Shown: in pieces, positions 1-64,000 of the stretch
Numbering within the stretch: position 1 is the stretch's first letter
Layout of the letters: each line of letters opens with the position of its first letter
Assembly (NCBI GenBank): GCA_020072845.1
Contig: JAIQGF010000011.1
Span: 248,001-312,000, forward strand
Source: Terriglobia bacterium
Lineage (GTDB): Bacteria > Acidobacteriota > Terriglobia > Terriglobales > Acidobacteriaceae
Direction: 5' to 3'
DNA length: 64,000 bases
Made by a program: the position numbers and the translations under genes
The notes under the pieces: model-generated
Seen by the model: the letters and a program-made list of their open reading frames with translations, nothing else
What the model was told of the DNA's origin: nothing
The model's database searches: none

Positions 1-123
1 GCTCCGGCACAGCGGCTGGTAACGGCGATGGGCGCCGTGGGCCGCAACCTGGCCGTGGTGGTGAACCAGGGCGTGAAGGAGAACAAGTTTGCCGGTGGCG
101 GAGAAGCTGCCGCCGGAGCGTAG
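1..123 (+). CDS. rplJ: 50S ribosomal protein L10, C-terminal fragment
   Basis: The first 40 codons read in frame to a TAG at 121 and match the end of L10: a helix with the sequence ALVTAMGAV-like (here RLVTAMGAVGRNLAVVVNQ) followed by an Ala/Gly-rich tail. L10 is the stalk base that carries L7/L12 dimers on the 50S subunit. Identification relies on the tail plus the following rplL-rpoB-rpoC order, which is the classic arrangement. The 5' part lies outside the window. Confidence 0.85.
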   Translation, partial: APAQRLVTAMGAVGRNLAVVVNQGVKENKFAGGGEAAAGA

Positions 124-124
124 G

Positions 125-217
125 CATTTGTAATTTGCAATTTGTAATTTGTAATTTGCCGTTGGGGCGCATCGGCTCTCGACCAAATTACTCAATTACA
201 GATTACCGATTACCAAT
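125..217. repeat. Inverted pair of heptamer arrays in the rplJ-rplL gap
   Basis: About five copies of a 7-base unit (AATTTGT, with C/A variants) run from 125 to 160. About four copies of a partner with the opposite sense (ATTACNN) run from 187 to 217. The two arms can pair imperfectly. The same AATTTGT unit recurs near 44851-44967. The rest of the 124-397 gap holds the octamer array at 321 and no gene. Confidence 0.75.
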
Positions 218-320
218 TTCATTATCGGTTGTCAGGGGTTGCGGAACGGAAATCGTAGTCGCGTAGTCTGGCGCGACGGCGGACCCAGCCGCACTGGAAA
301 CCTGGCAAGGGATAACAGGA

Positions 321-359
321 AATCGGGCGATCGGGTCATCTGGTGATCGGGTGATCTGA
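321..359 (+). repeat. Octamer array just upstream of rplL
   Basis: Roughly five copies of an 8-base unit (ATCGGGTG with variants) end about 20 bases before the rplL ribosome binding site. A near-identical array is found at 46972-47009, over 46 kb away, so the unit is shared between loci. Confidence 0.7.
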
Positions 360-397
360 GAATCCGAAACAACTGATAACAAAAGGTGGAGACTGAA

Positions 398-784
398 ATG
401 GCGGATCTGCAACAGTTGGAAGAGCAAATCGTAGGGCTGTCGCTGCTGGATGCGGCACAGCTGGTGAAGAAGCTGGAAGAGCGGCTCGGCGTGTCGGCGG
501 CGGCTGCGGCCCCGGTGATGGTGGCGGGCGGCGGCGCCGGTGCAGGCGCGGTGGCGGCTGCGGTGGAAGAGAAGACCGAGTTCAGCGTCATCCTGAAGGA
601 AGTGGGCGCGAACAAGATCAACGTCATCAAAGCGGTGCGTGAAGTCACCAGCCTGGGCTTGAAGGAAGCCAAGGACCTGGTGGACGGCGCGCCCAAGGCG
701 ATCAAGGAAGGCGTCAACAAGGAAGAAGCGGAGAACATCCGCAAGAAATTCACCGACGCCGGCGCAACGGTTGAAGTGAAGTAG
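398..784 (+). CDS. rplL: 50S ribosomal protein L7/L12
   Basis: 128 residues, the normal family length. The N-terminal dimerisation helix (residues 1-33) is followed by an Ala/Gly hinge (about 36-58) and the C-terminal factor-binding domain containing the hallmark [18 protein letters not shown] and [14 protein letters not shown] stretches. It forms the mobile stalk of the 50S subunit that recruits and activates EF-G, EF-Tu and IF2. ATG 398 is preferred over an in-frame GTG at 386, because AAAGGTGGAG at 382-391 sits at the right distance from 398. It follows rplJ in the usual order. Confidence 0.97.
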
Positions 785-789
785 AGATA

Positions 790-833
790 GGTGTCGCCCA
801 CATCTGCCAAGAAACAGGCAGATGTGGGGCACC
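790..833. repeat. Palindromic element ending GTGGGGCACC (copy 1)
   Basis: Arms CCCACATCTGCC (797-808) and GGCAGATGTGGG (817-828) form a perfect 12-base stem with an 8-base loop. Outer GGTG/CACC bases can extend it. Related copies lie at 42712-42747 inside waaA and at 55899-55934. It sits immediately after the rplL stop codon. Confidence 0.8.
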
Positions 834-858
834 AAGGATCGAAGTAACTGGGCTGAGG

Positions 859-950
859 GTGCACGGGCCGGGAGGCCGGTGCACACGAGTCAATTCTGAA
901 TCAGGACGGGGCCGGGGGACATCCAACGGAGTACACCGGCCGTGTCCTGA
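859..950 (+). promoter_or_regulatory. Two strong hairpins in the rplL-rpoB leader
   Basis: The 398-base rplL-rpoB gap (785-1182) contains no gene. Besides the palindrome at 790-833 it has a hairpin at 859-884 (GTGCACGGGCC against GGCCGGTGCAC, one mismatch). A longer one spans 901-950, with 15-base arms (TCAGGAC..GGCCGG) that pair at 13 of 15 positions. In E. coli the same gap holds an attenuator and an RNase III processing site that set the ratio of ribosomal protein to polymerase. An analogous role here is inference. Confidence 0.55.
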
Positions 951-1182
951 ACAGGTGACACACAACAGGCGGGCGGTCCTCGCGGGACCGTAGGAACAGG
1001 CCAACTACTGGCGCGGAATACAAAATTTAGATAGCTGAAGTGCCGCACGCGGCGCCCACGGAGAGACTTGTCCCCGAGGGCGCTGCCGTCTTTCGTTCGC
1101 CCCGCCCAGCCGAACAGGGGCGATCAACGGGACGAAGCACGGGCGGATTCCAGGCCGCCGTTCGCAGAGCTGAGGAGTTCTA

Positions 1183-5661
<4,479 letters not shown>

Positions 5662-5667
5662 AAAAGA

Positions 5668-5824
5668 AGTGGCCAGTGGTCAGTGGCCAGTGGTCAGCCG
5701 ACCCTGGTCACGCCACGACCCACACAAGTTCTGCATTTTTATGAAAACGGGGTCTGCCGGTGACGCTCCCGAAACGGCGGATCGAAAATTGAAACTGGCC
5801 ACTGATCACTGACCCCTGGCCAGC
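5668..5824. repeat. Inverted heptamer arrays in the rpoB-rpoC gap
   Basis: Four copies of CAGTGGC/T run from 5668 to 5698. About four copies of the opposite-sense unit CTGGCCA/CTGATCA run from 5793 to 5824. They bracket about 95 bases of unique sequence and could fold into a long imperfect stem in the rpoB-rpoC transcript. The same CAGTGGC family recurs at 18312-18376. Confidence 0.75.
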
Positions 5825-5876
5825 TGATTTCGGGAGCCGCCCGCAGCGGCGTTGGCGCTGCAAATCGGAGGCTACT

Positions 5877-10079
<4,203 letters not shown>

Positions 10080-10082
10080 TTG

Positions 10083-10112
10083 TTAGTTCTGAGTTGTTAG
10101 TTGTCAGTTGTG
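10083..10112 (+). repeat. Heptamer array after rpoC
   Basis: Four copies of a 7-base unit (AGTTGTT/C/G) lie between the rpoC stop codon and its terminator. Confidence 0.7.
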
Positions 10113-10144
10113 AATCGCGGGGCCGAAAGGCCCCGCGATTTTTT
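10113..10144 (+). terminator. Rho-independent terminator of the rpl-rpo operon
   Basis: AATCGCGGGGCC (10113-10124) pairs perfectly with GGCCCCGCGATT (10129-10140) around a GAAA tetraloop and is followed by TTTT. It lies 34 bases after the rpoC stop codon and separates the operon from the accessory island. Confidence 0.92.
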
Positions 10145-10227
10145 GCTTGTTACCGATAGACTCGCTCCGTACGGTTTGGGTACCAGGCCCAGGCTAGATT
10201 CAGAGTTTCCCCTAGCATTGTTAGTCA

Positions 10228-10256
10228 TTGACACTACTTGAAATGCACACTAGTAT
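10228..10256 (+). promoter_or_regulatory. Sigma70-type promoter of the QueC-like island
   Basis: TTGACA at 10228-10233 and TAGTAT at 10251-10256 are separated by exactly 17 bases, a near-consensus housekeeping promoter. The predicted start is near 10263, giving a leader of about 130 bases before the first gene. The rest of the 10145-10395 gap shows no other gene or strong structure. Confidence 0.7.
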
Positions 10257-10395
10257 CCTCTCGCTTCCCCATCTCGGCGCATATCTAGTTTGTGATTGAC
10301 GCAATTGCAGGTGGCACGTTAACCGTTTCTCGAGTTGTTCCTAGTTTTCGAGCAACAGAGTCGATGTGTGCGGAGCTACTCACAACCCACAAACT

Positions 10396-11223
10396 ATGAA
10401 TAGAAGCCGAAATCGCAGGGGAGGTGTCGTTGACTCTTTACCACTCTGTCTGGTGCTCTTCGGCTTGATCGGGCCAATCAGCCAAACCTGGCCGCACTTT
10501 GTTTCGCGAGTCAGCGGTGTTCTCAAAAGGCTCGGGGAGATCTTACTTTTTTTGGCAGCTCACTCTGCACACGTGGCAAAGTGGCTATTGCCTCATGAGC
10601 ACGGTTCGCTTCCCGCTTATTTTTCCATGTACGCGGTAATCCTGGTGGTTGTTTACGCGGCCTACAGAGGGAGAAAGGATGCTACCGTGATTTCGCCTTT
10701 CTGCCTTCCGGCGGATGCGAAGCTCCCCTTCAGTGAGCACACTGTGGCGAACGCACTGCGGGACGCGCTACTGGAAATCCAACGAGAAGCGGAGCATGGC
10801 ATTCGGGGCAAATCGACAAGTTTGGTGGGGCTTGGGTCTTCGGAGTTAAAAGAGCTCAAGCTGCCGGATCTGAAGGATTTTAGCGTTCAGGCTCGTTTTT
10901 CAGTCGAAGTACAGGGATTCTCGCTTGACGCTGCGATTTCGGTTGCCCGGAAGTTGTTCGGCAAGGAGCGAATCATCTCTGGCGATGTGGTAACCGACGG
11001 CACTATCTTTTTCTTGTTGGTACGATCGCAAGAAATGGGTCCCTGGAAGATAGGTCCACAACCAGCAACTATGGTTGGTCTGGACTCGGCAGTTCGCGAA
11101 TTAGGTCTTAAAGTAGTTGAAGCGTCGCACCCCACACTTCTGGCAGCCCATGAAATCGCAATCGGCAAGTACGAACAAGCCCTAGATCGTCTGACGAAGT
11201 TGGTGCAGAATGCGCGAGAATAG
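10396..11223 (+). CDS. Two-TM membrane protein of the QueC-like island, unknown function
   Basis: 275 residues from ATG 10396. An in-frame GTG at 10366 would add ten residues, and neither start has a clear ribosome binding site. There are two hydrophobic segments: residues about 15-29 (LPLCLVLFGLIGPIS) and about 78-95 (SMYAVILVVVYAA). A soluble C-terminal part of about 175 residues follows and contains no P-loop, nuclease or protease motif that I recognise. I do not recognise the family. It is the first gene of a four-gene unit and overlaps the TPR gene by 14 bases, so the two are probably co-translated. It occupies the place that the ATPase QatA holds in Qat systems but lacks a Walker motif. 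Base composition is visibly less GC-rich than in rpoC, which suggests transfer. Confidence 0.75.
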   Translation: MNRSRNRRGGVVDSLPLCLVLFGLIGPISQTWPHFVSRVSGVLKRLGEILLFLAAHSAHVAKWLLPHEHGSLPAYFSMYAVILVVVYAAYRGRKDATVISPFCLPADAKLPFSEHTVANALRDALLEIQREAEHGIRGKSTSLVGLGSSELKELKLPDLKDFSVQARFSVEVQGFSLDAAISVARKLFGKERIISGDVVTDGTIFFLLVRSQEMGPWKIGPQPATMVGLDSAVRELGLKVVEASHPTLLAAHEIAIGKYEQALDRLTKLVQNARE

Positions 11224-11845
11224 GAAGATTGACATCCAGCTATATGAATTGGCGGCGGTGCTTCGTGCCGACGAGTTGATCAAGGAAAATAAGATAGAGG
11301 AATCATTAAACCTCGTGAAGAGAGCATTCGACCTCGTCCCGCGAGGTGGGTTTGTGGCTTACAACCTGGGTGTAACTTTTCAACAAAACCGTAAGTTCAC
11401 TGAAGCCATTTCTGCTTACCGCGAAGCCCTGCGGGCTAAGCCGAACTTCTACGAGGCCCTTGTGAACCTTGGCAATGCGCTGACTGAACATGGGGAACCG
11501 GAGGAAGCTATCGGGATCTATAAAAAAGCCCGCCAACTGGACGATAAGGACGCAGATCTCCCATACAACATGGGCATTGCGCATGAGGATACGGGCCAAA
11601 TTGATGCCGCCCTTCGGGACTACCAAGAGGCTGTGCGTCTCAACTATAAGCATATTCTCGCACTGTTCAATCTCGCCCGACTGTATATACAAAAGGGCGA
11701 GTACAGGAACGCCGTCGACACCTTGGAAAAAGCACACGGCAGCGATTCAAACAATGAGGAGGTCAGAGGCCTCCTTAATGCTGCACGCGGACTACTAGAG
11801 GAGCAAGAGAAGGCCGAGCAACAAAGCAAGTCCAAACTGGATTAG
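11210..11845 (+). CDS. Tetratricopeptide-repeat protein of the QueC-like island
   Basis: 211 residues. At least four TPR units fill residues about 48-183. Examples are AYNLGVTFQQNRKFTEAIS, ALVNLGNALTEHGEPEEAI, LPYNMGIAHEDTGQIDAAL and ALFNLARLYIQKGEYRNAV. A charged Gln/Lys tail closes the protein. There is no signal peptide, so it is a cytoplasmic scaffold or peptide-binding adaptor. ATG 11210 lies inside the end of the upstream membrane-protein gene, which points to translational coupling. The next gene starts 25 bases downstream. In this setting it probably tethers or senses partners in the island, which is inference from context. Confidence 0.85.
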   Translation: MRENRKIDIQLYELAAVLRADELIKENKIEESLNLVKRAFDLVPRGGFVAYNLGVTFQQNRKFTEAISAYREALRAKPNFYEALVNLGNALTEHGEPEEAIGIYKKARQLDDKDADLPYNMGIAHEDTGQIDAALRDYQEAVRLNYKHILALFNLARLYIQKGEYRNAVDTLEKAHGSDSNNEEVRGLLNAARGLLEEQEKAEQQSKSKLD

Positions 11846-11870
11846 TTCATGCAACGCGAGGTGTCATCGC

Positions 11871-12647
11871 ATGGGCAGCCAAAGCGTAACCGATTTTTCA
11901 GCTGCGAAAACAAAGCGTATCCGGGCAAGGATTTATGAATATAACCCGAGAAGCCCAGACGCCGACCGTCAGGCTTGGGACACCGGGGCCGATCTAATTG
12001 GAACCTTTAGCACAAGTAGTCCCTACGCAAAGGCCCTGGCAGGCGCAAGCGTTAGAACTGCCTACGAACTGCTCTTGACCCTGGCAGAAGACCTGCAAAG
12101 GAGTAGGAACGCTCAGGATGTATTTACTAAGCACGGAATCTCCCCGGACGTGCAAAGGCCCTATGGCGCGTTGGCGGCAAAGGTCAGCCAGTCGTTGGAC
12201 GAAAACCTTGCTGCAGGCTCCAAGGCGACCGATGCAGCCCCAGCTGCAAATGATGCACTTCGCCGAACCCTGTTGACCGTAATCTCGGAAGGCCTCCCAA
12301 GGGGGAGGGCCGCGGCCGATGCGTCGGCGGAAGAGATCCGCGAGGCTTTCCGGAGCGCCGGAAAGAGCAGGACCGCAGCTGTATTCTTGCAGAACGTGAT
12401 CAGTTCCCTGGAAAGAGGGACCCTTGACGGGGCACGTGGTAAGGCTTCACCGGCAAAGGTGGAGCAGGTTGTCAAGAAAATTGACAGCGGAGTGGCGAGG
12501 GCGGTCGGTGAAGTATTTGTGAAATCAGCGGAAGCAGCGGGGACTGACGCAAAGGACATTCTGAAGGCGTTCAAGCGAGGCGGGCATAAATGGAAAGAGA
12601 TGCAAAGGGACGTTGTTGAGAAACTTGAGCAGGGGAGACCGTCCTAA
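11871..12647 (+). CDS. Unknown protein with Met-Gly-Ser start, QatB-position partner of the QueC-like enzyme
   Basis: 258 residues, mostly helical and rich in Ala, Lys and Glu, with no TM segment and no motif I can assign. ATG 11871 is the first possible start and has GAGGTG at 11858-11863, seven bases upstream. The protein begins Met-Gly-Ser, so a free N-terminal glycine would be exposed after Met removal. It lies directly upstream of the QueC/QatC-like gene, the position of QatB in Qat defence loci, but I see no convincing similarity to QatB. The C-terminal third (VKKIDSGVARAVGEVF, then DAKDILKAFKRGGHKWKE) looks amphipathic. Function unknown. The gene order and the glycine start make it a candidate substrate of the next enzyme. 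Confidence 0.78.
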   Translation: MGSQSVTDFSAAKTKRIRARIYEYNPRSPDADRQAWDTGADLIGTFSTSSPYAKALAGASVRTAYELLLTLAEDLQRSRNAQDVFTKHGISPDVQRPYGALAAKVSQSLDENLAAGSKATDAAPAANDALRRTLLTVISEGLPRGRAAADASAEEIREAFRSAGKSRTAAVFLQNVISSLERGTLDGARGKASPAKVEQVVKKIDSGVARAVGEVFVKSAEAAGTDAKDILKAFKRGGHKWKEMQRDVVEKLEQGRPS

Positions 12648-12712
12648 GCATTGCGCTGCGTCAAACGCAGTGTGAACAGGTAGAATAGGGGGATCGTGGG
12701 GCAAGCTTTCCA

Positions 12713-14131
12713 ATGAAGGCCAATATTATCTGTGGCTACGGCGCAAGTGAGATCCGCCGACAGAAAGACGGCGAGGGAACCCTGTTGCTGTCATCTGATC
12801 GCCAGTCCGGGAACGTGCTCCTGGATGTGGACGGGATTTCGCGGGAGTTGAGCAGCGAATTCGATCCGGTCAGTCGAGATCTCTGCGAGATCGCTGCTTA
12901 CGTGTATCTAGCTGACAAAGCCATTCCCCGTGGGCGCCACGAGAACTGGATCCGGAACCTATCGTTCGTCGTGGCCGTGCGTGATTGTGACCGTTGGGAG
13001 GAGGTTAAGCCCATCCTCACCAATGCTGTGGGGTTTCTTTCCGGCGACAACGTTGAATTTCGCTTCGTACGGAAGAAAGGTGAGAGCGAAACCCGGCCTG
13101 TCGTTGATCAGCATCCCGCATCGCCCCGCGCCGATTCGGATTGTGTGAGCCTGTTTTCAGGTGGACTGGATTCCCTGGCAGGCGCTGTCTACTTAATTCA
13201 GAACGGTCGGCGTCCGCTGTTCGCCAGTCATCACGCCAGCCCTCAGCTCAAGGTTCTTCAGAACAAGTTGATGCAAGCGGTAGGACGAGAATTCGACCGA
13301 TCGTTCGAACATCTCAAGTACCGCGTAACCTCTCACAAGACGTCAACGAGCCCTCCTTATAAACGCAAAGAGAGCTCGCATCGCGCAAGGTCCTTCATGT
13401 TCTTGAGCTTCGCCGCCGCTGCCGCCGCGGTGCGTGGTCTTTCAGATATTTACATCTGCGAGAACGGCGTGATGTCGCTGAACGTCCCGATATCTGAGGC
13501 GCGGAAGGGCAGCCGCTCGACTCGCCACGCCCATCCGCTGTTCTTGCGGTATTTCAACGAACTGATCAGTGCGCTCTATGGACGTAAGTTTTCTGTTCGC
13601 AATTCGTTTGCGTTTTGGACCAAGAGTGAAGAATGCAAGCTTCTCCGAAGCACGAAGCTTTTGCCGCAGATCAAGCATACCGTTACCTGCTGGGGCTACC
13701 CGAATCTGACATTGCGGTACAAGGACTCTAACCACTGTGGTTCGTGCTTGCCCTGTATAGTGCGGCGCATATCGTTGATTGCCTCGGGGCTCGAGAAGTA
13801 TGACGACCGTTACATTTTCGACATTTTCAATCCTGGAAATGAGGCAACAGAGAAGCAACTTCGAAACATTGAGGATCTGATCTTCTTTTGTAATCGCTTT
13901 GCACACTTGTCCAAGACGGAACTGCTCTACGAGTATCCGGAACTCGTGATGGTTGAAGGGGGCTTGAACGGCACTGGTGAAGACCGGATTGGAAGAATCA
14001 TCCAGGTGTACAAAGAGTTTGCTGATGAAGTCCTCTCAGCTATTGGGCACCGCAACCCTGCTATTGTGCGGAGCACGCTGGATGAGGTTGCTGTTTTGGG
14101 CCACCTTACTCCATACGCCACTTCGGTCTAA
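12713..14131 (+). CDS. QueC/QatC-like ATP-pyrophosphatase (7-cyano-7-deazaguanine synthase family)
   Basis: 472 residues, about twice the length of a biosynthetic QueC. The N-terminal extension (about 1-140) has the DLCEIAAYVYLADKAIPRG and GFLSGDNVEFRF blocks that I associate with defence-type QatC proteins. The catalytic half opens with the PP-loop SGGLDS at residues 149-154 and carries a zinc site formed by Cys326 and CGSCLPC (Cys342, 345, 348), as in QueC. The family adenylates a carboxylate or amide of a deazapurine. The length, N-terminal domain and lack of any other queuosine gene nearby argue for a specialised, probably anti-phage role rather than tRNA modification. It is the last intact gene of the island. 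Confidence 0.85.
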   Translation: MKANIICGYGASEIRRQKDGEGTLLLSSDRQSGNVLLDVDGISRELSSEFDPVSRDLCEIAAYVYLADKAIPRGRHENWIRNLSFVVAVRDCDRWEEVKPILTNAVGFLSGDNVEFRFVRKKGESETRPVVDQHPASPRADSDCVSLFSGGLDSLAGAVYLIQNGRRPLFASHHASPQLKVLQNKLMQAVGREFDRSFEHLKYRVTSHKTSTSPPYKRKESSHRARSFMFLSFAAAAAAVRGLSDIYICENGVMSLNVPISEARKGSRSTRHAHPLFLRYFNELISALYGRKFSVRNSFAFWTKSEECKLLRSTKLLPQIKHTVTCWGYPNLTLRYKDSNHCGSCLPCIVRRISLIASGLEKYDDRYIFDIFNPGNEATEKQLRNIEDLIFFCNRFAHLSKTELLYEYPELVMVEGGLNGTGEDRIGRIIQVYKEFADEVLSAIGHRNPAIVRSTLDEVAVLGHLTPYATSV

Positions 14132-14139
14132 CTGCATGA

Positions 14140-14493
14140 GGAGGTCTCCAGCGCATTCCGTCGGTTACAGGGTTCATCCGAACTTCGGCCGTCGTTTTGG
14201 CGGAACTGTGGCGGGGCGCGAGCACACGTTCTGAGCGCAGAATCGTCGGAGCCCTCGAGCGCAGCCATCCGGTTCTGACCCCGACCCAGAACAACTGGAT
14301 TGAATCAGGCCGGTTGCTCGGAAAGATTCGCGCCGCTCACGGGTTGTCTCCGCATCGGCGGCGCGCTCTTCACTTCGACGTACTGATTGCCCTCACAGCG
14401 CGCTCCCACGGAGCGCGCCTGATCACCTCCAATCGCCGCGATTTCGAGCTGATCCACCGCTACAGAAGGTTCGAGCTGGAAGTATGGAGTTAG
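14140..14493 (+). pseudogene. Decapitated PIN-domain (VapC-like) toxin remnant
   Basis: The frame is open from 14140, just after a TGA. It encodes TSAVVLAELWRGA, then NNWIESGRLLGKIRA and LHFDVLIALTARSHGARLITSNRRDFEL. These are the middle and C-terminal strands of a PIN ribonuclease, with Asp in HFDVLIA and Asp in NRRDFEL. The usual N-terminal strand with the first catalytic Asp (xLLDTN or similar) is absent, and the first start-like codon, TTG 14197, is internal to the fold. No antitoxin gene is visible. It starts within ten bases of the QueC-like stop codon, so the deletion may be tied to insertion of the island. Confidence 0.75.
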
Positions 14494-14569
14494 CGGAAAC
14501 GGCTCATGAGCAGACTGTTCCGAAACTCGTGCCGTCCCTAACGGGACTCGGTCTTCTTTTGCCATTTGA

Positions 14570-14765
14570 CCCGGCACTTACGTGCCGGGCTAGGTTCTGC
14601 CGCCCCGGCGGGGCTGTGCTCGTGCCGTCCCTGCGGAGTCTGCGTCATAGCCGTGCCGCGCCGCTGGCGCTCACGCTTTTTGGTCCACTTTACCCAGCGC
14701 TGCCGCGCTGGGCTAACGAATTTCGCCGCTCCGCGGCTGGTTTCGGTTCGCTTTTGGACCACTGC
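14570..14765 (+). repeat. Composite multi-hairpin element, copy R1
   Basis: There are four hairpins in a row. H1 is CCCGGCAC..GTGCCGGG with CTAGGTTCTGC after it. H2 is CGCGCCGCTGGCGC. H3 is CCCAGCGCTGCCGCGCTGGG followed by CTAACGAA. H4 is CGCCGCTCCGCGGCTGG. The element closes with TTGGACCACTGC. The same order, including the closing dodecamer, occurs in copy R2 at 19361-19625. It is part of the gene-free stretch 14494-15292. Further GC hairpins around 14838-14880 precede the tandem repeat at 14891. Confidence 0.8.
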
Positions 14766-14890
14766 AACGGGCGAAATCGAGCTATGACACAGACACCTAC
14801 GGGACTCGGATGATTTTGTTTGGGGGAGTTCCCGGCGCTGAAGCGCCGGGCTATTTTCACCCGCCGCTACGCGGCTGAGGAGTGATGGCA

Positions 14891-15068
14891 AGAGATGAGC
14901 GATCCCCCCGAGAGTGGTCGCGACTCTACCCGGGCGAGAGATCGGCGATCCCCCGAGAGTGATCGCGACTCTACCCTGGCGAGAGATGAGCGACCCTCCG
15001 AAAGTGGTCGCGACTCTACCCGGGCGAGAGATCGGCGATCCCCCGAGAGTGGTCGCGACTCTACCCGC
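14891..15068. repeat. Four tandem copies of a 45-46 base unit
   Basis: Units begin at 14891, 14937, 14982 and 15027. Each contains AGAGTGGTCGCGACTCT-like sequence, with the self-complementary core GTCGCGAC and outer AGAGT/ACTCT arms. The copies differ by a few bases and alternate between GATGAGCGA and GATCGGCGA at their starts. There are no unique spacers, so this is not a CRISPR array. The stretch 15069-15292 after it holds no gene and only the leader of the BrkB-like gene. Confidence 0.85.
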
Positions 15069-15292
15069 ACTCGGGGGCAAAAGTGAAGTGTGGGTAATCG
15101 GGAATCAGCGTGCTGGCGCCCGCGACCGGCGCGACGCTAGGCTGAGGCGCGATCGACCATTTAGAATATGGGCGGAGAGGTGAATGCGGGGCATCCGCCC
15201 CTCTTCCTGTTTCGTGGGGTACCGAAGTAGGGTATTTCGGAAGCGGCCGAAACCTTATAAAGTAGCCGATTGTGGAATAAAGTACGCCGATT

Positions 15293-16243
15293 GTGGAGGG
15301 GGATACCGTCGGCTCCGCCATCAAAATTTCTGACCAGCCGGCGCCAGCGCGGCCTCCCGACCGCGGGCCCACGGAGCCATCTCGCGGGCTATTTGTGCTG
15401 AAGCTGTTGAAGAACGTGCGCGTCGCGCTGTGGCGTGCCTTCGTGCACGATGCCTTTGGTGTCGCCAAGGGCGGCGCCTTTTCCGCCATCCTGACGCTGT
15501 TTCCCGCGCTCATGGTGGCCGGCGCCATCATTGCCACCTTCGAGCGCCGCGCCGAGTACATACGCGAGGTCTCCGGCGCTGCCTACCAAATCCTGCCGCC
15601 CGGCGCCAGCGGCGTGGTCCGCGCCTTCTTCGAATCCACCCAGGGCAAGTCGGGCCGGGTGCTGGTGGCGGCATCCCTGATCACGCTGTGGACCGCCTCC
15701 GGGGTCATGATTTCCTGGATGGAAGGCTTCCGCAACGCTTACCAGTTCCCCAAAGTATGGGGGGTGGTGAAGGAACGGCTGATCGCCTTCGGGCTGGTCG
15801 TCATGGCGGGGATTCCGCTGACCTTTGCCACCGTGCTGGTGGCGTTCGGCAACCAGATTGAAGCGCGCTTGACCGCCGACCTGGGGTACGCATTGGGACC
15901 GTACGTGCTGCTGGTGTGGACCGCCCTGCGCTGGCTGATTGCCATCCTGACCAGCGTGGCGGTGATGCAGCTCATCTATCACAACGCGGTGCCGCGCACC
16001 CTGAGCTGGCACACGGTATTGCCGGGCGCGGGGCTGGCCACCGCCATCTGGTTTCCCGCCACCATCGCGTTTGGCTGGTATGTCCGCCACTTTGCCGCCT
16101 ACAGCCTGTTCTACGGCTCGCTGGCGGCGGCCATTGTGCTGCTGATCTGGCTGTACATCATTTCGGTGATCGTGCTGGTGGGCGCCGAGTTCAACGCGCT
16201 GCTCTATCCGCGCATGGTGGTGGCGGGGAACAAGGGGCAATAG
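15293..16243 (+). CDS. YihY/BrkB family inner-membrane protein
   Basis: 316 residues with about six hydrophobic segments spread over residues 55-300, plus the family blocks WRAFVHDAFGVAKGGAFSAI near the N-terminus and AAIVLLIWLYIISVIVLVGAEFNA near the C-terminus. YihY/BrkB proteins (once mislabelled ribonuclease BN) are integral membrane proteins of uncertain, possibly transport, function. The start is uncertain. GTG 15293 is the first option and has no good ribosome binding site, while an internal GTG near residue 33 would remove a Pro-rich leader. It stands alone on the plus strand between repeats. Confidence 0.85.
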   Translation: MEGDTVGSAIKISDQPAPARPPDRGPTEPSRGLFVLKLLKNVRVALWRAFVHDAFGVAKGGAFSAILTLFPALMVAGAIIATFERRAEYIREVSGAAYQILPPGASGVVRAFFESTQGKSGRVLVAASLITLWTASGVMISWMEGFRNAYQFPKVWGVVKERLIAFGLVVMAGIPLTFATVLVAFGNQIEARLTADLGYALGPYVLLVWTALRWLIAILTSVAVMQLIYHNAVPRTLSWHTVLPGAGLATAIWFPATIAFGWYVRHFAAYSLFYGSLAAAIVLLIWLYIISVIVLVGAEFNALLYPRMVVAGNKGQ

Positions 16244-16274
16244 TTTTTCAGCAGGTCAGTTTCTCAGTTTGTCA

Positions 16275-16409
16275 GTACCTAGTACCGAGTACCTAGTACC
16301 TAGAAGTGGTTTCCCAAATACACTTTCGCCTCGGGAGGAATGTCCCTCAGGGGCTAAAGCCCACAATTTTTGCGGCCTTGAGCGGCACGGCTGAAGCCGT
16401 GCCCTACCC
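16275..16409. repeat. Heptamer array plus double-hairpin element upstream of pyk
   Basis: Four copies of AGTACCT/G (7-base period) run from 16275 to 16303, and the same unit recurs at 47619-47649. From 16328 follows a double hairpin: GGGCTAAAGCCC, then GGCACGGCTGAAGCCGTGCC. Its arrangement is repeated at 49697-49756. Another short 7-base repeat (AGCACCT) ends at 16447, nine bases before the pyk start codon. Confidence 0.75.
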
Positions 16410-16455
16410 AAAAACCGAATTTTGAAACCAGTTCTAGCACCTAGCACATTGCTCC

Positions 16456-18003
16456 ATGGCCACGATTGATTTCCCGTCGAAGACGGAGATGAGCCAGGCG
16501 GGCAGCACAGCCGAGCGGCGGGCCAAGATCGTGTGCACGGTCGGGCCGGCGAGCAGCTCGGAGGCGATGCTGCGCGAGCTGATGCGCCTGGGGATGGACG
16601 TGGCGCGCCTGAATTTTTCCCACGGCACGCACGAGGAGCACGCCCGGGTGATCGAGCGGCTGCGGCGCGCCGCCGCCAAGCAGGAGCGCAGCATCTGCAT
16701 CCTGCAGGACCTGCAGGGACCGAAGATCCGCACCGGCCGGCTGCGTGACCGCCGCCCCATGGTGCTGAAGACCGGCTCGCGGGTGACCATCACGCCGCGC
16801 AATGTTCTGGGGACGCCTGCCCTGATTCCCACCAGCTTTCGGGGGCTGGCGCAGGAAGTCGAGACGGGCTCGCGCGTTTTGCTGTCGGACGGCTTGATCG
16901 AGCTGGTAGTGAAAGCGATCCACGGCGACGACATGGAATGCGAGGTGGTGAACGGCGGCATGCTCGGCGAGCACCAGGGGATCAATCTTCCGGGCACGGC
17001 GCTGAGCGTTCCCTCGCTCACCGAAAAAGACCGCAAAGACCTGGAGTTCGGCCTGCGGCACGCGGTGGACATGGTCGCCATCTCGTTTGTGCGCACCGCC
17101 GCCGACGTGCGCGAAACCAAGCGCCTGATCGGGGTGCGCGAGGACGACGTGCCGGTGATCGCGAAGCTGGAAAAGCCGCAGGCCATCGAGCACCTGGAGG
17201 AAATCCTGGAAGTCGCCGACGGGGTGATGGTGGCGAGGGGCGACCTGGGGGTGGAGATGCCGCCGGAGCAGGTGCCGATCATCCAGAAGCACATCATCCG
17301 GCGCGCCGCGGAATGGCGCAAGCCGGTGATTACCGCGACGCAGATGCTGGAATCGATGGTGGACAACCCGCGCCCCACGCGCGCCGAGGTCAGCGACGTC
17401 GCCAACGCGGTGTTCGACGGCAGCGACGCGGTGATGCTTTCGGCGGAAACGGCGAGCGGCAAATATCCGCGCGAGTCGGTCGAGATGATGGGCCGCATCG
17501 TCCTGGAATCCGAAGCCCACATGCGCGAAGCCTCGCTGCCGCAACGCCGCCGCGAACATCGCCGCAAACTCTCCATTTCCGAAACCATCTGCGAATCGGT
17601 TGCGCATGCCGCCGAGGAACTGGAGATGCGCGCCATCGCCGTCTATACCGAGACGGGCACCACTGCACGCCTGGTTTCGAAGTACCGGCCCAAGGCCTCA
17701 ATCTATGCATTTGCGCACCGCCCGAGCGTGTGTAACCGCCTGAACCATTTGTGGGGAGTGCGGCCGGTGGCCTGCGAGCACGTGCGCACCGCCGAGGAGA
17801 TGGTGCGCGGCGCGGAACGCGAACTCATGCAGCAAGGCGCCGCCGGGCCGGGTGACGTGGTGGCGGTGATTTCCGGCACGCGCGGCGCTTCCGGGTCCAC
17901 CAACCTGATGCGGCTGCACATGGTCGGCGAAGAACCACGACCGCCGGAGCGCCGCCGGGCGCGGACCCCGGCGGAACGCAATCCGGAAGACAGCAAGAGG
18001 TAA
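16456..18003 (+). CDS. pyk: Pyruvate kinase
   Basis: 515 residues. It catalyses phosphoenolpyruvate plus ADP to pyruvate plus ATP in glycolysis. Visible signatures are RAKIVCTVGPASSS (residues about 16-29), the NFSHGTHEEH nucleotide/substrate loop, ISFVRTAADVRE, the active-site block AKLEKPQAIEHLEEILEVAD, ARGDLGVEMPPEQVP and MLSAETASGKYP. The C-terminal domain (about 370-490) is present, followed by a basic Arg/Pro-rich tail of about 25 residues. The start ATG 16456 gives MATIDFPSKTEM. There is no strong ribosome binding site, as the upstream bases are repeat sequence. The small ABM-like gene follows after four bases and is probably co-transcribed. Confidence 0.96.
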   Translation: MATIDFPSKTEMSQAGSTAERRAKIVCTVGPASSSEAMLRELMRLGMDVARLNFSHGTHEEHARVIERLRRAAAKQERSICILQDLQGPKIRTGRLRDRRPMVLKTGSRVTITPRNVLGTPALIPTSFRGLAQEVETGSRVLLSDGLIELVVKAIHGDDMECEVVNGGMLGEHQGINLPGTALSVPSLTEKDRKDLEFGLRHAVDMVAISFVRTAADVRETKRLIGVREDDVPVIAKLEKPQAIEHLEEILEVADGVMVARGDLGVEMPPEQVPIIQKHIIRRAAEWRKPVITATQMLESMVDNPRPTRAEVSDVANAVFDGSDAVMLSAETASGKYPRESVEMMGRIVLESEAHMREASLPQRRREHRRKLSISETICESVAHAAEELEMRAIAVYTETGTTARLVSKYRPKASIYAFAHRPSVCNRLNHLWGVRPVACEHVRTAEEMVRGAERELMQQGAAGPGDVVAVISGTRGASGSTNLMRLHMVGEEPRPPERRRARTPAERNPEDSKR

Positions 18004-18007
18004 GCGA

Positions 18008-18325
18008 ATGGCCGAACTTGTTTCGATCGCGTACGTCAGGCCGGCAGAGGGGAAGGAAGAGCAGACGATCGAGATCCTCGCCGAGCTTTATGCTCTCCTG
18101 CGGAAGAAGAATTACAGCCGCGACCTGTTATACCGCGACGCCAAAGACCGCCGGCGGCTGATCAACCTGCGCTATTGGAGGTCGGAAGAGGCGCGCGCGG
18201 AAGCGCATGAGGACTCCGAAGTCCACCGGCTGTGGCAGCGCCTGTCGGAGCTTTCAAAGGTCGAAGGCGTGATCGAAAAACTGGAATTGATTGAGGGGGC
18301 GTGGTCGGATGTAAGTGGCCAGTGA
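18008..18325 (+). CDS. Small ABM/dimeric alpha-beta barrel-like protein
   Basis: 105 residues. The pattern strand (ELVSIAYVRPAEGKEEQTIEILAEL), helix, strand (RDLLYRDA, RLINLRYWRSEEARAEAHE) and a last helix/strand fits the antibiotic-biosynthesis-monooxygenase type dimeric ferredoxin-like fold. Such proteins are small stress or quinone/heme-related monooxygenases or simply unknown. It starts four bases after pyk, and its likely ribosome binding site AGAGG lies in the pyk stop region. The last residues (SDVSGQ) are encoded by a heptamer array that runs through the stop codon, so the natural C-terminus may have been altered by the repeat. Confidence 0.7.
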   Translation: MAELVSIAYVRPAEGKEEQTIEILAELYALLRKKNYSRDLLYRDAKDRRRLINLRYWRSEEARAEAHEDSEVHRLWQRLSELSKVEGVIEKLELIEGAWSDVSGQ

Positions 18326-18376
18326 CCAGTGACCAGTGCCCAGTCAGGCAGGTGTTCCTGCTGACCACTGGCCACT
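18312..18376. repeat. Heptamer array overlapping a gene end, with inverted partner
   Basis: CAGTGAC/CAGTGCC units with a 7-base period run from 18312 to 18345 and cross the stop codon of the ABM-like gene. An inverted partner (GACCACTGGCCACT) lies at 18362-18376. The paired arms sit between two converging genes and could act as a bidirectional stem. Confidence 0.7.
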
Positions 18377-18424
18377 CGCCTGCAAGTCCCTATCGGGGAC
18401 CAGTTCCCCAGTGCCTGTGCCGGA

Positions 18425-19333
18425 TCAGTTCACCCACGGCGGGCGGCGCGTCTCTCCATTGACTTTATCTTCGGGCGGGCGGGAGTTGCCGTAACTGTCG
18501 ATCTGGTCGCCGCGATCGTGCTTGCGCATGTAGACCTCGAACTTGCGGGCGGCCCGGCGGCGTTTCCACCGGTAGTACGCGTTGCGCACCCCGAAATACT
18601 GCTCCGACGCTCCGGACATCAGGCCGCGGCGCGGCAGGAAGCGGACATAGATCCAGCCGAAGAGCGCGCCGCCGAGGTGGGCGAAATAGGCGACTGACTG
18701 GCCACGTCGGCCAGGTCCCATGCCCTGGAAGGCGCCGGCCAGCGAGATGAACAGCAGGATGCCGACCAGGTATTTCGCTTTGATCATGAACGGCAGCGGG
18801 AACAGCATGAATTCCTGATTGCCGTGCAGGACGGCAAAAGCGACCATGAGGCCGTAGATCGCGCCCGATGCGCCCACCGTGACCGTCAGCGGGCCGATGC
18901 CGAGGAAGCCAAACGCCGCCACCGTTCCCAGGTACGCAATGCCCACCGTGACCAGCGCGGCCGCGATGGCGCAGTAGAAATAAAATTCCAGAAACTGGTG
19001 GCGCCCCCAGTCGCGCTCCATTTGCGAGCCGAACATCCAGAGCGTCAGCATGTTGAACAGGACGTGAAACAGTCCCGCATGGAGGAAGGAATAGGTGACG
19101 AGCTGCCAGATCCAGCCGTGGGCGACGGCGGCGGGAACGAGCGCGCCCACTCCGGCGATGAACCCCGCCAGTGACGGCGCCACCGCGCCCAGGATCAACA
19201 TCAGCAGGTACACGGCGGCGTTGGCGATCACCAGCCACTTCACCGCGCGGGTGAAGGGCGGAAATCCCATGCTCATGGTGCCGAAGCCGCCGCCGCGACC
19301 TCCGCCGTAACCGCGATAATTGCGTGTGGTCAA
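18425..19333 (-). CDS. Rhomboid-family intramembrane serine protease
   Basis: 302 residues from TTG 19333, chosen because CGGGAG lies nine bases upstream of it. An ATG at 19276 would shorten the protein by 19 residues. Six hydrophobic segments are seen. The catalytic serine is in GASGAIYG (GxSG motif), and the partner histidine is in AHLGGALFGW of the last TM segment. The loop-1 WR-like region is HGWIWQLVTYSFLHAGLFHVLFNM. The protein sits in the cytoplasmic membrane and cleaves TM substrates. The C-terminal tail (about 60 residues, Arg-rich) is cytoplasmic. It is convergent with the pyk unit. Confidence 0.9.
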   Translation of the reverse strand: MTTRNYRGYGGGRGGGFGTMSMGFPPFTRAVKWLVIANAAVYLLMLILGAVAPSLAGFIAGVGALVPAAVAHGWIWQLVTYSFLHAGLFHVLFNMLTLWMFGSQMERDWGRHQFLEFYFYCAIAAALVTVGIAYLGTVAAFGFLGIGPLTVTVGASGAIYGLMVAFAVLHGNQEFMLFPLPFMIKAKYLVGILLFISLAGAFQGMGPGRRGQSVAYFAHLGGALFGWIYVRFLPRRGLMSGASEQYFGVRNAYYRWKRRRAARKFEVYMRKHDRGDQIDSYGNSRPPEDKVNGETRRPPWVN

Positions 19334-19360
19334 AGTTGCGCACTCCCGGCCAGTTTCTTT

Positions 19361-19625
19361 CGCCCGCTGAAGCGGGCTCGGCCGCCCTCTTGCTAATTGT
19401 TCCCCCGGCTTACGCCGGGGGCTACGTTCTTTGGCGCGCTGCGCGCGCTGGTTCTCGCGAGTCCCTGGTTCTCGCGTGTCCCGGAGCTGCACTATCGAGT
19501 CTGTGTGAGAACTGTGTCGCGCCGCCGGCGCTCGACAGTTTTGTCCGACTTGCCCCAGCGCTGCCGCGCTGGGCTAACGAAACCCGCCGCTCCGCGGCTG
19601 GATTATGGGTGCCTTGGACCACTGC
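19361..19625 (+). repeat. Composite multi-hairpin element, copy R2
   Basis: It begins with H0 (CGCCCGCTGAAGCGGGCT), then H1 (CCCCCGGC..GCCGGGGG followed by CTACGTTCT), H2 (CGCGCCGCCGGCGC), H3 (CCCAGCGCTGCCGCGCTGGG then CTAACGAA) and H4 (CGCCGCTCCGCGGCTGG). It closes with TTGGACCACTGC. It fills the whole gap between the rhomboid and peptidase genes, and I see no gene in it. Order and spacing match R1, and H0-H1 match R5. Confidence 0.8.
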
Positions 19626-19655
19626 GTTTCCCGAAAGTGAGTTCTCACACACACT

Positions 19656-21164
19656 TTATCGATCTGGCCGGGGCAAGACCACCAGGCTGCGACGCCCTTG
19701 CGCGTCCACGGCGCGCACTCCGAAGACTACATTATCCTTCGAAACCGAAACCGTGGTTTCCGTGAGTCCGGCGGCGGGCACCACGTGCTCCCAGTCGGCG
19801 GAAGTTGTCGCCCGCCACAGGACCTCGTAGCGTGCGGCGCGGCCGTCCGGCGAGGCGTCCCACATCAGCGTGGAATCGTTATCCAGTTTCTGTGCCTCAA
19901 TGCGCACCTTGGCCGGGGGCGCCGGCGCCGAAGCCAGCGACGCCAGTGTCGCCGCATTGAGCCGCGCCACGTTGGCCACATATTCGTAGTCCACGAATTT
20001 CGGCAAGTCTCCATATTCGATGCCGTTTTCAGTGCGCGGGGTCTGATGTTGATGATGGTAATTCTCGCGATACTCGGTGATGCGCACCGCCGCGAAACCC
20101 AGGCGGTTGAACGAGGTGTGATCGCCGCCGCGCAGGTAGCGGTCGGGCCGGAAAACCAGCAGAGGCTGGAACGATGGCGGCAGATATTGGGCGCCTGCCT
20201 GGCGGAGGTAGCGTGCCTCCTCGCGGGAAAGCGAATCGGATTCCGCGCCCAGGGAGCGGATGGCCGCAATCGCCGGCAGGTTGGGCAGTTGGTCCAAGGG
20301 AACGGCGCCGTCGGGTTTTTTCGAGGGATCTAACTGTGGAGGTGACGGACGCCGCTGTCCCAAATCCACCAGCGGAATGCCCTCGGAAAACACGCGCACG
20401 ACGCTGTGATCCTGTCCGGGAGTTTTGTCGCCGCCGACGATGTCGTTGTTGAGCACGGCTTCGATGTTCCAGCCCTGCTGCTTGGCCATCTCGGCAAAAT
20501 GGGCGCTGCCCAGCAGACCCTGCTCTTCGCCGGCGACAGTCAGAAAAATAATTGTGGCGGGAAACTTGTACTTGCTGAGGACGCGCGCGCACTCCAGGGA
20601 AACCGCCGTGCCGCTGCCGTCGTCGTTGGCGCCGGGTGCATCGGCCTGGAGGTCCTGATCGTTGCTCGGCCGCGAGTCGTAATGTCCCGAGACCAGCACG
20701 ATCCGCTTCGCCGCCTGCGGGTCCGCGCCCTTCAGCACGGCGTACACGTTCACGATTTCCGTCGGCTTGGGAACCCGCGGCCGAGGCTGTTCGGTGAAGA
20801 CGTCCGTCTTGACTTCCAGACACCCGCCGCAGGCCTGCGAGTAACGCTCGAACTCCGACTTGATCCACGCGCGCGCCGCCGCAATGCCGCGGCCGCTCGG
20901 CGCCGGGTTTTCACCGATCGTCAGCCGCGTGCCGAAGCTGACGAGCTTTTCAATCGTCGCCTGAATCTGCGCCGCGGACACCTGCTTCAAGGCGGCGGCG
21001 ATCTGCGGGTCTGGCGGCGCCGGCAGCGGCTTCGCCATCACGGCCCGCTCGGCTGGGATCGACTTGGGAGAGGAAGCAACAGCCTGGGCAACCGCCGTGG
21101 AAGCGGCCGCCATCAGAATGACACCGGCAATCAGCCGGAAACTGCATGGCGTTTCATGGGGCAT
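19656..21164 (-). CDS. Secreted M28-family zinc aminopeptidase
   Basis: 502 residues with a signal peptide (hydrophobic core LIAGVILMAAASTAVAQA). The M28 metal ligands appear in order: His and Asp in SGHYDSRPS, Asp in GANDDGSG, the Glu pair in GEEQGLLGS, Asp in NNDIVGGD, and a late His in GGDHTSFN. These bind two zinc ions and remove N-terminal residues from peptides in the periplasm or outside. A C-terminal domain (about 410-500) resembles a fibronectin-III-like sandwich (ALMWDASPDGRAARYEVLWRAT-like). The protein is probably exported by Sec. It stands alone on the minus strand. Confidence 0.9.
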   Translation of the reverse strand: MPHETPCSFRLIAGVILMAAASTAVAQAVASSPKSIPAERAVMAKPLPAPPDPQIAAALKQVSAAQIQATIEKLVSFGTRLTIGENPAPSGRGIAAARAWIKSEFERYSQACGGCLEVKTDVFTEQPRPRVPKPTEIVNVYAVLKGADPQAAKRIVLVSGHYDSRPSNDQDLQADAPGANDDGSGTAVSLECARVLSKYKFPATIIFLTVAGEEQGLLGSAHFAEMAKQQGWNIEAVLNNDIVGGDKTPGQDHSVVRVFSEGIPLVDLGQRRPSPPQLDPSKKPDGAVPLDQLPNLPAIAAIRSLGAESDSLSREEARYLRQAGAQYLPPSFQPLLVFRPDRYLRGGDHTSFNRLGFAAVRITEYRENYHHQHQTPRTENGIEYGDLPKFVDYEYVANVARLNAATLASLASAPAPPAKVRIEAQKLDNDSTLMWDASPDGRAARYEVLWRATTSADWEHVVPAAGLTETTVSVSKDNVVFGVRAVDAQGRRSLVVLPRPDR

Positions 21165-21285
21165 ACGATCCTTAAACAGTGGGCATCAACTAGAATGGTT
21201 GACGACGCACACAATAAACTCTAAATATTATCAGGTTGCTCGGCCGCGCTGCGGCACGGCCCGGTTTTGCTCAGGGAGGGCAGGA

Positions 21286-21489
21286 ATGGTTTTGTGTCCG
21301 GAATGTGAAAGCGATCTCGACATTGAAGTCGACGAAGTGGACGAAGGCGAAATTGTCTCCTGCCCGGAGTGCGGCAGCGACTTTGAGGTGGTCACCACCG
21401 AGCCCCTGGAACTCACCAAGGTCTCCGACGAGGAAGACGAGGACGAAAAAGAGGAGGAAGCGGAAAGCGGAAACGGTGACCTCGCCTGA
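21286..21489 (+). CDS. LysW-like carrier protein homologue (orphan)
   Basis: 67 residues. The start ATG 21286 has AGGGAGGG six to thirteen bases upstream. The N-terminal 45 residues match the LysW/ArgW pattern: VLCPECESDLDIEVDEVDEGE, then VSCPECGSDFEVV, with two C-x2-C knuckles forming a zinc ribbon. LysW carries alpha-aminoadipate or glutamate on its C-terminal Glu (usual ending EDWGE) for lysine or arginine synthesis. Here the ending is a Glu/Asp-rich stretch followed by SGNGDLA, so the acceptor residue is missing, and no lysX/argX-type ligase is adjacent. It may be a zinc-ribbon relative with a different job. Confidence 0.8.
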   Translation: MVLCPECESDLDIEVDEVDEGEIVSCPECGSDFEVVTTEPLELTKVSDEEDEDEKEEEAESGNGDLA

Positions 21490-21672
21490 TCTCGACCCGA
21501 TCCGCCTGAGGCCAAGGCCCCGGACGACGGCGGCGTCCTATCCATCGTAAATTCTGCAACTTCACCAAGGTAAAAGGGTCTAAGTAGGGGAGCGGGTCTG
21601 GCGGCGCGAGAAGGGTCACAGGGTGCAGTGACGTCGTCGTATAATCCAAGGGCCGCTTCTCAGGAGATGATG

Positions 21673-21864
21673 ATGTTTGAAGGACTGTTTCAACCGACGC
21701 ACCTGCTGGTGATCCTGGTGCTTTGCCTGATCATTTTTGGCCCCAAGAAGCTGCCCGAGCTGGGCAAGGGTCTCGGCGAAGGCATCCGCGGCTTTCGCGA
21801 CGGCCTGAAGGACCAGGGGAAGCCCGCTGCCACGGAAACGAAGGACAAGGACGAAGCGAAGTAA
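21673..21864 (+). CDS. tatA: Twin-arginine translocase subunit TatA/TatE
   Basis: 63 residues. There is a short N-terminal TM helix ([14 protein letters not shown]), the conserved [24 protein letters not shown] hinge and amphipathic helix, and a charged Lys/Glu tail. TatA oligomers form the translocation path for folded proteins in the cytoplasmic membrane. Three ATG codons are in line (21667, 21670, 21673). The last has the best spacing (six bases) from GGAG at 21663-21666. No tatB or tatC is adjacent, so this is a stand-alone tatA as in many bacteria. Confidence 0.93.
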
Positions 21865-21927
21865 GCTGTCAGCTATCAGAAGAGCGGAGAGCAGCAAAGA
21901 CTAAGAGTCCCGAGGTGATGTCGGCCC

Positions 21928-22205
21928 CGTTCTCCTCGACCAGCAGCTTGCTTTAGACCCTCGCTGACCTGCTCTCGTCACTTCCTTGCGGGTCGCGACG
22001 CGCGATCTTTCGAGCTCGGGCTCCGGGCTTGCCACCAACCGGAAAAACGGAACTGACGCCTCGGGACTCTATCCTGCTCTTGGCTACGTTTCCTGTTCCC
22101 CTCGACCAGCGCTTGGCTATAGACCCTTGCCTTGCCTTCCGTCCTTTTCGCCTCGAGAGCGCGGACAGCGACTTGGCTCGAGCCCCGGACGCCGCACCAA
22201 CCGGG
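21928..22205. repeat. Imperfect direct duplication of about 125 bases in a gene-free stretch
   Basis: Two segments about 165 bases apart share an order of blocks: GTTCTCCTCGACCAGC / GTTCCCCTCGACCAGC, then TAGACCC, a pyrimidine-rich middle, and CACCAACCGG. The 21865-22600 gap (736 bases) shows no convincing gene on either strand. The open frames there lack family features and good starts, and apart from this duplication I see nothing strong. Confidence 0.5.
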
Positions 22206-22600
22206 CAAACTTCAGAAGCGGCCAAAGAACGAGTGCCCTTATACTCTCACTAATTTATAAGTCAAGAGTTGGAGGTGCTTTTTATCTGCTGCATTTTCAA
22301 TCGCGTGCAGCCCGTCCACAACCCCCTGCCAGAAAATGGTGCAGCCTCTCACAAGAGAGACGGAGGCCAGCCGCGCGGGCAGCGTAGCTTGCGGTTTTGT
22401 ACAAGCCCGCAAGCGCATTGCTTGCTCCGTTCGGGAGATCGTGAATGTGCAAAATGAAGCCAAAACCGCGTGGGACGCGAACGATTTCATCCCCCGCGAT
22501 TCGGCCCAGCACAGGACACGGTGTCCCCGAACAGCGCCTAAACTTCCATCGGCATCCAAATACTTTGCTGGTATCCTGCCGTCTCCGCTGGAGAGATCAA

Positions 22601-23317
22601 ATGCGATTGCCCCTTGCGGCAGTGGTGCTGGCGTTGGCATTGCCGATGGCGGCGCAAGCTCAAACTTCAAACTGTGTGGACGCGTCCACGCTGGAGGAGA
22701 AGCATCGGCGCGGGGGCATTGTCGGCGGAGCGCAGAAAGTTATGAGCATGCCGAGCACCACCGTTAACGCGCCGCCGGACACGAACGTCTGCCCGTTAAC
22801 CGCGCAACAGAAGCTGATGGTCTGGGTAAAGCGCAGCTACTCGCCGGCGAACCTGCTGGCGGCCGGCGTCGACGCGGCCATCTGGCAGGCCACCGACACC
22901 GATCCTCGCGGCTTCGGCCAGGGATGGGAGGCCTATGGCGCGCGCTATGGCGCGGAGCTGGCGACCACCGAGTCCACACGGTTTTTCCAGTCATTCCTGC
23001 TGCCCTCCATCCTGCAGGAAGACCCGCGTTATTTCCGCAAGGGTCATGGCGGCTTCGGCAGCCGCTTCGCCTATTCGATCTCGCGCGTGCTGGTGACGCG
23101 CACCGACGCCGACCGCCAGAGCTTTAATTTCAGTGCGGTCGGCGGCGCATTTGCCGCGGCGGCGCTGAGCAATACCTATCTGCCTGACGTGGATCGCGAC
23201 CCCGGACGAACCGCCGCGTCGGGCGGCCTGAGCCTTGCCAACACCGCCGGCTGGAATCTGCTGAGCGAGTTCGGCCCGGACCTCTGGCACAAGCTGCGCG
23301 GCAAGAAGAAAAATTAG
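22601..23317 (+). CDS. Secreted protein of unknown function
   Basis: 238 residues from ATG 22601, with GGAGAG five bases upstream. An N-terminal signal peptide (LPLAAVVLALALPMAAQAQT) implies export to the periplasm or outer membrane. The mature part contains WGQGWEAYGARYG-like and EDPRYFRKGHGGFGSRFAYS blocks and a Gly/Ala-rich SAVGGAFAAAALSNTYLPD segment. I recall this pattern from uncharacterised acidobacterial proteins. It is probably membrane-associated (several short apolar helices). No enzyme motif is recognised. A hexamer array begins right at its stop codon. Confidence 0.75.
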   Translation: MRLPLAAVVLALALPMAAQAQTSNCVDASTLEEKHRRGGIVGGAQKVMSMPSTTVNAPPDTNVCPLTAQQKLMVWVKRSYSPANLLAAGVDAAIWQATDTDPRGFGQGWEAYGARYGAELATTESTRFFQSFLLPSILQEDPRYFRKGHGGFGSRFAYSISRVLVTRTDADRQSFNFSAVGGAFAAAALSNTYLPDVDRDPGRTAASGGLSLANTAGWNLLSEFGPDLWHKLRGKKKN

Positions 23318-23342
23318 ATTCAGTTTCAGTTTCAGTTTCAGA
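23318..23342 (+). repeat. Hexamer (TTTCAG)n array
   Basis: Four copies of CAGTTT with a 6-base period immediately follow the stop codon. The same hexamer is found at 28274-28302, 29927-29951 and 43366-43541. Confidence 0.75.
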
Positions 23343-23412
23343 AAACAAACAGCCAGGTATGGTCCCGCAGGGTCGCCGGATACGCCATGCTTTGTACGGG
23401 ACGCCGCGCGAC

Positions 23413-23781
23413 TCACTCGGGCAGCAGCGGTGTAACCTCCCGTATCTGGACGGAGAGTCGGCGTCCTGCCTTGGTTGGCGGAATGCCGGTAATGCCGAAG
23501 TCCTGCCGAAGTTGCCGAAGCATTTCGGCCGCCGACTCCATGCGGAGCTGCTGCAAGCGGTTCCTGGGATCGGTAGAGCCGGCCTCCCAGGTGTCCATGC
23601 ACGCCCACAGAAACGTGCGCATCTGGTCAATCTCGCGCTTGAAATCGCGCATTTGTTCGGCGGAGAGTCTGGGAGCGGCGAGGCCGGTGGCCGGGTCTTT
23701 GGTGGGAGTGCCGAGCTCGGCGCGAATGGCAGCGAGTTCCCGCAGCACGGCTTGAACGCGTTCGAAGAGCTGATGGTCCAT
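23413..23781 (-). CDS. Small helical hypothetical protein
   Basis: 122 residues, almost entirely helical by composition, with no signal peptide and no metal motif. The N-terminal helix (LFERVQAVLRELAAIRAELG) and the central one (EQMRDFKREIDQMRTFLWAC) are amphipathic and could form a small bundle. I do not recognise a family. It is kept because codon use and length look genuine and it is the only good frame in this gap. It is convergent with the preceding secreted-protein gene. Confidence 0.5.
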   Translation of the reverse strand: MDHQLFERVQAVLRELAAIRAELGTPTKDPATGLAAPRLSAEQMRDFKREIDQMRTFLWACMDTWEAGSTDPRNRLQQLRMESAAEMLRQLRQDFGITGIPPTKAGRRLSVQIREVTPLLPE

Positions 23782-23969
23782 AACGTGGGTCCGATATTCC
23801 CATACTTAACCTACCCATTTCCGTAACCGCATTTCAGGAAACGGAATCTTGATACGAAAACGGAACAGACCGCCTGCAGCCTGCGAGTTCGGGGAAATTG
23901 ACACCGCCGCGGCTTCCGGCTAGGCTGAACAGAACCCCCGAGGCCGCTCCGATCATCCAAGTGACTGGC

Positions 23970-24959
23970 ATGAAGAATTTGCGTAAGTACCTGCGTTTTC
24001 TGGCTGCTGTGCAGCTCCTGCCGGCGCTGGAGAGCGGTGAAGAGACCCTGGTAGGCGGCCAGGCGGTGCTGGAGGGTGTCATGATGCGCTCGCCGCACGC
24101 CTGGGGCATCTGCGTGCGCCGCGCCGACGGCACCATTGCCTCGCATTCCGAGACCCTGGAACGCCCCTCGGAAAAGCACAAGTGGATGGGATGGCCGATC
24201 GTTCGCGGCGCGGTCACCCTCGGTCAGGCCATGGGACTGGGTTTCCGGGCGCTGCGTTATTCCGCCAATGTTGTGCTCGATGAAATTCCGGCCGGCAAGA
24301 ACGGCAAGAAGCTTGAGATCAACGGCTGGGTAGCCGCGCTTAACATCCTGCTCTCGGTCGGCTTTTTCATCTTCATGTACAAGTTCCTGCCGCTGGTGGC
24401 CACCACCGAGTTGAAGCAGCACGTCTCGCCGGTGTTCGGCAATCAGATCGTCTTCAACCTGGTGGACGGCGTCATCCGCCTGGCGCTGTTCCTGGCATTT
24501 ATCTGGATGACCTCACTGTGGGCCGACCTGCGCCGCGTCTACCAGTACCACGGCGCGGAACACAAAACCGTCTTCGCTTTCGAAGCCGGGGACCCGCTCA
24601 CTCCGCCCGCGGTCCAGAAACACGTCACCTGGCACCCGCGCTGCGGCACCAGCTTCCTGATGACCGTGATGCTGATCTCCATCGTCGCCTACACGGCGAT
24701 CCCGGCGCACACCTTCGGCACGCGCTTCGCCATCCGCATTGCCTTGCTGCCGGTGATCGCCGGCGTTTCCTACGAGATCATCCGCTTCGCCGCCAAGCAC
24801 CGCGGCTCGCTTTTTGCCGTCATGACCGCGCCCGGCCTCTGGCTGCAGCGGATCACCACCCAGCCTCCCGCCGACGACCAGGTGGAGTGCGCCATCGGCG
24901 CCCTGAACCTCGCCATGGAAATGGAAGCGCAGCGGGGTGGGGAGCTGGTGATCGCGTAG
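23970..24959 (+). CDS. DUF1385 (YqhQ-like) membrane protein
   Basis: 329 residues from ATG 23970 (an upstream in-frame start at 23898 would add 24 residues). The family signature GGQAVLEGVMMRSPHAW lies near residue 28. Later come PIVRGAVTLGQAMGLGFRAL, several TM segments (about 115-190 and 230-275) and YHGAEHKTVFAFE with HPRCGTSFL. Function is unknown. In Clostridia the family is commonly encoded beside prmC and prfA, and the same neighbourhood is seen here once two inserted cassettes are ignored. That supports a conserved link to the prfA region. Confidence 0.9.
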   Translation: MKNLRKYLRFLAAVQLLPALESGEETLVGGQAVLEGVMMRSPHAWGICVRRADGTIASHSETLERPSEKHKWMGWPIVRGAVTLGQAMGLGFRALRYSANVVLDEIPAGKNGKKLEINGWVAALNILLSVGFFIFMYKFLPLVATTELKQHVSPVFGNQIVFNLVDGVIRLALFLAFIWMTSLWADLRRVYQYHGAEHKTVFAFEAGDPLTPPAVQKHVTWHPRCGTSFLMTVMLISIVAYTAIPAHTFGTRFAIRIALLPVIAGVSYEIIRFAAKHRGSLFAVMTAPGLWLQRITTQPPADDQVECAIGALNLAMEMEAQRGGELVIA

Positions 24960-24961
24960 AA

Positions 24962-24993
24962 CGTCGATGGTCGATGGCCGATGGCCGATGGCT
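24962..24993 (+). repeat. Heptamer array, left bracket of the four-helix-bundle gene
   Basis: Four copies of CGATGGT/C with a 7-base period begin two bases after the DUF1385 stop codon. GTCGATGGTCGATGGC at 24963-24978 is a perfect 16-base inverted match to 25471-25486 on the other side of the next gene. Confidence 0.8.
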
Positions 24994-25084
24994 GCCCGGC
25001 GCCGAATCCTCCTGATGGGCCCTTCCTTCTTTGATTTCCTCTAGTACACTCCTCCAAATACTAAGCAATTTGCGGAGGCACTAT

Positions 25085-25468
25085 ATGAGCGGTTCATTCC
25101 AGGACCTCAGGGTATGGCAGCAGGCGATGGCACTGGCGGCTGGGGCGTATAAGGCGACCGAATTATTCCCCAAACACGAACTGTACGGGATGTCGTCGCA
25201 GATTCGACGCGCGGCAGTTTCGGTCGCGAGCAACATTGCCGAGGGCAAAGGTCATCGCTCCGATCGTGAGTTCCTCCATTTTCTGTTCCACGCGCGCGGC
25301 TCCTTGTTTGAACTGGAAACTCAATTTCTGCTTGCGCAACAGCTACAATACATATCGGAAGAGAAAACAAAGGAACTGATTGGGCAGGTAACGGTTGTCG
25401 CTCGAAGCCTTACGGGACTGATCAATTCGCTCGACGAATCACATGTCACCGAGGGCGCTGCGAAGTGA
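25085..25468 (+). CDS. Four-helix-bundle protein (23S rRNA intervening-sequence protein family)
   Basis: 127 residues. Start ATG 25085 has a perfect GGAGG six bases upstream. Family blocks seen are [58 protein letters not shown] and the C-terminal helix [20 protein letters not shown]. Members form a pentameric ring of four-helix bundles. The name comes from genes found within rRNA intervening sequences, and the molecular function is unknown. The gene sits between DUF1385 and prfA and is bracketed by a perfect 16-base inverted repeat within heptamer arrays, consistent with a mobile small cassette. Confidence 0.92.
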
Positions 25469-25470
25469 AC

Positions 25471-25490
25471 GCCATCGACCATCGACCACC
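25471..25490 (-). repeat. Heptamer array, right bracket of the four-helix-bundle gene
   Basis: Opposite-sense copies of the left array (GCCATCGACCATCGAC, 25471-25486) fill the 22 bases between the four-helix-bundle stop codon and the prfA start codon. The array therefore takes the place of any ribosome binding site for prfA. Confidence 0.8.
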
Positions 25491-26540
<1,050 letters not shown>

Positions 26541-26570
<30 letters not shown>

Positions 26571-26736
26571 CCACAGAGGACACAGAGGGGATTGAAGCGG
26601 TCAGGCTCGAAATGTGCCGCGCCGCTGGCGCTCCGCAATGATTCCGCAGCCTACCCACCGCTGCCGCGGTGGGCTAACGAATTTCGCGCCTCCGGCGCTG
26701 GCCTGCTGAGAGAGCAGGCGACGGTGCTGGCGTAGC
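26541..26736 (+). repeat. Hairpin element R3 flanked by a 31-base direct duplication of the prfA 3' end
   Basis: 26541-26571 (the end of prfA including its stop) and 26706-26736 are direct repeats with 2 mismatches in 31 bases. Between them lies a 134-base element: CCACAGAGG tandem pair, H2 (GTGCCGCGCCGCTGGCGCTC), H3 (ACCCACCGCTGCCGCGGTGG then GCTAACGAAT) and H4 (CGCGCCTCCGGCGCTG). A mirror copy of the whole element, R4, is at 27252-27385. The pattern resembles an insertion with a long target duplication or a local tandem duplication. Confidence 0.85.
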
Positions 26737-26738
26737 AG

Positions 26739-27230
26739 CTAGTGGTAGAGGCGGAAGTTCACTTCAACATTGATTCTTGCTGCGACCGGAGTTCCGTCCT
26801 TGGTTGCCGGTTTGAACCGCCATTTGTTAACAGCCTTTATCGCAGCCTTGTCGAATTCAAAGCCTCCTGACCGCCCGATCGTAATGTCATGGGGGCTTCC
26901 ATCTGTACCAACGACTACCCACAGCAGGACTGCTCCCTCTATTCCTCGCGCGCGAAGTTTCTCCGGGTAATCCGGATCGGGCATCTTGATGCCCCGCGGC
27001 GCCGTTACGCCACCGCCGACCTTGTACGCCGGGATGAAATTCCCATCGATATTGGTCCCGAATACTTGCGGGTGCATCGGCCCGTGCAGGCCCATCTGTA
27101 GAAATTCGAGGGCGTGCGGGTTGGGCGGCAGTTGCCGGAAGACTTCTTCAACGGCGGGAGGATCGGCGGTCTGGCCCAAGACAAGCACGCTGGCCGCGAG
27201 GACGAAGGTCGCTGTGGTGATGCATCGCAC
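26739..27230 (-). CDS. Secreted TonB C-terminal-domain protein
   Basis: 163 residues from GTG 27230. There is a signal peptide (TTATFVLAASVLVLGQT). The C-terminal 90 residues (PDPDYPEKLRARGIEGAVLL, then GTDGSPHDITIGRSGG, FDKAAIKAVNKWRFKPA) match the TonB/energy-transducer C-terminal domain. There is no TM anchor with a long Pro-rich linker, so it is not a classical TonB. Such short secreted TonB_C proteins are plentiful in acidobacteria, with unknown role. The gene is antisense to prfA and prmC and is enclosed by inverted copies R3 and R4, so it looks like cargo inserted into the prfA-prmC unit. Confidence 0.85.
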   Translation of the reverse strand: MRCITTATFVLAASVLVLGQTADPPAVEEVFRQLPPNPHALEFLQMGLHGPMHPQVFGTNIDGNFIPAYKVGGGVTAPRGIKMPDPDYPEKLRARGIEGAVLLWVVVGTDGSPHDITIGRSGGFEFDKAAIKAVNKWRFKPATKDGTPVAARINVEVNFRLYH

Positions 27231-27251
27231 GGCGTGATTCTATGCTCCACG

Positions 27252-27385
27252 CAGCGCCGGAGGCGCGGTATTCGTTAGCCCACCGCGGCAGCGGTGGGTA
27301 ACCTGCGCAAGACACACCCGAGCGCCAGCGGCGCGGCACACGCACAACTCGGAACTCGCGACTCGTTCCTCTGTGCCCTCTGTGG
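27252..27385 (-). repeat. Hairpin element R4, inverted mirror of R3
   Basis: Read on the minus strand it shows the CCACAGAGG pair, H2 (GTGCCGCGCCGCTGGCGCTC), H3 (ACCCACCGCTGCCGCGGTGG then GCTAACGAAT) and H4 (CGCGCCTCCGGCGCTG), in the same order and nearly the same spacing as R3. R3 and R4 thus form imperfect inverted repeats of about 135 bases around the TonB-domain gene. R4 ends 15 bases before the prmC start. Confidence 0.85.
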
Positions 27386-27400
27386 TTAAATCGCTTCATC

Positions 27401-28276
27401 ATGCAATTGAAAGACGCACTGCGCTCGGCCATCGCCATGCTGGAGGAAAACCGCGTCGGCTCTCCGCGCATGAACGCCGAGGTGCTGCTGATGTTTGTCC
27501 TCGGCTGCGACCGCGCCTACCTCTACGCCCACCCCGAGCGCGAACTTTCTCCCGACGAACAAAATCGTTACGACGAAGCGCTTGAACAACGCGCCCGCGG
27601 CGTGCCCTCGCAATACATCACCGGCCACCAGGAATTCTGGGGGCTGGATTTTATCGTCGGCCCGGCGGTGCTGATTCCGCGTCCGGAAACCGAGCATCTG
27701 GTCGAAGCGGTGCTGGAGCTGTGCAAGGGACTGCCCCACCCTGTCTCGCCAAAATCGGGCGAGACAAGGGTGGGGCAACCGATAAGAATTGTGGACGTCG
27801 GCACCGGGTCGGGCTGCGTCGCGCTGGCACTGGTGTCGGAGCTGCCGCGCGCCGAAATTCATGCCACGGAAATTTCGGAAGAAGCGCTGGAAATTGCGCG
27901 CGCTAATGCCGCCCGCCTGCTGCTCACCGATCGCGTCACCTTCCACGCCACCGACCTGCTGCACGGGATCGCGGGTGAGTTCGATATCGTCGCCTCCAAT
28001 CCGCCCTACGTCGGCGAAAGTGAGTACGACAAGGTCCAGCTCGAGGTCCGCAAGTTCGAGCCGCGCTGCGCCGTCTTCGCGGGTCCAGACGGCATGGACG
28101 TCATCCGGCGCCTCGCCCCGCAGGCCCGTGCCGCCCTCAAACCCGGCGGCTACCTCGCCATGGAAATCGGCTACTCGCAAGAGGCTGCGGTGCGCGCGGT
28201 GCTGCACGACTGGCGGGATGTGCGCGCGGTGCCGGATTTACAGGGAATCCCACGGGTGATCGTGGCGAAAAAGTAA
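27401..28276 (+). CDS. prmC: Release factor glutamine N5-methyltransferase
   Basis: 291 residues. PrmC methylates the Gln of the GGQ loop in RF1/RF2. The helical N-terminal domain is followed by QYITGHQEFWGLDF, PRPETEHLVEAVLE, the SAM-binding VDVGTGSGCVALAL and the signature NPPYV. An in-frame insertion of about 16 residues (LPHPVSPKSGETRVGQP) just before the SAM motif is encoded by a palindromic repeat element at 27732-27777, lengthening the linker between domains. The ATG 27401 start lies 15 bases after repeat R4 with no clear ribosome binding site. It works on the product of prfA, encoded upstream. Confidence 0.95.
   Translation: MQLKDALRSAIAMLEENRVGSPRMNAEVLLMFVLGCDRAYLYAHPERELSPDEQNRYDEALEQRARGVPSQYITGHQEFWGLDFIVGPAVLIPRPETEHLVEAVLELCKGLPHPVSPKSGETRVGQPIRIVDVGTGSGCVALALVSELPRAEIHATEISEEALEIARANAARLLLTDRVTFHATDLLHGIAGEFDIVASNPPYVGESEYDKVQLEVRKFEPRCAVFAGPDGMDVIRRLAPQARAALKPGGYLAMEIGYSQEAAVRAVLHDWRDVRAVPDLQGIPRVIVAKK
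27732..27777. repeat. Palindromic element inside prmC (GTGGGGCA family, type B)
   Basis: The arms TGCCCCACCCTGTCTCGCC (27732-27750) and GGCGAGACAAGGGTGGGGCA (27758-27777) pair over 19 bases with a single bulged base. The element keeps the prmC frame open. The same arm, including the same one-base bulge, occurs inside the heptosyltransferase gene at 38552-38618. Confidence 0.88.
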
Positions 28277-28462
28277 GTTTCAGTCTCAGTTTCGGTTTCA
28301 GTCGCTGCGGGCGAGGGCGCCCGCGGCAGTCGGGTTGTTGGGTTGGCGAGTGCGGCCCCGGCGAGGGCGCCGGGGCCTCCAAACGGACGCTGCTGCCGCT
28401 ACGCGGCCCGGCGAGGTGTCGGTTAAGAAAACTCCCCTCGCAACAGTGGCTCGCATCTCTGT

Positions 28463-28550
28463 CGCCCGCTGAAGCGGGCTTTCTCGCATGCTTATACGTT
28501 GTCCCACGGCTTACGCCGTGGGCTACGTTCTGCCGCGTGCTGCGCGCGCT
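28463..28550 (+). repeat. Partial multi-hairpin element R5 (H0-H1)
   Basis: H0 (CGCCCGCTGAAGCGGGCT) and H1 (CCCACGGC..GCCGTGGG then CTACGTTCTG) match the front of R2. The gap 28277-28563 also holds a hexamer array at 28274-28302 and a GCCCCGGCG..CGCCGGGGC hairpin at 28352-28377 that recurs near 47690. I see no gene in it. Confidence 0.75.
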
Positions 28551-28563
28551 CAGAGGCGAGAAA

Positions 28564-29442
28564 TTACTTCGCCCGCTGCAGCTCGCGATAGGCTTCGCTT
28601 TTCGAGATGCCCAGCTCGCGCGCCACTTTCTTCAGCGCCGCTTTTTCGTCGAGCTGCTCGGATGAGATCAGTTGGCGCACGCGGTCGCGCACGTTGGCGG
28701 GAGTCGGTTGCGCCGCGCTTTCCTGCGGCTCTTCCATTTTGCCGATCAGCAACGTGATCTCGCCTTTCGGGGGATGCGCGCGCAGGCGCTCCAGGACCTC
28801 GTCGGCGCGGCCGCGGAGGAATTCCTCGTGCAGCTTGGTGACTTCGCGCGCGATCACCACGTGGCGCGAGCCGCCGAGCACGGCGACCACGTCTTCCATC
28901 GCCTCCACGATGCGGTGCGGCGCTTCATAGAAGATCTGCGTGCGCGGCGTGTTGCGGATGGTTTCCAGCAGGCTGCGGCGCTCGCCGCGTTTGGCCGGCA
29001 AAAAGCCGCTGAAGCGGAACGAGTCGGTGGCGAGCCCGCTGGCCACCAGTGCCGAAAGAAACGCCGACGCGCCCGGAATCGGGATCACCGGAATGTGGTG
29101 CCGGATGGCGAGCGAAATCAGGCGGAACCCCGGATCGGAGACCGCGGGCATGCCGGCATCGGTGACCAGCGCAATCCGCGCGCCTTCTTCCAGCTTGAGG
29201 ATCAGTTCGGCGGCGCGGGTAATTTCGTTGTGTTCGTGATGACTGACCATCGGGGTCTGGATGCCGTAATGGTGCAGCAGCTTTTGCGTTTGGCGCGTGT
29301 CCTCGCAGGCGATGACGTCCACCTGGCGAAGCGTGCGCAGCGCGCGCAAGGTGATGTCCTCGAGATTGCCGATGGGCGTGCCCACCACGTACAGCGCCGC
29401 GCCGGGCGCGAGCGGCGCACCGGTTTCTTGCGCGTTGTTCAT
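28564..29442 (-). CDS. rsmI: 16S rRNA (cytidine-1402 2'-O) methyltransferase RsmI
   Basis: 292 residues. It belongs to the SPOUT-unrelated tetrapyrrole-methylase fold family. Signatures are ALYVVGTPIGNLEDITLRAL at the start, CEDTRQTQKLL, VTDAGMPAVSDPG and PGASAFLSALVASGL. RsmI adds the 2'-O-methyl of m4Cm1402 in the decoding centre. The C-terminal extension (about 230-292) ends in a small helix-turn region (EKAALKKVARELGISKSEAYRELQ), as in other RsmI proteins. The start ATG 29442 gives MNNAQETGAP. It is divergent from fmdB across an inverted heptamer repeat. Confidence 0.95.
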   Translation of the reverse strand: MNNAQETGAPLAPGAALYVVGTPIGNLEDITLRALRTLRQVDVIACEDTRQTQKLLHHYGIQTPMVSHHEHNEITRAAELILKLEEGARIALVTDAGMPAVSDPGFRLISLAIRHHIPVIPIPGASAFLSALVASGLATDSFRFSGFLPAKRGERRSLLETIRNTPRTQIFYEAPHRIVEAMEDVVAVLGGSRHVVIAREVTKLHEEFLRGRADEVLERLRAHPPKGEITLLIGKMEEPQESAAQPTPANVRDRVRQLISSEQLDEKAALKKVARELGISKSEAYRELQRAK

Positions 29443-29473
29443 CGGTAGAAGAGTCTAGCAGTTGTTCGCAACT

Positions 29474-29548
29474 TGGCTCTTAGCTTTTAGCTCTTAGCTT
29501 TTAGCCAAACCGAAGCAGCTAAAAGCTAACGGCTAAGAGCCAAGAGCT
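29474..29548. repeat. Inverted heptamer arrays in the rsmI-fmdB divergent gap
   Basis: TTAGCTT/TTAGCTC units with a 7-base period (29474-29506) face AGCTAAA/AGCTAAC units (29517-29548), separated by only ten bases. The two arms can form a hairpin with a stem of about 30 bases in the region that must contain both promoters. Confidence 0.8.
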
Positions 29549-29587
29549 GAATTGACGCTGGTTTGCGCGCGCCCCTACAATCGAAGC

Positions 29588-29923
29588 GTGCCGCTTTACG
29601 AATACGAATGTCAGGCCTGCCATTTCCGCTTTGAGAAACTGCAGCGCCTCTCCGATCCGCCGCCGCCGAAGTGTCCCGAGTGCGGCGGGAAGATCGCGCA
29701 AATGATGTCGACGTCCTCGGTGCAGTTCAAGGGCAGTGGCTGGTATGTGACCGACTACCAGCGCAAAGGCTCTGGCGGTGACAGCAAAGGCGAGAAAAAG
29801 GCCGAGAGCAAAGCTGAGACCAAGAGCGAAACCAAAGGCGAGACCAAGAGCGAAACCAAAGGCGAGACCAAGACTAAGACCGAAACCAAGAGCGACTCGA
29901 AGGGCGCGAAGGAAAAGAAATAA
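29588..29923 (+). CDS. FmdB-family zinc-ribbon protein with repetitive Lys/Glu tail
   Basis: 111 residues from GTG 29588, giving MPLYEYECQACHFRFEKLQ. Earlier in-frame codons lack the family start. The N-terminal FmdB domain has C-x2-C (ECQACH) and C-x2-C (CPECGG) knuckles and the SVQFKGSGWYVTDYQ block. The family are putative regulators of unknown mechanism. From residue about 63 the protein is a low-complexity tail of Lys/Glu/Ser/Thr built from repeated ETKSETKG units. At DNA level this is a 24-base repeat around 29815-29895, which should be prone to copy-number change. Confidence 0.88.
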   Translation: MPLYEYECQACHFRFEKLQRLSDPPPPKCPECGGKIAQMMSTSSVQFKGSGWYVTDYQRKGSGGDSKGEKKAESKAETKSETKGETKSETKGETKTKTETKSDSKGAKEKK

Positions 29924-30011
29924 ATCAGTTTCAGTTTCGGTTTCAGTTTCAGAAAAACCTAGATTCCTCGCCGCGCTCGGAATGACAAACCCTTAGTGCA
30001 CGCTGCAATCA

Positions 30012-30041
30012 AAAGGGCACGGGACGAATCCCGTGCCCTTT
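30012..30041 (-). terminator. Terminator of the DUF4382 lipoprotein gene
   Basis: On the minus strand a 13-base perfect stem, AAAGGGCACGGGA against TCCCGTGCCCTTT, encloses TTCG and is followed by a T-rich run. It lies 45 bases after the stop codon of the gene ending at 30086. Confidence 0.85.
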
Positions 30042-30085
30042 GGTCTGCAAGCGAGAACAACGCAAAGCGAAACAATTACCGACAT

Positions 30086-31465
30086 CTACTGACATCCGGT
30101 AAAGGCCAGCGTGGGCGCGGCGGTGCTGCCACCTGCCGACACCGTAACCGGCGCCGTGGTCTGCTTGGGCTGCGTGCAATCGGCCGTGCCGCCCGACATC
30201 GGCACAAACGCCTGGCCCTCAACGACGTAAACCGCGTTGCCGGCCGCGCCCGCTGTATACGTCGTTCCGTTCGCCGCGAATGCGCCGACGGTCGGATTCA
30301 CCGGCGGAAGGGTCATGGTGTAGCTGGCTGGGGAGGTGACGCTGAGCGTCGCCGATTGCGTGCCGGCCGGAATCGTGAAGTTGGTGGCATTCACGTTCTG
30401 CAACGCTGACAGCAAGACATCGGCAGACGTGGCGGCGCTGCTGGCGTTGACCGAGGTCAACTGGCCGGTGATGGTCCCCGGCGAAGTGTTGGTGCCGGTG
30501 ACCGCAGTCATCGGGATATTGCCGAGCGCGCTTCCTTGTGGCACGCCGGTGGTGATGGTCGCCGCGTAGGCAACGTTGGCGCCGCTCACCGCAACCGCCA
30601 CCACGTCGTACGTGCCGGCGGAAACAGGACAGAAGTTGAATGCGCCGGTGCTGTCGGGCGTCGTCTGCATGATCACGCGGTCCACGCCGCTGGCGTCCTT
30701 CTGCTCCAGGGCGACGATCGCTTTCCCGCCGGCGATGGGGGAGTTGGTCGCTTTGTCCACCAGCGTGCCAGTGATCGATACCGCGGTCACCGCTACTTCT
30801 CCCGCGTGCAGGACGGGCGTGAGGCGGAACTGGCCGGTGCCCAGCACCACGATCGACGCGCAGGTATCGAAATTGATGTTCAGGTCCTTGGTTTCACCCG
30901 ATGCGACGGTGAAGCTGCCGCCGGCAATCTGGCCGGGAGGAATCTTGATTCCGGTCGTCGACTCGCTGGAGAGTTGGAGCGTTTGCGGCGTCGCGGTTGC
31001 CGCTACGACAACGCAATTCGCTCCCGCTACGCCGCAGTGGTTGTTGGCAGGAATGGCGCTGTTGTTGGCGAGGATGATGCGGATTAGCTGATACGTGCCA
31101 GGCTGCAGCGCGGTGTTGGAAACCAGGGTCGCCAGGAAGCACTGGCTGGTCGCGGCGGCGAGCAGGTCCACCTGCTGCGGGGCGTTTTTCAGGTTGGGCG
31201 TCAGGTCAACCCAGTTGGGATCGTTGTCGGCGGCGGTGGCGCTGGTGTTGATCTGGACGTCGGTGATCGTCACCCAGACGTTGCTGTAAGGACCGCCGGC
31301 GGCCGACGAGCAGGTGGCCGGGTCACTGATCGTGACGCTAACCGCAGCGGGACTGATGGAGATTCTTGTCGGGGCGCTGCCTCCGCCTCCGCTGGTGCAC
31401 GCAATCAGAATGGCGAGCAGGACAACAACGGCTGCGAGTACCGGAATTCGAGTGCGGCACCTCAT
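30086..31465 (-). CDS. DUF4382 lipoprotein with carboxypeptidase-regulatory-like domain
   Basis: 459 residues. Start ATG 31465 is preceded by GAGGAGG. The N-terminus is a lipoprotein signal (VVLLAILIAC, lipobox LIAC with Cys22) followed by SGGGG. Residues about 35-230 fit DUF4382 (VSVTISDPATC, YSNVWVTITDVQIN, AGEVAV). A following segment (AVSITGTLVDKATNSPIAGG) resembles the Ig-like carboxypeptidase-regulatory domain. It is likely anchored in the outer membrane and faces the periplasm or surface. Function unknown. Confidence 0.88.
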   Translation of the reverse strand: MRCRTRIPVLAAVVVLLAILIACTSGGGGSAPTRISISPAAVSVTISDPATCSSAAGGPYSNVWVTITDVQINTSATAADNDPNWVDLTPNLKNAPQQVDLLAAATSQCFLATLVSNTALQPGTYQLIRIILANNSAIPANNHCGVAGANCVVVAATATPQTLQLSSESTTGIKIPPGQIAGGSFTVASGETKDLNINFDTCASIVVLGTGQFRLTPVLHAGEVAVTAVSITGTLVDKATNSPIAGGKAIVALEQKDASGVDRVIMQTTPDSTGAFNFCPVSAGTYDVVAVAVSGANVAYAATITTGVPQGSALGNIPMTAVTGTNTSPGTITGQLTSVNASSAATSADVLLSALQNVNATNFTIPAGTQSATLSVTSPASYTMTLPPVNPTVGAFAANGTTYTAGAAGNAVYVVEGQAFVPMSGGTADCTQPKQTTAPVTVSAGGSTAAPTLAFTGCQ

Positions 31466-31696
31466 GAACCACCTCCTCAGAGCGCGTAATAGAGCTTCAC
31501 GGCAAGCGACGTTCCACGGCAGCCGGTTGCAATAACAGTGTAATCGTACAGGCAGACACGGATTGCGCGGCGCAGGAAAAGTCGCCTATTTACCGCAGAG
31601 TTAATGGCTTACAGGCAGTTTCGCCGCGGGATCGACGAGGCGCCCAGCGCCGGGACGCGCCGCTGGGACGGGTTGCGTGTGGGACAAAGCAAAGGC

Positions 31697-31727
31697 ATTG
31701 CCGATTGTCGATTGTCGATTGATGATT
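31697..31727 (+). repeat. Heptamer array in the DUF4382-dinB gap
   Basis: Three to four copies of CGATTGT with a 7-base period. The divergent gap 31466-31818 (353 bases) otherwise shows no gene and no clear promoter. A GC hairpin (GCGCCCAGCGCCGGGACGCGC) lies around 31639-31660. Confidence 0.65.
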
Positions 31728-31818
31728 TTGTTCGCAGGCGAACGCGCTCCAAAACAGCACTAAATGTTCATCTGCGGCGAGCGGCCGGGCATCTGTTGCT
31801 GATGGGAGGCTGAGGGGC

Positions 31819-32301
31819 ATGCTGGGCTACCTACGCGAAATGTTTCTATTCGACGACTGGGCCAACCGCGAGGCGCTGCGCTCGTTGCAGGAGATGGAAC
31901 ATCCGCCGGAGCGCGCTCGCAAGGTGATGGCGCACATCGTGGCCGCCGAGCTGTTGTGGATGGCGCGGCTGCAGCAGGGGAGGCAGCAGACCGCGGTGTG
32001 GCCGGAGTTCGGGCTGGAGGATTGCGAACGGCAGATCGCGGAGCTGCGGCAAGCCTGGGAGCAGTACCTGGCGGAACTTGTGGACGCCGACCTCGACGCC
32101 GAGATTGCCTACACCAACTCCAAAGGCGAGCAGTACAACAACGAGGTGCGCGACATCCTGATGCACGTGCTGATGCACGGCGTGTATCACCGGGGGCAGA
32201 TTGCGGCGGCGGTGCGGGACCGCGCCGGCGAACCGGCGTACACCGACTTCATCGAGGCGGTACGGAAGGGCAAGCTGACGGTGGCGAGTTCGGAGTTTTG
32301 A
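31819..32301 (+). CDS. DinB/YfiT-family putative metalloenzyme
   Basis: 160 residues forming the DinB four-helix bundle. Metal-binding histidines appear in KVMAHIVAAELLWMARL and in HVLMHGVYHRGQIAAAVR, the typical triad. Members are metal-dependent thiol transferases (bacillithiol or mycothiol S-transferases) or unknown. The first helix starts MLGYLREMFLFDDWANREAL, as in the family. It is convergent with clpB, separated by a strong hairpin at 32384-32429. Confidence 0.9.
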   Translation: MLGYLREMFLFDDWANREALRSLQEMEHPPERARKVMAHIVAAELLWMARLQQGRQQTAVWPEFGLEDCERQIAELRQAWEQYLAELVDADLDAEIAYTNSKGEQYNNEVRDILMHVLMHGVYHRGQIAAAVRDRAGEPAYTDFIEAVRKGKLTVASSEF

Positions 32302-32383
32302 GTTGAGTCGCGAGTCGCGAGCAAAAGCTAACCGCAAAGGACGCAAAGGGACGCAAAGGGAAAACCACAAGGCCGGGTTTATA

Positions 32384-32429
32384 CGGATGAACGCGGATCA
32401 GATCTGATTGTCTGATCCGTGTTCATCCG
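32384..32429. terminator. Long hairpin between converging dinB and clpB
   Basis: Arms at 32384-32402 (starting CGGATGAACGCGG) and 32411-32429 pair at 18 of 19 positions around an 8-base loop. There is no T-run, so it may act as a bidirectional transcription barrier or simply be a repeat. A near-tandem ACGCAAAGGG repeat lies upstream at 32332-32360, and similar CGGAT-rich repeats occur at 39889-39963. Confidence 0.55.
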
Positions 32430-32450
32430 CGGCGATCCGTGGTTGAATCT

Positions 32451-35099
32451 TTATTTCTTCGCACGCGCGGCCTCGCCGATGCGGCGCGAAACCTTGAAGA
32501 CCATGCGCCGGCGCGGCAGGTCCGCTTCCACGATGACGTGGTCGCCGTGCAGCACCTCGCCGTCGAGAATCTTCAGCGCCAGCGGATCCTGGATCAGACG
32601 CTGGAGGGCGCGCTTCAGCGGGCGCGCGCCGTACTGCACGTCGTAACCTTCGGTGAACACCAATTCCTTGGCCGCATCCGTCAGCTCGAGGGAAATCTTG
32701 CGCTCGGCCAGCAGGTGGCGCAGCGATTCCAGTTGCAGCTCGACGATGCGCGTCAACTGCTCCTTGCCCAGCGGGTTGAACAGGATGATGTCGTCCACGC
32801 GGTTGAGGAACTCGGGCTTGAAGCTGGCTTGCACCACCGCCATCACCTGCGCGCGCACACGCTCGAACGCGGCGGGCGTGGCCAGGTTCTCCGGCGTCAG
32901 GTACGAGGCGCCCAGGTTCGAGGTCATGATGATGATGGTGTTGCGGAAGTCCACCACGCGGCCCTTGCCGTCGGTGAGGCGTCCGTCGTCCATGATCTGC
33001 AACAGCACGTTGAAAACGTCGGGATGCGCTTTTTCGATTTCGTCGAACAGCACCACCGAGTAAGGACGGCGGCGCACTGCCTCGGTAAGCTGCCCGCCCT
33101 CTTCGTAGCCGACGTAGCCCGGAGGCGCGCCGATCAGGCGTGCGACAGCGTGGCGCTCCATGTACTCCGACATGTCAATGCGCACCATGTTGTGCTCGTC
33201 GTCGAAGAGGAATTCGGCGAGCGCGCGGGCGAGTTCGGTCTTGCCCACGCCGGTGGGGCCAAGGAAGATGAACGACCCGATGGGACGGCGCGGGTCGCTG
33301 AGCCCGGCGCGTGAACGGCGGATGGCGCTGGCGACCTTCTCCAGCGCCGCGTCCTGCCCGACGACGCGCTGGCGCAGCCGGTTCTCCATGTCCACCAGCT
33401 TCTTGACCTCACCCTCCAGCATTTTGCTGACCGGGATGCCGGTCCATTTGCTGACGATGCGAGCGACGTCCTCCTCGTCCACTTCTTCCTTCAGCATGCG
33501 CGCGGACTCGCCGTCGGCAGACGCGCCATCCGCTTCCTGGTTGAGGCGGTCGAGTTCGGCCTGGAGCTGCGGCAGCTCGCCGTACTGGATCTGCGAGGCG
33601 CGGGTGTAGTCGCCTGTGCGGGTGGCCGACTGCTCTTCCAGCTTGAGCTTTTCGATGCGCTCCTTCAGCTCACGAATGCGGTTGATCTTCGCTTTCTCCT
33701 GCTGCCATACGGCTTTCAGGCGGTTCGATTGCTCGCGCAGGTTGGCCAGCTCTTTCTCGACGGTGGCGAGGCGCTCGCGCGAGTTGACGTCCGTCTCCTT
33801 GACCAGCGCCTGGCGCTCGATTTCCAGTTGCGTGGCGCGGCGCTCGAGCTGGTCGATTTCCGTGGGCATGGAATCAATCTGGATGCGCAGCGAGGCGGCG
33901 GCCTCGTCAATCAGGTCAATCGCCTTGTCGGGCAGGAAACGGTCGGTGATGTAGCGGTGCGAGAGCGTGGCAGCGGCGACAATCGCCGAATCCTTGATGC
34001 GCACGCCGTGGTGGACCTCATAGCGCCCTTTCAGGCCGCGCAGGATGGCGATGGTGTCCTCGACGTTGGGCTCGCCGACAAAGACGATCTGGAAACGGCG
34101 CTCCAGGGCGGCGTCCTTTTCGATGTACTTGCGATACTCGTTCAGCGTGGTGGCGCCGATGGCGCGCAGATCGCCGCGAGCCAGGGCCGGCTTCAGCATG
34201 TTGCTGGCGTCAATGGCGCCTTCGGCGGCGCCGGCGCCGACCAGGGTGTGCAGCTCGTCAATGAACAGGATGATCTTCCCTTCCGACTCCTCGATCTCCT
34301 TCAGAACCGCCTTGAGGCGATCTTCAAACTCGCCGCGGTACTTGGCGCCGGCAAGCATGGCGCCGAGGTCCATGGCGACCACGCGCTTGTTCTTCAGGAT
34401 TTCAGGTACGTCGCCGGAGACGATGCGCTGGGCCAGACCTTCGACGATCGCGGTCTTGCCCACACCGGGTTCGCCGATCAGCACCGGATTGTTCTTGGTG
34501 CGGCGGGAGAGCACCTGCACGACGCGGCGGATTTCCTCGTCGCGGCCGATCACCGGATCGAGCCTGCCGCGGCGCGCCAGCTCATTCAGGTCCTTGGCAT
34601 AGCGCTCCAGAGCCTGGTATTTCGCTTCCGGATTCTGGTCGGTAACGCGCTGATTGCCGCGCACCGCGGTGAGCGCCTTGAGCACGGCATCGTGGGTGGC
34701 GCCGTGACGGGCCAGCAGGTCGTGCGCCCGGTCGCCGCGCTGGTCGGTCATGGCCAGCAGCAGATGCTCGGTGGAGACGTACTCGTCCTTAAAGTTATCC
34801 GCCTCTTTGAAAGCCTGGTCGAGCAGGCGCTGCGCGGTGGTGGAAAGGCCGGGCTGCGCGGCGCCGCCGGAGACGCGCGGCAGTTCCTCCAGAACCTGGT
34901 TGGCCTGCGCAAGGATTGTCTGCGGACCGGCGCCGACTTTCTCCAGCACCGGAGCGACAATGCCCTCCCGGTCCTCCAGCAACGCGACCAGCAGGTGCAT
35001 GGGCAGCAATTCGGGATTGCCGCGCTCGGAGGCAACTTCCATGGCGCGCTGCACCGCGGCCTGCGCCTTGACCGTCAATTTGTCCCAACGGATTGGCAT
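32451..35099 (-). CDS. clpB: ATP-dependent disaggregase ClpB
   Basis: 882 residues. The Clp N domain (1-145) has [19 protein letters not shown]1 has Walker A GEPGVGKT and Walker [18 protein letters not shown] middle coiled-coil propeller of about 120 residues ([20 protein letters not shown] onward) distinguishes ClpB from ClpA/C. AAA2 has GPTGVGKT and [15 protein letters not shown]. It works with DnaK to dissolve protein aggregates in the cytoplasm. The start ATG 35099 gives [17 protein letters not shown]. It lies just downstream of the hsp20 gene on the same strand, but a terminator separates them. Confidence 0.98.
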
Positions 35100-35104
35100 A
35101 TTTT

Positions 35105-35283
35105 TAGCTCTCAGCTTTCAGCTATCAGCCGTCAGCTAAAGACGGCCGATCCTGAAAGCACTCTTGCTTCAGATATTTGATTCTTAACCGCTCAAAACTT
35201 CAAAAAAATCGGGGAGACGGTGTTCACAGCCGTCTCCCCCTGCTCCGCCGCTGATTGCTGACGGCTGATCGCTAATGGCTGTT
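35105..35283. repeat. Inverted heptamer arrays between clpB and hsp20
   Basis: TCAGCTN units (35105-35138) face GCTGATN units (35250-35283). Both have a 7-base period and flank the hsp20 terminator. The pair overlaps the leader of clpB and the very end of the hsp20 coding frame. Confidence 0.75.
35203..35239 (-). terminator. Terminator of hsp20
   Basis: On the minus strand GGGGAGACGG pairs with CCGTCTCCCC and is followed by a run of seven T. It is placed about 45 bases after the hsp20 stop codon and upstream of clpB. Confidence 0.92.
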
Positions 35284-35769
35284 TTACGCCGCCTTGCCCT
35301 TGCCCTCCAAGGTCTTCTGGCCCGGGCCGACGCTGACCTTGATCTGCTTCGGCTTGGCTTCGGCCTTCTTGGCCAGCTTGATCTTCAGCAAGCCGTTGTC
35401 GTACTCGGCGCTGACGCTGTCCGGATCCACCGTGTTGGGCAGCGTGAAGGCGCGGTAGAAGCTGCCATAGCGCCGCTCGAGGCGATGGAAGTTCTCTTCC
35501 TTCTCTTCCTTCTCGAACTTGCGCTCGCCGCGCACGGTCAGGGTGTTGTTCTCCATGCGGACATCCATGTCTTTCTGCTCGATGCCCGGAACTTCAATCT
35601 TGAGGGTGATGTTGTGCTCGTCCTCGTAAATGTCCACGGGCGGAACGAAAGCCGATGTGGCCAGGCTCTCTTCCGTGCTGCCCGGGCCATAAGTGTCCTG
35701 GAACAGACGGTTCATGCGGCTGGTGATCAGGTTCAACTCCCGGAACGGATCCCAACGAATGATCGGCAT
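35284..35769 (-). CDS. Hsp20/alpha-crystallin family small heat-shock protein
   Basis: 161 residues. The N-terminal arm (RWDPFRELNLITSRMNRLF) is followed by the alpha-crystallin domain (about 45-135) with VPGIEQKDMDVRMENNTLTV, YGSFYRAFTLP and NGLLKIKLAKK. The C-terminal anchoring motif is I-x-V (QIKVSV). It holds unfolding proteins for ClpB/DnaK. The start ATG 35769 has an excellent AAGGAGG. A consensus sigma70 promoter lies at 35850-35878. No CIRCE or other heat-shock operator was seen. Confidence 0.96.
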   Translation of the reverse strand: MPIIRWDPFRELNLITSRMNRLFQDTYGPGSTEESLATSAFVPPVDIYEDEHNITLKIEVPGIEQKDMDVRMENNTLTVRGERKFEKEEKEENFHRLERRYGSFYRAFTLPNTVDPDSVSAEYDNGLLKIKLAKKAEAKPKQIKVSVGPGQKTLEGKGKAA

Positions 35770-35849
35770 AGCAAGTTCCTCCTTGACTTTGGTGGCTGAC
35801 TCGCCTCAAGCGCCAGCTTGGGGGCTTCATCAGTGCTTTACAATTTACA

Positions 35850-35878
35850 ATCATAAAATCTTAGTGTGTTACTGTCAA
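35850..35878 (-). promoter_or_regulatory. Consensus sigma70 promoter of hsp20
   Basis: On the minus strand TTGACA (35878-35873) and TATGAT (35855-35850) are separated by exactly 17 bases in an AT-rich stretch, about 80 bases before the hsp20 start codon. The remaining bases up to 36034 hold no gene. Confidence 0.8.
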
Positions 35879-36034
35879 TCATTGTTTCACGTTTAATATC
35901 AGCTAATTACATACATAGTTGGCCTCTCGATGTGGCGGGAAGCCGCGCAAAAAACACCTGTCGCTGGAAGTTGAGGCCCACGCGCCTTGATGCGCAGGAG
36001 GGGAGAAGGGTGGCTGTGGAAACCGGCAAATTCG

Positions 36035-36868
36035 CTAGCTGGGCTTTTCTGCCACCAGCCACATGCTGTCGCTGGTAGGAAAACGGTCGAATGGACCGAA
36101 GCGCAGCACGCGCAGTCCGCTGGCGCGCAGCAGGCGGTCGAGCAGTGCCGGCGTGAAGTAATTCACGTGGTCAGGATGGCGAATACCGCACCAGCGCCGG
36201 CCACGGACGATGCGGTTCCAACTGGCGAAGTTCGGCACCTTGACAATGGCGCGAGCTCCGGTGCGCATGACCCGTACCACATGCTTCAGCACGGTGCCCG
36301 GGTCCAGCTCGTGCTCGAGATAGGAAGTCATGAGCACGCCGGAGAAGGAGTCCGCCGGGAGGCGTGGGAGCACCGCGATGGCGTGGCCCTGGATAGCGTC
36401 TCCTCCGCGGCCGGAAAAACGAGCGCGTGCCATGGACGCCAGCTCCCTGGAAACCTCGACTCCGAACGGTACGTAGTCATCCGGTAGCTTGAGCAGGGTG
36501 TGGCCGCCGGCGCATCCGAGGTCCAGGATTTGCCCGGGCGCAATGTACCGCCGAACCCACGACATGAGCTTATCCCGCCGCAAGAGCCGCTTGGGAATGC
36601 TTTGCAGAGTGCGGCTTGCATAGTACAAGATCGGCTCTCGCCGGCGTCGCAGCCGGCCTTCTTCCGCCCAGGTTTTTTCCCAGGCCAACTCCGTTTCCAG
36701 CTTCTGATACGCGGGTGCGTTCTCCAGGTAGACCAGCCCGCATCCGGCGCACTGCTTCAATTCCCACGGCGGCTCGGAATAGGGATGGACAGGTTGGGAA
36801 CGGTTGTCGAAGTTACAAATCGGACACCGGCGTAGGACGAGATCGGGCAGCACGCCGCAGGCTACCAC
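36035..36868 (-). CDS. SAM-dependent methyltransferase with N-terminal zinc ribbon
   Basis: 277 residues from GTG 36868. The N-terminal zinc ribbon uses CPIC and CAGC. The class I methyltransferase core has ILDLGCAGGHTLLKL as SAM motif I, then a typical post-I acidic strand and LMTSYLEHELDP (motif IV region with His). The C-terminal HPDHVNYFTPALLDRLLRASGL matches methyltransferases of the Methyltransf_23 type, often found in cell-surface glycan loci. It is the last gene of the envelope operon. The substrate is unknown. Confidence 0.85.
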   Translation of the reverse strand: MVACGVLPDLVLRRCPICNFDNRSQPVHPYSEPPWELKQCAGCGLVYLENAPAYQKLETELAWEKTWAEEGRLRRRREPILYYASRTLQSIPKRLLRRDKLMSWVRRYIAPGQILDLGCAGGHTLLKLPDDYVPFGVEVSRELASMARARFSGRGGDAIQGHAIAVLPRLPADSFSGVLMTSYLEHELDPGTVLKHVVRVMRTGARAIVKVPNFASWNRIVRGRRWCGIRHPDHVNYFTPALLDRLLRASGLRVLRFGPFDRFPTSDSMWLVAEKPS

Positions 36869-36881
36869 GGATTTTGCCCAG

Positions 36882-37673
36882 TCACTTGGCGTCGATTCTG
36901 GCCAGACGGAAGGTCAGGGTGCCCCAGAACATACGGGAGCGCATTTGGACGGGGATGCGGCGGGCGTCGTCGGAAAGCCAGATCCAGACCCGTCCGCGGC
37001 TCTTGAGCAGCCCGGAAGCGGCTTCCGGGGAGACGCGGATGGTGGAAAAGGTTCCGGCAGGCGTTTTCACCTGCTCGCGGGCCTCGACGTGAACCCGCAC
37101 GTCAACCGTGTCTCCGCCTTCGTTGAGTGGAAAGGTATAGGTGGAATCGGGAGCGAGCGGCTGCGCGGCGACATAAAAGACGCCGGAAAGGATATCGGTG
37201 ACGCAGCCGGGAATCTCGTGCTCCACGTGCTTGGCCTGGCCGCTCTTGAGGTTGGTTTCATCGAGGATGCTGCGGCGGCGGGCATAGTTGAAGTTGATCA
37301 GCGTTTCGCGGGCGCGGAAGCCCTCTTCGGTGTGCTTGGTGAGCGTCTGGGAACAGAAGGTGCGGCGGTCGAAGGTGGACTCGAAGCGATCGTGGACGGG
37401 ATAGAGCAGGGCAACGACGCCGCTGGCTTCGGCCGTGCCGCTGACGCTCTCATTGTCGCCGGCCTGGTTAATGGTGATGCGGGCAGTACCAGCGGTCCAC
37501 AGCCGCCATTCGGCCTGGTACACGAATGCCTGGCCGTTGGGGAAGGTGTAGTTGTCGGGCACGGGATGGATCTGCGCCACCGGGCCGATGGTCGCGGGCT
37601 GCTGGCCTGCGAGCTTGACACCGATGGCGGCGCACAGTAGTGCGCAGGCGGTCGCGAGGAGAAGTCGTTTCAT
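36882..37673 (-). CDS. Secreted DUF3108 protein
   Basis: 263 residues from ATG 37673. An upstream in-frame TTG at 37685 is less likely. There is a signal peptide (LLLATACALLCAAIGVKLAGQ). The body fits DUF3108: GQAFVYQAEWRLWTAGTARI, DRFESTFDRRTF, FPLNEGGDTVDVRVHV, then TIRVSPEAASGLLKSRGRVWIWLSDDARRIPVQM. The fold is predicted to be a large beta structure in the periplasm. Function unknown. It lies 13 bases after the methyltransferase gene upstream and 13 before the next, firmly inside the envelope operon. Confidence 0.88.
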   Translation of the reverse strand: MKRLLLATACALLCAAIGVKLAGQQPATIGPVAQIHPVPDNYTFPNGQAFVYQAEWRLWTAGTARITINQAGDNESVSGTAEASGVVALLYPVHDRFESTFDRRTFCSQTLTKHTEEGFRARETLINFNYARRRSILDETNLKSGQAKHVEHEIPGCVTDILSGVFYVAAQPLAPDSTYTFPLNEGGDTVDVRVHVEAREQVKTPAGTFSTIRVSPEAASGLLKSRGRVWIWLSDDARRIPVQMRSRMFWGTLTFRLARIDAK

Positions 37674-37686
37674 GACGAAGATCAAG

Positions 37687-38229
37687 CTACCGGCCGGCCC
37701 AAAGCAGCTTGGCCACGAGCGCCGCGATCATCACCGCTGTACCAATCAGAGCATTGTACTCGCGATGCTGGAGATAACGCTGGCGGGAAAACGATCCCGC
37801 GGACGTGGTGTGCGGGCGCAAGCGCGGCAACAGGCGCGGGACTTGGCGCGCGTACTGGTCGAACTCGGAGAAGCGCGAGCGCAGGAAACTTTCTTCTGCG
37901 AGAATCACGGGGATGTAGATGGCGACGAACAGAACAACGAGCGCGAGCGCGATCCACCAACTCAGCGCGGCCACGGCAAACCCGAGGGCGATCACGATGG
38001 AACCGAGGTAGAGCGGATTGCGCGTGTAGGCGTAGGGGCCGGAGGTGGTGAGCTCGGAATTCTTGCTGATGTGGCCGGAAGCGACGGCGCGAATGGCGAT
38101 TCCGATAAGAGCGATAAGGCCGCCCGCAGCCAGGGAAATCCACGTCGGGCGTGCGCGCCAGAGGTAGAGCGCGGCGAAAGCGAACCCGAGGGGAACGCGG
38201 ATGCGTCGCGCGATGCGGGACCAGGTCAT
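37687..38229 (-). CDS. Isoprenylcysteine carboxyl methyltransferase-like membrane protein
   Basis: 180 residues with four to five TM segments. The family signature is GPYAYTRNPLYLGSIVIALG, with AEESFLRSRFSEFDQYARQVPRLLP near the C-terminus (the Glu..Phe..Y..Y pattern of ICMT/phospholipid methyltransferases that binds SAM at the membrane surface). Its ATG overlaps the heptosyltransferase stop codon (ATGA), so it is translationally coupled. The substrate in bacteria is generally unknown, and a lipid or quinone is possible. Confidence 0.88.
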   Translation of the reverse strand: MTWSRIARRIRVPLGFAFAALYLWRARPTWISLAAGGLIALIGIAIRAVASGHISKNSELTTSGPYAYTRNPLYLGSIVIALGFAVAALSWWIALALVVLFVAIYIPVILAEESFLRSRFSEFDQYARQVPRLLPRLRPHTTSAGSFSRQRYLQHREYNALIGTAVMIAALVAKLLWAGR

Positions 38230-39389
38230 CGCGGCGCCTCGGAAGTTTGCGCCAGGAGATGACGCGCGGCTGCGATCACCTCGGCGGCGGTAATCTGCAG
38301 CAGGCCCGCCTCGGGGTCCTTCTCGTGCGAGGTCGTAGTCTGGCTTACCTGGGAGCGCAGCACAATGGCGCGATGGGTGTAAGGGCGGTTGCGCGCGGGG
38401 TCGGTGGGGCCGAACAACGCGACCACGGGAACGCCCACCGCCGCGGCCAAGTGGACAGGGCCGGTATCGCCTCCGATGCAAATGCGCGCACCACGGCAGA
38501 GCGCGATGAGTTCACTGACCGTGGTTTGCAGGGCGATGGCGACAGGAACTTCCCCACCCTGTCGTCGCCCTTCGACTGCGCTCAGGGCAGGCTTCCCCAG
38601 CGACGACAAGGGTGGGGCACCCGCAACGCCGTTGGCAGCGCGTTCGACATCGCGCGCCAGTTGCTCTTCGCCGGGGCCGAAGTTCACGATGGCGCGAAGT
38701 CCATGAACCGCAAGCGCGCGTACCACTTCCGCATAGCGTTCCGCCGGCCAGCATTTTGCTCCCCAGCCCGCGCCCGGATTCACCAGCGCAAAGCCGTGCA
38801 GGCCGAGCGTGTGTAGCTGCTGCTCGATGGCGCGTTCGGCGGCAGGATCGCGCGGCAAGGGGAAGCTGAGTTCCTCGGGTCCGAAACCCGGGCCACACAA
38901 TTCCTGCGCGAGCGAAATATTCTGCTCGACGATATGGCGTCCACGCGCGGCAACCTGGTGCGTATAGAAAAGGGTGGCGGGTTTTTCGCGTGGCTGCATG
39001 AAGCCAAAGCGGCGCGGCACGCCCGATAATTGCGCCAGAATCGCCGATTTCCACGCTCCCTGAAAATCAATCGCGAGGTTGTAGCGCACCGCGCGCAATT
39101 GGCCGAGCGCATCGCGGAACTCCTGCCAGGTTTCGCCGGAGAATAGCGCCGAACGCCAGGCAAGCGTGTCCACGATGTGGACCATGTCCACCAGAGGTTT
39201 TTCCGGGGAGCGAGGTCCGCTAAGCGCGGCGCCGGAAGAAAGCAGCGAGGCCCAGCGCCGCTCGACCGCCCAGCCGATGGTTGCGCCGGGGAATGCGCGC
39301 CGCAGGGCAGCCACCGCGGGCAGGGTGTGAATGATGTCGCCCATGGAGCCGAGGCGCACGATCAGCAAGCGCGCAAGGTCGCCGCTCAC
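38226..39389 (-). CDS. Glycosyltransferase family 9 heptosyltransferase (WaaC-like)
   Basis: 387 residues from GTG 39389, with AAGGAG six bases upstream. The ADP-heptose:LPS heptosyltransferase signatures are [20 protein letters not shown] at the N-terminus and [22 protein letters not shown] near the C-terminus (sugar-nucleotide site). [17 protein letters not shown] and [19 protein letters not shown] are also typical of WaaC. A 20-odd-residue insertion ([19 protein letters not shown] and on) is encoded by a palindromic repeat at 38551-38620 and sits just before the donor-binding half. GTG overlaps the rfaE2 stop codon (GTGA). Confidence 0.9.
38551..38620. repeat. Palindromic element inside the heptosyltransferase gene with a nested repeat
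   Basis: The arms CCCCACCCTGTCGTCGC (38552-38568) and GCGACGACAAGGGTGGGG (38600-38617) match the prmC element, including the one-base bulge. The loop is occupied by TTCGACTGCGCTCAGGGCAG, a sequence I recall as a common dispersed repeat in acidobacterial and chloroflexal genomes. The frame stays open throughout. Confidence 0.85.
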
Positions 39390-39877
39390 GGACGCTCCTT
39401 GCGGCCGATGCGGGCGATGAACTCGGTGGCGGAGTGGTTTTTGGGATCGCCGACAATGGCCACGCGCCCGCCGCACTCGACGACGGTGTCACGCTCGGGA
39501 ACGTTGTCGGCGGTGTAGTCGGTGCCCTTGGCGTGGATGTCGGGGCGGATTTCGCGGATGAGGGCGCGAACGTCGGCCTCAGGAAATACCACCACCGCGT
39601 CCACGTCGGCGAGGGCGGCCAGGATTTCGGCGCGCTCGGCGGCGGGCATCAGCGGACGGCCGGGACCCTTCAAGCCGCGCACCGACTCATCCGCATTGAG
39701 ACCGACCACGAGCTTTCCGCCGAGTTGCTTGGCGGCGCGGAGATAGCGGATGTGGCCGACGTGCAGCAGGTCGAAACAGCCGTTGGTCAGGATAATGCGC
39801 TCGCCGGCGCGGCGCCATTCCTCGACGCGGCGGCGCAGTTGATCGCGGGTAAGGACTTTGTTTTCGTGCGTGCTCAT
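39386..39877 (-). CDS. rfaE2: D-glycero-beta-D-manno-heptose 1-phosphate adenylyltransferase
   Basis: 163 residues. A nucleotidyltransferase with [20 protein letters not shown] (HxGH motif) and [18 protein letters not shown], as in the C-terminal half of HldE. It makes ADP-heptose precursor from heptose 1-phosphate and ATP. The kinase half is encoded separately upstream (39925-40998), so HldE is split here. ATG 39877 is taken, as the preceding TTG at 39880 is less likely. Its stop overlaps the GTG of the heptosyltransferase that uses the product. Confidence 0.94.
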
Positions 39878-39888
39878 CAAAAAGACTT

Positions 39889-39963
39889 AACCGCGGATCT
39901 ACGCGGATTTAAACGGATCGGATTTCATTTCCTTATCCGTGTAGATCCGTGGCGATCCGCGGT
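39889..39963. repeat. Inverted CGGAT-rich repeat between rfaE1 and rfaE2
   Basis: AACCGCGGATCTACGCGGAT on one side faces ATCCGTGTAGATCCGTGG and GATCCGCGGTT on the other, giving an imperfect stem. The left gene (rfaE1, minus strand) ends inside it, so its last residues are repeat-encoded. Related sequence lies at 32384-32440 and 41053-41090. Confidence 0.7.
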
Positions 39964-40998
39964 TTGCATTTCCTCCGCGCCTTCCACGGCCTGCAAAAGT
40001 TCTTCGCGGCTGACGGTGGCGGTGCCTCGCTTCATCACCACGATGCCTCCGGCGTAATTGGCCAGGTGCGCGGCTTCCTGGGCGTCGGCGCCGGCGGCGA
40101 GCGCGGCAGTGAAGGTGGCGATGACGGTGTCGCCCGCGCCGGTGACGTCGGCCACCTGGTCGCTGCCGTGAATCGGAATCTCGACCGGCTGGGTGCGTCG
40201 CGCGAAAGCCACCATGCCGTCGCGGCCGCGGGTGATGACCAGCGCGTCCAGCTTCATGCGCTCCAGAATTTTCTTGCCGGCGGCGAACAGGCGCGCGGAA
40301 TCGGCGCCGATGCGCAGCCCGAGCGCATGTTCGACCTCGGGCTCGTTGGGCGTGGCGGCGGTGGCGCCGGCGAACTCCAGCAGGCGGTAACGCGAGTCGA
40401 GCGTGACCGGAATGTCCTTCAGACTGCCGCGCGAGCGCAGGTCCTTGAGCATTTGCGGTGTGGCGGCGCCGTAGCCGTAGTCGGAAATGAGCAGCGCATC
40501 GGAAGCGCGCAGAAACCGGTTGGCGGATGCGACCAGGTCTTGCTGGTGCATGAAGTCGAGTTCGCTCTCCGGTTCGCGGTCCACGCGCACCACCTGCTGG
40601 CGCGCGGTGTGCGTCATGCCGGCGAGGATGCGCGTTTTGGTGACCGTCGTGTAGCCCTTCAATCGCAGGATGCCGGAGGTGGAGATGCGCTGCTGGCGAA
40701 AGGCGCGGAGCAGCAGGCGTCCGGGCTCGTCGTCGCCGACCACGCCCACCGGCAGCACGGTGACGCCCAGCGCGGCGAGGTTGTAAACCGCGTTGCCCCC
40801 GCCGCCGGGAACCACGGTGCGCTCGCGGTGCTTGAGGATGAGTACCGGCGCCTCACGCGAGACACGGGAGATTTCGCCGTAGATGAATTCGTCGGCTACC
40901 AGATCGGCGACGACCGTGATGGTGAGGCGCGGAAAGGCGTCCACGATCTTGCGCAGACGGTCGAGTTGTTTGCTGGGCTTCAAGCTGTCATTCACCAC
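39925..40998 (-). CDS. rfaE1: D-glycero-beta-D-manno-heptose-7-phosphate kinase
   Basis: 357 residues. A PfkB/ribokinase-fold kinase with PGGGGNAVYNLAALG near the N-terminus and the C-terminal anion-hole motif VTGAGDTVIATFTAALA (catalytic Asp in GAGDT). It is colinear with the N-terminal half of HldE. It phosphorylates heptose 7-phosphate at C1 for ADP-heptose synthesis. The last ~15 residues (MQTADRHGSTRIRK) run into the inverted repeat and are probably not conserved. It belongs to the envelope operon, 115 bases after lpxK. Confidence 0.93.
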   Translation of the reverse strand: MVNDSLKPSKQLDRLRKIVDAFPRLTITVVADLVADEFIYGEISRVSREAPVLILKHRERTVVPGGGGNAVYNLAALGVTVLPVGVVGDDEPGRLLLRAFRQQRISTSGILRLKGYTTVTKTRILAGMTHTARQQVVRVDREPESELDFMHQQDLVASANRFLRASDALLISDYGYGAATPQMLKDLRSRGSLKDIPVTLDSRYRLLEFAGATAATPNEPEVEHALGLRIGADSARLFAAGKKILERMKLDALVITRGRDGMVAFARRTQPVEIPIHGSDQVADVTGAGDTVIATFTAALAAGADAQEAAHLANYAGGIVVMKRGTATVSREELLQAVEGAEEMQTADRHGSTRIRK

Positions 40999-41113
40999 CG
41001 AGTCACCGAGGACACCGAGTCAACACCGAGTTCCCAATTCTTGATGAGCCGCTGATTAACGCAGATGAACGCTGATCTGAATCGTAGTCCGATTACAACG
41101 AACTGGCATTTTC

Positions 41114-42067
41114 TCATGACAGCGGTTTCCCGCGGCTCTTCAGAGTTTCCAGCAGGAAATCCAGCGCACGCGGGGCGTCCTGCAAGTCCATCTTCACGGG
41201 CACCACCGCCAGCGGCTGCAGAGAAGCGAGAAATCCGCCGAGATTGACCGCGTCCTTCTCGGTGGTCGCAAAGCCGTCGGCCTGGTTCTGCTCGGCGACG
41301 AACTGGAGATCTCGCAAATCTTTTTCCGTGTAGGCGTGGTGGTCGGGAAAGACGACCTCGGCCGCCGGATCAACGCCCGCCTTGCGCAGTTGCGCGAAAA
41401 AACTCTGCGGGCGGGCGATGCCGCAGAAGGCAAGCGGGTGCGGCGGCAAGCCGCTGGTGACAATGCCGCGGCGGACACGCCACACGGCTTTGCCCGTGAG
41501 CGGAAAGTTGTCCGGCTCGGCGCCGCTGGCGAGCACGACAGCATCGGCGCGCCGCAACGCGCTGAGCGGCTCGCGCAGGCGGCCGGCGGGAAGCAGGCGG
41601 TCGCGGGCGTCGTCGGGCGTGACCAGCACGATATCGAAGTCGCGCGCCAGTTGGCGGTGCTGGAAGCCGTCATCGAGCAGGTGAAGTTGCGCTCCGAAGC
41701 GCTCTTCCGCCAGGCAGCCGGCCTGATAGCGCTCCTCGCCGAGAATCACCGGGCATTGCAGGCGGCGCGCAATCAGCAGGGGTTCATCGCCAAAATCGCG
41801 CGGCAGCCCGCCCGGATCCACCAGCGCGACTCCGCTGCTCTGGCGGCGATACCCGCGCGACAGCACGTCGAAGGCGATGCCGCGGGATTGCAGCAGCTCC
41901 CCAAGCAGAATGACGAAGGGAGTTTTTCCCGAACCGCCGACAGCCAGGTTGCCGATGCTGACCACCGGGCCCTTGAGGTGTTTCGCAGGCAGAGCGCCGG
42001 CGTCATACAGCGAATTGCGCAGGCGGACCGCGCCACCAAACACTCGGGAGAGGATGCGGGTCGCCAT
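41114..42067 (-). CDS. lpxK: Tetraacyldisaccharide 4'-kinase
   Basis: 317 residues from ATG 42067, which shares its A with the waaA stop codon (TGATG). The Walker A is NLAVGGSGKTPFVILLGELL. LSRGYRRQSSG, GDEPLLIARR and LLDDGFQHRQLARDFDIVLV are family hallmarks, and the C-terminal ATTEKDAVNLG is present. LpxK adds the 4'-phosphate to the lipid A disaccharide at the inner membrane. Longer upstream reading is excluded by the coupled stop/start with waaA. Confidence 0.96.
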   Translation of the reverse strand: MATRILSRVFGGAVRLRNSLYDAGALPAKHLKGPVVSIGNLAVGGSGKTPFVILLGELLQSRGIAFDVLSRGYRRQSSGVALVDPGGLPRDFGDEPLLIARRLQCPVILGEERYQAGCLAEERFGAQLHLLDDGFQHRQLARDFDIVLVTPDDARDRLLPAGRLREPLSALRRADAVVLASGAEPDNFPLTGKAVWRVRRGIVTSGLPPHPLAFCGIARPQSFFAQLRKAGVDPAAEVVFPDHHAYTEKDLRDLQFVAEQNQADGFATTEKDAVNLGGFLASLQPLAVVPVKMDLQDAPRALDFLLETLKSRGKPLS

Positions 42068-43347
42068 CAGGTCTCCACCCGCGAAGAAATCTTGGACGCG
42101 GTGGCGCAATCGGCGGCTGGGGCGGCGTGTTTTCCGAGAAGAGATTGCAGCGCGGAAACGGTGCGTGCGGTGGCGCCGGCATTGTCGCGCAGGATTTCGC
42201 GGGCGCGCGCGCCCAGACCACGGCAGCGGGATTCGTCGGCGAGCAGGCTAAGGAAGGTTGGCGCAAGCTCGTCAGCCGGGGCAACCACCACGGCGCCGGC
42301 GCGGCGGAAGAGCGTGACCATGTCGCGAAAATTCTCCGTGTGTGGGCCGACTACGATGGCCGAGCCGTGCTGCGCGGCCTCCAGGATGTTGTGGCCGCCT
42401 TTGGCCACCAGGCTGCCGCCCACGAAGGCGATGTCGGCGAGTTGGTAAGTGGAAGCAAGCTCGCCGATGGTATCCAGGAGAAAGATTCCGGGTCCGAGCG
42501 GTTCTGAAGCGCTCCACTGCGACCTGCGCCAGAACTGGATGCCGGATGCGGCGATGAGTTCGGCAACTGGCGCGAAGCGCTCGGGATGGCGCGGCGCCAG
42601 AATCATGAGTGCATTCGGATAGCGTTCGCGGACAGCGGTAAAGGCGCGCAGCAGAATGGGTTCTTCGCCGTCGACGGTGCTGCCGCAGACGAGGACGGGA
42701 GCGGGAAAAGACCCACATTTGCCAAACCCAGGCAAATGTGGGGCACCCTCGAGAGCGGGCGCGATATTGAGCGCCGATTTAAGCTCGGCCACCAGCGGCG
42801 CTTCGGCCGCCGGCTTGAGATCGAATTTCAGGTTTCCGCTGACCTGGACACGTTTCTCCGGCGCGCCGATTTCGATCAGGCGACGACGGTCTTCATCGCC
42901 TTGCGCAAGAAACAGAGGCGCCAGGCGCAGAAGGTTCGGCCAGAACTCGGTCTCGGCGATGACGATCAGTTCGGGGCGCAGCGCTTGCAGGTAAGGGCGC
43001 ACCGCGAAGGCGAAGTCGATGGGGAAGTAAAACACGTCGGCGGCGCCGAAGCGATCGCGCGCCAGCGCCTGCCCGGTCGCGGTGGTGGTGGATACGGCAA
43101 TCCTGTACGACGGCGCGCGCTGCTGCAGTTCGGAGATCAACTCGCTGACGGCGAGCACTTCACCGACGGAAACGGCATGTACCCAGATGGTGGGGCGGTG
43201 CGGCGAATCGCGCAGGCGCTGGGGCACGCGTCCGAAGCGCTCGGCGAGTCCGGCGCGGTACTTGCTGTGGCGCAGCAGGCGGAACAGCCAGACGGGCGAG
43301 GAGAGCAGCAGGGCCACGGCGGCCAGCGCGCTGTAGAGGAGATACAT
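42067..43347 (-). CDS. waaA: 3-deoxy-D-manno-octulosonic acid (Kdo) transferase
   Basis: 426 residues. The N-terminal membrane anchor (LLYSALAAVALLLSSPVWLF) is followed by the GT30 signature WVHAVSVGEVLA, with the catalytic Glu. Then come AETEFWPNLLRL, GNLKFDL, ILAPRHPERF and FVGGSLVAKGGHNILEAA. Two oddities are seen. First, between ETEFWPNLLR and GNLKFD there are about 35 fewer residues than in E. coli WaaA as I recall it; the segment with the NARLS-type block is missing. Second, a 12-residue insertion (APHLPGFGKCGS region) encoded by a palindrome at 42712-42747 lies before the second Rossmann domain. The enzyme attaches Kdo to lipid A. First gene of the envelope operon. Confidence 0.93.
   Translation of the reverse strand: MYLLYSALAAVALLLSSPVWLFRLLRHSKYRAGLAERFGRVPQRLRDSPHRPTIWVHAVSVGEVLAVSELISELQQRAPSYRIAVSTTTATGQALARDRFGAADVFYFPIDFAFAVRPYLQALRPELIVIAETEFWPNLLRLAPLFLAQGDEDRRRLIEIGAPEKRVQVSGNLKFDLKPAAEAPLVAELKSALNIAPALEGAPHLPGFGKCGSFPAPVLVCGSTVDGEEPILLRAFTAVRERYPNALMILAPRHPERFAPVAELIAASGIQFWRRSQWSASEPLGPGIFLLDTIGELASTYQLADIAFVGGSLVAKGGHNILEAAQHGSAIVVGPHTENFRDMVTLFRRAGAVVVAPADELAPTFLSLLADESRCRGLGARAREILRDNAGATARTVSALQSLLGKHAAPAADCATASKISSRVET
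42712..42747. repeat. Palindromic element inside waaA (GTGGGGCACC family, copy 2)
   Basis: CCCACATTTGCC (42712-42723) pairs perfectly with GGCAAATGTGGG (42731-42742), followed by GCACC. At 36 bases it is a multiple of three and keeps the waaA frame. Confidence 0.88.
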
Positions 43348-43365
43348 GGGTGAAGGGACATTCTA

Positions 43366-43541
43366 AATACAGTTTCGAGTTTCAGTTTCAGTTTCAGCAC
43401 GGGTAGCCCAGTTAATACAGTTTCGAGTTTCAGTTTCAGTTTCAGCCCAGTCTGGCACAGTTTCATTTCAGTGTTCGGTCACCCAAAGGCGAGTTCCAAA
43501 ACTGAAACCGAAACCGAAACTGAAACTGAAACTGAAACTGT
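43366..43541. repeat. Hexamer arrays with an exact 33-base duplication and inverted partner
   Basis: An identical 33-base block starting AATACAGTTTCGAG occurs at 43366-43398 and 43414-43446. Each contains (TTTCAG)n. An opposite-sense array of GAAACT/GAAACC units runs from 43498 to 43541. They fill the divergent gap between waaA and the next plus-strand gene. No gene lies in it. Confidence 0.85.
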
Positions 43542-43588
43542 TCCTTCCCATTTGCCGCGGCGGCGGGGCAGGATTGATAATCCTGGGT

Positions 43589-44260
43589 ATGGATCGGTCG
43601 AACTATCGTTGGTGGCTGGCGGCAGCGGTGATGATGCTGGCAACGTTGGCGATTGCCAGCAAACAATACATGGCGCCCAAGGCATTTCCCGCCAAGACGT
43701 ATCCGGCGCGCGACGAGCATCCGGATGAGAAAGTCACGATCGCCGCCGATCCCTACGACATGCCCGACAAGGCCGCGCCGGTGTTCACGCTGCCGTACAA
43801 AGACAGGGGCTACCTGCCGATTTTCCTGGTCATCACCAACGACGGCGACCAGCCGGTGGCGTTGAACCAGATGGAAGTCAAGCTGGTGACCGCCAGCCGA
43901 AGCAAGCTGCAGCCGGCCAGCATCGAGGACCTGTACCGGCGGTTCTCGCGGGTGAAGCGCCGCGGCGACGAGGTCAGCCGCAATCCGCTGCCCATTCCGC
44001 TGCCCCGCCATCCCGATGCAGGACTTCCCAAAGGCGGGGGCGAGGAAATCCAGAACGCGCAATTCGGCGCCAAGGCGGTGGAGCCGCACGCCACGCAGGC
44101 TGGCTTCCTGTTCTTCGATATCGAAGGCATCAGCCAGCCCCTGGCCGGGGCCCATCTCTACGTCACCCGGGTGCGCGACGGCAACGGTACCGAATTGATG
44201 TTCTTCGACATCGCGCTGGAGAAATATCTGACCTACAAGCCGGGAAGCTCGGGAAAGTAG
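43589..44260 (+). CDS. Membrane-anchored protein of unknown function
   Basis: 223 residues from ATG 43589. One N-terminal hydrophobic segment (WWLAAAVMMLATLAIASK) acts as an anchor or uncleaved signal. The rest is predicted extracytoplasmic and contains an Ig-like LPIFLVITNDGDQPVALNQMEVKLVT stretch suggesting a beta-sandwich, followed by a Pro-rich loop (NPLPIPLPRHPD). No catalytic motif is recognised. It stands alone on the plus strand, ending in an inverted heptamer array that may terminate transcription. Confidence 0.72.
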   Translation: MDRSNYRWWLAAAVMMLATLAIASKQYMAPKAFPAKTYPARDEHPDEKVTIAADPYDMPDKAAPVFTLPYKDRGYLPIFLVITNDGDQPVALNQMEVKLVTASRSKLQPASIEDLYRRFSRVKRRGDEVSRNPLPIPLPRHPDAGLPKGGGEEIQNAQFGAKAVEPHATQAGFLFFDIEGISQPLAGAHLYVTRVRDGNGTELMFFDIALEKYLTYKPGSSGK

Positions 44261-44261
44261 G

Positions 44262-44351
44262 TTATCAGTTTACGGTTATCGGTTTTCGGTAACAGCATCA
44301 AGACAACGGCAATCGCTAATTACCGAAAACCGTTAACCGACAACCGATAAC
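44262..44351. repeat. Inverted heptamer arrays between converging genes
   Basis: TTATCGG-type units (44262-44294) face CCGATAA/CCGTTAA units (44318-44351), with a 7-base period on both sides. It lies between the converging 43589 gene and rnhA and could serve as a shared stem. Confidence 0.78.
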
Positions 44352-44354
44352 GAT

Positions 44355-44846
44355 TCAACGCCCCATTCCCTCGTCCATGGCGCGGTTGGCGAGTGCGTCG
44401 GCTTCCTTGTTCTTGCCGCGCAAGACGTGGTGGATGTTGAACCAGTCCAGCTTCCCGATCAGCGCTTTCGCCTGCCGGTGCAATTCCATCAGTGTCAGAT
44501 TGCGGACCTTGTATTGGCCATTGATTTGTTTGACCAGCAGTTCGGAGTCGCTGATCACCTCCAGCGCCTTGCAACCGTGGGCCAGGGCGTATTCCAGGGA
44601 CGCGATCAGGCCCATGTACTCCGCGTAGTTGTTGGTCCGGTGGCCGAGGAACTGGCTGAGTGCGGCGAGGCGGCGCCGGGCGGCATCCTCGAGCACCACG
44701 CCGTAGCCGGCGGGACCGGGATTCCCGCGCGCGCCACCGTCAATGTGGGCGATCAGGCGATCTTCCGGCAATTTTTCGACAAGCGCGCCAAACAGTTCCT
44801 GCGAGGCGGCGGGCTTTTTGCGGCGAGGGTAAGGACGGAAAGGCAT
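44355..44846 (-). CDS. rnhA: Ribonuclease H (RNase HI type)
   Basis: 163 residues from ATG 44846. A longer frame to 44912 would begin with repeat-encoded residues (ITNYKLQITN) and is rejected. The catalytic carboxylates are Asp in HIDGGARGNPGPAGYG, Glu in NNYAEYMGLI, Asp in VISDSELLVKQ and Asp in NKEADALANRA. It degrades the RNA strand of RNA:DNA hybrids. An N-terminal extension of about 37 residues (PFRPYPRRKKPAAS) precedes the RNase H fold. The gene sits between two inverted heptamer arrays. Confidence 0.93.
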   Translation of the reverse strand: MPFRPYPRRKKPAASQELFGALVEKLPEDRLIAHIDGGARGNPGPAGYGVVLEDAARRRLAALSQFLGHRTNNYAEYMGLIASLEYALAHGCKALEVISDSELLVKQINGQYKVRNLTLMELHRQAKALIGKLDWFNIHHVLRGKNKEADALANRAMDEGMGR

Positions 44847-44850
44847 GAGG

Positions 44851-44967
44851 CAATTTGTAATTTGTAATTTGTAATTGGTAATTTGCTGTGTTTTGCGCGC
44901 TGTCGAAAGCACTAAGCGGCACTACGCTGCCGGTAAATTACAAATTACCAATTACAAATTACAAATG
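44851..44967. repeat. Long inverted heptamer arrays upstream of rnhA
   Basis: AATTTGT units (44851-44886) and the reverse-complement AAATTAC units (44933-44967) pair almost perfectly over about 33 bases. The unit is the same as in the rplJ-rplL gap at 125-160. The right arm ends two bases from the stop codon of the phosphoesterase gene. Confidence 0.85.
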
Positions 44968-44969
44968 CT

Positions 44970-45725
44970 TCACCGTCCCTGTGCCAGCCGGGTCGCCAGC
45001 CGTTCCGGCAGGTCGGCGGCGATGATCCGCTGCTGCGCTGCCGCCACGTCGTACTTCACACGGTAATAGGTGACGGAGTAGGCCTCGGTGTCGAACAGGG
45101 CAAAGGCGGCCCGCCAGTCGCCGTCGCGCGGTTGTCCCACCGAACCGGGGTTGATCAGGTAGCGCATGCCCTTGCGCAGCTTGAAGACGAATTTCTCGGA
45201 GGCGCCGTGCGAGTTGTACACCGGATGGATGGCGGCAGCATCGTCGGTTCCCGCGAAAAATCCTCCCTGGATATGGGTGTGCCCGAAGAAGGTCAGCGGA
45301 ACTTCGGCTTCGGCGAGCGCGCGCAGCGCCTCCGGCACCAGGATCAGATATTCGTCTTCGTCGTACGGCGAGCCGTGTACGAACCGGACGCCTTCCACTC
45401 CCTCCAGCGGCGCCGGGCCCTGCGGCAGCGCGCGCAGCCATTCCAGGTTCTCTTTGCGCAGCACCGTGCGCGTCCAGATGACCGCTATGCCGGCAATGGG
45501 GTTGAAGTCCTCCATGTTGCTCAACCCGGAGCACGCCTTGTCGTGATTGCCGCGGACGACGATCTTACCCAGCTTGCGCGAACGTTCCACCACCTCATTC
45601 GGACTGGCGCCGTACCCGACGACGTCGCCGAGATTGACCACCAAGTCGTGCTCCGGCGCCTGCTCCAGACAGGCGTCCAGAGCTTCCAGGTTGGCGTGTA
45701 TGTCGCTTAACAGGAGTATCCGCAC
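44970..45725 (-). CDS. Metallophosphoesterase (YfcE/MJ0936-like)
   Basis: 251 residues from GTG 45725, giving MRILLLSDIHANLEALDACLE. The longer frame to 45791 starts in leader sequence. The calcineurin-like motifs are in order: SDIHAN, NLGDVVGYG, RGNHDKACSG, VHGSPYDEDEYL and FFGHTHIQGGFF. These bind two metal ions for phosphodiester hydrolysis. The substrate is unknown, and cyclic or linear phosphodiesters are typical. Heptamer arrays occur on both sides. Confidence 0.92.
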   Translation of the reverse strand: MRILLLSDIHANLEALDACLEQAPEHDLVVNLGDVVGYGASPNEVVERSRKLGKIVVRGNHDKACSGLSNMEDFNPIAGIAVIWTRTVLRKENLEWLRALPQGPAPLEGVEGVRFVHGSPYDEDEYLILVPEALRALAEAEVPLTFFGHTHIQGGFFAGTDDAAAIHPVYNSHGASEKFVFKLRKGMRYLINPGSVGQPRDGDWRAAFALFDTEAYSVTYYRVKYDVAAAQQRIIAADLPERLATRLAQGR

Positions 45726-45796
45726 GTGGTGCTCGCGATGGAGCGATCTGGGATTATATAGCCCCGAGGTTGTATAGCACCAATAGGGCAATAGGA

Positions 45797-45946
45797 AGTC
45801 AGAAGTAAGAATTAAGAAGTAACAAGCGAAAGTCGCTGATTTCTGAGTTCTTACTTGTTACTCCTGATCCCTACTTCTGAGTTACTTCTTAATCCTTACT
45901 TCACTCTACTTCACTTCTTGATTCTGACTTCTTAGTTCTGACTTGT
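45797..45946. repeat. Extended heptamer array reaching into the oppD-like gene
   Basis: AAGTAAG-type units (45797-45830) face about fourteen CTTACTT/CTTCTTA-type units (45840-45946), with a 7-base period over most of the stretch. The stop codon of the oppD-like gene at 45906 is inside the array, so its last ~12 residues ([12 protein letters not shown]) are repeat-encoded. Confidence 0.8.
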
Positions 45947-46973
45947 TCACCACCGGGCACCTTGCCAGGTGTCCGGGCGCGACCTCGACCAGAGGCGGCA
46001 GCGCGCGGCTGCAATCGGGAATGCGGAACCCGCAGCGCGGTTCGAAGGCACAGCCCGGCGGCAGCGAGGTCAGGGAAGGCACGGTGCCTTCGATGGTCGG
46101 CAGAGCGCGCGAACGGTCGGTGTGCAGCGTGGGCGCGGAGTGCAGCAGGCCGCGCGTGTAGGGGTGCGCGGCAGAGGCGAATACATCGCGCGCCGGGCCG
46201 AGTTCGACGATGCTTCCGGCGTACATCACGGCTACGCGGTCGCAAACTTGGGAGACCACCGCCAGGTCGTGGGAGATGAACAGCATCGCCAGGTTGAATT
46301 TCCGGCGCAGGTCCGCCAGCAGGTCAAGGATTTGCGCCTGGATGGTGACGTCGAGCGCGGTGGTCGGCTCGTCGGCAATCAGCAGTTGCGGCCGGTTCAC
46401 GATCGCCATGGCAATCATCACGCGCTGCCGCATGCCGCCGGAGAGCTGGTGCGGGTAGTCGCGGGAACGGCGCTCGGGCTCCGGAATGCCGACCTCGTGC
46501 ATGGCATCCACCGCACGTGTCCACGCTTCGGACTTTGTCAGTCGCCCTGCTCCGTTCTTGCCGTCGACGGTCGACGGTCGACGGTCGACTGACCGATGCG
46601 CCAGCACTGCCTCCGCAATCTGGTCTCCCACGCGCATCACCGGGTTGAGCGCGGTCATCGGCTCCTGGAAGATCATGGCCATACGCGCGCCGCGGATGTC
46701 GCGCATCTGGTCGGAGGAAGCGGAGAGCAGATCGCGGCCCTCGAGCCGCAGTTCGCCCTCGACGCGAGCCTCCGTGGGCAGCAGTCGCATGATGGCCAGC
46801 GCCGTGGCCGATTTGCCCGATCCGGATTCCCCCACCAGCCCTAACACTTCGCTGGGCGCAAGCGTCAGGCTGACTTCCCGGACGGCAGCGAGCAGGCCTT
46901 GGCCATCACGCGTCGGAAAGCTCACCTTCAGCCGATCCAAAGCAAGCAGGGGAGGCACGAGCCCATAGTACAT
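45906..46973 (-). CDS. ABC transporter ATP-binding protein, oligopeptide/nickel (OppD/DppD) type
   Basis: 355 residues from ATG 46973. An upstream frame extension is out of context with msrA. Walker A is [17 protein letters not shown], the Q-loop is [14 protein letters not shown], the signature is [14 protein letters not shown], and Walker B is [13 protein letters not shown]. The C-terminal [21 protein letters not shown] block with paired cysteines is the OppD/DppD extension. An insertion of about 20 residues ([19 protein letters not shown]) after the QIAEAVLAH helix is encoded by a heptamer array at 46562-46594. No permease or OppF partner is adjacent. Confidence 0.9.
46562..46594. repeat. 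Heptamer array inside the oppD-like coding region
   Basis: Four exact copies of CGACGGT (46562-46594) lie in frame within the ATPase gene. Since 7 is not a multiple of 3, the three reading phases are all used, and the flanking bases must have been adjusted to keep the frame. Confidence 0.85.
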
Positions 46974-47009
46974 CGGGTGATGGGGCGATCTGGTGATCGG
47001 GTGATTGAA
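46972..47009 (+). repeat. Octamer array between msrA and the oppD-like gene
   Basis: ATCGGGTG-type units with an 8-base period, almost the same run (ATCTGGTGATCGGGTGAT) as at 321-359 upstream of rplL. Confidence 0.72.
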
Positions 47010-47026
47010 CGCCTGATGCATCCCGC

Positions 47027-47566
47027 CTAGGGCGCGGTCTTTTTGGAAAATTTCTGTTCGAATTTCTTCAGCTTGGGGGCGATGACGTACTGGCAGTAGG
47101 GCGCGGAGGAATTCCCAGCGTAATATCCCTGGTGATAATTCTCGGCGACGTAAAACTGCTTGGCGGGCTCGACGGCGGTGACGATGGGATTGGGAAAGGC
47201 GCGCGCGGCGGTGAGGTCGGCGATGGCCTGCTCGGCCTGGCGACGCTGGTCGTCGGAGGCGTAGAAGATCACGGAACGATATTGCGTACCGGAATCGTTG
47301 CCCTGGCGATTGAGCGTGGTGGGATCGTGGATGGTGAAAAAGATGTCGAGCAGGTCGCGGTAGGTGATTTGCGCCGGGTCGAAGGTGACCCGCACCACCT
47401 CGACATGGCCGCTGGCGCCGGTACAGACCTGTTCGTAAGTGGGATTTTCGCGGCGTCCGCCCATGTAGCCGGACTCGACCGACTTCACGCCGGTGGCGCG
47501 GGCGAACACAGCTTCCAGGCACCAGAAACATCCGCCACCGAAGACGGCAGTTTGTTGTTCGGACAT
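47027..47566 (-). CDS. msrA: Peptide methionine sulfoxide reductase MsrA
   Basis: 179 residues. The catalytic Cys lies in FGGGCFWCLEAVF near the N-terminus. GYMGGRRENPTYEQVCTGASGHVEVV and DIFFTIHDPTTLNRQGND complete the signature. It reduces methionine-S-sulfoxide using thioredoxin. The recycling cysteines are less obvious; Cys47 in QVCTG and Cys in APYCQYV are candidates. The start ATG 47566 gives MSEQQTAVFGG. It is likely monocistronic. Confidence 0.95.
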   Translation of the reverse strand: MSEQQTAVFGGGCFWCLEAVFARATGVKSVESGYMGGRRENPTYEQVCTGASGHVEVVRVTFDPAQITYRDLLDIFFTIHDPTTLNRQGNDSGTQYRSVIFYASDDQRRQAEQAIADLTAARAFPNPIVTAVEPAKQFYVAENYHQGYYAGNSSAPYCQYVIAPKLKKFEQKFSKKTAP

Positions 47567-47590
47567 GCGAATTAGATGCGGGAACCAGGT

Positions 47591-47713
47591 GCGAGTTGCG
47601 GGTTGTGAGTTGCGAGAGAGTACCGAGTACTTAGTACCGAGTACCGAGCAAAAGCGCGCCCTGAGTCGCCTGCCAGAAAAATTAGAGCCCCGGCGAGGGT
47701 GCCGGGGCCTACA
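47591..47713. repeat. Two heptamer arrays and a GC hairpin upstream of msrA
   Basis: CGAGTTG-type units (47591-47617) run into AGTACCG units (47619-47649), both with a 7-base period. The second unit is shared with 16275-16303. At 47690-47713 GCCCCGGCG..GCCGGGGC forms a hairpin that also occurs at 28352-28377. Confidence 0.72.
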
Positions 47714-47774
47714 GGTTCAACCTAATCGCATTGCCGCGTGGGCAGCGCGTCGTTGATGCAATTTCACCGCGTCT

Positions 47775-48254
47775 CTAAAGCTGTGGCGGTGGCGGCGGCG
47801 GCTGTTGGCCTTCGCCCTTGGGACCCATGCCCTGCCAGTGGCCTTTGCCGCGGCCCTCATGCTGCTTCATGGAATCGAGCTTCGCCTGCTGGTCGGAGGT
47901 GAGGAAGCCGCGAATCTGCGTCATGCTCTGTTCGTGCAGGTCGCGCATCTTGGCGTGGCGGTCCTGCATCGACAACGAGGTGTCTTTGCTAAGACTCTGC
48001 GCCTGCGTGGACTCGGTTTCCAGGATGGGCTTGATCTTGGTTTTCTGGTCGTCGGTGAGATTCAAGATGCGCGAGAGGTGGTCGAGGTGCTGCTGCGGGC
48101 TAGGCGGCCCGCCCATGCGACCCATGTGGTCGTGTGGCCCGCCCATCTGGCCCTGCGGTTGGGCTGGCGGCGCCTCGGTTTGCGCGACCATGGTGAGAGG
48201 TAACGCAACCGCAAGCAGAATTGCGACGGCGAACGCGGTACGTGCTTTGGTCAT
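47775..48254 (-). CDS. Spy/CpxP-like periplasmic LTxxQ protein
   Basis: 159 residues from ATG 48254, with AAGGAG five bases upstream. A signal peptide (AFAVAILLAVALPLTMVAQT) is followed by a His/Met/Gly-rich linker (GQMGGPHDHMGRMGGPP), which could bind metal. The LTxxQ-type helices are ILNLTDDQKTKIKPILE and FLTSDQQAKLDSMKQHE. The tail is Pro-rich. The family includes the periplasmic chaperone Spy and the Cpx regulator CpxP. It is upstream of msrA in the same direction but more than 200 bases away. Confidence 0.88.
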   Translation of the reverse strand: MTKARTAFAVAILLAVALPLTMVAQTEAPPAQPQGQMGGPHDHMGRMGGPPSPQQHLDHLSRILNLTDDQKTKIKPILETESTQAQSLSKDTSLSMQDRHAKMRDLHEQSMTQIRGFLTSDQQAKLDSMKQHEGRGKGHWQGMGPKGEGQQPPPPPPQL

Positions 48255-48414
48255 CGGTGCTCCTTTTCGATCGGCCGCACGCGGCGGATTGGATGCCGAT
48301 GCGGAAACGTGAACGGTGGAATGCGCCGGGACAGACTCCCGCCCCGCATCCTGTTGCATGAGAACACGGGGCAGTGGAAAAAGTTGCCGGTTCAGGTTGC
48401 GAGCGGCGCCGGTC

Positions 48415-49680
<1,266 letters not shown>

Positions 49681-49696
49681 CGCTCTTGTGTTTTCC

Positions 49697-49756
49697 TCGG
49701 CGGCTAAAGCCGCCAGAATCGCAGTCTCGAACGGCGCGGCTGAAGCCGCGCCCCTT
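49697..49756. repeat. Double-hairpin element between the permease genes
   Basis: GGCGGCTAAAGCCGCC followed by GGCGCGGCTGAAGCCGCGCC, the same arrangement as at 16351-16402 upstream of pyk. Confidence 0.78.
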
Positions 49757-49796
49757 CAAAAACACCCCTCGTCAGTTCCCGGAATTCGACAATTAC

Positions 49797-51050
49797 CTAC
49801 AGCTCGGCACGGAGCGCGACCACGGGGTCGAGCTTGGCCGCCTTAAGGGCAGGCCAGAGTCCGAAAAACAGGCCCACGACGGTGGAGACCGCGAGGGCAA
49901 AGAAAACCACGCTGAGGGGCGTCCGCATGGGCATGGCCGTGAGGCCGCGGACGATTTGCGTGACCAGCACCGCCAGCACCACCCCAAACAGTCCGCCCAT
50001 CGCCGCCATGACCGAAGATTCGACGACGAACTGCATCAGGATGTCGCGCTTGCGCGCGCCCACCGACTTGCGCAACCCGATCTCGTGGGTGCGCTCGGTG
50101 ACCGAGGCCAGCATGATGTTCATGATGACGACGCCGCCGATGACGAGGAAGATGGAGACGATGCCGATGGAGGCATTGGCCAGTCCGCCGAAAATCTGGT
50201 TCCACAGCCCGGTGACGGATTCGCTGGAGATGATGCCAAAGGCATCCTTGTCGTTGAAATCCTGATGACGGCGGGCGCGCATGAAGGCGCGGGCCTGGTC
50301 CTTGGCCTGCTCCATGACGGCGGGAGAACTGGACTTGACGGCGACCCACAGGCCGGAAGTGTCGGGCCCTTCCTGTCCCCAGGACTTCAAAACCGCGGTC
50401 ATGGGGACGTAAACAAAATTGTCCTGGCTCTGGCCGAAGGCGGTGCCGTTCTTTTCCGCGACGCCGATGACCTCGAAGGGAACGCCGCCGACCAGAATGG
50501 TCTTGCCCAGCGGATCCACGCTTTGGAAGAAGCGCTCGGCGAGATCGTTGCCGATGACGGCCACCGAGACGCGGTGCTGGTACTCGGTTTCGCTGAAGAA
50601 GCGGCCGCGGGCGATTTTGTCGGTGGAGAGATCAATGATGTTGGGAGTAGCGCCGCGGATGGTGACGTCGTCAATGTTTTGGTTGCCGGCGCGGACGTCC
50701 TTGGTGCGCCAGTCCTGCGCCCCGACCTCATCCGCCAGGACCATGTGAGAGCGCAGGTACTCGAAATCGTCGAGATCGAGCTTGCGGTTGTGGCGGCGCG
50801 CCTCGAGGAAATCCTTGGCGTTGGTGATGATGGGAAAGCGGGCAACGTAAAAGACGTTGACACCGAAATTGGCGAGGCGCTCGGCGACGTAGGTGTTCAG
50901 CCCGTTGACGGCCGAGACCACGCCGATGAGCGCGGTGACGGCGATGATGACGCCCAGCAGGGTGAGAAACGAGCGCAGCTTATGCGCCCACAGGCTTTCC
51001 AGCGCAATGGTGACCGGCTCGCGAAAGGTAGAGGACCGCCTGATCTTCAT
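49797..51050 (-). CDS. MacB-type ABC transporter permease (FtsX family), first of a pair
   Basis: 417 residues from ATG 51050. The N-terminal TM (LRSFLTLLGVIIAVTALIGVV), MacB core domain and three C-terminal TMs are all present. The blocks NIMLASVTERTHEIGLRKSVG and FFGLWPALKAAKLDPVVALRAE match its neighbour, so the two are paralogues that probably form a heterodimeric permease. No adjacent ATPase or membrane-fusion protein is visible. The longer frame (to 51395) runs through non-coding upstream sequence and is rejected. Confidence 0.9.
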   Translation of the reverse strand: MKIRRSSTFREPVTIALESLWAHKLRSFLTLLGVIIAVTALIGVVSAVNGLNTYVAERLANFGVNVFYVARFPIITNAKDFLEARRHNRKLDLDDFEYLRSHMVLADEVGAQDWRTKDVRAGNQNIDDVTIRGATPNIIDLSTDKIARGRFFSETEYQHRVSVAVIGNDLAERFFQSVDPLGKTILVGGVPFEVIGVAEKNGTAFGQSQDNFVYVPMTAVLKSWGQEGPDTSGLWVAVKSSSPAVMEQAKDQARAFMRARRHQDFNDKDAFGIISSESVTGLWNQIFGGLANASIGIVSIFLVIGGVVIMNIMLASVTERTHEIGLRKSVGARKRDILMQFVVESSVMAAMGGLFGVVLAVLVTQIVRGLTAMPMRTPLSVVFFALAVSTVVGLFFGLWPALKAAKLDPVVALRAEL

Positions 51051-51571
51051 CACTACCCGGGCTGCGGTTGCGGCAGACACAAATACATTAGGCGCCAGGG
51101 AGACATACGAGTCAACCGGGCTGAAAGTTCCCGCGCCGCGGGAAGAGATGCCGGAGGGATGCTGCTCCACTGGCCCCAGGGGGTCCCACCCGCTGCCGGA
51201 CCAAATCGGGAGTACGCACACGCACCCGTGATGCAGGTCACCGCCAAGGGGATCGGCTAGGAGAACACTTGTGCCTAGCGAGCGGCGAAAAAGATACTGC
51301 CTGCCTGACGAGCGCAGCAGCGAAAACACACTGTTGCGCTGGCCGCCAACCGCGGCGGCCCCCAACCTTCGCCCCCTGATTTGATTTCGCCTCACGAGGG
51401 GGAGGTGAAGAGTTGCGACCTACTACGCGTCGAGCCCACATCCACGATAGCCACGCAGCGCGCACTACCCCTTGCTCCCGCTCGAGCTGCGGAAGCCGGC
51501 ACTTGCGCTTGTCGTATGCCCGGGTGCGCGCCCGGACCGGCATCATCACGGATGTGTTTCAAGGAGGATTT
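51051..51571. other. Divergent gene-free gap
   Basis: 521 bases between the permease gene (minus) and the small zinc-ribbon gene (plus). I see no gene, no clear consensus promoter and no 7-base array, which is unusual for this window. Short GC hairpins occur (for example GGCCGCC..GGCGGCC at 51340-51362). Confidence 0.5.
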
Positions 51572-51739
51572 ATGACCGATCTGTACACCTGCAGTTGCGG
51601 CAGCCAGATTTGGCAGATCTTCGACACGGGCGTGCGTTGCACGGCGTGCCAGACCGAATTCGTGACGCAGCACACGCCCGTCGCCGAGTTCAACCACGCA
51701 GCCACGCAGCAAATGGAAGAGGAAGAAGAAGTGGTGTAA
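51572..51739 (+). CDS. Small zinc-ribbon protein
   Basis: 55 residues from ATG 51572, with AAGGAGG at 51561-51567. Cysteines in CSCGS and CTACQ suggest one zinc ribbon, with YTCSCGSQIWQIFDTGVRC resembling other tiny rubredoxin-like ribbons. It has an acidic tail (MEEEEEVV). Function unknown. It precedes the universal stress protein gene by 144 bases in the same direction. Confidence 0.7.
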   Translation: MTDLYTCSCGSQIWQIFDTGVRCTACQTEFVTQHTPVAEFNHAATQQMEEEEEVV

Positions 51740-51883
51740 GCGCCGCGTGACGCCGTTCCATGCCCCGGCACATCGAGGAGAACCGCGCTCCGCATGTTCG
51801 GGGTCAGAAGCTTGAGGCAGGAGGAAGTGGACGCAGCGCGGGGAATGGGCGTCCACGGCCTCCGCTAACCGAGGAGGTTTGCT

Positions 51884-52795
51884 ATGGCAACGGTCACTGC
51901 TCCAATCCGCATTACATTGCAAAACATCCTGGTGGCCACGGACTTTTCCGGCTGCGCGGAGTCGGCGGTGAAGTACGCGTTGGGCATGGCGCATCGCTAC
52001 GGGAGCACGCTGCACATGGTGCATGTGCTGCCGGAAATGCCCTTCGTGGAATCGCCCGACCCGGACCCTGACCGGATCCGGCGCAGCGCCCAACAAAGGC
52101 TCGCGAAGATGGTTGCGAGCGAAGCATTCCGGGGCATCAGGCATACGGAAACGATTGAGGAAGGTGAGGTCGCCCAGGTGCTGGCCGATCTGGCAATCGC
52201 CGAGAAGATTGACCTGATTGTGCTGGGGACGCAAGGGCGCAGCGGGATCGGGAAGTTCCTGCTGGGCTCGGTGGCGGAGGAAGCCTTCCGCTCGGCGTTA
52301 TGCCCGGTCCTCACCGTCGGTCCACACGTGACGCGCGGCGCGGGGGAAGCCAAGCTGCAGCACATCCTGTACGCCACCGACTTCGGCCCGGAGTCGGCGC
52401 ACGGCGTGCCGTATGCGCTGTCGCTGGCGGAGGAGAATCACGCCCGCCTCACCATGCTGCACGTCGCCCACGAACCCGGAGTGGCTTTGCCCGAACCAGT
52501 GCCCGGCAGCTTGCCGGTGATCCGCCCAGACGTAGAGGTTGCCGACGACAAGCAACAACTCCGCGATCTGGTGCCGCGGGACACCGCGTTGTGGCACGAG
52601 CCGGAATTCCTGGTGCAGTTCGGCCCGCCGGTGGAAACCATTCTGGCGGCCGCCGCTCAGGACGTGGACATGATCGTGCTCGGGGTCAAGCGGCCGGCCG
52701 CGCTGACCAAGCACCTGGGAGGAGGAGTGGCGTATCGCGTGGTCTGCGAAGCGCCATGCCCGGTGCTGACGGTCGGAGCGCAAATCCGGCCATAA
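51884..52795 (+). CDS. Universal stress protein with two UspA domains
   Basis: 303 residues, tandem Usp domains (about 10-147 and 155-300). The first begins ITLQNILVATDFSGCAESAVKYAL and has the ATP-binding loop VLGTQGRSGIGKFLLGSVAEE. The second begins LQHILYATDFGPESAHGVPYAL, but its loop (VLGVKRPAALTKHLGGGVA) lacks the G-x2-G-x9-G pattern and may not bind ATP. GAGGAGG precedes ATG 51884. Tandem Usp proteins respond to starvation, low oxygen or other stress. It sits next to a Crp/Fnr regulator, a common pairing for oxygen or nitrosative stress. Confidence 0.94.
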   Translation: MATVTAPIRITLQNILVATDFSGCAESAVKYALGMAHRYGSTLHMVHVLPEMPFVESPDPDPDRIRRSAQQRLAKMVASEAFRGIRHTETIEEGEVAQVLADLAIAEKIDLIVLGTQGRSGIGKFLLGSVAEEAFRSALCPVLTVGPHVTRGAGEAKLQHILYATDFGPESAHGVPYALSLAEENHARLTMLHVAHEPGVALPEPVPGSLPVIRPDVEVADDKQQLRDLVPRDTALWHEPEFLVQFGPPVETILAAAAQDVDMIVLGVKRPAALTKHLGGGVAYRVVCEAPCPVLTVGAQIRP

Positions 52796-52911
52796 TTTTT
52801 CCGGCCCTGGCGAGCGGAAGGCGAAGGGCGATGCGCGTTTCGCCTTCCGCTCATTTTCGAGGCAAGCACAGCGACGGAGGATGCGCCGGGTGGGCTCCGG
52901 AAAATTTTTTT

Positions 52912-52940
52912 TTGCACGGGGGTTTTTCCTGTGGTAGGGT
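52912..52940 (+). promoter_or_regulatory. Candidate promoter of the Crp/Fnr gene
   Basis: TTGCAC (52912-52917) and TAGGGT (52935-52940) are 17 bases apart, directly after a T-run, 60 bases before the start codon. Match to consensus is moderate. Confidence 0.45.
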
Positions 52941-52999
52941 AGCGGCCGTCAAGCTACCAACAGGTGACCGGCTCGTCCGACCGTGCCGGGGAGGTAGTT

Positions 53000-53716
53000 A
53001 TGCGTACTCCCTACGGTCTGGAGCTCGTCGAAAGCTGCGTCACATGTAAGTTGCGTAAAGACAACTTCTTCTGTTCGCTCTCGCATTCGCTGCTCCCCGT
53101 TCTTGACAGTCTGAAGCTGGCCAACGTCTTTCCCAAGGCGACCGTGTTGTTCGCCGCCGGGCAGAAGCCGGCGGGCATTCACATCGTGTGCGCCGGCAAG
53201 GTGAAGCTGTGCACCGATGGCGCCAACGGCACGTCCATGGTGGTGAAGCTCGCCGGTCCGGGAGAGGTGCTGGGGTTGCACGCGTGCCTCGGCGGGACGC
53301 CGCAAGAGTTCAACGCGGAAACGGTGCAGCCGTCGCACATCGTGTTCGTGAAAGCCGACGATTTCTTGCGCTTGCTGGCGGAGAACGACGAAGTCTGCTG
53401 GCAGGCGGCGCAATTTCTGAGCCGGTATTGCAGCGATGCGTACAGCATCCTGCGCTCGGTGAACGCGGCGCACTCGTCCAGCCAAAAACTGGCGCGGCTG
53501 CTGCTGGAAGCATCCGTGATCGGCACCGGGACGCGCGCCGGCATCCGGGTGCATCTGCCATTCACCCACAAGGAGATCGCGGAAGCGATCGGGATGTCGC
53601 GCGAAACCGTGTGGCGCAAGCTGGTGGAGTTCCGGGCCATGGGGGTGGCGGTGCTGGAGGGCTCGGTATTATTGATCCGCAACAAAGCTGCGCTGCAGCG
53701 ATTGGCCGGCCGGTAA
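53000..53716 (+). CDS. Crp/Fnr-family transcriptional regulator with N-terminal cysteines
   Basis: 238 residues from ATG 53000 (GGGGAGG seven bases upstream). The cNMP-binding-like beta barrel runs over about 30-150, the dimer helix over about 150-175 and the HTH is THKEIAEAIGMSRETVWRKL. The recognition helix keeps the Ser-Arg-Glu-Thr-x-x-Arg pattern of Fnr/Crp. Cys13, Cys16 and Cys25 (C-x2-C-x8-C) at the N-terminus recall the iron-sulfur ligands of Fnr (C-x2-C-x5-C in E. coli), with Cys64, 71 or 96 as a possible fourth. It is likely an oxygen- or redox-responsive activator. Two matching inverted-repeat sites lie downstream. Confidence 0.88.
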   Translation: MRTPYGLELVESCVTCKLRKDNFFCSLSHSLLPVLDSLKLANVFPKATVLFAAGQKPAGIHIVCAGKVKLCTDGANGTSMVVKLAGPGEVLGLHACLGGTPQEFNAETVQPSHIVFVKADDFLRLLAENDEVCWQAAQFLSRYCSDAYSILRSVNAAHSSSQKLARLLLEASVIGTGTRAGIRVHLPFTHKEIAEAIGMSRETVWRKLVEFRAMGVAVLEGSVLLIRNKAALQRLAGR

Positions 53717-53743
53717 AACGCCTTCCCCGATCACCTCACGGGA

Positions 53744-53757
53744 GTGACCCCGATCAC
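53744..53757. promoter_or_regulatory. Crp/Fnr-type inverted repeat, site 1
   Basis: GTGA-N6-TCAC (GTGACCCCGATCAC), 27 bases after the regulator stop codon. It has the same half-sites and spacing as site 2. Confidence 0.45.
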
Positions 53758-53940
53758 CTCCGGCAGTCTCAGCAGTGGCCGAAATGCCGCTGCGCGGCGC
53801 TTGCCCAGGCGGAGCCTGCCGTGCCCGCGGCGCGGTGGGGCGAGGCCACCCCGAGGCGGCCAATGCATCCTGACCGTGATTCCATCCGCTTCCGCAGGGG
53901 CAGGAGGCACCGGGGGCAGGGCATGTGTGTCACACAGGAG

Positions 53941-53981
53941 AGTGATGTAGATCACTGACGAGTGCTTCATCTTCGTAGAGT
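53941..53981 (+). promoter_or_regulatory. Crp/Fnr-type operator with promoter, site 2
   Basis: AGTGATGTAGATCACT (53941-53956) is a perfect inverted repeat (6-base arms, 4-base centre), matching the TGA-N6-TCA layout of Fnr and Crp boxes. TAGAGT at 53976-53981 fits a -10 element, which puts the operator centre about 40 bases upstream of the inferred start near 53988. That is the class II activator geometry. The transcript would run into the OFA transporter gene after about 600 bases. Confidence 0.5.
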
Positions 53982-53989
53982 ATCGCGTC

Positions 53990-54583
53990 CCATCCTCGAG
54001 TGAACGTTCGTATCGTGATCTCGAAGATGCAGCGCCCGAGGCAGACGGAAGACTTGGCCCCAACAATCCTCCGGCTGCGAAGCGCTGGTAAAAACACCGT
54101 TCCCTAGTCCGACCTCAAGCAGTACCAGGCCTGTCAGCTGAAAGCCCGGGGATGACGCGTCGCCGCGGCATTCCGAGCGGTACGGGGGATTTCAGGCGAA
54201 AAGAAAACGGTTTGGGAGCTGATGGCGATGTTGTCCCGCTGCAACCCGGGAAGCACGGTCGTTTGCGATGCGCGGTCGGAAGCGCGGTTCGTGAATGGCT
54301 TGCGGAGCGGAATGCAGAGGGCGGGGATCGCCGAGGCCCCAGGGGTAGACCGTCGAGGACGAAGACTTCCTGTGCGCGCTGCGCATACGCCACGCCCGAT
54401 AAGGTAAGCCACCCAGCCCGCTGCCCCCAGGCAGCGCGGCCGAGGCACAGCCGAATCCGAGCGAACGTTCGATAGGGGTCCTGGTCCCGTCGACAAGCCG
54501 GCGAGTGCCGGGCGAGAGGGCGGACGGACTGATCGTTAGGCCCAGGCTCGTGACCCGTAGCAATTCACGAAGGAGATTCAGCT
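53990..54583 (+). other. Long gene-free leader before the transporter gene
   Basis: Nearly 600 bases with no convincing gene on either strand; the open frames there are Arg/Pro-rich shadows. The palindrome GAACGTTC occurs twice, at 54002-54009 and 54463-54470 (the second extends to CGAACGTTCG). GC-rich hairpins such as GCTGCCCCCAGGCAGC (54419-54434) are present. It could be a structured leader or a small RNA. Confidence 0.45.
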
Positions 54584-55888
54584 ATGGCAACCGCAATGTC
54601 GCAGGATACTCAAATCAGCCGGTGGTGGCGCGTGGTGGGCGGGCTTTCCATGAACCTCGCCCTCGGCTCGCTATACGCTTGGAGCCTGTTTGTCCCACAG
54701 TTTCAGAAGGACGCAGAATTTAAGGGTTATGCCCCGACCGCTTACGCGCTAACCTTTACCATCGCAGTCGTAGTCTTCGCCCTGACCTTCATCGTCGCCG
54801 GGCGCATTCAGGACAAGAAGGGACCGTTCATCTGTTCCGCCATCGGCGGCATTCTGGTGAGCATCGGCTTCTTCACGTCCGCCTATGCCCACAGCCTGAC
54901 CGCCCTGTACATTTCGTTCGGTGTCATCGGCGGGCTGGGCAACGGTTTTGGCTACGCGACACCCATCCCGGTCATGGCCAAGTGGTTCCCCGATCGGCGC
55001 GGCTTGGCAGTCGGCCTGGCAGTGGCCGGCTACGGCGGCGGCTCGGCCATCTTCGGGAAATTGGCGCTGAACTATCTCATCCCCGCCTATGGCTGGCGGC
55101 CGACGTTCCAGATCCTGGGAGTGGTTTTCTTCGTCATGACCATGATTGGGGCGTTCTTGCTGAAGAATCCGCCCGTCGGCTACCGTCCGGCAGGCTGGAC
55201 TCCGGCACCCGCGACGGCGAAGGCTGCCGCCACGACGCATGAGTTCACGCCGGCAGAGACCTTGCGCACCCCGGCCTTCTACTTCATGTGGTTGGCGTAC
55301 GCGCTGGGCTGCTCGGCTGGTTTGATGGTGATCAGCCAGTTGGTGCCTTTCTTTGTTACAAGCCTGAAGGGCACCGGCATGGATCCCAAGGTGGTCGCAG
55401 GGTTGGCGGGTACGGCGTTCATCGTGGCCGCCGTAGGCAACGCTGCCGGACGTATTCTGTCCGGCTGGATGTCGGACGCCATCGGCCGCATCAACGTGCT
55501 GCGCCTGATGATCGCCATTTCCATGGTGGCCATGCCCATCCTGTACGCGGTGGGCGGCAACGTGGCGCTGCTGTTCGTGGCGATCTTCGTCATTTATTGG
55601 TGCTACGGGACGCAGTTGTCGGTCAACGGCTCTGCCGCTTCCGACTTCTGGGGCACCAAGAACGCGGGCATCAACTACGGCATGCTGTTCACCGCCTGGG
55701 GCTGCGCAGGTGTCCTCGGCCCCATGATCGGGGCGAAGCTGTTGGCTTCAAGCAAGAGCTTCAAGTCTCCGTTCTATGCAGCGGCCGGCATGGCAGCGGT
55801 GGCGCTGGTATGCGAACTGCTCGCCAAGCGTCCCGCAGTTCCGGCTGAAGCAGAACTCAAGGCTGCGCCTGCGCCCGCTCGAGGCTGA
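54584..55888 (+). CDS. OFA-family (oxalate/formate antiporter-like) MFS transporter
   Basis: 434 residues, about 12 TM segments. The first TM block SMNLALGSLYAWSLFVPQF and the loop GRIQDKKGPFICSAIGGILVS are typical of OxlT/OFA transporters, as are GFGYATPIPVMAKWFPDRRG and NAAGRILSGWMSDAIGR. The start ATG 54584 has GAAGGAG nine bases upstream. Its ligand is a small carboxylate. Genes for CoA-transferases and an acyl-CoA ligase downstream suggest an organic acid that is activated to a CoA ester. A predicted Crp/Fnr-type operator precedes its leader. Confidence 0.93.
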   Translation: MATAMSQDTQISRWWRVVGGLSMNLALGSLYAWSLFVPQFQKDAEFKGYAPTAYALTFTIAVVVFALTFIVAGRIQDKKGPFICSAIGGILVSIGFFTSAYAHSLTALYISFGVIGGLGNGFGYATPIPVMAKWFPDRRGLAVGLAVAGYGGGSAIFGKLALNYLIPAYGWRPTFQILGVVFFVMTMIGAFLLKNPPVGYRPAGWTPAPATAKAAATTHEFTPAETLRTPAFYFMWLAYALGCSAGLMVISQLVPFFVTSLKGTGMDPKVVAGLAGTAFIVAAVGNAAGRILSGWMSDAIGRINVLRLMIAISMVAMPILYAVGGNVALLFVAIFVIYWCYGTQLSVNGSAASDFWGTKNAGINYGMLFTAWGCAGVLGPMIGAKLLASSKSFKSPFYAAAGMAAVALVCELLAKRPAVPAEAELKAAPAPARG

Positions 55889-55898
55889 ACGGGGAAGA

Positions 55899-55934
55899 CA
55901 CGCATCTGCCAACTTCGGGCAGATGTGGGGCACC
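55899..55934. repeat. Palindromic element ending GTGGGGCACC (copy 3)
   Basis: CACGCATCTGCC (55899-55910) faces GGCAGATGTGGG (55918-55929), followed by GCACC. There is one mismatch in the inner 8 bases and more in the outer bases. It lies 11 bases after the transporter stop codon. Confidence 0.78.
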
Positions 55935-56010
55935 AACTGCTAAGTGGTCATGAATCTGGGTGGGCTGGCGGGTCGCAAGACCCGCTAGCCTCCAGTTTGG
56001 AGATATCTTC

Positions 56011-59000
56011 GTGCTACGACACCTACGAGCGGCGACACCGAGGGCGACGACGCTGGTGTTGGTGATTCTCTCCTGCCTGCCATGCGCATGGGCGCAATAT
56101 ACGGTAGGACGGGTGGAAGGCACGGTGATGGATCCGACGGGCGCGGTCCTGGCCGGCGCCGTGGTCCGGCTGGTGAATCTCGCCACCAATGCCAGCAGCA
56201 CGTTTGTGACGCAGCGCGACGGTTACTTCGTATTTTTCGCGCTCCCGCCCGGCCGGTACATCCTCTCCGCGGAAGCTCCGCGCCTGGCCAAGCGTTCGGT
56301 GGAGGTAGCGATCAGCAGCGACCAGACGGTGACGCGGAACCTGGCCCTGCCGGTGGGCGAAACGCACACCACGATCGAGGTCACGGCCAGTGAGGCGGCA
56401 GCAACGACTTCCTCCGATGCGCAGCGCGACATCACGCGCAGCGAAGCCGAGCTCGCGAACCTGCCCAGCATCGCCCGCAACATGATTTCCACGGTCCAGC
56501 TCGGAACGGGAATATCGCCGACCAACAACCCACGCGGAGGCTCGACCTTCGGAGGCGGAGGCTCGTTCGTGATCGTGCTGGGGGTGCAGTCGGGTCTGAT
56601 CGCCGCCAATGGCGGGCGGGCGCGCGCCACCTCGGTGCAACTTGACTACACCGACGCCAACGACTGGGAAGCCGGCGGCTTCGCACCCGGCATGCAGGCG
56701 ATCACGCCGGACATGCTGCAAGAGCTGAAGATCCTGACCAGCAATTTTTCGGCGGAATACGGCGTGAAATCGAACGCGCAGGTGATCATGGTCACCAAGA
56801 GCGGGACCAATTACCTGCACGGCACCGCCTACGACTTCGTGCAGAACGACGCGTGGAATGCGCGCGACTACTTCGACCAGACGGGCAAGCCCTCCCCCAA
56901 CAAGCAGAACATCTACGGCATAACGGCGGGCGGTCCGATCATCAAGAACCGGACGTTCGTCTTTGCGGGATACGAAGGGCGGAAAACGCGCGGCGGAAGT
57001 TTCACCACGCTGGCCAGCGTACCCAGCGCGTTGGCGCGCGATCCAAACCGGCCCGGCACGAATCCCCTGGCTCTCGACCTACTGAACCGGTTCGTTCCGG
57101 CGGCAACCGGACCTGACCCGAAGAGCAATCCCGACCTGGGCACGGTGGCGGTGCAGGTGCCTTCGCCGGTGGACAACTACCAGTTTGTCGCCAAGGCGGA
57201 CCACCAGGTGAGCGACGCGCACCGGATCTCGGCGCGCTATTTGCAGGGCACGGCTTCCTTCGTGGCGCGGTTTCCTTCGCAGAACACGCTGCGCGGCTTT
57301 GACGTGGACGACGTGTTTGAACTGCGCAACGCCAATCTGAGCGATACCTATGTATTCAGCCCGAAAACGGTCAACGAGCTGCGGCTGGCCTACGGGCGCG
57401 CCATTGGCCAGGGATCGCCGCAGAACGGTCTGGAGACGGCGCGATTCCAGATCAGCGGGCTGGTGAATTTCGGCGCGCTGCAGTCGGTCCCGGCAAGCCG
57501 GGTGTTCAACGTGTTCCAGATCAATGACGTCCTCAGCCACCTGCGGGGGCGGCATGTGACGCGGGTGGGAGTGGACCTGCGCAAGATCCAGGACAACTCC
57601 ATCAACGCGACCAACAGCCGGGGCGTGTTCACGTTCGCATCGTTGAGCCAGTTCCTGGCCGGCCAGCCGAGCGCGTGGACGCAGCTATTTGGCAACACCA
57701 ACCGCGGATTCCGCACCGGCCTGTACGGATTTTTTGTCCAGGACGACTGGAAGGTGCGGCCGACGCTGACGCTGAACGCGGGCTTGCGCTGGGAAGTGCA
57801 GGGCGCGCTCAGCGACGCGGGCGCGAACACCTCGATCCTGGATCCGCGGAGCACGGGCACGATCGGGGTGGCGGGAGCGGGCCCGCTGGGGAGTTTCCGG
57901 CTTGGTGGCGACGCGGTTGCAGCCAACCCGTTCAACATCGCGCCCCGCGTCGGCTTTGCCTGGAACCCGCATGCCGGCAAGTTGGTGATCCGCGGCGGCT
58001 ACGGAATTTACTGGGACTCATTCACCTTCAGCCCGCTGGCGGCGTCGCGGGCGGTGCCGCCGTTCAATTACAGCCCCAGCCTGGCATGCGTGTCGGCGCC
58101 GACTTGCCAGATCGCGGGCGGCAACAGTTTTCAGAGTCTGCTGAACGGCACGGCTCTGATCCAGGCGCAGACGCAAGCGCAGCTCGGCGGGTTCGGCCAA
58201 CTGACGAATTTCAAGAGCGTTACCACGAGCGATCCCAAGCTCGCCAATCCCTACGTGCAGCAATTCAGCTTCGGCATTGAGCGGCAGATGCCGGCAAACT
58301 CGGTGGTCACCATCGCCTACGTGGGCACCAAGGGCACGCAGTTGACACGGCTGGTGGCGATCAATCCGCTGCTGCAGCGTCCCGCGCCGGCCACCAGCAC
58401 GGCCGACGAAGCGGCGCGGCTGGCGCAATTCCAGGCGGCCGCGGGATCCGAGAACGGTGTGCTGGCGGGTGGCGCGCCAAACTGGAGGCTGGACCCGCGC
58501 TTCGACCAGGTGAACCTGCACGAGGCGGGCGGAAGCTCGATCTATCACGCGCTGCAGGTGGAATGGAAGAAAGCGATGTCCCACGGGCTGCAGTTCCAGG
58601 CTTCGTACACCTGGTCGAAGTCAATTGACGACGCGTCCGACTTCAGCCCGACCGCGCAGGCGAATGACAACAGCTTCGCGCAGAACACGAACCGTCCGCA
58701 GGCGGAGCGCGCGGTGTCGAACTTCGATATCGCGCACCGCGTGCTGGTGACGGGCCTGTGGCGGGTTCCGTTCTTTCATAACTTCCGGGGAGTCTCGAAG
58801 AAGCTGTTGGACGGCTGGAGTTTCCAGTCGGTGAACCTGTGGCAGACGGGCATCCCGGCGACCTTGCTGGCGGGCGCGCGGCTGGGCATCGCCGACGTCA
58901 ACCTGGACGGCAACCTGATTCCTACCGGCGCCGACAACACGCGCGCCAACTGCGCCGCCAACGCCTCGTTCCGATTTGGCGATCCGAGCGCAACCCACGG

Positions 59001-59298
59001 ATTCTCGCAGCCGCTCTTGGGGAACGACGGGACGTGCGGGCGCAACACCATCCGCATGAACCACCTGCCCAACTTCGACTGGTCGCTGTTCAAAGAGACC
59101 ACGCTGACCGAGGGCGGTTGGCTGGGATCGGCGCCGCTGACGCTGCAACTGCGGGCGGAAGCCTACAACGTGTTTAACGTTCCGTTCCTGACCGCCCAGA
59201 GCGACAACTGGCGGACCATCTCCAGCTCCAGCTTCGGTTTGTACAACGCGGCGGGAGCGACGCGGCGCCTGCAGTTGGCGGCGCGTTTGAGCTGGTGA
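56011..59298 (+). CDS. Oar-like TonB-dependent outer-membrane receptor
   Basis: 1095 residues from GTG 56011, with GGAG eight bases upstream. The signal peptide (TTLVLVILSCLPCAWAQ) is followed by a carboxypeptidase-regulatory-like domain (VGRVEGTVMDPTGAVLAGA, residues about 30-110). Next comes a plug domain (SAEYGVKSNAQVIMVTKSG, residues about 245-265) and a C-terminal beta-barrel ending LQLAARLSW with a terminal aromatic residue. Oar-type proteins are abundant in acidobacteria and presumed to import or display oligomers or peptides. Its place between the OFA transporter and CoA-transferase genes suggests an outer-membrane import step for the same substrate, which is inference. Confidence 0.92.
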   Translation: MLRHLRAATPRATTLVLVILSCLPCAWAQYTVGRVEGTVMDPTGAVLAGAVVRLVNLATNASSTFVTQRDGYFVFFALPPGRYILSAEAPRLAKRSVEVAISSDQTVTRNLALPVGETHTTIEVTASEAAATTSSDAQRDITRSEAELANLPSIARNMISTVQLGTGISPTNNPRGGSTFGGGGSFVIVLGVQSGLIAANGGRARATSVQLDYTDANDWEAGGFAPGMQAITPDMLQELKILTSNFSAEYGVKSNAQVIMVTKSGTNYLHGTAYDFVQNDAWNARDYFDQTGKPSPNKQNIYGITAGGPIIKNRTFVFAGYEGRKTRGGSFTTLASVPSALARDPNRPGTNPLALDLLNRFVPAATGPDPKSNPDLGTVAVQVPSPVDNYQFVAKADHQVSDAHRISARYLQGTASFVARFPSQNTLRGFDVDDVFELRNANLSDTYVFSPKTVNELRLAYGRAIGQGSPQNGLETARFQISGLVNFGALQSVPASRVFNVFQINDVLSHLRGRHVTRVGVDLRKIQDNSINATNSRGVFTFASLSQFLAGQPSAWTQLFGNTNRGFRTGLYGFFVQDDWKVRPTLTLNAGLRWEVQGALSDAGANTSILDPRSTGTIGVAGAGPLGSFRLGGDAVAANPFNIAPRVGFAWNPHAGKLVIRGGYGIYWDSFTFSPLAASRAVPPFNYSPSLACVSAPTCQIAGGNSFQSLLNGTALIQAQTQAQLGGFGQLTNFKSVTTSDPKLANPYVQQFSFGIERQMPANSVVTIAYVGTKGTQLTRLVAINPLLQRPAPATSTADEAARLAQFQAAAGSENGVLAGGAPNWRLDPRFDQVNLHEAGGSSIYHALQVEWKKAMSHGLQFQASYTWSKSIDDASDFSPTAQANDNSFAQNTNRPQAERAVSNFDIAHRVLVTGLWRVPFFHNFRGVSKKLLDGWSFQSVNLWQTGIPATLLAGARLGIADVNLDGNLIPTGADNTRANCAANASFRFGDPSATHGFSQPLLGNDGTCGRNTIRMNHLPNFDWSLFKETTLTEGGWLGSAPLTLQLRAEAYNVFNVPFLTAQSDNWRTISSSSFGLYNAAGATRRLQLAARLSW

Positions 59299-59453
59299 TG
59301 GTGGTGAACGGAAACGGGGCCATGCGAGTCGGGAGTAAGGGAAGAAACTGGCGAGTAAGATCATGGGAATTCTTTAAGGAACGCCAGTCAAGGTAATTCG
59401 GGCCACAACGCGTCTGCGCGGATGAGATGCAAGGACGCCGAGGAGAATAGGGA

Positions 59454-60854
59454 ATGAGTAGCGATAAAGTGACACCCTGGCCGGCTGTGCCGATCCCCAA
59501 ACCGGAGGAGGTCTACGCCGGTTTGAGCGATCAGGCGAAGGATTATCCACTGTATCTTGAATCGATTTGTCGTCAATCGCATGCCTTTGAAAAGCCGGAG
59601 GCGCTATCGCGCCTGCGGGTCTATGACACCAGCACGCGCATGATGATCGGGCACTGGTGCTCTTCCTTGCTGGCGGAGCTGGGTGCGGAGGTCATCCAGG
59701 TAGAACCGCCGGGCGGCGACCCGATGCGCAAGCTGACTCCTTTCGGACGGAAAGAGTACATGTTCACCGACAAGGAGTCGGGCGAGCCGGTGGGGGCGCA
59801 CTTCCTGCATGAAATGCGCAACAAGATGTCGATCACGCTCAACCTGGAGACGGAGGAAGGGCGCGAGATTTTCAAGAAGATGGCCGTGCATACGGACGTC
59901 ATCATTGAAAACGATCCGCCGGGACATCGCGACAGCCTGGGAATCGGCTACCGGCAATTGAAGGAGATCAACCCCAGGCTGATCTACTGCTGGGTGGGCC
60001 AGCTCGGCCAATGGGGTCCGCACAAGGACAAACCGGGCATGCTGGACCCGACGGCGCAAGCCGCCTGCGGCTTCTGCCACGGCACCGGCGATCCCAAGGA
60101 GTTCGGCGGCACCCCGATGCGCTCGGCGCTTTGGATGTGTGACCACGTCGGTGGCACCCAGGCCGCCATGGGAATCCTGACCGCGCTGTACTACCGCGAA
60201 ATGGTTTCCGGCGAGGGGCAATTCGTGGAAGCCACGGCGGCGGAGGCGGTCATCCGCATCCTCGACTATTCCTGGGCCTGGTACGGGATGGATGGCAGCA
60301 TCCGGCCGCGCTTCGGCAACTGGGACCTGGCCATCAACATTTATGCCGTCAATCCTTGCAAGGACGGCTACATGATGGTGGGCGGCGGCCACGATCGGTT
60401 GTGGTACCGCATCTGGCGTGTGGTCGGCGACGAGTATCCCAAAGTCGAAGACGACATCCTGGGCGATCCGCACCTGAGGGAAGTGGCGGACCGGTTGGCC
60501 ATGAACCAGCAGATCAAGACCTACACCATGCTGGGCGAATGGCTTAAGGACAACTCGCGCGCCGACGCGGAAAAGAAACTCTCCAAGCAGCAGGTCGCCA
60601 GCGGCGGCGTGCTCTACGTCAACGAAGTGGCCGAGTACCCGCACTTCAAGTACCGCGGCCACGTGGCGGAGACCGAGTCGCCGCACTACGGGAAAATCCT
60701 GTACGGCACCACACCGTTCCAGCAAGAGAAGACACCGGGCCGGCTGAAATGGATGGGGCGCCCCACCGGGTACGACAACCAGGACACTTATCGCCGGCTG
60801 CTCGGCTTCACCAGTGAAGACTTCACGCGGCTTCAAAAGGCGAACGTCATTTGA
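59454..60854 (+). CDS. Class III CoA-transferase (CaiB/BaiF family), subunit 1
   Basis: 466 residues. The CaiB core has MIGHWCSSLLAELGAEVIQVEPPGGDPMRKL and SITLNLETEEGREIF. The DPTAQAACGFCHGTG block holds the candidate catalytic Asp, equivalent to Asp169 of formyl-CoA transferase. GEGQFVEATAAEAVIRIL is also typical. An N-terminal extension of about 50 residues (PKPEEVYAGLSDQAKDYPLYL) is unusual and shared in style with the next gene. It probably forms an alpha-beta heterodimer with that product, as BbsE/BbsF do in benzylsuccinate degradation, transferring CoA between organic acids. Confidence 0.92.
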   Translation: MSSDKVTPWPAVPIPKPEEVYAGLSDQAKDYPLYLESICRQSHAFEKPEALSRLRVYDTSTRMMIGHWCSSLLAELGAEVIQVEPPGGDPMRKLTPFGRKEYMFTDKESGEPVGAHFLHEMRNKMSITLNLETEEGREIFKKMAVHTDVIIENDPPGHRDSLGIGYRQLKEINPRLIYCWVGQLGQWGPHKDKPGMLDPTAQAACGFCHGTGDPKEFGGTPMRSALWMCDHVGGTQAAMGILTALYYREMVSGEGQFVEATAAEAVIRILDYSWAWYGMDGSIRPRFGNWDLAINIYAVNPCKDGYMMVGGGHDRLWYRIWRVVGDEYPKVEDDILGDPHLREVADRLAMNQQIKTYTMLGEWLKDNSRADAEKKLSKQQVASGGVLYVNEVAEYPHFKYRGHVAETESPHYGKILYGTTPFQQEKTPGRLKWMGRPTGYDNQDTYRRLLGFTSEDFTRLQKANVI

Positions 60855-60868
60855 GGCGGAGGATAAAC

Positions 60869-62239
60869 ATGGCAACTGATACCGCTGTTTCCAATGCCCC
60901 GCAAATCAGTTTCGAGGAGTTTTGCCGCAAGACCTTCGACCCGAAGGGCGAGTTCGCCAAGCCTGAAGCACTCAAGGGCATCCGCGTGCTTTCCTGTACG
61001 CAGTACATTCTGGGTCCGTCCTGCGCCTCGTATCTGGCGGAACTGGGCGCCGAGGTCATCAAGATCGAGGCTCCCCGGCGAGGTGAGGCCATGCGCCACA
61101 CCACGCCGTTCAACGAACCATTCCTTTACCCGCTCTCGAAATACGTTCCCGAGCGCGGCACCGGCCTAGGCTTCGTGGGAGCGAATTGCAACGAATATTT
61201 TACCTCCATCGACTTCCACCGGCCGGAAGGGCAGGCCCTGGTGAAGAAGCTGGCGGCGAAATCCGACGTCTTCGTCGAGAACTATCGCCCCGGCACCTTC
61301 GACCGCTGGACCATCGGCGCCCGGCAGTTGAGGGCGATCAATCCGCGCCTGATTTACCAATGGCTGGGCGGTTTCGGGGGATGGGGTCCGGGGCGCGTGC
61401 GCGCTTCGTACGACATCCTCGGGCAGTCCCAGGGCGGCAACTTCGGCATGACCGGCAAAGCCGAGTTCCAGGGAGGCTCGCCCGCCAAGCACACCATCTG
61501 GCTCGCCGACTATTGGGGCGGGATGATGGGCGCCGTCCAGATCCTGGCTGCGCTCTACTACCGCGACAAGATCTCCGGCGAGGGCACCTTCATGGAGTAT
61601 TCGCAGGTGCACGGCGTAACCCGGCAACTGGAGTATGCCCTGCCGCTCTACGGGCGTCATGGCATCACTCGCGAGCGCTGGGGCACTTGGGACACTCAGC
61701 TCTGCGTGCACGGGATCATCAAGTGCGGCAAGAGTTCCTACGCGAACTCCGAGAACCCGCAGGAGAACGAGGAAGGCTACATCCTGGTGAGCGCATACAG
61801 CGACGAAGACTTCGCGCGTCTTTGCAAGACGATTGGCGACGGCAACTTTGCCGCCAAGTTTGGCAAGGCGGAAGTGCGCGTGAAGGCGGAATCGCAGATG
61901 GAGATCTACCCGTACCTGGAGAAGTGGGCGGCGGACAAGACCAAGGAAGACGTCGCCAACATTCTCGACAAAGCCAACATCAACAATCAGCCCGTCTGGA
62001 ACTCCAAAGAGGTTGCTACCAATCCTCATTGGCAGCAACGCGGGGCGGTTCGTTGGATAGATGACCCTTACTACGGAGATCTGCTGCACCAGGGGCCGGG
62101 GTACAAGATGTCGGCAACTCCGCCTCGCACGAAATGGGCCATGAAACCCGTAGGCGCAGACAACGAATACATCCTGGGCAAACTGGCCGGCTTGAGTCCT
62201 TCAGACATCAAGCGGCTGGAAGACCAGGAGTGCATCTGA
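60869..62239 (+). CDS. Class III CoA-transferase (CaiB/BaiF family), subunit 2
   Basis: 456 residues from ATG 60869, six bases after GGAGG. The motifs are VLSCTQYILGPSCASYLAELGAEVIKIEAP and FTSIDFHRPEGQALVKKL. SYDILGQSQGGNFGMTGK carries the candidate catalytic Asp, and GEGTFMEYSQVHGV also fits the family. It lies 14 bases after subunit 1 and is clearly co-expressed. The extended N-terminus (FEEFCRKTFDPKGEFAKPEAL) parallels its partner. Only one or both subunits may be catalytic; the Asp is present in both, unlike in some two-subunit pairs. Confidence 0.92.
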   Translation: MATDTAVSNAPQISFEEFCRKTFDPKGEFAKPEALKGIRVLSCTQYILGPSCASYLAELGAEVIKIEAPRRGEAMRHTTPFNEPFLYPLSKYVPERGTGLGFVGANCNEYFTSIDFHRPEGQALVKKLAAKSDVFVENYRPGTFDRWTIGARQLRAINPRLIYQWLGGFGGWGPGRVRASYDILGQSQGGNFGMTGKAEFQGGSPAKHTIWLADYWGGMMGAVQILAALYYRDKISGEGTFMEYSQVHGVTRQLEYALPLYGRHGITRERWGTWDTQLCVHGIIKCGKSSYANSENPQENEEGYILVSAYSDEDFARLCKTIGDGNFAAKFGKAEVRVKAESQMEIYPYLEKWAADKTKEDVANILDKANINNQPVWNSKEVATNPHWQQRGAVRWIDDPYYGDLLHQGPGYKMSATPPRTKWAMKPVGADNEYILGKLAGLSPSDIKRLEDQECI

Positions 62240-62248
62240 GGAGGCACC

Positions 62249-62626
62249 ATGCTGCTAACTTGCCCGAGCTGTAAGACTAAGAATTTCCTGGATCCCTACC
62301 CCTTCTGGAACTTTAAGGGGACGACCCAGTGCGCCGGGTGCAAGAAGATCTGGCGGCTGGAGACCTCCAACGGAACCTGCGTCAGCGAGCCGGCAGAGGC
62401 GTCGGGTAAAGCCGACCTGCTGCCCGGTTTCGCCGAGACACAGGCCTACGAGGGTATTTCCGGTCCGGGGCTAACCCGTCCCGCTCCCAAAGCGCAGAAG
62501 GAATCCATCTGCAAACCCAAACCCATTAAGCGGAACGTCCGCGGTAACGTCATCGCGGGCTATCCACTTACCAAAAACGATCTCGTCGGCAGCCTCGCAA
62601 AATTCATGGTTGCCGGGGCGAAGTGA
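62249..62626 (+). CDS. Cys-rich zinc-ribbon protein of the CoA-transferase operon
   Basis: 125 residues from ATG 62249 (GAGGAGG just upstream). One zinc ribbon is clear: CPSC (residues 5-8) and CAGC (about 29-32), with NFLDPYPFWNFKGTTQ between. Two more cysteines (Cys50 and one in ESICKPKP) follow. The C-terminal half, GNVIAGYPLTKNDLVGSLAKFM, may be a dimer helix. Small zinc-ribbon proteins also accompany benzylsuccinate CoA-transferase genes (BbsA). I do not recognise this family, so its role is inferred from neighbours only. Confidence 0.75.
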   Translation: MLLTCPSCKTKNFLDPYPFWNFKGTTQCAGCKKIWRLETSNGTCVSEPAEASGKADLLPGFAETQAYEGISGPGLTRPAPKAQKESICKPKPIKRNVRGNVIAGYPLTKNDLVGSLAKFMVAGAK

Positions 62627-62640
62627 GAAACGGAGGGCAT

Positions 62641-63270
62641 ATGTTCTATAACGATAAGTCGCTCTGCGTCCGCTGTACCCATATGCGCCCGGCATTGGAT
62701 CCCAATATTCAGAAGGCGTACCTCGGCAAGTGCACTAAGCGGGAATGGCCGTTCACGTTGGCCATCACGCTACAGGGCTGGTCGGAGTGCGATGTCTTTC
62801 AGGATAGCGGGAAGGCCTACGTGCCGCCGGACCCGGTGGCCGCGACGGCTGCCGCCACTGCCACCGCCGCCAAGGGGGCCAAGCGCGCCGAGTTTTACTA
62901 CAGCAGCAAACAGAAACCCGGCGAGCTGTTCCCTTGCGACAACAACAAAGCCTTGGAACTGGTCAAGGCACTACAGGCGGCAGGTATGGACGCCAAGGCC
63001 ATTGACGTGTCCACGGTGAAAGATCGGTTCCCGATCTATCACAAGTCGGTGAGCGGTCCGGACGCAACCGTCCGGCCGGTCTTCGGCGCCAAGGGCGCGC
63101 TGGTGGATGATTTCGGGACCAACGTACCCGCCCTGCTGGTGTTCGAAGGCGACCGCTATCCGACGCAGGCCTTCCCCCGGACCGATGCCAAACGCGGCAC
63201 CATCCGGGTGGAGCAGGCGCTGGAAGACCTGGTCGCGGAACGCAAAGGCGCCGCCGTAGGGGCGCGTTAA
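62641..63270 (+). CDS. Two-domain Cys-rich/thioredoxin-like protein of the CoA-transferase operon
   Basis: 209 residues from ATG 62641 (CGGAGGG upstream). Residues 1-60 carry four cysteines in the order C-x2-C (CVRC), C (GKCTK) and C (ECDVF). The spacing recalls the small iron-sulfur subunits of benzylsuccinate synthase-type enzymes; this is a weak resemblance. An Ala/Thr linker (about 65-82) leads to a C-terminal domain with strand FYYSS, helix ALELVKALQAAGMDAKAID and a VPALLVFEGD strand with a candidate cis-proline, suggestive of a thioredoxin-like fold. The family is unknown to me. Confidence 0.7.
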   Translation: MFYNDKSLCVRCTHMRPALDPNIQKAYLGKCTKREWPFTLAITLQGWSECDVFQDSGKAYVPPDPVAATAAATATAAKGAKRAEFYYSSKQKPGELFPCDNNKALELVKALQAAGMDAKAIDVSTVKDRFPIYHKSVSGPDATVRPVFGAKGALVDDFGTNVPALLVFEGDRYPTQAFPRTDAKRGTIRVEQALEDLVAERKGAAVGAR

Positions 63271-63283
63271 CGAGGAGGAAAGA

Positions 63284-64000
63284 ATGTCGGACCACAAGCA
63301 CCTGCCTCCTCGCGAGCTCTGGCCTTCGCGGATCTACACGCTGCCGGAGTTTGCGTCGTACCCCGACCGGCTGAATCCGACCGAGGAGTTGCTGGACAAA
63401 CAGGTCGCGGCCGGCCGGGGCGACCGCGCGGCCATACTGTTCGACGATCAGCGAATCACGTACGCGCAGTTGCTTGCCCAGTCCAACAAGCTGGGCAACG
63501 CGCTGCGCGGGCTCGGAGTCAACGAGGGCGACCGCGTCATCCTGCGCACTCCCAACATCCCGCCCGCGCTGGTAACCAACTTCGCGGTGCTGAAACTGGG
63601 AGCGGTGCTGACTCCGACCTCGCCGTTGTTCTCGCGCTCGGAAATCGCGCACGTGGCCAACGACGCCGAGGCGGTCGCGATCGTCGTGCATGCGGCGCTT
63701 CTGGGCGAACTGGAAGCGGCCCGCGAAAACCTGAAAACCGTCGAGAACATCATCGTGATCGGCGGCGAACCGGCAGAGCTGAAGGCCAAGGGCTTCATAC
63801 CGTACAGCGAGCTTTTGCCATCCGGGAGCGCATCCCTGGATCCGGTACGGCGCGAGCGCCTGGACCTCGGCATCCTGCTTTACACCTCCGGCACCACCGG
63901 CGCGCCCAAGGGCACGGTTCACTTCGTCGAAGAACTGCTCATTATCCCCGACGCGTTCGGGAAGTATGGCTGGCGCGTGACGGAGAACGACGTGATCGGG
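63284..64000 (+). CDS. Acyl-CoA ligase (AMP-forming), 5' part
   Basis: The first 239 codons of an ANL-superfamily ligase, running off the window end. GAGGAGG precedes ATG 63284. RVILRTPNIPPALVTNFAVLKLGAV and the P-loop LLYTSGTTGAPKGTVHF are diagnostic. The N-terminal region (IYTLPEFASYPDRLNPTEELLDKQVAAGRGDRAAI) looks like that of aryl-CoA ligases such as benzoate or 2-aminobenzoate CoA ligase. It would prime the organic acid that the CoA-transferase then exchanges, and it completes the transport-activation operon. Confidence 0.9.
   Translation, partial: MSDHKHLPPRELWPSRIYTLPEFASYPDRLNPTEELLDKQVAAGRGDRAAILFDDQRITYAQLLAQSNKLGNALRGLGVNEGDRVILRTPNIPPALVTNFAVLKLGAVLTPTSPLFSRSEIAHVANDAEAVAIVVHAALLGELEAARENLKTVENIIVIGGEPAELKAKGFIPYSELLPSGSASLDPVRRERLDLGILLYTSGTTGAPKGTVHFVEELLIIPDAFGKYGWRVTENDVIG

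Follow-up and report, generated by a model that had tools for sequence, protein, structure and literature searches.

The window analysed here is a stretch of 64,000 nucleotides from the genome of a soil bacterium of the Terriglobia. It carries a low-GC islet, flanked by rpoC on one side and a yihY-like gene on the other, in which four genes (here A to D) make up a QueC-family locus of unusual composition. The features, in positions of the window, are listed below.

10112-10141, plus strand: terminator-like hairpin 3' of rpoC (13 pairs and a T run), left edge of the conserved sequence
10148-15277, edges approximate: islet missing from the rpoC-yihY junction of six relatives, delimited by blastn and the drop in GC
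10228-10256, plus strand: promoter-like TTGACA-17-TAGTAT, 10/12 matches
10366-11223, plus strand: gene A, 285 aa, two hydrophobic segments and a soluble domain; no family match reaching cut-off
11210-11845, plus strand: gene B, 211 aa, TPR protein (Pfam TPR_2, E 2.4e-26)
11871-12647, plus strand: gene C, 258 aa, helical protein starting Met-Gly-Ser-Gln-Ser, probably QatB-like
12713-14131, plus strand: gene D, 472 aa, divergent QatC (QueC-family PP-loop enzyme)
13157-13174, plus strand: SGGLDS pyrophosphate loop of D, residues 149-154
13520-13537, plus strand: TRHAHP of D, residues 270-275, with His272 at the position of Pseudomonas aeruginosa QatC Thr280
13688-13756, plus strand: zinc site of D, Cys326/342/345/348
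14197-14493, plus strand: PIN/VapC-like fragment, probably a remnant

Genes A and B overlap by 14 bases, gaps of 25 and 65 bases separate B from C and C from D, and a scan found no plus-strand terminator-like site between B and C. The GC content is 51-57% across 10001-14000 vs 62-65% in rpoC. The initial annotation had described four plus-strand genes with this spacing and with GC below that of rpoC, encoding a two-TM protein, a TPR protein and, at the end, a 472-residue protein with SGGLDS and the four cysteines; all of this agrees with the coordinates (10366-14131) and the proteins found here. It had also named a near-consensus promoter: the sequence is indeed present, but promoter-like sites are no more numerous than expected by chance (2 in the scan vs a mean of 1.9 in shuffles), and TTGACA-17-TAGTAT is poor support for a real promoter. 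When the region was compared by blastn with stretches of six relatives (G001, G002, G003, G007, G014 and G017), the conserved sequence was found to end close to the terminator of rpoC, between 10054 and 10147, and to restart between 15278 and 15674. Genes A to D were found at the rpoC-yihY junction in 0/6 of these relatives, among which the content of the gap varies.

On the 3' side of A to D, repeats lie alongside the PIN fragment, which scored 20.3 bits against Pfam PIN (cut-off 23.6) and 18.6 bits against NCBIfam VapC (cut-off 80). No further islet gene was recognised by the family-library searches, which covered five islet proteins; the right part, rich in repeats, has further frames of up to 180 aa beyond that coverage. 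A search with six reference proteins (three QatA and three QatD) against the 40 frames that reach 40 aa between 10040 and 15300 gave no match at E < 0.01, and neither Pfam nor PADLOC named a KAP, TatD or CD-NTase protein among the five islet proteins, with no CD-NTase match for A, B or C in particular. The reported lack of QatA, QatD and CD-NTase thus stands, and type IV CBASS was ruled out as no CD-NTase was recognised in the islet.

Protein D matched QatC in PADLOC (E 2.1e-73), in the PDB (E 1.1e-45) and in NCBIfam (263.9 bits, E 2.3e-78, below the cut-off of 280); its scores were 34.8 bits against Pfam QueC and 16.9 bits against TIGR00364, the QueC family with a cut-off of 150.3. A rooted tree, in which the rows of QueC cover just 42-43% of the columns, split 37 QatC including D from three QueC with support of 100/100. 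By its sequence, D is a divergent QatC rather than a biosynthetic QueC, the latter being rejected on the TIGR00364 score and the tree. This bears out the initial view of D as a QueC relative that stands alone, like QatC; a grouping with biosynthetic QueC, named at the outset as the result that would speak against that view, was not what the tree gave. Across 117 aligned QatC rows (D and 116 others, 103 of them distinct, many being near-copies), SGGxDS (x excepted) and the four Cys columns are invariant or nearly so, and D retains these together with the near-invariant R226, E250, G252, H274, P275, T303 and K304. The counterpart of Thr278 (P. aeruginosa numbering) is kept as Thr270; that of Thr280 is replaced by His272, at a position where 112/117 rows carry Thr. 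This Thr was described as invariant in published QatC work, and double mutants with the neighbouring residue abolish defence. Given His272, the substrate or activity of D may differ from that of canonical QatC. Among the QatC examined here, the His272 type is common only to D and two rhizobial CHAT-QatB-QatC-ASCH loci (L182 and L183).

Other QatC loci were surveyed for their gene content. They were picked by similarity to D or by patterns and are not a random sample: they partly overlap, include near-copies, and several of the contigs break off next to QatC. An open partner frame lay directly upstream of QatC in 87 of 99 cases, 86 starting with MGH and one with MGN, as found by a script that considered MGH, MGS, MGT and MGN starts only; at L136, L206 and L208 the frame preceding QatC has no MG start. 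No QatA or QatD was detected in loci L019-L118 (phmmer, E 1e-4, three references of each). The QatC of the MGH loci are mostly about 550-800 aa long with a C-terminal extension, which is DpnII/MboI-like in Leptospira L011, and mostly carry ATRTTHP or ASRTTHP (motif survey of 68 loci, with three lacking a QatC-like frame, three lacking the motif and one doubtful motif). Only two QatC records were found in a phage collection, both from Listeria phages. In the literature searched, with preprints and most subscription papers outside that search, no description of these variants was found, neither of the two-gene loci with MGH partners nor of the CHAT-QatB-QatC-ASCH loci.

The place of D among these QatC groups was not resolved in the first, 40-row tree. 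In a second tree, from which six long-branch or outgroup rows had been dropped, joining D to the MGH group gave a worse tree that was not rejected (p-AU 0.052), and joining it to the QatABCD group gave p-AU 0.102. D as an MGH-type member was set aside, since its length and motif differ and the tree test is borderline. D and the two rhizobial QatC form one branch with support of 94/88, which is not firm. A scan of genome contigs with D alone confirmed no relatives.

Protein C adjoins D on the upstream side, as QatB does QatC, and starts with MGSQS. Against a profile of 18 MGH-type partners from which C itself was excluded, it scored 43.8 (probability 84%, E 7.5e-6), while 200 shuffles of C reached at most 27.6 and the best unrelated protein of 430 controls 23.9; this control pool also included eight proteins of the MGH family, one copy of C, and partners of the canonical and CHAT types (some twice), all of which were separated by eye. 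Next after C came three canonical QatBs (32.7, 28.1 and 26.3, the last outscored by one C shuffle at 27.6) and one CHAT-type partner (24.6). Other canonical QatBs scored low (L130 22.6, L184 20.2, L010 17.1, L186 15.0, L015 13.2, L181 12.2), and so did the partners from L182 (16.5) and from haloarchaea. C had no match to the NCBIfam and PADLOC QatB profiles up to E 1, and its comparison with profiles of canonical QatB in hhalign was not significant (score 12.2, below shuffles at 17.8). No relative of C was found in plasmids up to E 1, nor a match in PHROGs up to 0.1. The model of C is all-helical, with a mean pLDDT of 69 and values below 50 for the first nine residues, and a fold search with it returned no QatB in the best 50 of 243 rows. 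For one MGH partner, the predicted model (pLDDT 85.9) matched the PDB QatB structures 9y02_A (probability 0.91, TM 0.44/0.53) and 9y01_A (probability 0.72) with E-values of just 0.47 and 0.58, the other 48 of the best 50 (of 552) rows having probabilities of at most 0.23; the MGH family, run as a profile against the PDB, gave an unconvincing best E of 0.084. Taken together, these results make a distant partner of the QatB type the most likely identity of C. The partner set, initially regarded as alien, is therefore not wholly so: the TM and TPR genes and the lack of QatA and QatD stand, but the product of the gene directly before D starts with MG and is probably a partner of the QatB type.

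The hydrophobic stretches of A lie at about residues 18-42 and 80-100, and its soluble domain, compared by eye, may be like the TolB/CadC-like domain of TM-TPR regulators. Together, A and B resemble one TM-domain-TPR protein of other Acidobacteriota, and the relatives of A in G347, G667 and G526 are single frames of this kind; no QatC was seen in the 8-16 kb read around each of the three, and the G667 relative lies near leuS- and guaA-like genes (identified by eye). Relatives of A were found in none of 8697 ORFs from 122 QatC loci, of which at least two places were counted twice (L013/L113 and L014/L114), and in none of 4537 ORFs from 74 further loci, which include copies of earlier loci and loci where no QatC-like frame was found. 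Within the loci covered, these results do not support the four genes travelling together; for A and B this is the outcome that was named at the outset as speaking against an undescribed QueC-dependent system. Neither A nor a stretch of its G347 relative was found in plasmids, A had no match in PHROGs up to 0.1, and the sole PDB profile match of the A family, a ribosomal protein (E 0.032), was dismissed as chance. Based on the same-strand spacing and the common islet, A and B are possible accessory parts, with about an even chance of a role in the C-D system.

The explanation that we favour, and consider somewhat more probable than not, takes the locus to have at its core a protein-modification module of the QatB-QatC type. 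In this scheme, removal of the start Met of C would leave a glycine exposed at the N-terminal end of a flexible tail; D would bind C, set this tail into its PP-loop active site, activate a carboxylate with ATP and join it to the glycine. The attached group would be 7-deazaguanine-like, or another compound given the pocket change at His272, and the same genome has genes for QueD and for a radical-SAM protein like QueE, so that CDG could be made. Modified C, or the C-D complex, would then act against phage. A, with its TM segments and soluble domain, and B, with its TPRs, could act as a sensor or effector anchored in the membrane, replacing QatA and QatD, a part of the scheme with about equal chances of being right or wrong. 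That C and D behave like the published QatBC, and that A and B have any role, are inferred. In other QatBC, complex formation was reported, and the N-terminal glycine and the active site were required (PMC13279940).

The main competing explanation is that A-B (a split TM-TPR protein) and C-D (a two-gene QatBC) are unrelated modules in one cargo site, sharing a transcript by chance. It is compatible with a QatBC core, and we regard it as nearly an even bet: the A relatives are single frames without QatC nearby, none occurs in the two sets of loci, published QatBC can suffice alone against some phages (PMC13279940), and the content of the rpoC-yihY gap differs between relatives. The co-stranded arrangement of A to D, their overlap and short gaps, the lack of a plus-strand terminator-like site between B and C, and an islet in which, right-part frames of up to 180 aa lying outside the family searches, only the PIN fragment was recognised besides them all weigh on the other side. 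Decay or inactivity of the locus, with His272 and the PIN remnant as signs of a dying islet, is improbable: the position is Thr in nearly all QatC rows and the fragment and repeats do lie downstream, but all four frames are open, the other near-invariant residues of D are retained, and TRHAHP appears to be a recurring type rather than damage because two full-length rhizobial QatCs carry it. Least probable is that D is a biosynthetic QueC, or a tRNA or DNA base modification enzyme, and not a protein modifier. The Pfam QueC match would suit this, and so would an interruption in the queC of the host, which could make a substitute enzyme useful; against it stand the tree, the TIGR00364 score, Thr270 and His272 at the positions of the QueC Tyr and Asp (PMC13279940), and the published finding that E. 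coli QatC leaves a queC mutant without queuosine (PMC13329287).

The QatB-QatC module that we favour bears on questions posed as open, namely the nature of the group that QatC adds to QatB and the way in which phage is stopped (PMC13279940). With its changed substrate-site residue in D and different N-terminus in C, the locus offers a direct natural comparison for the question of the QatC product. In the survey, QatBC pairs occurred with several different extra modules, a variety that may partly explain why only 34.3% of the published QatC cluster adjoins qatA (PMC13329287). A bolder idea, which we hold only as a speculation with the chances against it, is that a separate TRHAHP branch of QatC (D and the CHAT/ASCH systems) joins a non-canonical product to the glycine of an MGS partner and takes interchangeable effectors, a CHAT protease and an ASCH protein in rhizobia and the membrane-anchored TM-TPR pair here. 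If true, the QatB-QatC pair would be a general activation core for attached nuclease, protease, ATPase or membrane modules.

Among known systems, biosynthetic QueC shares with D the core fold family, SGGxDS and the four-Cys zinc site, but D is separate in the tree, far under the QueC cut-off, longer, and different in its pocket residues. Cap9 of type IV CBASS is likewise a QueC-family enzyme, which is reported to modify an N-terminal glycine of its partner (PMC11996544; PMC13279940); it retains the QueC-like Tyr/Asp pocket, and the islet has no recognised CD-NTase. The two-gene loci of an MGH partner and a long QatC, on viral contigs and in bacteria, resemble the locus in being partner-QatC pairs without QatA or QatD matches, and their partner family is the best profile match of C; they differ in that C starts with MGSQS and D has just 472 aa and the motif TRHAHP. 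The CHAT-QatB-QatC-ASCH loci of rhizobial plasmids share with D both TRHAHP and a Cys-Trp at the first zinc Cys, and with C an MGS start, but have CHAT and ASCH proteins where the window has TM and TPR proteins, and C has no clear sequence likeness to their partners. With Qat (qatABCD) the locus has in common a homologue of QatC that has the PP loop and the zinc site and, directly upstream, a probable QatB-like helical partner starting with MG; in contrast, TM and TPR genes take the place of QatA (KAP) and QatD (TatD), C starts with MGSQ rather than MGTS and is unrecognised by QatB profiles, and D has His272 in place of Thr280. At its core the locus thus probably has a QatBC pair without QatA and QatD, a variant of a known defence pair; published QatBC was already reported to be sufficient against some phages without these two proteins (PMC13279940).

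The locus is best read as a new variant of the QatBC type, QatB and QatC being the core pair of the Qat (qatABCD) anti-phage system, in which QatA is a KAP ATPase and QatD a TatD nuclease. The initial annotation had raised the possibility of an undescribed QueC-dependent system; a union of all four genes in one new system was unsupported. The four frames, with their overlap and gaps, were confirmed at 10366-14131 of the window (below, L and G numbers denote loci and genomes of the comparison set):

10366-11223, plus strand: gene A, TM protein
11210-11845, plus strand: gene B, TPR protein
11871-12647, plus strand: gene C, probable partner of D
12713-14131, plus strand: gene D, QatC-like protein

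D is, as described initially, a protein of 472 residues with SGGLDS and four cysteines. Its match to the Pfam family of QueC, the biosynthetic relative of QatC, was weak (34.8 bits), the QatC models of PADLOC and NCBIfam gave 245.7 bits and 263.9 bits (the latter model has a cut-off of 280, narrowly missed), and among solved structures D matched the QatC chains 9vlk and 9zee. In a tree of 40 proteins, D and 36 other QatC were split from an outgroup of three QueC at 100/100, D being unplaced among the QatC groups. An alignment of 117 QatC rows including D (103 of the remaining 116 are distinct) revealed that the PP loop, the cysteines and other near-invariant QatC residues are retained in D.

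Gene C, previously listed as unknown, is named by none of the family libraries searched, but it is probably a distantly related partner of the QatB type; the connection runs through the family of MGH-starting partners from two-gene QatBC loci. C starts MGSQS and lies immediately upstream of D. It was reported in the available text of one study that QatB of Qat is helical with a flexible tail starting MGTS, the glycine of which is required for defence, and that QatB-QatC by themselves are protective against some phages (PMC13279940). Among relatives of D on viral contigs (best 80 of 162) and in genomes (20), the upstream partners mostly start MGH. A script accepting MGH, MGS, MGT and MGN starts only found a partner upstream of 87 of 99 QatC (86 MGH, 1 MGN); contig ends account for some of the 12 misses, and MGH partners are in fact present at L067, L114 and L117, which were also counted as misses. 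Against a profile of 18 MGH-type partners C scored 43.8 (E 7.5e-6), versus at most 27.6 for shuffles of C (n = 200) and 23.9 for the best unrelated protein in a control set of 430; three different canonical QatBs followed C (32.7, 28.1 and 26.3), but scores of other canonical QatBs did not rise above those of unrelated proteins. For one MGH partner, the AlphaFold model (pLDDT 85.9) matches solved QatB chains (9y01_A, probability 0.72; 9y02_A, 0.91), with E-values of only 0.47 and 0.58. C gave no direct profile match to canonical QatB, and no QatB was among the fold matches listed for its own model (pLDDT 69).

By analogy, the best supported mechanism would be an ATP-dependent modification of the N-terminal glycine of C by D. 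Cap9 was reported to modify its CD-NTase at the N-terminal glycine (PMC11996544; PMC13279940, in the available text), and a reaction of this kind is proposed for QatC too. In L136, L206 and L208 the frame upstream of QatC lacks an MG start, which argues against a universal glycine rule. Genes for a QueD-family protein and a QueE-like radical-SAM protein are found in the genome itself, so that the host could contain the precursor CDG. An insertion divides the canonical queC of the host between two frames (L192:2343-3292, C11 of the same genome, about 13 kb before the window), and the queD- and queE-like genes beside it have open frames; the interruption may be a sequencing error, and queC is in one frame, above cut-off, in the three same-genus genomes.

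As a query, A matched two of 297 phylum genomes (its own and G347), and a two-row profile matched four of 299 class genomes (its own, G347, G526 and G667), the two draws overlapping. TM, domain and TPRs lie in one 499-residue protein in G347; the similar protein of G667 has 513 residues and weak TPRs, and in G526 a frame of 987 residues has the TM-domain-TPR part at its C-terminus. Judged from these sequences, A-B looks like a split form of such a protein. None of the 204 frames in the 8-16 kb around these three relatives matched QatC references. A four-member A profile, which recovered its own members and B as a control, gave no match up to E 1 in 122 QatC loci (8697 ORFs) or in 74 further loci (4537 ORFs), contrary to the idea that the four genes travel together; B as query matched one TPR ORF, in L011. 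This locus is the sole basis for tying A-B to C-D, and the chance that they act together is about even.

A-D is an accessory islet (about 10148-15277) within a variable site, since the conserved flanks end at its edges, relatives lack A-D and the contents of the junction differ. In a blastn comparison of the window's first 20 kb with stretches of six relatives, conservation broke off close to the rpoC terminator (between 10054 and 10147) and returned between 15278 and 15674, a position at or within a yihY-like gene; A-D was at this junction in none of the six. The rpoC-yihY junction (L173-L175, L178-L180 in the relatives) thus carries variable cargo: the flanking alignments are 210-461 bases apart in G007, G014 and G017 (nearly closed), about 1.5 kb apart in G001 with an IS200-like transposase gene in between, and about 4.4 kb apart in G002, where the intervening frames include an FRG-domain gene and a VapB-like gene, and about 1.3 kb of other sequence separates them in G003. 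GC is 51-57% across the islet region versus 62-65% in rpoC. The promoter-like site noted earlier is present, but such sites are no more numerous in the region than in shuffles. No further defence gene was seen by eye among the window's other long frames. Downstream of D lies a PIN/VapC-like fragment (14197-14493), the VapB-like gene of G002 being at the same junction; palindromic repeats (14570-14877) and a 45-base tandem repeat (14886-15111) separate the islet genes from yihY.

Relatives of qatA and qatD are both beside QatC in seven of 10 Acidobacteriota loci and in L015, and eight other plasmid loci are canonical by annotation, one with a transposase between the NTPase gene and the remaining genes. 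QatC loci without qatA are probably not rare, because qatA was reported near 34.3% of one published QatC cluster (PMC13329287, in the available text). Several settings have neither qatA nor qatD: two-gene MGH loci (QatA/QatD references matched none of 7269 ORFs of L019-L118), haloarchaeal loci with two small frames upstream of QatC, and loci where QatC is followed by an HTH-peptidase protein (IrrE/RmrA/CapP-like; L136:5028-7700, L206:4288-7432). By eye, L209 also has an HTH-peptidase protein after QatC. Pairs of an MGH partner and a long QatC occur on many viral and genomic contigs (L019-L098, L099-L117, L210-L275), and the C-terminal extension was assigned in the Leptospira case only. There, a plasmid without qatA and qatD (L011:5051-7695) encodes an MGHERLG partner, then a QatC with a C-terminal DpnII/MboI-like nuclease domain. 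A description of QatC variants of these kinds was not found in the literature searched.

One position of D stands out within TRHAHP (residues 270-275), which aligns with Thr278-Arg279-Thr280-Thr281-His282-Pro283 of Pseudomonas aeruginosa QatC (PDB sequence 9zee). In the available text on that protein, Thr278 and Thr280 are termed invariant, and defence was lost in the double changes T278A/T280A and T278Y/T280D (PMC13279940). Across the 117 rows the Thr280-equivalent position holds 112 Thr, 2 Ser, 2 Arg (doubtfully aligned) and 1 His, which is His272 of D; the Thr278-equivalent position is also variable (102 Thr, 13 Ser, 2 Asp). TRHAHP was absent from all 62 motifs obtained from 68 viral loci examined. 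A rhizobial TRHAHP QatC used as query against 396 Acidobacteriota genomes had D as its top match (83.9 bits; the other 11 at most 60.2), and a tree omitting long-branch rows and the outgroup suggests, though not firmly, that D and the two rhizobial QatCs form one branch (94/88). The two rhizobial plasmids (L182:2019-7631, L183:1911-7664), without qatA and qatD, encode CHAT, an MGS-starting partner, QatC and ASCH, in that order, and their QatCs have in common with D both TRHAHP and Cys-Trp at the first zinc cysteine.
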